DNA from: a virus
DNA: 20,269 bases
IMG/VR virus record: IMGVR_UViG_3300010885_033579
Coordinates: 1-20,269 of that record
Reading direction: 5' to 3' (one strand)
Below the pieces are notes generated by a model. It was given only the letters and a program-made list of their open reading frames with translations. It was not told the DNA's origin and did no database searches. Positions 1 to 20,269 of this stretch are shown one piece after another. Position numbers and translations under genes: made by a program. The first letter of the stretch is position 1. The number at the start of each line of letters is the position of its first letter.

Positions 1-317
1 CCTGTTCCAGAATTACCGTAAAATATAAATAATGGATCACCAAGTGGAACTGTAGGAGTTGGTGAAGGGGTTGGGGTTGGCGCAATAACCGACCATGTTG
101 TTGTTGTATTACAAGTACCTGTACTTGTAATTGTACCCCCTGTAATATTTTCAGGTGTAATATTGGTTACCGTATGTCCCGTTATTAGTTGTGCTTTAGT
201 TACTCCAGTTGCAATGGATACGGTATTTGATGCCCCTCCACTTGTTGTACCTGAAATATTAAACGGTCCGGCTGCTGTTGCTGAAGAACCTGCTGTTAAT
301 GTAAATGTTACTGTCAT
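1..317 (-). CDS. Fibre-like structural protein with Pro-Thr linker (5' part, cut by window edge)
   Basis: The minus frame is open from an ATG at 315-317 to the window edge, giving 105 residues; the 3' end lies outside. The protein begins MTVTFTLTAG, is rich in Thr, Ser, Gly and Ala, and residues about 1-76 look like one small beta module (a GPFN element, then GVTKAQLITGHTV, ending STGTC). A Pro-Thr linker ([11 protein letters not shown]) follows, and then a new module starts (PLFIFYGNSG). This plan matches the linkers and Cys-ended modules of the 902- and 1744-residue proteins in the same cluster, so I read it as another tail appendage component. It begins 42 bases after the stop of the 1744-residue gene, and that gap carries a TATTTATA element. 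Reading frame, start and linker are seen directly; the role is inferred. The plus-strand ORF overlapping here is a shadow. Confidence 0.75.
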   Translation of the reverse strand, partial: MTVTFTLTAGSSATAAGPFNISGTTSGGASNTVSIATGVTKAQLITGHTVTNITPENITGGTITSTGTCNTTTTWSVIAPTPTPSPTPTVPLGDPLFIFYGNSGT

Positions 318-333
318 ATATTTTGTTTCTTTT

Positions 334-341
334 TATAAATA
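334..341 (-). promoter_or_regulatory. TATTTATA element in the gap before the left-edge fibre gene
   Basis: On the coding strand the 42-base gap reads TATTTATA followed by an A-rich stretch (AAAAGAAACAAAATAT) and then ATG, placing the element 16-17 bases before the start. The other non-overlapping gaps of the cluster hold the same or a one-base variant. It could be a phage promoter element or an AU-rich translation signal. Exact or near copies also occur inside genes in this AT-rich DNA, so the assignment is tentative. Confidence 0.3.
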
Positions 342-359
342 TCTGTTTATTTTGTTTTG

Positions 360-3300
360 TTATAATGGACTTCCGCAATCACCTGATCCTGAGTAAACTC
401 CCGAACTACTAATTGTACCATATGTGTTACCATCTGAGAAATATCTACCACGACCGTTAAATACACTACCATTCACATTGTAATATGTTGTACCACCGTC
501 TAATGTAGTTGTAGTATAACTGTATATAGTGAATGGTACCCCGTTTCCTTGGAAGTTATTACAAGCTGAATTAAATGTATTTGAATCTCCTGCAGTACCT
601 GATGCAACCAAGAATGAATATGGTGGTGTTGCGTCAGCAGTTGCAGTTGGTGCAGGTACTGGTGTTGATGTTGGTGCAGGTACTGGTGTTGATGTTGGTG
701 GAACAGGTGTACTAGTTGGTGTTGGTGTTGGTGTAGGACAAGATAAACAAGCACTTAATACATCAACTACTTGAGAACCATAAGTCAAAGATATTTGAAC
801 TACACTTCCGTTAAAGTTAATATAATAAAATCCTGATGCTTGATATGCAAATGTATTACCTGTAAAATAAGAACTATTACAGAATGATATTCCGTCTCCA
901 TGTACAATTCCACTACTACCTGACCCATAAGGACATACACTATCTATTGTTGAACCATAATATATTGTTCCACCAAATTGTACCGGTGTTGATGTTGGAG
1001 GTACCGGTGTTGATGTTGGAGGTACCGGTGTACTAGTTGGTGGTACAGGAGTTGGAGTTGGTGGAACAGGTGTTGATGTCGGTGGTACCGGTGTACTAGT
1101 TGGTGGAACAGGAGTTGGAGTTGGTGGAACAGGAGTTGGAGTTGGTGGAACAGGAGTTGGAGTTGGTGGAACAGGTGTTGATGTCGGTGGTACCGGTGTT
1201 GATGTCGGTGGTACCGGTGTACTAGTTGGTGTTGTTGTTGCGGTTGGTGTAGGTGTTGCCGTAATAACATTAACGTTCACACTAAAATTACAATTAGGTG
1301 TAGCTGTTGGTGGTACTGGTGTACTAGTTGGTGTAGGAGTTGGGGTTGGAGTTGGTGTTGGAGTATGTGTCGGTGGTACCGGTGTACTAGTTGGTGGAAC
1401 AGGTGTTGATGTCGGTGTACTAGTTGGTGGTACTGGTGTTGATGTTGGTGTAGGTGTTGCCGTAATAACATTAACGTTCACACTAAAATTACAATCAGGT
1501 GTTGCTGTTGGTGTACTAGTTGGTGTAGAACTTGGAGTTGGAGTTGGTGTTGGAGTTGGAGTTGGTGTTGGAGTATGTGTCGGTGGTACCGGTGTACTAG
1601 TTGGTGGAACAGGTGTTGATGTAGGTGGTATAGGTGTACTAGTTGGTGGTACCGGTGTACTAGTTGGTGTAGGTGTTGCGGTGATTATATTAACATCAAC
1701 ATTAAATCCACAATCAGGTGTTGCTGTTGGTGGTATAGGTGTACTAGTAGGTGTTGGAGTTGGAGTTGAAGTTGGTGTACTAGTTGGGGTTGGTGTTGGA
1801 GTTGCGGTAATTACAATAGTATCTACATTAAATCCACAATCAGGTGTTGCTGTTGGTGGTATAGGTGTACTAGTAGGTGTTGGAGTTGGAGTTGAGGTAC
1901 TAGTTGATGTAGGAGTTGGAGTTGGTGTTGCGGTAATAATATTAACATTCACACTAAATTCACAATTAGGTGTTGCCGTTGGTAATATTGATGTACTAGT
2001 TGGTGTTGGGGTTGGTGTCGGTGTTGCGGTAATAATATTAACATCAACTCCAAAACTACAATCTGTTGTTGGACTAGGTGTTGGTGTAGGTGTGGCCGTA
2101 ATAACATTTATATCAATTCCAAAACTACAATCTGTTGTTGGTGTGGGTGTAGGTGTAGGTGTTGCGGTAATTACAATGGTATCTACATTAAATACACAAT
2201 CAGGTGTTGAACTAGGTGTTGGTGTTGGTGTTGCCGTTATAATATTAACATCCACATCAAATCCACAAATTGGAGTTGAGCTAGGAGTTGGGGTTGGGGT
2301 ATGCGTTGGTGGTATAGGTGTACTAGTTGGTGTTGGTGTAGGAGTAGGGGTACTAGTTGGGGTACTTGTCGGTGTACTAGTTGGTGTTGGAGTTGGTGTA
2401 CTAGTTGGTGTTGGAGTTGGTGTTGGTGTACTAGTTGGTACTAAAGTTGCGGTAGGTGTTGGTCCAGGTTTATAAATTGCATGTCCATCTCCTAAATCAC
2501 AATTAACAACATCATTATTACCATAAACATCAATATTAAATAATAAATCTTTTGTTAATGTACAATCATTCGGTCCATATTTAAATGATGTTATTTTCAT
2601 TCTTTCTTCACCATTCTCATCTACATAAAAATCAACACTGATTATTTTTTTACGTAAATTTTTTCCTGTACCATCTATTTGGTTACCATAACCCATATCA
2701 ATTGCATATTGTGTTGATCCACTGATACCACTATATGATATTTTATTACCGTATTCGTTATTTTTACCGGGTTGATCAACAATAATATTAGAATATGTAC
2801 AACCGGTACAAGTGTTAATATAATCAACAGTACCTAAAATTGCCCTTTTCCATAAAAATTTGATTGCATCATAATTTGGATCTAATTGATTAGTTGATCC
2901 TCCGTTTAAATCATATAAATCAAAAATAGATTCGCTATTAGGTTCTTTATATAATCTCGCATGTGGTGTTGTTCCGCCCGTATATGTTGTATAACCACTT
3001 ATTAATACATATGTACTTGGGTCAGTTAATGAACCAACATATTCAACTCCGTCAATAATAAAACTTGGTAAAAATTGTATGTAACCATCATAACGATATT
3101 CACCTTTTAAATTTATTTCAGTTGAAAAATGAAATCGATTATCGGCCAGTTGTATTTCATAATGAAAGAAGTCAGCATAACCTGTTGGTGGTTCGGGGTA
3201 TACATATTCATTAACGATTAACGGTTGACACCCAAATTTATACTGATACTTTGGTCTTGCAAAAATATTATTCTCAATTAAATTACCTCCCGTCCATAAT

Positions 3301-5594
3301 GTTGTTGATGGTATAATTTGATCTATAACACTTGTCCAATATGGACTCATTTTTTCAATAAATAAATTTACATCTGAAAATCTATAAGGTGTAAAATCTG
3401 TATGAGATATATAGTCTTGATAGATGTCTTCTAAAGTAATATAATTTTTTTTATATTTTATCGTGTGTGAGTTCTTAACTTGTTCATGTAAAACTTTATT
3501 TACATATTCAACAAACGTCACACCTGTTTGTGGTAATAATTGATGATTACTACCAAATGATAATTCTAAATCTCTTGATTTACGATATATATCATAATCA
3601 ATAGCTTGTGCTGATGATAAATAAACTTGGATATTTTTACGGTTTAATATTAAACCTGAATTATCATTTAAGGATTCTATTTGACTATTGTCTATTATAC
3701 TTTCTAATCCAAAACCTAAATCAGTACCTGGTAGTGTCCTATATAGATCAAAATAATCTTCACCATATGTACGTGCACTATTTTTTGTAATAACAGTTTT
3801 TGTTCTACCTGTTAAAATAAATTGACCGTTTAATGTTGTACCGCTAGATAAATCGGTATCAATTACCATTGGTGATTTGTGGTCTGCGGTATTATCATAC
3901 CAACCTGATCCTTTTTGAAAAAAGTGTGTTGTTGATCCTGTAATTCCTTTAGGTAATAGAGTTATTAAATTAACAGGATAATTATCCAATGTTAACGTTG
4001 TACTACCTGTTGTTGATCCAGTATAATATGAGTAATAAGGATAAACAACATTATTAATTGTACCTCCTGTAGGTAAAAATACACCCGTTTTAATTATGTT
4101 TTTACCATTAACGGCATTATAAACATTAGTATATAAATCAGTTGTTTTTGGTAATGATGTTACTTTGTAAACATACTGATTAATTTTAATCATTGGTTCG
4201 GGAGCTCCCAAGAACCTTAAGAAAAATTCTAAAGATTGTCTAGTACCTTTTGATTTATAAATGTATGCTAAGTTTACTAATAATCTTCTATAAAATTCAA
4301 ATTCAGCATCCAATAAAGATGTTCCTGATACTAAACCTGGATATTGTTGTGATGTTTTTGTATATAGTAATTCATCTAATCCTTTTTCATCAATTAAATT
4401 AACTGTGTCAAGTCCTAAGGTATTTGCTAAATTTTTTAATAATACATCCGGTACGTTATTTATTCCATCATAACTTACATTTCTCATGTAAGCAATATTG
4501 TCTATGTATTTTTTAACATTATCAAATGATTGTCCATATAATTGAAATATTGCTTCCGCTTTTTGATCGGGACTATCAAATTCAAATAATTGAGGTGACG
4601 TTAAAAATCTTACAAACAAGTTTGATTTATAATCATCTATCTCATTTGCAATATCACTTAAATTTCTTAAATATTCGTCATACTCTAAACCGGCAATTTT
4701 AATGTTCCAACTATCTTTGGTTGATGTTGGCCAATTATAATTTACTGAAATTAATTCTGTTTTTGTTTGGTCGAAGCTATCTCTAGGTACTTTAAAACTT
4801 GCTGTATATATTGGTGACGTTTCTTTATTTAATAATGATTCTTCTAAATCATCCAAACCTTTAAAAAATTCTTCAACTATACCATCATTTGGTCTTAATA
4901 ATAAATCTAAAGAATATGTGGTACCAGTAAATGGTTTACCGATTACTTTTAATTTAATACTATTATTTACATTTGGTTCTGTATACGATACAATGTCATA
5001 TGTTTTATTTTCCACTAATAAAACATATTTCTTATATGAACTATAAAAATCTCTTATTGGGTTTATTGATTTATTTATATCTTTACTATTTGGTGTAACT
5101 ATTCTTACGCCAAAAGTGTTATAAATCATACCATATTCAACTTGAAATTCAGTGGTTTTGTTAAGATTATTATAACTAATATTTGTTGCCGTTAAACCAC
5201 TTACACTAATATAACTTTTTGAATCTATTAAAATTCCAGCTGGAAATTTATTAATTATATTCTTAGTAGCAACACCAAGTCTATTCTTTAATGATCCAAA
5301 TAACGATTTACCTGCATCATTTTTTCCTCCCTTAAATCTAATTTCTTTTTTTCTTTTTGCAATTTCATCTACTGATAATGATTCAGTTTCTTTTTTTAAA
5401 TCATCTAAAGTTAAAAAATCTGAAAATGGATTTGTTTTAAACTTCTTTGTATCTCTTTGTACAACCTGACTATCTAACGCAAAGTTCGTATTGGTCAATT
5501 GACCAGTTCCTGTGGTAATTTGGTTACCTACTAGATTGTCACTGAATGTATCAGCACCACTCGCAGCCTTACTTGGAACTTTGTATTTTGCCAT
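360..5594 (-). CDS. Giant baseplate/tail-fibre fusion protein with tail-protein-I-like region and repetitive Pro-Thr shaft
   Basis: This 1744-residue protein starts at an ATG overlapping the previous stop (TAATG). Residues about 320-480 are alpha-helical and resemble phage tail protein I: a segment ending [18 protein letters not shown] is followed by [16 protein letters not shown], as in the Y..KGT...(L)..FL...G signature of that family. Residues about 480-1040 are beta-rich and unrecognised. Residues about 1045-1540 are a Pro-Thr-Ser linker holding nine copies of a Cys-containing 14-residue motif, and an array of VPPTSTP heptads. Two small Gly/Tyr-rich modules with Cys near their ends follow (about 1541-1616 and 1655-1744), separated by a second [12 protein letters not shown] linker. 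I infer a baseplate-anchored protein whose C-terminal part projects outward as a shaft with terminal domains. The tail-I match is by eye and moderate; the repeats are certain. The 5'-most 1 kb codes the body, not the repeats. Confidence 0.85.
987..1232 (-). repeat. 21-base tandem array encoding heptapeptide [SP]TPVPPT
   Basis: Eleven full units and one partial unit of a 21-base repeat encode consecutive [S/P]-T-P-V-P-P-T heptads, just before the first C-terminal module begins at [10 protein letters not shown]. Units fall into two DNA types, one with GGTACCGGTG and one with GGAACAGGAGTTGGAG, in a mixed order that suggests unequal exchange or slippage between subtypes. Confidence 0.85.
1251..2267 (-). 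repeat. Nine-copy C-x-F-x-V-x-V ... ITATP motif array
   Basis: Nine 42-base units encode C-x-F-x-[VI/T]-[DN]-x-x-[VI]-[IV]-T-A-T-P. In translation order they lie at 2226-2267, 2157-2198, 2088-2129, 2019-2060, 1923-1964, 1797-1838, 1671-1712, 1452-1493 and 1251-1292. Successive spacings are 69, 69, 69, 96, 126, 126, 219 and 201 bases; the linker between copies grows toward the C terminus. Each copy has a single Cys followed by a beta-prone stretch such as [10 protein letters not shown]. Examples include [14 protein letters not shown] and [14 protein letters not shown]. Positions were read directly; the structural role is unknown. Confidence 0.9.
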
Positions 5595-6514
5595 TAGATA
5601 TTAGTAATTGTATCAAAGTTTAAAGTTTCATCGATATCGGTACGATTTTCTCTAACCTCATAAAGTGTTTCGTTAAAGTCGTCTTTAATCTCAAATAAGT
5701 TATATTGTCTGTATATGTTTTTATCTTTATCGTAAATTGTGTAAATACCCGGAGTAACCGCCTTAGTTTGGTTACCGTAAAGAGCATTTGCAAGTGTTGA
5801 AGCGTCGTGTTCAACCATATCAATTTGAATTGTTGTTGGATTAAGATATGTATTTGATAAAATAATCTTTTGACCTGGACTACCAATAAATGGAACCGTA
5901 TTTGGTTTATTTGATGGTGCTGATGAAGGTGTTACCGTCAAAAACATGAAGTTTGTGGCACCTTCACTATATTGATATCTTACTGATTTTTGTGTTGTTG
6001 TGTTTAAGTTTGCCGTTACAGGTGTACAATAAAAAGAAGATGTTACTATTTTATAGAAGTTAGGTAATTTCTTATTATCATTTGGGTTAATATATTCAAT
6101 TCTATATCCAACCAAACCTTGTGGTGTAAATTTGTTTCTATCCACAGATGGTACATTTGATAAATCTATTACAACTCCTCTTACAGATGGTAATGATGCT
6201 AAAACACCACAATCCATAACTGTTGTTTTAATTTGTTTTGGTCTTATATAAAGTGTGTATATACCTAAATTACTAAAATCTGCAGCGTTTAATTGTAAAT
6301 TATATAATCCCCCTAATATTTCAGTACCAACAGCCACCGTATCGGTTGTTGTTGTTCCTGTATGTAAAATAGGTGTTAAAACCTGATTTGACGTTAACTT
6401 CTTTAATGTTACTGCGGTTGTTGAGACTCTATCAGCCGCATAATGATATAGAATTTCTACGTCATCTGGTGATACATCTGCTGGTCTAACTATTCCATAA
6501 CTGCCGACACTCAT
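5594..6514 (-). CDS. Structural protein of the tail/baseplate module, unrecognised
   Basis: A 306-residue protein starting [21 protein letters not shown] do not recognise a family. It has no signal peptide, membrane helix or catalytic motif. Residues about 55-110 look beta-rich and compact ([20 protein letters not shown]), the middle is a Ser/Thr-rich beta region, and the C terminus ([20 protein letters not shown]) is charged and could form a helix. Its ATG overlaps the endonuclease stop (ATGA) and its own stop overlaps the start of the giant fibre gene (TAATG), so it is probably made with them. Size and place between large structural genes suggest a baseplate or fibre-attachment subunit, for instance a connector for the 1744-residue protein. 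That role is inferred from position only. Confidence 0.8.
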
Positions 6515-7299
6515 ACTATTTCTTTTTTAATTAATTTATTATTTCTTTTATCGACCACTAAAATTTGAACCGGCTTTATATTACTATTAACCCATTTAAT
6601 TTTTTCTAATTGATTAGTATCAATTTTATTTGACCATCTACTTTCTTTTTTACCAAGTAAAATTTCATATGTGTAATCTGATTTAATCTCTATATATGTT
6701 TTTTTATAGTCAAAATCAGGATAATATACACCATACGGAGTATTTACTGACTCACCTTTTTTAGGTAATTCTTTATTTTCAGATATAAGTTTTTCAATAT
6801 AAAATTTTTCATATGTTCCATCACAAGACAAATCTTTAACTACAAATGATTTACATACACCTCCTGTTTGTTTTCTCATACCACTTTTAGCTAATTTTTG
6901 TTGTGCTAATTTTAATATGTTTTTAACGTTATCACTTCTTTTTTTACCTATTTGTCTAAATGTTATAGATTCACCTTTAGTTCTTTTAAAATCTGAATTA
7001 TATATATATTTTTCTATAAAATGCAAATTTAAATTTAATTCTTTTGAGATATACGGTGATGTTTTACACTCATTAACATATAATTCTTTTATTTTATTTT
7101 TTTGTTCTTCGGATAATATTATTTTTTTACCATCACTTTTACCTTTTTTTAATAGATTTAAATCTTTAAGTAATTTATTAATTGGTAATTTACTCATATT
7201 AAATAATTTTCCTATTTGTTCGCAAGATAAATTTAAAACAGTATATTGGTGTACTATTTCATTAATATTGGTTTCAGTAAAAATTATCTTATTACTCAT
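6511..7299 (-). CDS. Putative free-standing homing endonuclease, PD-(D/E)XK type with HTH
   Basis: A 262-residue Lys/Asn-rich protein unlike its structural neighbours. Residues about 23-50 form a probable helix-turn-helix (LSCEQIGKLFNMSKLPINKL), and about 62-105 a second helical DNA-binding-like unit. Residues about 115-140 (GKKRSDNVKNILKLAQQKLA) recall NUMOD-type modules of phage endonucleases, weakly. The C-terminal part has the order expected of a PD-(D/E)XK nuclease: Glu164 in YEKFYIEKLI, Pro194-Asp195 in VYYPDFD, then Glu204-x-Lys206 in TYIEIKSDY. Such genes cut DNA and spread between phage genomes, usually sitting between conserved genes, as here. The gene is visibly richer in A/T than its neighbours. 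Its stop overlaps the next start (ATGA), and an 18-base gap with a TATTTATA element precedes it. A role other than homing, such as a group-exclusion nuclease, is possible. Confidence 0.75.
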   Translation of the reverse strand: MSNKIIFTETNINEIVHQYTVLNLSCEQIGKLFNMSKLPINKLLKDLNLLKKGKSDGKKIILSEEQKNKIKELYVNECKTSPYISKELNLNLHFIEKYIYNSDFKRTKGESITFRQIGKKRSDNVKNILKLAQQKLAKSGMRKQTGGVCKSFVVKDLSCDGTYEKFYIEKLISENKELPKKGESVNTPYGVYYPDFDYKKTYIEIKSDYTYEILLGKKESRWSNKIDTNQLEKIKWVNSNIKPVQILVVDKRNNKLIKKEIV

Positions 7300-7303
7300 A
7301 TGT

Positions 7304-7311
7304 TATAAATA
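7304..7311 (-). promoter_or_regulatory. TATTTATA element directly before the endonuclease gene
   Basis: The 18-base gap between the 486-residue gene and the endonuclease reads, on the coding strand, TTATATTTATAACAT followed by ATG. TATTTATA ends 4 bases before the start codon and is partly palindromic (TTATA-TT-TATAA). It is the same element found in the other gaps. At this distance it would act as a promoter only for an almost leaderless mRNA, or else as an A/U-rich ribosome-access signal. Confidence 0.3.
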
Positions 7312-7317
7312 TAATTT

Positions 7318-8778
7318 TTATTGTTTTCTTACTTTAAAATATCCATTTCCATAAACATCCAACTCACTCATATTATCTATTTCCCCTAATCTTAGGTTAA
7401 CTTCCATCACTCCCTGTCGTCCTCTCTCTACAAAAATGTCCGAATAGACCGTTGGGTCATCGATAAATCCAATAAAATGTTCATTTCTTGTTAACATATG
7501 ATTTATGACATATTCCGTTGCAAACTCAGTTGTATTTCCACTTGTTGTTAGATATGGTACGGTATTTATTGTGTTTCCTGATATTTCGTACGTGTATCCA
7601 CTAGTTGACCCAAACCTATAATTTGGTACACTTCCTGTTATTTGTGTAAAACCATCTTCTCTATCCATATAATATAAACCATTTACGGTATATCCTGTAT
7701 ACTTTGTTCCGTCAGATAATGAACCTGAATCAACTCCATATGGTGTGGTTTCACCGTATCTTTTAAAATCACCAATTTTACTTTGACCAATTGCCATAAA
7801 TTTAAATGGTTTAGAAGGTGTTGCCGTATAACCGGTGGTATATTCGTAATTGTTCAAATAATTTAAATTAGAATTATTACTTGGAATTGTAAATCCGGTG
7901 CACGTTCCAAAAATATCCACATTATCGGTAATTGACCCCGTATTAAAAATTGTAATTTTTTTGGTCATTTTCTGATTTGACCATGGTGAATTTAAATAAA
8001 TAGAAATATCAAAACTACTAATACTTGATCCTGTATATGTTTCTTTATATGAACCAGTATATGATGATGTAAATGGTGTATAATCAAACGATGCAGTTGG
8101 GAAATTTGAATATAAAACTCCGCCATTTGATTTTGTTAATCCTGTAATTGGTATTGATCCTGTTATATTTTGTTTAACTCCCCAATCTATTGTAAAATCT
8201 TGGTCAACAATTTTTCTTAATTTATCGGGGTTAACAGTACTATAAATTGTAACATGTGAACCCGAAACTTTATATGTAAAATTAACTAATTGTTCCACTT
8301 GTTCCATATTACCGTCAAATGAAGACATAACACCCATTTCATCAGCATCAGCTTCTAATGCAATTGGAATTACATAGTCATATCCTAATGGTCCTGTATA
8401 TAAAACCCATGAATTGCCGTTCCATTTATAATATTTTCCTTTTGTATTATTAATAGCAACTTGTTCAACTTCTTTCCAATAGGCACTACCAGATGGAATA
8501 TGATTTAAATTACTCCCTGTTAATGATTGGTATGTTTTACCACTATAAAATAAAACAACACTTCCCGTATATGTAATATCAGGATACCATTTTACATCAT
8601 GTACTAAATGTAAACTACCTGTTTCATTTGATGATGGTGTCATACCAGGTACACGAACTGATCCACTAACCCAAGGCAACCAATCATTTGTATAATCAAA
8701 CCAATATTGACCTGTAAGCGAATGTAAATTCACATCAGGTATCTGTCTTTTTAATATGGTATATTCGTTTCTTTTCAT
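7318..8778 (-). CDS. Structural (baseplate/tail) protein, unrecognised, Ser-Gly-Thr-rich
   Basis: A 486-residue protein starting MKRNEYTILKRQIPDVNLHS, from an ATG 2 bases after the stop of the 902-residue gene. It is rich in TGS, SGS and Tyr, typical of phage beta-structured virion proteins. Residues about 130-160 (YDYVIPIALEADADEMGVMS) and the C-terminal 50 residues (FIDDPTVYSDIFVERGRQG, then LRLGEIDNMSELDVYGNGYF) are less repetitive and look like conserved cores. No enzyme motif, signal peptide or membrane helix is visible. Its place between the baseplate wedge genes and the fibre genes suggests a baseplate or tail-fibre network component. I cannot assign a T4 or P2 counterpart, and structural prediction might find one. 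Confidence 0.8.
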   Translation of the reverse strand: MKRNEYTILKRQIPDVNLHSLTGQYWFDYTNDWLPWVSGSVRVPGMTPSSNETGSLHLVHDVKWYPDITYTGSVVLFYSGKTYQSLTGSNLNHIPSGSAYWKEVEQVAINNTKGKYYKWNGNSWVLYTGPLGYDYVIPIALEADADEMGVMSSFDGNMEQVEQLVNFTYKVSGSHVTIYSTVNPDKLRKIVDQDFTIDWGVKQNITGSIPITGLTKSNGGVLYSNFPTASFDYTPFTSSYTGSYKETYTGSSISSFDISIYLNSPWSNQKMTKKITIFNTGSITDNVDIFGTCTGFTIPSNNSNLNYLNNYEYTTGYTATPSKPFKFMAIGQSKIGDFKRYGETTPYGVDSGSLSDGTKYTGYTVNGLYYMDREDGFTQITGSVPNYRFGSTSGYTYEISGNTINTVPYLTTSGNTTEFATEYVINHMLTRNEHFIGFIDDPTVYSDIFVERGRQGVMEVNLRLGEIDNMSELDVYGNGYFKVRKQ

Positions 8779-8780
8779 TT

Positions 8781-11489
8781 TTAACTACAGATTGTATATG
8801 GTGATGTTAATACTTCATAACTATCAATTGATATGGTTTCGGTAATACAGAAAGGATCTTGACCTCCGCATTCAACAAATCCAGTTGTCACTACATCAAT
8901 ACTTTTTGTTGCCGTTCCGGTATTAATTACGATATCAAAACTTTCCGGTACAATTGCACCATAACAATATGTTCTTGTACCATATAATCTTATTGTTATA
9001 TTAGTTGGTGCAACACCTGAACTCATTGTTGCGGTTATTGTTGTAATTGTATTTGTATATGAATTACTCATACAAATTATTTGTTCAGTATTTTCACTAC
9101 TTGTAACATGAATACAATTAGGTGAATTAGTACTTGTTGGAGTTGGAGTTGGTGTTGAAGTTGGTGTCGCTGTCGGTATATTAGGTGCACATGCCGAATT
9201 AACAAGACACGATCCTCCAGATGTTATTGGATAATATTCTATTGCTTGTCCTAAATTATTATAAATAGACGGAACTGTTGATGAACAAAAATAAAATTGA
9301 AAATCTCCATCTCCTAAATAATATGACGGAATTTCATTTGTTGTCGTATAAGAACCTCCTGGTGGTGTGTATCCAACATAGTATCCTGATGGTAAGGTAG
9401 ATGAACCATTAATTACAAAAGAATAACAAGTACCTACCGATGTACTTGTTGGTGTTGGCGTTGGTGTTGGTGGTATAGGAGTACTAGTAGGTGTCGGTGT
9501 TGGGTCTCCTTCTGTTGTTGCGGTTGGTGTCGGTGTAGGAGTTGGAGTTCCTGTTGCGGTAGGAGTTGGGGTAGCTGTGGGTCCACAGCTATTTCCTGTT
9601 TTTAATAAATCACTTCCGCTAATAACTGTAACGGTATTATTAACAGCACAAACACCACTATATGGTAGAACTGAGAATGAATATACCCATGTTTGAGTAA
9701 AACAATCTTTATAATCTATTAATGAAGAATATTCGGTATTATTTACATAAACAAAACAAGCATTTTCATCATTTACAAGTCCACAAGACTTCCATGCGTA
9801 TAAATTATTTATAGAATAATTACTGTTAATAAAAACAATTGAAGTTATTATATTATTTTCAATTACTCCATAATATCTATTGGCTCCCAAATAAATTGTA
9901 CTTCCTGTACTTGTAGAATAGGCGGTATATGTGGTACCAAATATATATGGATTATCATCAACCCAAACGTCTAAAGGTGTTGCCGTACCATCAGTAATTT
10001 GATTAATCGTTTTATTACAAACTTTATTTATAACATCTGTTGCTGTAAGTCCGCTGTAAAATGGTATATTCGCCAATTTTATTTTAGATCTTGTTGGTAC
10101 ATAATATGGAGTATCTTGACATCTAGTGTATGTTGTTGTATCTACAACAATATTAGGTGTTCCTGGATTTGGGCTTGTTGTTGCTGTACTACCTGTTACC
10201 GAATAATAATAATGAGTATCATGACCATATACTATTTGTCCAATTGTAAAAGTATTAAGATTATATCTAACCGAATATTCAACTACATTTGCATCACAAC
10301 GTTTTAAATGATACCAATATTGTATAGCACCAGGTGTAGGAGTTGGCGTTGGTGTTGGTGTAGGTGTTGATCCAACAGGAGTAGTTGATGTTGGTAAAGG
10401 TGTCATAATAAGTCCTCCACCTTTTTCATAAAAATTAATTGTTTTGGTTAAATTAGTATCACTAATCCCTACTCTTTCACCTACTGTACTACCAGTTGTT
10501 CCAGTATATCTATATATTTGATATGTTCTTTCATAATTATCAAAATCAATTCTATAATACATATCACTTTCTTCTACAACTGTATGTCCTGTTGTAAAAC
10601 CTGAATTTGTAAAATCTAATATGTTTCCTGTTTTACCATTGAAAAACTTTGCTGTCATAAAAAATGTATTCATTCCATGATAATAAGGTGTTTTTTGATT
10701 TGGTTTATCATTTGGATTACTAATAACTTCGTATGTTATATTTGGATAATTAAATGTTTGTCCTGTCCAACCGACTAAAGGTGTTGTTCCGTTTGGTATA
10801 TTAACTTGTGTAATTTCATTTATTTCATTTATAAATAAAATTGTTCGTGTACTCCCCGTATTTGTAATATGATATTTATCCAAAGTTGTTGTACCACTTA
10901 GACTACTTTCAGCTAAAACAGTTTCGTCATCAAACCAAAACAAATACATATTTTCTTTATTTCTATAATTTGAACCAGTGAAGATTGGTAGATGAATATA
11001 ATATCCTGAATTTTCTGGTTCATAAAAAAATTTTTCTCCCAATGGTAAAGAAAGATTTTTACTATTAACAAATTTTCTATTTTGTCTTGTTGGTGGTTCA
11101 CATGATAATACGTAATTTGTTATTGTACCGGGTGTTTTATAAAATTCTAATCTAAAAAAACTTTCCGTTGATTGTCTTAACATTAATTCATTTTCTCGTG
11201 TTGTAATACCAATTTGACTATAATCTAAAACATAATTTGGTGTACTTCCTGTTGCGGTAAAATAAAATTTAAACCATATATCACATTGTTCCTTATTATC
11301 TAAGGTTGTTGATGAATATGGTCTATGGATATATCTAACTGTTTCGTAATTCTTTGCTGGATTGATAATGTCTTTTAAAACCTCTTTTTCAAAATCTACA
11401 AAGTTTTCTTCCCAACCTAAATCAGTTCTAAAATTTTGTTCAGTATTAATAACAAGATTTAAATTGGTGTTATTTTTTAATATTTCCAT
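8781..11489 (-). CDS. Modular tail appendage protein with three Pro-Thr linkers
   Basis: I choose the ATG at 11487-11489, giving 902 residues, because it overlaps the preceding stop as TAATG; a TTG two codons upstream is less likely. Residues about 1-360 form a beta-rich body containing several TGST/GTT turns. Linker 1 (about 362-386) is [15 protein letters not shown]. Residues about 387-633 form a Cys-bearing region with repeated Tyr-rich strands. Linker 2 (about 634-684) mixes [23 protein letters not shown] and TSTS. A short module (CYSFVINGSS...SACAPN) follows, then linker 3 (about 769-790) and a final module with Cys residues ending PYTICS. The layout is beads joined by flexible or extended linkers, as in the giant fibre protein. 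A tail fibre or decoration role is inferred; no receptor-binding or enzyme domain is recognisable. Confidence 0.82.
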   Translation of the reverse strand: MEILKNNTNLNLVINTEQNFRTDLGWEENFVDFEKEVLKDIINPAKNYETVRYIHRPYSSTTLDNKEQCDIWFKFYFTATGSTPNYVLDYSQIGITTRENELMLRQSTESFFRLEFYKTPGTITNYVLSCEPPTRQNRKFVNSKNLSLPLGEKFFYEPENSGYYIHLPIFTGSNYRNKENMYLFWFDDETVLAESSLSGTTTLDKYHITNTGSTRTILFINEINEITQVNIPNGTTPLVGWTGQTFNYPNITYEVISNPNDKPNQKTPYYHGMNTFFMTAKFFNGKTGNILDFTNSGFTTGHTVVEESDMYYRIDFDNYERTYQIYRYTGTTGSTVGERVGISDTNLTKTINFYEKGGGLIMTPLPTSTTPVGSTPTPTPTPTPTPGAIQYWYHLKRCDANVVEYSVRYNLNTFTIGQIVYGHDTHYYYSVTGSTATTSPNPGTPNIVVDTTTYTRCQDTPYYVPTRSKIKLANIPFYSGLTATDVINKVCNKTINQITDGTATPLDVWVDDNPYIFGTTYTAYSTSTGSTIYLGANRYYGVIENNIITSIVFINSNYSINNLYAWKSCGLVNDENACFVYVNNTEYSSLIDYKDCFTQTWVYSFSVLPYSGVCAVNNTVTVISGSDLLKTGNSCGPTATPTPTATGTPTPTPTPTATTEGDPTPTPTSTPIPPTPTPTPTSTSVGTCYSFVINGSSTLPSGYYVGYTPPGGSYTTTNEIPSYYLGDGDFQFYFCSSTVPSIYNNLGQAIEYYPITSGGSCLVNSACAPNIPTATPTSTPTPTPTSTNSPNCIHVTSSENTEQIICMSNSYTNTITTITATMSSGVAPTNITIRLYGTRTYCYGAIVPESFDIVINTGTATKSIDVVTTGFVECGGQDPFCITETISIDSYEVLTSPYTICS
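9122..9180 (-). repeat. Pro-Thr linker 3 of the 902-residue protein
   Basis: Encodes [19 protein letters not shown] between the two last modules of the 902-residue protein. On the plus strand it shows the same GTTGGTGTTG-type DNA as the shaft of the 1744-residue gene. Confidence 0.8.
9437..9586 (-). repeat. Pro-Thr linker 2 of the 902-residue protein
   Basis: About 50 residues of [37 protein letters not shown] and PTPTPTSTS, interrupted once by the acidic EGD. Part of it (STPIPPTPTPTP) is the same wording as in the shaft of the 1744-residue protein, and the DNA includes the shared GGAGTACTAGTAGG-like element. Confidence 0.8.
10331..10405 (-). repeat. Pro-Thr linker 1 of the 902-residue protein
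   Basis: Encodes [20 protein letters not shown] and further PT pairs, joining the N-terminal body to the middle Cys-bearing region. The PT run is pure and short here, unlike the complex shaft in the 1744-residue protein. Confidence 0.8.
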
Positions 11490-13399
11490 TAACAATTTGT
11501 TTTATTTCTATAATTATTAAATCCAATTAAACCATCATTTTTATTTATATATGTTTGTTCATTTCTTAAATAAAAATTAATATTTTTAATAATATAATGT
11601 GAATTATTCATAAATGGAAAATTTGTTCCGTTCCCTTCTTGATCAATGAAACCATGATCGTATAAATCTCTCCATTTCCAAAGTTTTTCAACATCATCAA
11701 AAATTGCATTCTCGGGTAAATCAATTAAAGTATGTGGTTGTGTTGCATCTAATTTTGAAGTTTCTATATATGGTGATAGTTCTCGTAATTTAATTCTATG
11801 ATGTGGTTGATAATAATATCCAATTTGATTGGATGGTGTTGCTCCTGAAAATATAACTTTTCCTGTGGTATCTACTACATCAATATCTTGTTTATGATTA
11901 AATAATCTTCTACCATCTCCTGTGTTTTTTCTATGTGAAAATTTATGGTATGTTTCACTTATAATTCTTTCTTTTATTTCACCTCTATTATATTCAACAA
12001 AGGCACCAGTTAAAATAGTATTTTTTGTAAGACCAGTTATTGTACCGCCAACAAATGTAAAACCAGATGTATTTCCTGTAAATGTTCTTGTTGGGTTTGT
12101 TGTCCCTGAAAAAATTTCTCTTGATGTATTTCCACTAAATTGATTATCGATCCAACTATCGTGGAAATTAAATTTATATCCTATTTTTGGTGGGTAATCA
12201 AAAAATCCATTTTCATTTTTAAAAATAACCGATACGTAAACTTCGGTTGGTGTATATCCTAAATTATTCGTTATTCCTGATAAATTAAAATTATTTTTAA
12301 AATCAAACAAAAGAGTTTCTTGTCTATTTCTTTCAACTAAAATATCATTTTCTTGTAATGTATTTTCAAATAATATTTTTCTTTCATCTTCCCATATTGT
12401 ATTTTCAAATCCAACTTTATCTAAAATATAATCGTCAATAGTTGTTAATGTTTTATGTTTATGTACGTAATATTGTGATGTTGTTCCTGAAATATTATTA
12501 ATGTCTTTACATCTTCTACCTAATACTACACTACTTAATGTTGTTCCTGACGTGAATTCACTTTTTAAAATATTAATTACATATTTTTCTGAATCATAAA
12601 TTTCGTTACCAACATTATCAATGTAGAATATTCTAAATTTTTCAGTATCTTTTGTTATTGGTATTGTATAAAATGTTTTACCTGTTGTTATTCCTGAATA
12701 TGTGGTATATGTTCCTCCTGATAAGATAATATATTCACCTTGACTTAATCCATGTTCTACTGGTGATGTTAAAGTATAATAATTTCCATTATCTTCAACT
12801 CTAAATGGTACACCATTACCGGCAACAAAATTAAAATTAGTTCCACCTGATAATGTGTAATTCATTGTAAATCCTGTATCTTGTCCATATACATAACTCA
12901 AATACAAATTCCAATTTTTATATGGTGCCTCCATTACGGTTGTAGATGTATGACCAGTAAATCTATTATTATTTGGTACAGACACGGTTGGTATATTATT
13001 GGGTACTCCAATTGTTGATCCTGATTTTATTTGTGGTATTTCTCTTTTAACATCATTTCTATGAAATGCAAATTCATTATAAGGCACAAACCCAATTGTA
13101 CTATCAGTTGTATTTTCACTAGTGCCGTCATTAACTAAATAAAAGTTTTTTAATAATGGTGTATAATCGGTATAACCAGAATACATATTTCTAAAAACCA
13201 TTTTTATTTTACCGTATATTTTATAGTTTATACTTTTATTTCTTTCTTCATTAAATAAATCTGCCAAATTTAAAATAATATCTTTATCACCTTCTCTTAA
13301 TAAAACTTCATCGTTCTCTAATTTAACATTGAGATTAAGATCTTGTTCGTCCGCCTTAAAATACCTTTTGGTAGGTAATAATATTTCTTTCTTTTCCAT
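11489..13399 (-). CDS. Baseplate-module structural protein, unrecognised
   Basis: A 636-residue protein starting MEKKEILLPTKRYFKADEQD, with start and stop both overlapping neighbours as TAATG. The N-terminal 90 residues are charged and contain an amphipathic stretch. Residues about 195-265 hold a beta module (VPFRVEDNGNYYTLTSPVEH, then GLSQGEYIILSGG and FRIFYIDNVGNE) of the kind seen in many phage tail proteins, where a HGLS.G(E/D) turn links strands. Residues about 310-360 are alpha-helical and charged. The C-terminal 150 residues contain His/Tyr/Arg-rich segments (FSHRKNTGDGRRLFNHKQDI) and end NYRNKTNC. It follows the gp25-like, gp6-like and 1330-residue genes, where T4-like clusters place gp8, but I see no sequence match to gp8. 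Structural baseplate role inferred from position. Confidence 0.8.
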   Translation of the reverse strand: MEKKEILLPTKRYFKADEQDLNLNVKLENDEVLLREGDKDIILNLADLFNEERNKSINYKIYGKIKMVFRNMYSGYTDYTPLLKNFYLVNDGTSENTTDSTIGFVPYNEFAFHRNDVKREIPQIKSGSTIGVPNNIPTVSVPNNNRFTGHTSTTVMEAPYKNWNLYLSYVYGQDTGFTMNYTLSGGTNFNFVAGNGVPFRVEDNGNYYTLTSPVEHGLSQGEYIILSGGTYTTYSGITTGKTFYTIPITKDTEKFRIFYIDNVGNEIYDSEKYVINILKSEFTSGTTLSSVVLGRRCKDINNISGTTSQYYVHKHKTLTTIDDYILDKVGFENTIWEDERKILFENTLQENDILVERNRQETLLFDFKNNFNLSGITNNLGYTPTEVYVSVIFKNENGFFDYPPKIGYKFNFHDSWIDNQFSGNTSREIFSGTTNPTRTFTGNTSGFTFVGGTITGLTKNTILTGAFVEYNRGEIKERIISETYHKFSHRKNTGDGRRLFNHKQDIDVVDTTGKVIFSGATPSNQIGYYYQPHHRIKLRELSPYIETSKLDATQPHTLIDLPENAIFDDVEKLWKWRDLYDHGFIDQEGNGTNFPFMNNSHYIIKNINFYLRNEQTYINKNDGLIGFNNYRNKTNC

Positions 13400-16300
13400 T
13401 ATTCAGCTGATGGGAATGCTCCCTTTGGACCAAATTGGTCTATAAATTTATCAAGTCCGGTTTTACCGACTTTCAATCCAAAATAAAATTGGAATGGTGT
13501 AGATAATATTTGTTTTGTACTACTTGAATAATAATCTTTCTTTGGTAGTATATTAAAATCCATATTAACATTCCAATTCATTTTATAAAATCCATAAGAT
13601 ATTGTTCTACCTAAATAAGTACTATTACCTAATGCAGGTCCAATTCTAACATATAATCTACCCGTTAATGGTTCTTCTAATGTTCCCGTATCGACTAATA
13701 ATATTGTATATCCGGGATACTCTCCATTATAAAGTGTATTACCTGTTGTTGGTCCTAATTCAATTGTGGTTCCCGATGTTTTACCTGTTATTATATCATC
13801 AAATTCAATACCCACTCCCGTAACGTTCATATTACTAATAGTTAATCCACTAAAATTATTTGTAATTGGTAATAACATATATTTGTCAGAATCATCGTCG
13901 TATTGTCCATGATAATCATATGCCTTTGTCATACCTTGTAATGGTTGTAATTCTATATTTCTATAGTCCCATGATTGGTCGTTGGCAGTCGCTTCGGAAG
14001 TTCCACCAAAACCATATCCTTTCTTATCCCATAGATAAAAAGGAACTTCTTGTGATGACTCAGTTAATCTACCTTGAACTGTTCCTCCTGTATAGTTTAA
14101 ATGAGTTGGTTCATTTAGACAAAGTCTAACTCTTTCACCTGAATCGTCTAATTCAAATGTTATCGGTACAGGTCCCCAATACTTGTTACCATCAACACCC
14201 GTTTTCTTAAACACATCGGGATATAAATCGGGATCTAAATATTGATATGAATATCCTAAATATTTTGGACTTTGTAGATCAAACTCTTCTATACCGGCCT
14301 CACTATTAATAGATATTAATTGTAACATATCACCACCTAATACTTGTTGAAATCCATTACTACTAAAACCTCCGTTTTCAAAAAAATTATTAATACTATA
14401 ATCGTTATTTGAAGTATCTAATCTATAATTGATTGCAAGTCCCATTAATTCACCAAAATTCTTGTACGATGTTGGGCCAATATATCTTGATATTGAACAG
14501 TTAGGATCTAATGTTTGATCAATACATATTTCTTTTATAAATTCATCTCTTGGTCCTAAATCAACAAATGTAGTAGGATGACCTAATCTTCGAGTAGTTT
14601 TATTGGGGTCTATCTTACCAACAAATCCCATAGTTGTTCCGGTTAATATTGGTGTTGATCTATAATAAAATCTATTTGTACTGTTACCTACAAATCTAAC
14701 AGTTTCTCTACAATATCTAATTGCACTTTCAACCATTTTAAAAACTCTTTTAGCTTTAAATTGGTGAAAGTATAATGAACCTGATAACCAATTATCTATA
14801 TATGAATAACTCACAATTCCACCACAAAATAGTTTACCTACTCTTTTTCTAATTCGATGTTCTTTTAATATACCTATTAATCTTGCATTTGTTTGAGATC
14901 CTGGAACTACATAGAACATACCATTTTTAAATTCGGATTGTCCTGAAGGTGTAAATGGTGAAAAATTCTTATCACTATAATGTTTTAATAATTTATATTT
15001 TCCATCATCCGTTAAATTTGCACCAACTAAATCCATAGTATTTGGGTCATATAAAGAAGGTAAAATAGGTGATCTATCTCCTGTTTCAGATGTATAATAT
15101 TTGTTTACTAATGCTTCATTATATGGTGAATCATATATATCACAACCACTTTCTAAAGCAACATTTGTTATACTAGTTGCAGCACCACCACTTGACCAAT
15201 CAACACCATCTTCATCATAGTACTTATAATAAATGTCAGGATAAAACCAACCTGTTTCAGATGCATATTCACCGGTACCATCAAAAAAATGTTGTATTGT
15301 AGAGTTAATTCCACCTGAACCAAGCCAACCAAAATCCCAACTAATATTGATAAGTGTTTCTTCCCAAAAATATGAACCTCCAGGTGTATCTGTTTTAGTT
15401 AATTCAATTAATCCACCACCTAATAAATAATTTTGTTGTATTGGTCTAAATCCGGCAAACCCTCCACTAGGTACAATATTATGTTGTTGATTATACGCAA
15501 TACAAGCACCTTTTAATAAATTAGCATCAAAAGTTATACCATGTGCCTCCAAACTACTTCCTTGTCCAATTTGTGATTTAATTAAAACTGCACGACCTAC
15601 TTTACAAAATTTAATAACTTTTTCAGTGGCCTCACTAGTTGCACCAAATTCACCTCCCGAACATTCATCACATTCAGGATATGTTACTAAACCTAAACCT
15701 TTTTGTCCACTATCTTGTAAAGTATATGCCAATTTTCTAAGCCATGTACCAATACGTGCTAATGGCCAACCTGTACTAATACAAAATTCACCAATCGCAT
15801 GTAATACTCTTGAACCCGAATTAAAAAATATTAAGGTAATATAATTAAAAAGATATTCCAATAATAATAATATGTCTGCAATTAAAAGTGAAAATGTGTA
15901 ATTTTTAGTTCCAAAATTTACAGGTGGTGTAAGATTATCTGTACAATCTTCTTCTTCTCCGGGTACTAAATCTTTTAAACCCAAATATCTATTATTTCCA
16001 AATCCTAACGCACCCGTTTGTGCTCCTGTTGATCCTTGGAAAGATGATACAGTGTAAACTTTATTATAATTAAATCTATAAAAATAATCTTTTGGGTAGA
16101 ACTCTCCTCCTTCGTTATTTAGAATTAACGATAAGGCGTCTTGCGGGTAACCTGAATAATCTGTACCAAAATAATATGAACTATCTTGAATTACCCATTC
16201 ACTAGTTTGATCTAATGGGTCAACAAAGTTTCCATATTCTCTTACATTTGGAATTAAATAATCAGCATTAGCTCTAACCCTTTGTAGTCCTTGGTCATTT

Positions 16301-17391
16301 ATATTAAATCTAAACCTATAACAACCTGATGTTGCAATACCTTTATTTGGGTCATTTGTAATTTCGTTTTCACCAAATTCATTTGTGATTACGTAATCCA
16401 TATTCATAACAATAGGAACCACAAATCCTCCGTCATCTGGTACATCTTCGTCAAAATTAAGATATTGTAAATAAGGTCTATTATGTTCGTCTTTATCTTG
16501 TGTAAATCTTATCGCCTCTATCTTTGCAGATTTAGCAACTAAATCACATTTTCTACCCATTTTTTTTGTTGGAGTACAATTTTTATTAATTGCGTTTTTA
16601 CCACTATCGGTAAAAGTTCCTCCAATCAAATATGCCTTTGGTTGTATTTTAATTCCTCTTTCGGATAAATCAAAATCGGTTCTTGATATACCAATTTCAC
16701 ATAATTCTTCATTACCCCAAAATGGATATACTTCAATAATTTTATCAAATGATACTATCTGTGGTAGTGAATTAATGTCTTCGGATGATTTAAAACTATA
16801 TTTGTTTTTAAATTGATCTAAACCAATACCCATTCTTTGAAAATCATTTGGTCTCAATGAAAAACAACCAATATCAGATAAATCTACATCTACATGTATT
16901 GATTGATTTCCAACCGGAACTCCCCAAATCATAAAATCACCCGCTCCGTTTGTTTTTACTGTAAATTTATAATATTTCTCATAAACCTCTAAAACTTCTT
17001 CTCTTGTTAAAACATCTTTTTGATCGGGAAATGTTCCGGTTGCTGCGTGTCCTCCATGTTGTTGTCTAGATGGTAGTAAATTATATCTATACCCGTTTTC
17101 GTCTTTATCAGTAACCTGTTTATAAGGATACAATGTGGATATAACAGGGTCATTTTCATCTTCAGTTGATAGGGGTATAAAAATAGAAACTCGAGCATTT
17201 CCAAGACCAAAACCATTGTTTGCGGTAACCCTACCACAAACAACACCATAGTCTGAACATATGGACGTATAAATGTCTGATTGAGAGAATTTTAAGGACA
17301 AAATCTCCAATACATCAAAATCTTGTTTTAATTCGACCGTAATCTTTTGGTCAACTCCTAAATTGGTTGAAATTCTATGCTTTTGTATCAT
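13399..17391 (-). CDS. Large baseplate-module protein (1330 residues) with carboxypeptidase-regulatory-like fold and hydrophobic helix
   Basis: Starts MIQKHRISTNLGVDQKITVE at an ATG 2 bases past a hairpin. Residues about 44-75 (YGVVCGRVTANNGFGLGNAR) and 140-180 (FTVKTNGAGDFMIWGVPVGN) together resemble a carboxypeptidase-regulatory-like beta sandwich split by an insertion of about 65 residues. Residues about 498-524 form one strongly hydrophobic stretch (YTFSLLIADILLLLEYLFNY, then ITLIFF) long enough to cross a membrane, which is odd for a virion protein. Cys residues cluster around 574-596 (CDECSGGEFG). The rest is beta-rich and unrecognised. By position (after gp6) and size (T4 gp7 has about 1030 residues) it could take the gp7 place as wedge scaffold, but no sequence similarity is evident to me. 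The stop overlaps the next start as TAATG. Confidence 0.82.
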   Translation of the reverse strand: MIQKHRISTNLGVDQKITVELKQDFDVLEILSLKFSQSDIYTSICSDYGVVCGRVTANNGFGLGNARVSIFIPLSTEDENDPVISTLYPYKQVTDKDENGYRYNLLPSRQQHGGHAATGTFPDQKDVLTREEVLEVYEKYYKFTVKTNGAGDFMIWGVPVGNQSIHVDVDLSDIGCFSLRPNDFQRMGIGLDQFKNKYSFKSSEDINSLPQIVSFDKIIEVYPFWGNEELCEIGISRTDFDLSERGIKIQPKAYLIGGTFTDSGKNAINKNCTPTKKMGRKCDLVAKSAKIEAIRFTQDKDEHNRPYLQYLNFDEDVPDDGGFVVPIVMNMDYVITNEFGENEITNDPNKGIATSGCYRFRFNINDQGLQRVRANADYLIPNVREYGNFVDPLDQTSEWVIQDSSYYFGTDYSGYPQDALSLILNNEGGEFYPKDYFYRFNYNKVYTVSSFQGSTGAQTGALGFGNNRYLGLKDLVPGEEEDCTDNLTPPVNFGTKNYTFSLLIADILLLLEYLFNYITLIFFNSGSRVLHAIGEFCISTGWPLARIGTWLRKLAYTLQDSGQKGLGLVTYPECDECSGGEFGATSEATEKVIKFCKVGRAVLIKSQIGQGSSLEAHGITFDANLLKGACIAYNQQHNIVPSGGFAGFRPIQQNYLLGGGLIELTKTDTPGGSYFWEETLINISWDFGWLGSGGINSTIQHFFDGTGEYASETGWFYPDIYYKYYDEDGVDWSSGGAATSITNVALESGCDIYDSPYNEALVNKYYTSETGDRSPILPSLYDPNTMDLVGANLTDDGKYKLLKHYSDKNFSPFTPSGQSEFKNGMFYVVPGSQTNARLIGILKEHRIRKRVGKLFCGGIVSYSYIDNWLSGSLYFHQFKAKRVFKMVESAIRYCRETVRFVGNSTNRFYYRSTPILTGTTMGFVGKIDPNKTTRRLGHPTTFVDLGPRDEFIKEICIDQTLDPNCSISRYIGPTSYKNFGELMGLAINYRLDTSNNDYSINNFFENGGFSSNGFQQVLGGDMLQLISINSEAGIEEFDLQSPKYLGYSYQYLDPDLYPDVFKKTGVDGNKYWGPVPITFELDDSGERVRLCLNEPTHLNYTGGTVQGRLTESSQEVPFYLWDKKGYGFGGTSEATANDQSWDYRNIELQPLQGMTKAYDYHGQYDDDSDKYMLLPITNNFSGLTISNMNVTGVGIEFDDIITGKTSGTTIELGPTTGNTLYNGEYPGYTILLVDTGTLEEPLTGRLYVRIGPALGNSTYLGRTISYGFYKMNWNVNMDFNILPKKDYYSSSTKQILSTPFQFYFGLKVGKTGLDKFIDQFGPKGAFPSAE

Positions 17392-17393
17392 TC

Positions 17394-17433
17394 TTATAAT
17401 AAATAGAAACTATGTGGTTTTCTATTATTATAA
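17394..17433 (-). promoter_or_regulatory. Imperfect inverted repeat (hairpin) covering the leader of the 1330-residue gene
   Basis: The arm TTATAATAAATAGAAA at 17394-17409 pairs with TTTCTATTATTATAA at 17419-17433, with one unpaired base and a 9-base loop (17410-17418). The stem ends 2 bases before the start codon on the coding strand. No T-run follows it in the coding direction, so it is not an ordinary terminator for the upstream gp6-like gene. It may control ribosome access or be a dyad binding site. A TATTTATT element lies inside one arm (17398-17405). Confidence 0.5.
17398..17405 (-). promoter_or_regulatory. TATTTATT element before the 1330-residue gene
   Basis: On the coding strand the gap ends TTTCTATTTATTATAAGA followed by ATG. 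The element is the one-base variant (T for the final A) of the TATTTATA found in two other gaps, and lies 6 bases before the start. It overlaps the hairpin arm, so the two signals cannot be separated from sequence alone. Confidence 0.3.
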
Positions 17434-17445
17434 CTAAAAAAACAT

Positions 17446-19278
17446 TTAAAATGTAGCCGTTCCTAATGTTTTAACCCTTACTTGGATGTCTTTGTTGGGG
17501 AATCTAATTTGAAAAATTTGATTTGACTTCATAAAAATAATGTTGTCTGATTGAGTAATTTCTTTAGTTGTATTATCTTTATATGATTGTGTTGATTCCG
17601 CTGAAGAATACTCTCCTCCTATTTTATTATAAACTCTAGTCTCAATTACATTGACAACACCCGTTACACCACCGATAATTTTATTTAACGCTCCCACAAA
17701 TAATGGATCGCCCATTTTACGTTTAGTGTAATCAAAGTACTTTATTACATCTTCAATTACGGTTTGGACAATATCTGTTTGGTTTGCGTTCTTATCTATA
17801 TTTAAATCAATTTGTAATGCCATATCAATAACTTCACCACTTACGATATCTATGTAATCGTTGATCATTTTATATTCTGATAGATATGTTAAAATATTAG
17901 ATTTTAATGTATTAGATACTGTATCTGTTAAATTACCTTTATCGTCATATGACAATAATTTAATTCTAATCTTATTGTCCTCCTCCATAACATTAACTTT
18001 AGCTGGTGCTCCGTATGTGGATGGCATCGTTTCAATTAATGATTTATAATCGTTTAATGTAACTGCTCTATTTTGTGCAGCAAAGTTATATGAAACCATA
18101 TTACGAATTTCTTCTATAGTTGGAGCATCTGCACCACCAACTGCTGGAGTAATATTATTTACTCTTAACGATTGAACTACTTGTGTATTATATGACGCTA
18201 CAGGTCCTGAAACAATAAATTCAACGTCGTCCACGTTTGTTATAACATTAACCCCTAAATTACTATTTTTACCACCACCAACACGATATTTTACAAATAA
18301 AGTTGTGTTAAGTTTGGGTGTCGCACCTAATGATAAATTATTTAAATAACTAGCCAAATTAACTTTTAATTGACCAGTCATATAGTTATCCAAATTATCT
18401 AACGGATTAACCGTTCCAGACCCAAATGTTAGTGAAAAATAATTTTCAGGAGTATATTCAGTAACAAATTTATTATTTACATCTATAAATGTACCTGCGG
18501 TAAAATTATTTCTATCAGAAACCGCCGTAGGGTCTGATATAAAAACTTTATCTTGCATTAATGATTTAACCTCATACCATTTATTTGTTACACTTGTAAA
18601 CTCATTTGACGTCGGGTTACTAGCAAAATTTGTACCATCTTTATGTATAACTGATGTTACACCTAATACATTCTGTTCAGGTAAATATAATTTTAAAAAA
18701 GGTTTTTGATCAATTTGATTAATAACTCTCCTATAAATTTTACTAATACCATTAACAACAGGTTCTCTTTTTGTAATGGTATATGATATTGTTTTACCAT
18801 TTGCATTAAAATTAGGTATTTTTAATCTATTTGGTTCTCCCTTCTTATTGAATGGAACTGAAAAATCTATATCGTCTATGGTTTCAAATATTTGTCCTCC
18901 TCCCGAAACTTGTGCTCCCGCTTTTAATAAACCCAAATATCTTATATCTTCTTTATCACCTTGAACATTTACGGTTATTGAAAAATCACATAATGCAACG
19001 GATGGTCTAACACCTGGTAATTTTAAACCGTATGTTTTCGCAATATGATATAATGATTGTTTTTGTTGTGCAAAATCCAACATAGTTTCTTGCCAAACTC
19101 TATCAATATGAAAATGTAAATTATCTGCAACCGCCGCATTAATATCTAATAATACAGAATAAATTGACGCATCATTAAAATTACTAATTAAATCTGGATA
19201 ATAATTTTTAGTTAATGTTACCAATTCATCTCTTAGTCCTTGGAAATCTCTAGTTGCATATGATATCTGTTTGCTCAT
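17446..19278 (-). CDS. Baseplate wedge protein, gp6 / baseplate J-like family
   Basis: A 610-residue protein starting MSKQISYATRDFQGLRDELV. The N terminus has the family pattern: a short segment, then YYPDLISNFNDASIYSVLLD, INAAVADNLHFHIDRVWQET and a helix ending IAKTYGLKLPG, matching the F.d...s.l...l...A...d.l...id....E...A......A...G layout of T4 gp6 and P2 gpJ. The central-to-C-terminal part (residues about 390-590) carries NRAVTLNDYKSLIETMPSTY and GDPLFVGALNKIIGGVTGVV, typical of baseplate J proteins. Length is close to T4 gp6 (660). In the wedge, gp6 dimers form the ring that ties wedges together around the baseplate hub. It starts 1 base after the stop of the gp25-like gene, as gpJ follows gpW in P2. 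Best-supported assignment in the window together with gp25. Confidence 0.88.
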   Translation of the reverse strand: MSKQISYATRDFQGLRDELVTLTKNYYPDLISNFNDASIYSVLLDINAAVADNLHFHIDRVWQETMLDFAQQKQSLYHIAKTYGLKLPGVRPSVALCDFSITVNVQGDKEDIRYLGLLKAGAQVSGGGQIFETIDDIDFSVPFNKKGEPNRLKIPNFNANGKTISYTITKREPVVNGISKIYRRVINQIDQKPFLKLYLPEQNVLGVTSVIHKDGTNFASNPTSNEFTSVTNKWYEVKSLMQDKVFISDPTAVSDRNNFTAGTFIDVNNKFVTEYTPENYFSLTFGSGTVNPLDNLDNYMTGQLKVNLASYLNNLSLGATPKLNTTLFVKYRVGGGKNSNLGVNVITNVDDVEFIVSGPVASYNTQVVQSLRVNNITPAVGGADAPTIEEIRNMVSYNFAAQNRAVTLNDYKSLIETMPSTYGAPAKVNVMEEDNKIRIKLLSYDDKGNLTDTVSNTLKSNILTYLSEYKMINDYIDIVSGEVIDMALQIDLNIDKNANQTDIVQTVIEDVIKYFDYTKRKMGDPLFVGALNKIIGGVTGVVNVIETRVYNKIGGEYSSAESTQSYKDNTTKEITQSDNIIFMKSNQIFQIRFPNKDIQVRVKTLGTATF

Positions 19279-19279
19279 C

Positions 19280-19732
19280 TTAAATGTTTAATATTATAAA
19301 ATCGGATGTTGAAAATGATCCGTTATTTACACTGTATTCTATTTTAACTACCGCAGTATAAGGTTTTGTTGATTCTTCAGAAACCCTAAATAATCTTTGA
19401 TCTTCGTCTTGAGATACACTTCTATGTTGATCAGGGTCATCCTCAGCTGACATAATTGATATATTTGTAATTTCTAAATTTGGAATATATTTCTTTACAC
19501 CTTCTCTTATTTCTTCTTCAATTAAATTATGTGTAATAAAATCATTTTGATCAAAGATATATTCATATATTCTAGTACCAAAATCGGGTAAAAAATACCT
19601 ACTACCTTTCTTTGTTAAAATAAGGTGTATTAGGTTAGCCCTAACTTCTTTTTCAGGAACTTCTGTCATGTTAAGATAATCTCCCTTGGAGCTATCTCTA
19701 AATGGATAATCAATACCGTATGTTGTCGCCAT
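19280..19732 (-). CDS. Baseplate wedge protein, gp25 / gpW-like family
   Basis: I choose the ATG at 19730-19732 (MATTYGIDYPFRDSSKGDYL, 150 residues) over a TTG two codons upstream. The family signature is clear: after an N-terminal PF segment comes EKEVRANLIHLILTKKGSR, then YFLPDFGTRIYEYIFDQND, equivalent to the ...i...l.T..GeR...P.fG..l...lf pattern of gp25-like proteins. The middle carries an acidic, probably surface loop (SAEDDPDQHRSVSQDEDQ). gp25 is a small structural wedge subunit that contacts gp6 and the sheath initiator; it has a lysozyme-like name in some records, but no such activity is expected. It is followed 1 base later by the gp6-like gene, and preceded by a 30-base gap containing TATTTATT. 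Confidence 0.88.
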   Translation of the reverse strand: MATTYGIDYPFRDSSKGDYLNMTEVPEKEVRANLIHLILTKKGSRYFLPDFGTRIYEYIFDQNDFITHNLIEEEIREGVKKYIPNLEITNISIMSAEDDPDQHRSVSQDEDQRLFRVSEESTKPYTAVVKIEYSVNNGSFSTSDFIILNI

Positions 19733-19736
19733 ATTC

Positions 19737-19744
19737 AATAAATA
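19737..19744 (-). promoter_or_regulatory. TATTTATT element before the gp25-like gene
   Basis: Coding strand reads TTTATATTTATTGAAT and then ATG, so the element ends 4 bases before the start codon. It lies in the 30-base gap after the small cysteine protein gene. Same caveats as for the other copies. Confidence 0.3.
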
Positions 19745-19762
19745 TAAACAAACACAAAATGG

Positions 19763-19930
19763 TTATGTATCCTCTTTTATTTTTGGGTTCCCTTTAATAA
19801 TATGTGGGGGGTCATAGGGGCAATTTGCACACCCATTGGAACAACAATACCCTCGTTTCTGTAAAAACAAAGAAGTCAGGACCATAAGCCCCGACTTCTC
19901 GTCTATATAATAATCTACTCCTTCTACCAT
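19763..19930 (-). CDS. Small cysteine-rich DUF5522-like protein
   Basis: I choose the ATG at 19928-19930, giving 55 residues, because it overlaps the preceding stop as TAATG; in-frame upstream starts exist (ATG 19951, TTG 19966). The protein reads MVEGVDYYIDEKSGLMVLTS, then FLQKRGYCCSNGCANCPYDP, and ends in a charged tail. The order YY..E.GL.V.T...L.KRGYCC..GC..CPY is the core of DUF5522, a family I know from Bacteroidota cellular genomes. Four cysteines (C-C-x(3)-C-x(2)-C) suggest a small metal or Fe-S site. Function unknown. It sits between an unrecognised gene and the gp25-like gene, which is unusual for a virion cluster: it might be a host-acquired accessory or a small virion or assembly factor. 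Confidence 0.72.
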   Translation of the reverse strand: MVEGVDYYIDEKSGLMVLTSLFLQKRGYCCSNGCANCPYDPPHIIKGNPKIKEDT

Positions 19931-20269
19931 TAGATACTTGTTATGTCGCATTGGGCACCTGAACAAGCTTGAGCCGCATAATCAGAAATACTCTTATATT
20001 CTGGTTTATTTAATATTTCACCAAAGTTTACTTCTTTGAACTGACGAGTAATAGTTTCCCATTTATAGAATAAATGAACGTCTTTTAAACAATAAACCAT
20101 TTTCTTCATATCTCCTTTAAAGTAATTCTTAGCAAACTTTTTAGCCCTTGATAACCAATATTCTTTTAATAAAACTTGTTCTCTTGTTCCTGTTAATAAA
20201 ATACTTCTATCAAGTAATGTATCACAAGCCAACCATAAGTTTTGATTGAAGTAATGTAATCCATCAATA
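19930..20269 (-). CDS. Unrecognised phage protein (3' part, cut by window edge)
   Basis: The minus frame is open from the window edge to a TAA at 19930-19932. A TTG at 20232 could be read as a start, but the frame continues upstream as IDGLHYFNQNLWLACD with no stop, so the gene very likely begins outside. At least 112 residues are visible: Lys/Phe/Trp-rich helical segments (LLKEYWLSRAKKFAKNYFKG and CLKDVHLFYKWETITRQFKE) and a C-terminal tail with CSGAQC, followed by a stop that overlaps the next gene as TAATG. I recognise no family and no catalytic motif. Position upstream of the gp25-like gene would fit a tail or baseplate assembly protein. Confidence 0.75.
   Translation of the reverse strand, partial: IDGLHYFNQNLWLACDTLLDRSILLTGTREQVLLKEYWLSRAKKFAKNYFKGDMKKMVYCLKDVHLFYKWETITRQFKEVNFGEILNKPEYKSISDYAAQACSGAQCDITSI

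Follow-up and report, generated by a model that had tools for sequence, protein, structure and literature searches.

Triple β-spiral shafts occur in the adenovirus fiber, in reovirus sigma1, and in the P5 protein of phage PRD1. Pro-Thr linkers are familiar from bacterial surface proteins and from cellulosomal scaffoldins, where they act as stiff, probably disordered spacers between folded modules. In Agrobacterium phage Milano, inter-chain disulfides join tail, baseplate, and receptor-binding proteins (PMC10811340), and the Borg elements encode rapidly evolving TP-rich tandem repeats in extracellular-type proteins (PMC9879509). Here we describe a viral tail protein in which a short, Cys-containing, β-prone unit recurs on Pro-Thr linkers that tend to lengthen toward the C terminus. 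This unit is a real, widespread, and conserved repeat that is unnamed in the libraries searched.

The window, meaning the whole stretch of DNA that was analyzed, is a virus record of 20,269 bases in which all large genes lie on the minus strand. One of them encodes P0001, a tail protein of 1744 amino acids that carries the array (Table 1). A pattern count in this open reading frame returned nine matches to C.F.[VI][DN]..[VI][VI]TATP at residues 1110-1448 (window positions 1251-2267). This is the number of units given by the original prediction, and the start-to-start distances of 69, 69, 69, 96, 126, 126, 219, and 201 bases agree with it exactly. That prediction named no strand; the array is read on the minus strand. 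Its ground-state period is 23 amino acids (69 bp), and in about 80% of intervals D or N directly precedes the unit Cys. When the Pro-Thr region of P0001 was shuffled 2000 times, no shuffle contained even one match to the unit. A copy-number artefact of assembly appears an unlikely source of the array because identity within the repeat families of this region is only 60-85% and no long exact repeat is reported, units 8 and 9 with their shared 42 nucleotides being the exception.

Table 1. Features of the P0001 locus, in window coordinates
Feature	Position	Strand	Basis
gp6/baseplate-J-like and gp25-like baseplate wedge genes	17446..19738	-	PHROG matches 5e-18 and 9e-16
gp6/baseplate-J-like wedge gene	17446-19278	-	PHROG
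gp25-like wedge gene	19280-19738	-	PHROG
P0001, tail protein with array	360..5594	-	ORF; orthologs 43-79% identical over first ~1030 aa; no family match
Conserved head, residues 1-1034	2493..5594	-	Alignment of 33 sequences, 45-81% identity
Pro-Thr region containing array, residues 1045-1538	981..2462	-	
Unit 1, 14 residues	2226..2267	-	Pattern match
Unit 2, 14 residues	2157..2198	-	Pattern match
Unit 3, 14 residues	2088..2129	-	Pattern match
Unit 4, 14 residues	2019..2060	-	Pattern match
Unit 5, 14 residues	1923..1964	-	Pattern match
Unit 6, 14 residues	1797..1838	-	Pattern match
Unit 7, 14 residues	1671..1712	-	Pattern match
Unit 8, 14 residues	1452..1493	-	Pattern match
Unit 9, 14 residues	1251..1292	-	Pattern match; 42 nt identical to unit 8
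C-terminal Cys-containing module 1	738..980	-	About 80 aa, 4 Cys
C-terminal Cys-containing module 2	363..623	-	About 88 aa, 2 Cys

Two pattern searches of IMG/VR yielded 20 stretches and then 75, the latter from 63 contigs. The unit, whose consensus is [DN]-C-x-F-x-[VI]-[DN]-x-x-[VI]-[VI]-T-x-T-P, was found in other tail genes as well as in orthologs of P0001, at 1-18 copies per array (L136 is a single-copy example). Arrays can occupy two or three tail genes of a single phage, as in contig 3300042324_000950, a phage record with arrays in three neighboring loci. A bacterial origin of the unit was rejected: 84,980 bacterial and archaeal species genomes gave no real match, and the lone Spirosoma hit had no matching unit in an open frame. 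Among cultured phages, a tblastn search of a phage collection found no match for P0001 or for the array protein of L004, a test limited by its low-complexity filter, and the tail regions of immuto, Mel-JY01, and LR756508 contain no TPT-rich open reading frame. The picture that emerges is of an unnamed, widespread unit in a phage group whose cultured relatives appear to be without it.

Some array loci carry additional features. At L020 (7731-11552, minus strand), eight units come before cadherin domains and six copies of the SprB repeat (Pfam E 4e-39), known from the Flavobacterium gliding adhesin. This locus suggests Bacteroidota hosts and domain capture. Both L004 (7435-9324, plus strand) and L074 (5970-11888, plus strand) have a DDSGSMN stretch after the array that, by eye, resembles the von Willebrand A metal site (DxSxS motif). 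Genes for 2OG-Fe(II) oxygenases resembling prolyl-4-hydroxylase are present in 6 of 16 related phage records (those behind L008, L033, L051, L030, L093, and L106), and Mel-JY01 has an annotated prolyl 4-hydroxylase too.

The Cys of the unit is present in 370 of 370 distinct DNA units. Among 242 distinct peptides, Cys occurs in 100%, Phe in 99%, and Val or Ile at position 5 in 98%, and the final T-P is nearly fixed. Hydrophobic and polar residues alternate along the unit, with the polar positions varying among D, N, G, S, E, and T. Related phages thus keep the Cys and β-prone residues to which the original prediction had drawn attention, rather than generic Pro-Thr content only. The invariance of Cys is not an artefact of searching for it. 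When the Cys column was left out of the scoring, Cys was still found in all true registers; a pattern without Cys returned only loci that were already known; and in 80 loci fetched through a neighboring gene of 1330 amino acids, with no requirement for Cys, it was present in 40 of 40 units.

The 370 DNA units encode only 211 peptides, and one 14-mer peptide has 28 DNA spellings. Because synonymous sites vary in this manner, selection acts on the protein and not on the DNA, and a DNA-level element was ruled out. Units differ at 0-5 of 14 residues within arrays and at about 6-8 between arrays, and there is no positional orthology, which points to concerted evolution of the arrays in each lineage. 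The mean difference between adjacent units is 8.6 of 42 nucleotides, versus 9.6 for non-adjacent units. Derivation of the unit from the final strand of the head, which in some orthologs terminates in DC-x-F, was not supported: this strand was the top-scoring window in 13 of 75 heads, and in 3 of 75 when C and F were masked.

The strongest result is the recurring rise in spacing toward the C terminus. This spread had been noted for P0001 by the original prediction, and a comparison of spacing across related phages reveals it to be a recurring property that is not peculiar to this protein. Of 27 non-redundant arrays of at least five units, 26 show a positive rank correlation of interval with position, one has a value of zero, and none a negative value (mean 0.74). 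When 37 arrays were grouped by unit similarity into 13-22 lineages, mean rho was positive in every lineage (sign p 2e-4 to 5e-7), with the number of independent gradients uncertain because arrays within a gene family share ancestry and undergo local duplication. Spacing rises in all 23 arrays of P0001 orthologs, in 11 of the 13 arrays of other genes, and also in arrays of at least four units from the neighbor-gene set (L156, 51 to 119; L116, 29, 35, 41, 47). Periods range overall from 23 to 119 amino acids. Spacing has a sharp minimum at 23, the shortest interval that is common (19-21 is rare), and a second mode at 29, and these two values dominate; among close relatives, the differences amount to 6 or 12 residues (L060/L063, L037/L053) or to entire units or linker steps. 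An array need not be graded, as some are uniformly spaced, for example that of L021, with eight intervals of 23.

Unit age is argued against as the cause of the gradient because adjacent units do not become more divergent toward the C-terminal end. Specifically, a model in which new units are added at the N-terminal end and the older C-terminal units have slipped linkers was rejected, since the first half shows a divergence of 9.3 and the second one of 8.3 (Wilcoxon p 0.098), which is the opposite direction.

The expectation of the original prediction that the unit belongs to no named repeat family also held, with none above the curated cut-off in Pfam, NCBIfam, or PHROG. P0001 itself has no match in these three libraries, an alignment of the array produced only scattered chance matches with one or two members, and a profile of 11 arrays gave no match to PDB sequences at E up to 1. 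The unit is likewise not described in the literature searched, although absence there is weak evidence. An AF2 monomer of L021, the most regular array, reached a pLDDT of 45 and a pTM of 0.37 (the other four models, 26-41), and this best model is a solenoid-like intrachain ladder in which nearly all units of 23 residues contain two short strands. Foldseek found no PDB match for it with E below 3, and its non-significant neighbors include solenoids (pectate lyases, SufB/SufD). There is no conserved Asp at fixed polar positions, as would be needed for calcium rungs of the RTX type. Metal rungs more generally, which the original prediction had raised beside Cys cross-links, are weakened because the polar positions are so variable.

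The unit does share an FD(V/L)D(L/V)xVV string with the FxLD lanthipeptide leader (NCBIfam TIGR04363), against which L021 scores 25.1, below the cut-off of 30, with no single stretch passing. A LANC_like cyclase is missing from 14 array-phage records, all of them fragments, in a search that found its control, and a search for Lant_dehydr_N (LanB dehydratase), run without a positive control, gave no match anywhere. Lanthipeptide-like modification seems unlikely, and the likeness is probably a convergent β-strand pattern. In summary, the array works like a fiber shaft or linker element that we assign to no family.

P0001 lies downstream of the two baseplate wedge genes, whose presence in the same gene cluster marks a T4-like contractile-tail module. 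The wedge protein is 27-29% identical to its counterparts in Flavobacterium phage immuto, Microcystis phage Mel-JY01, and an uncultured 484-kb phage, and immuto and Mel-JY01 are the nearest cultured relatives by this protein. The array-bearing phages are uncultured T4-like phages that probably infect Bacteroidota. P0001 orthologs share the head of about 1030 amino acids, for which AF2 gave a pLDDT of 56 overall and about 80 at residues 101-320; a fold search with this model against the PDB found no significant match. Judging from gene context, the head is probably the part attached to the baseplate. In orthologs L057, L069, and L088, it closes with a cousin motif, DC-x-F-[ST]-G-G-T-x-x, that is tandemly duplicated.

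Beyond the head, orthologs diverge. The array is present in many and missing from others, and in ortholog L002 (3-4307, plus strand) it is replaced by several modules of roughly 80 amino acids, each with at least two Cys, joined by Pro-Thr linkers. Among all loci compared, a copy of module 1 (79% identical) exists only in L050/L079, which represent one other lineage, and module 2 has no relative in any of them. Cys makes up 2.65% of the array and 2.94% of the end modules of P0001, versus 0.48% of the head. The array therefore sits between a constant head and variable, Cys-rich end modules. From this layout and the gene context, we infer that P0001 is an attachment protein with a constant head, an optional tether, and a variable end.

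Other genes in the window display related traits. A 904-aa tail protein (8781-11495, minus strand) consists of Cys-containing modules joined by Pro-Thr linkers and has no Cys-strand units. The start of the next gene (3-317, minus strand) encodes an N-terminal domain common to L001 10662-11165, followed by a Pro-Thr linker, and L001 and other loci contain series of such adaptor-like genes. Between two tail genes is a weakly HNH/homing-endonuclease-like gene (6511-7299, minus strand; PHROG HNH E 0.0014, Pfam RE_endonuc E 0.033). The same junction in L001 is a gap of only 24 bases, so this gene looks like an insertion.

We propose, with a probability of roughly 0.4, that the array acts in a tail fiber or adhesin-like protein as a tether stapled at intervals, with β nodes strung on Pro-Thr linkers. 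The tether would run from the conserved head, which is probably attached to the baseplate, to C-terminal recognition modules that can be swapped. Each unit would be a single short β strand, with Cys, Phe, Val, Val/Leu, and Val/Ile on its hydrophobic face and polar residues on the other. Because a lone strand cannot fold, it presumably pairs with the equivalent unit of neighboring P0001 copies, and the small β nodes of the resulting oligomer might be closed by disulfides once the virion leaves the reducing cytoplasm. Linkers of at least nine residues, probably in polyproline-II conformation, would hold the nodes apart. Perhaps close spacing near the head keeps the chains in register and the base stiff, and longer spacing near the tip gives freedom to the recognition modules. 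The original prediction suggested a trimeric or intertwined shaft with Cys cross-links, in which linker length may tune reach. By analogy, such a stapled-node model seems reasonable, because Cys is enriched in the array and end modules and because the Milano tail provides a precedent for disulfide closure. An invariant Cys alone is no proof of a disulfide, and it could instead reflect metal binding or modification.

Counting against stapled nodes is the best AF2 model, which is an intrachain ladder and not an oligomer, with monomers the only state predicted. The ladder raises the somewhat unlikely alternative of a monomeric β-solenoid, in which units of the same chain would stack, with the Cys/Phe strand as one face and T-x-T as another short strand, and in which the Pro-Thr linker would serve as a polyproline-II return or loop out if long. 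Its two strands per unit, the solenoids among its Foldseek neighbors, and a minimum spacing as sharp as a fixed return path would need are all consistent with this fold. However, the pLDDT values and the lack of a PDB match count against it, and linkers of up to about 100 residues (L156) are unlike solenoid coils. It is also conceivable, but unlikely, that each unit docks as an extra strand onto the open β sheet of a partner, be it another tail protein, a chaperone, or a host component, and that the array is a multi-site tether recruiting several copies of this partner. Such a role would suit a motif that is short, strongly conserved, and set apart on linkers of disordered type, and it would fit the wide range of copy number, the single-copy cases, and the spread over several tail genes per phage. 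Yet graded spacing would then have no obvious role, and the invariant Cys would be needless unless bonded to the partner.

If the array were a spacer only, duplication and slippage would expand the Pro-Thr linkers, concerted evolution would carry the units along, and the gradient would be an accident inherited from one ancestral array. The greater likeness of units within arrays than between them, the step-like differences between close relatives, and the orthologs without an array would fit this history. We nevertheless consider it quite unlikely, and for the unit itself it is already disfavored, given that Cys is invariant despite free synonymous variation, that the divergence of adjacent and non-adjacent units implies old rather than freshly copied arrays, and that the gradient appears in different genes and all unit lineages with divergence not tracking position. 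Alternatively, nodes near the head may nucleate the zipping of chains and have to stay close, with later nodes tolerating linker slippage of 18 bp, such that the gradient would be an unselected by-product of assembly kinetics. The dominant intervals of 23 and 29, the differences of 6 or 12 residues between close relatives, and a gradient without an age signal agree with relaxed constraint of this kind, but length distributions alone cannot separate it from positive selection, and we regard it as very unlikely. The selected counterpart is a functionally graded shaft, in which the order of linker lengths would encode the passage from a tightly stapled base to a looser tip with redox-closed Cys β nodes, and in which the gradient would be rebuilt in each lineage. 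This is possible, though on the unlikely side.

With the array, an unnamed and widespread repeat is added to phage attachment proteins. The recurrence of the graded design in dozens of related phages and several tail proteins suggests a fiber linker that is tight at its base and loose at its end. If the gradient is selected, it would amount to a simple rule at the sequence level that allows a virus to encode graded stiffness along one chain. A stapled tether would also widen the cases of phage tails that are possibly held by disulfides. For annotation, the unit provides a signature of the tether that links the constant with the variable portions of tail proteins from metagenomic T4-like phages.

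The array resembles the triple β-spiral in having short repeated β units along a viral attachment shaft, with an N-terminal anchor and a C-terminal recognition part. Triple β-spiral repeats, however, follow one another without a break, measure about 15-20 residues each, and lack an invariant Cys, whereas the units here are predicted single strands separated by Pro-Thr linkers of 9 to about 100 residues with graded spacing. Compared with the linkers of scaffoldins and bacterial surface proteins, that of P0001 alone has a conserved Cys/Phe strand motif at ordered positions. Milano, like the phages considered here, has a contractile tail with Cys in its proteins, but its bonds join folded domains and involve no Pro-Thr linker repeat (PMC10811340), whereas P0001 has such linkers and its disulfides are putative. 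Finally, the Borg repeats are perfect, disordered, and devoid of an interspersed conserved Cys strand (PMC9879509), which is the very element that punctuates the P0001 array.
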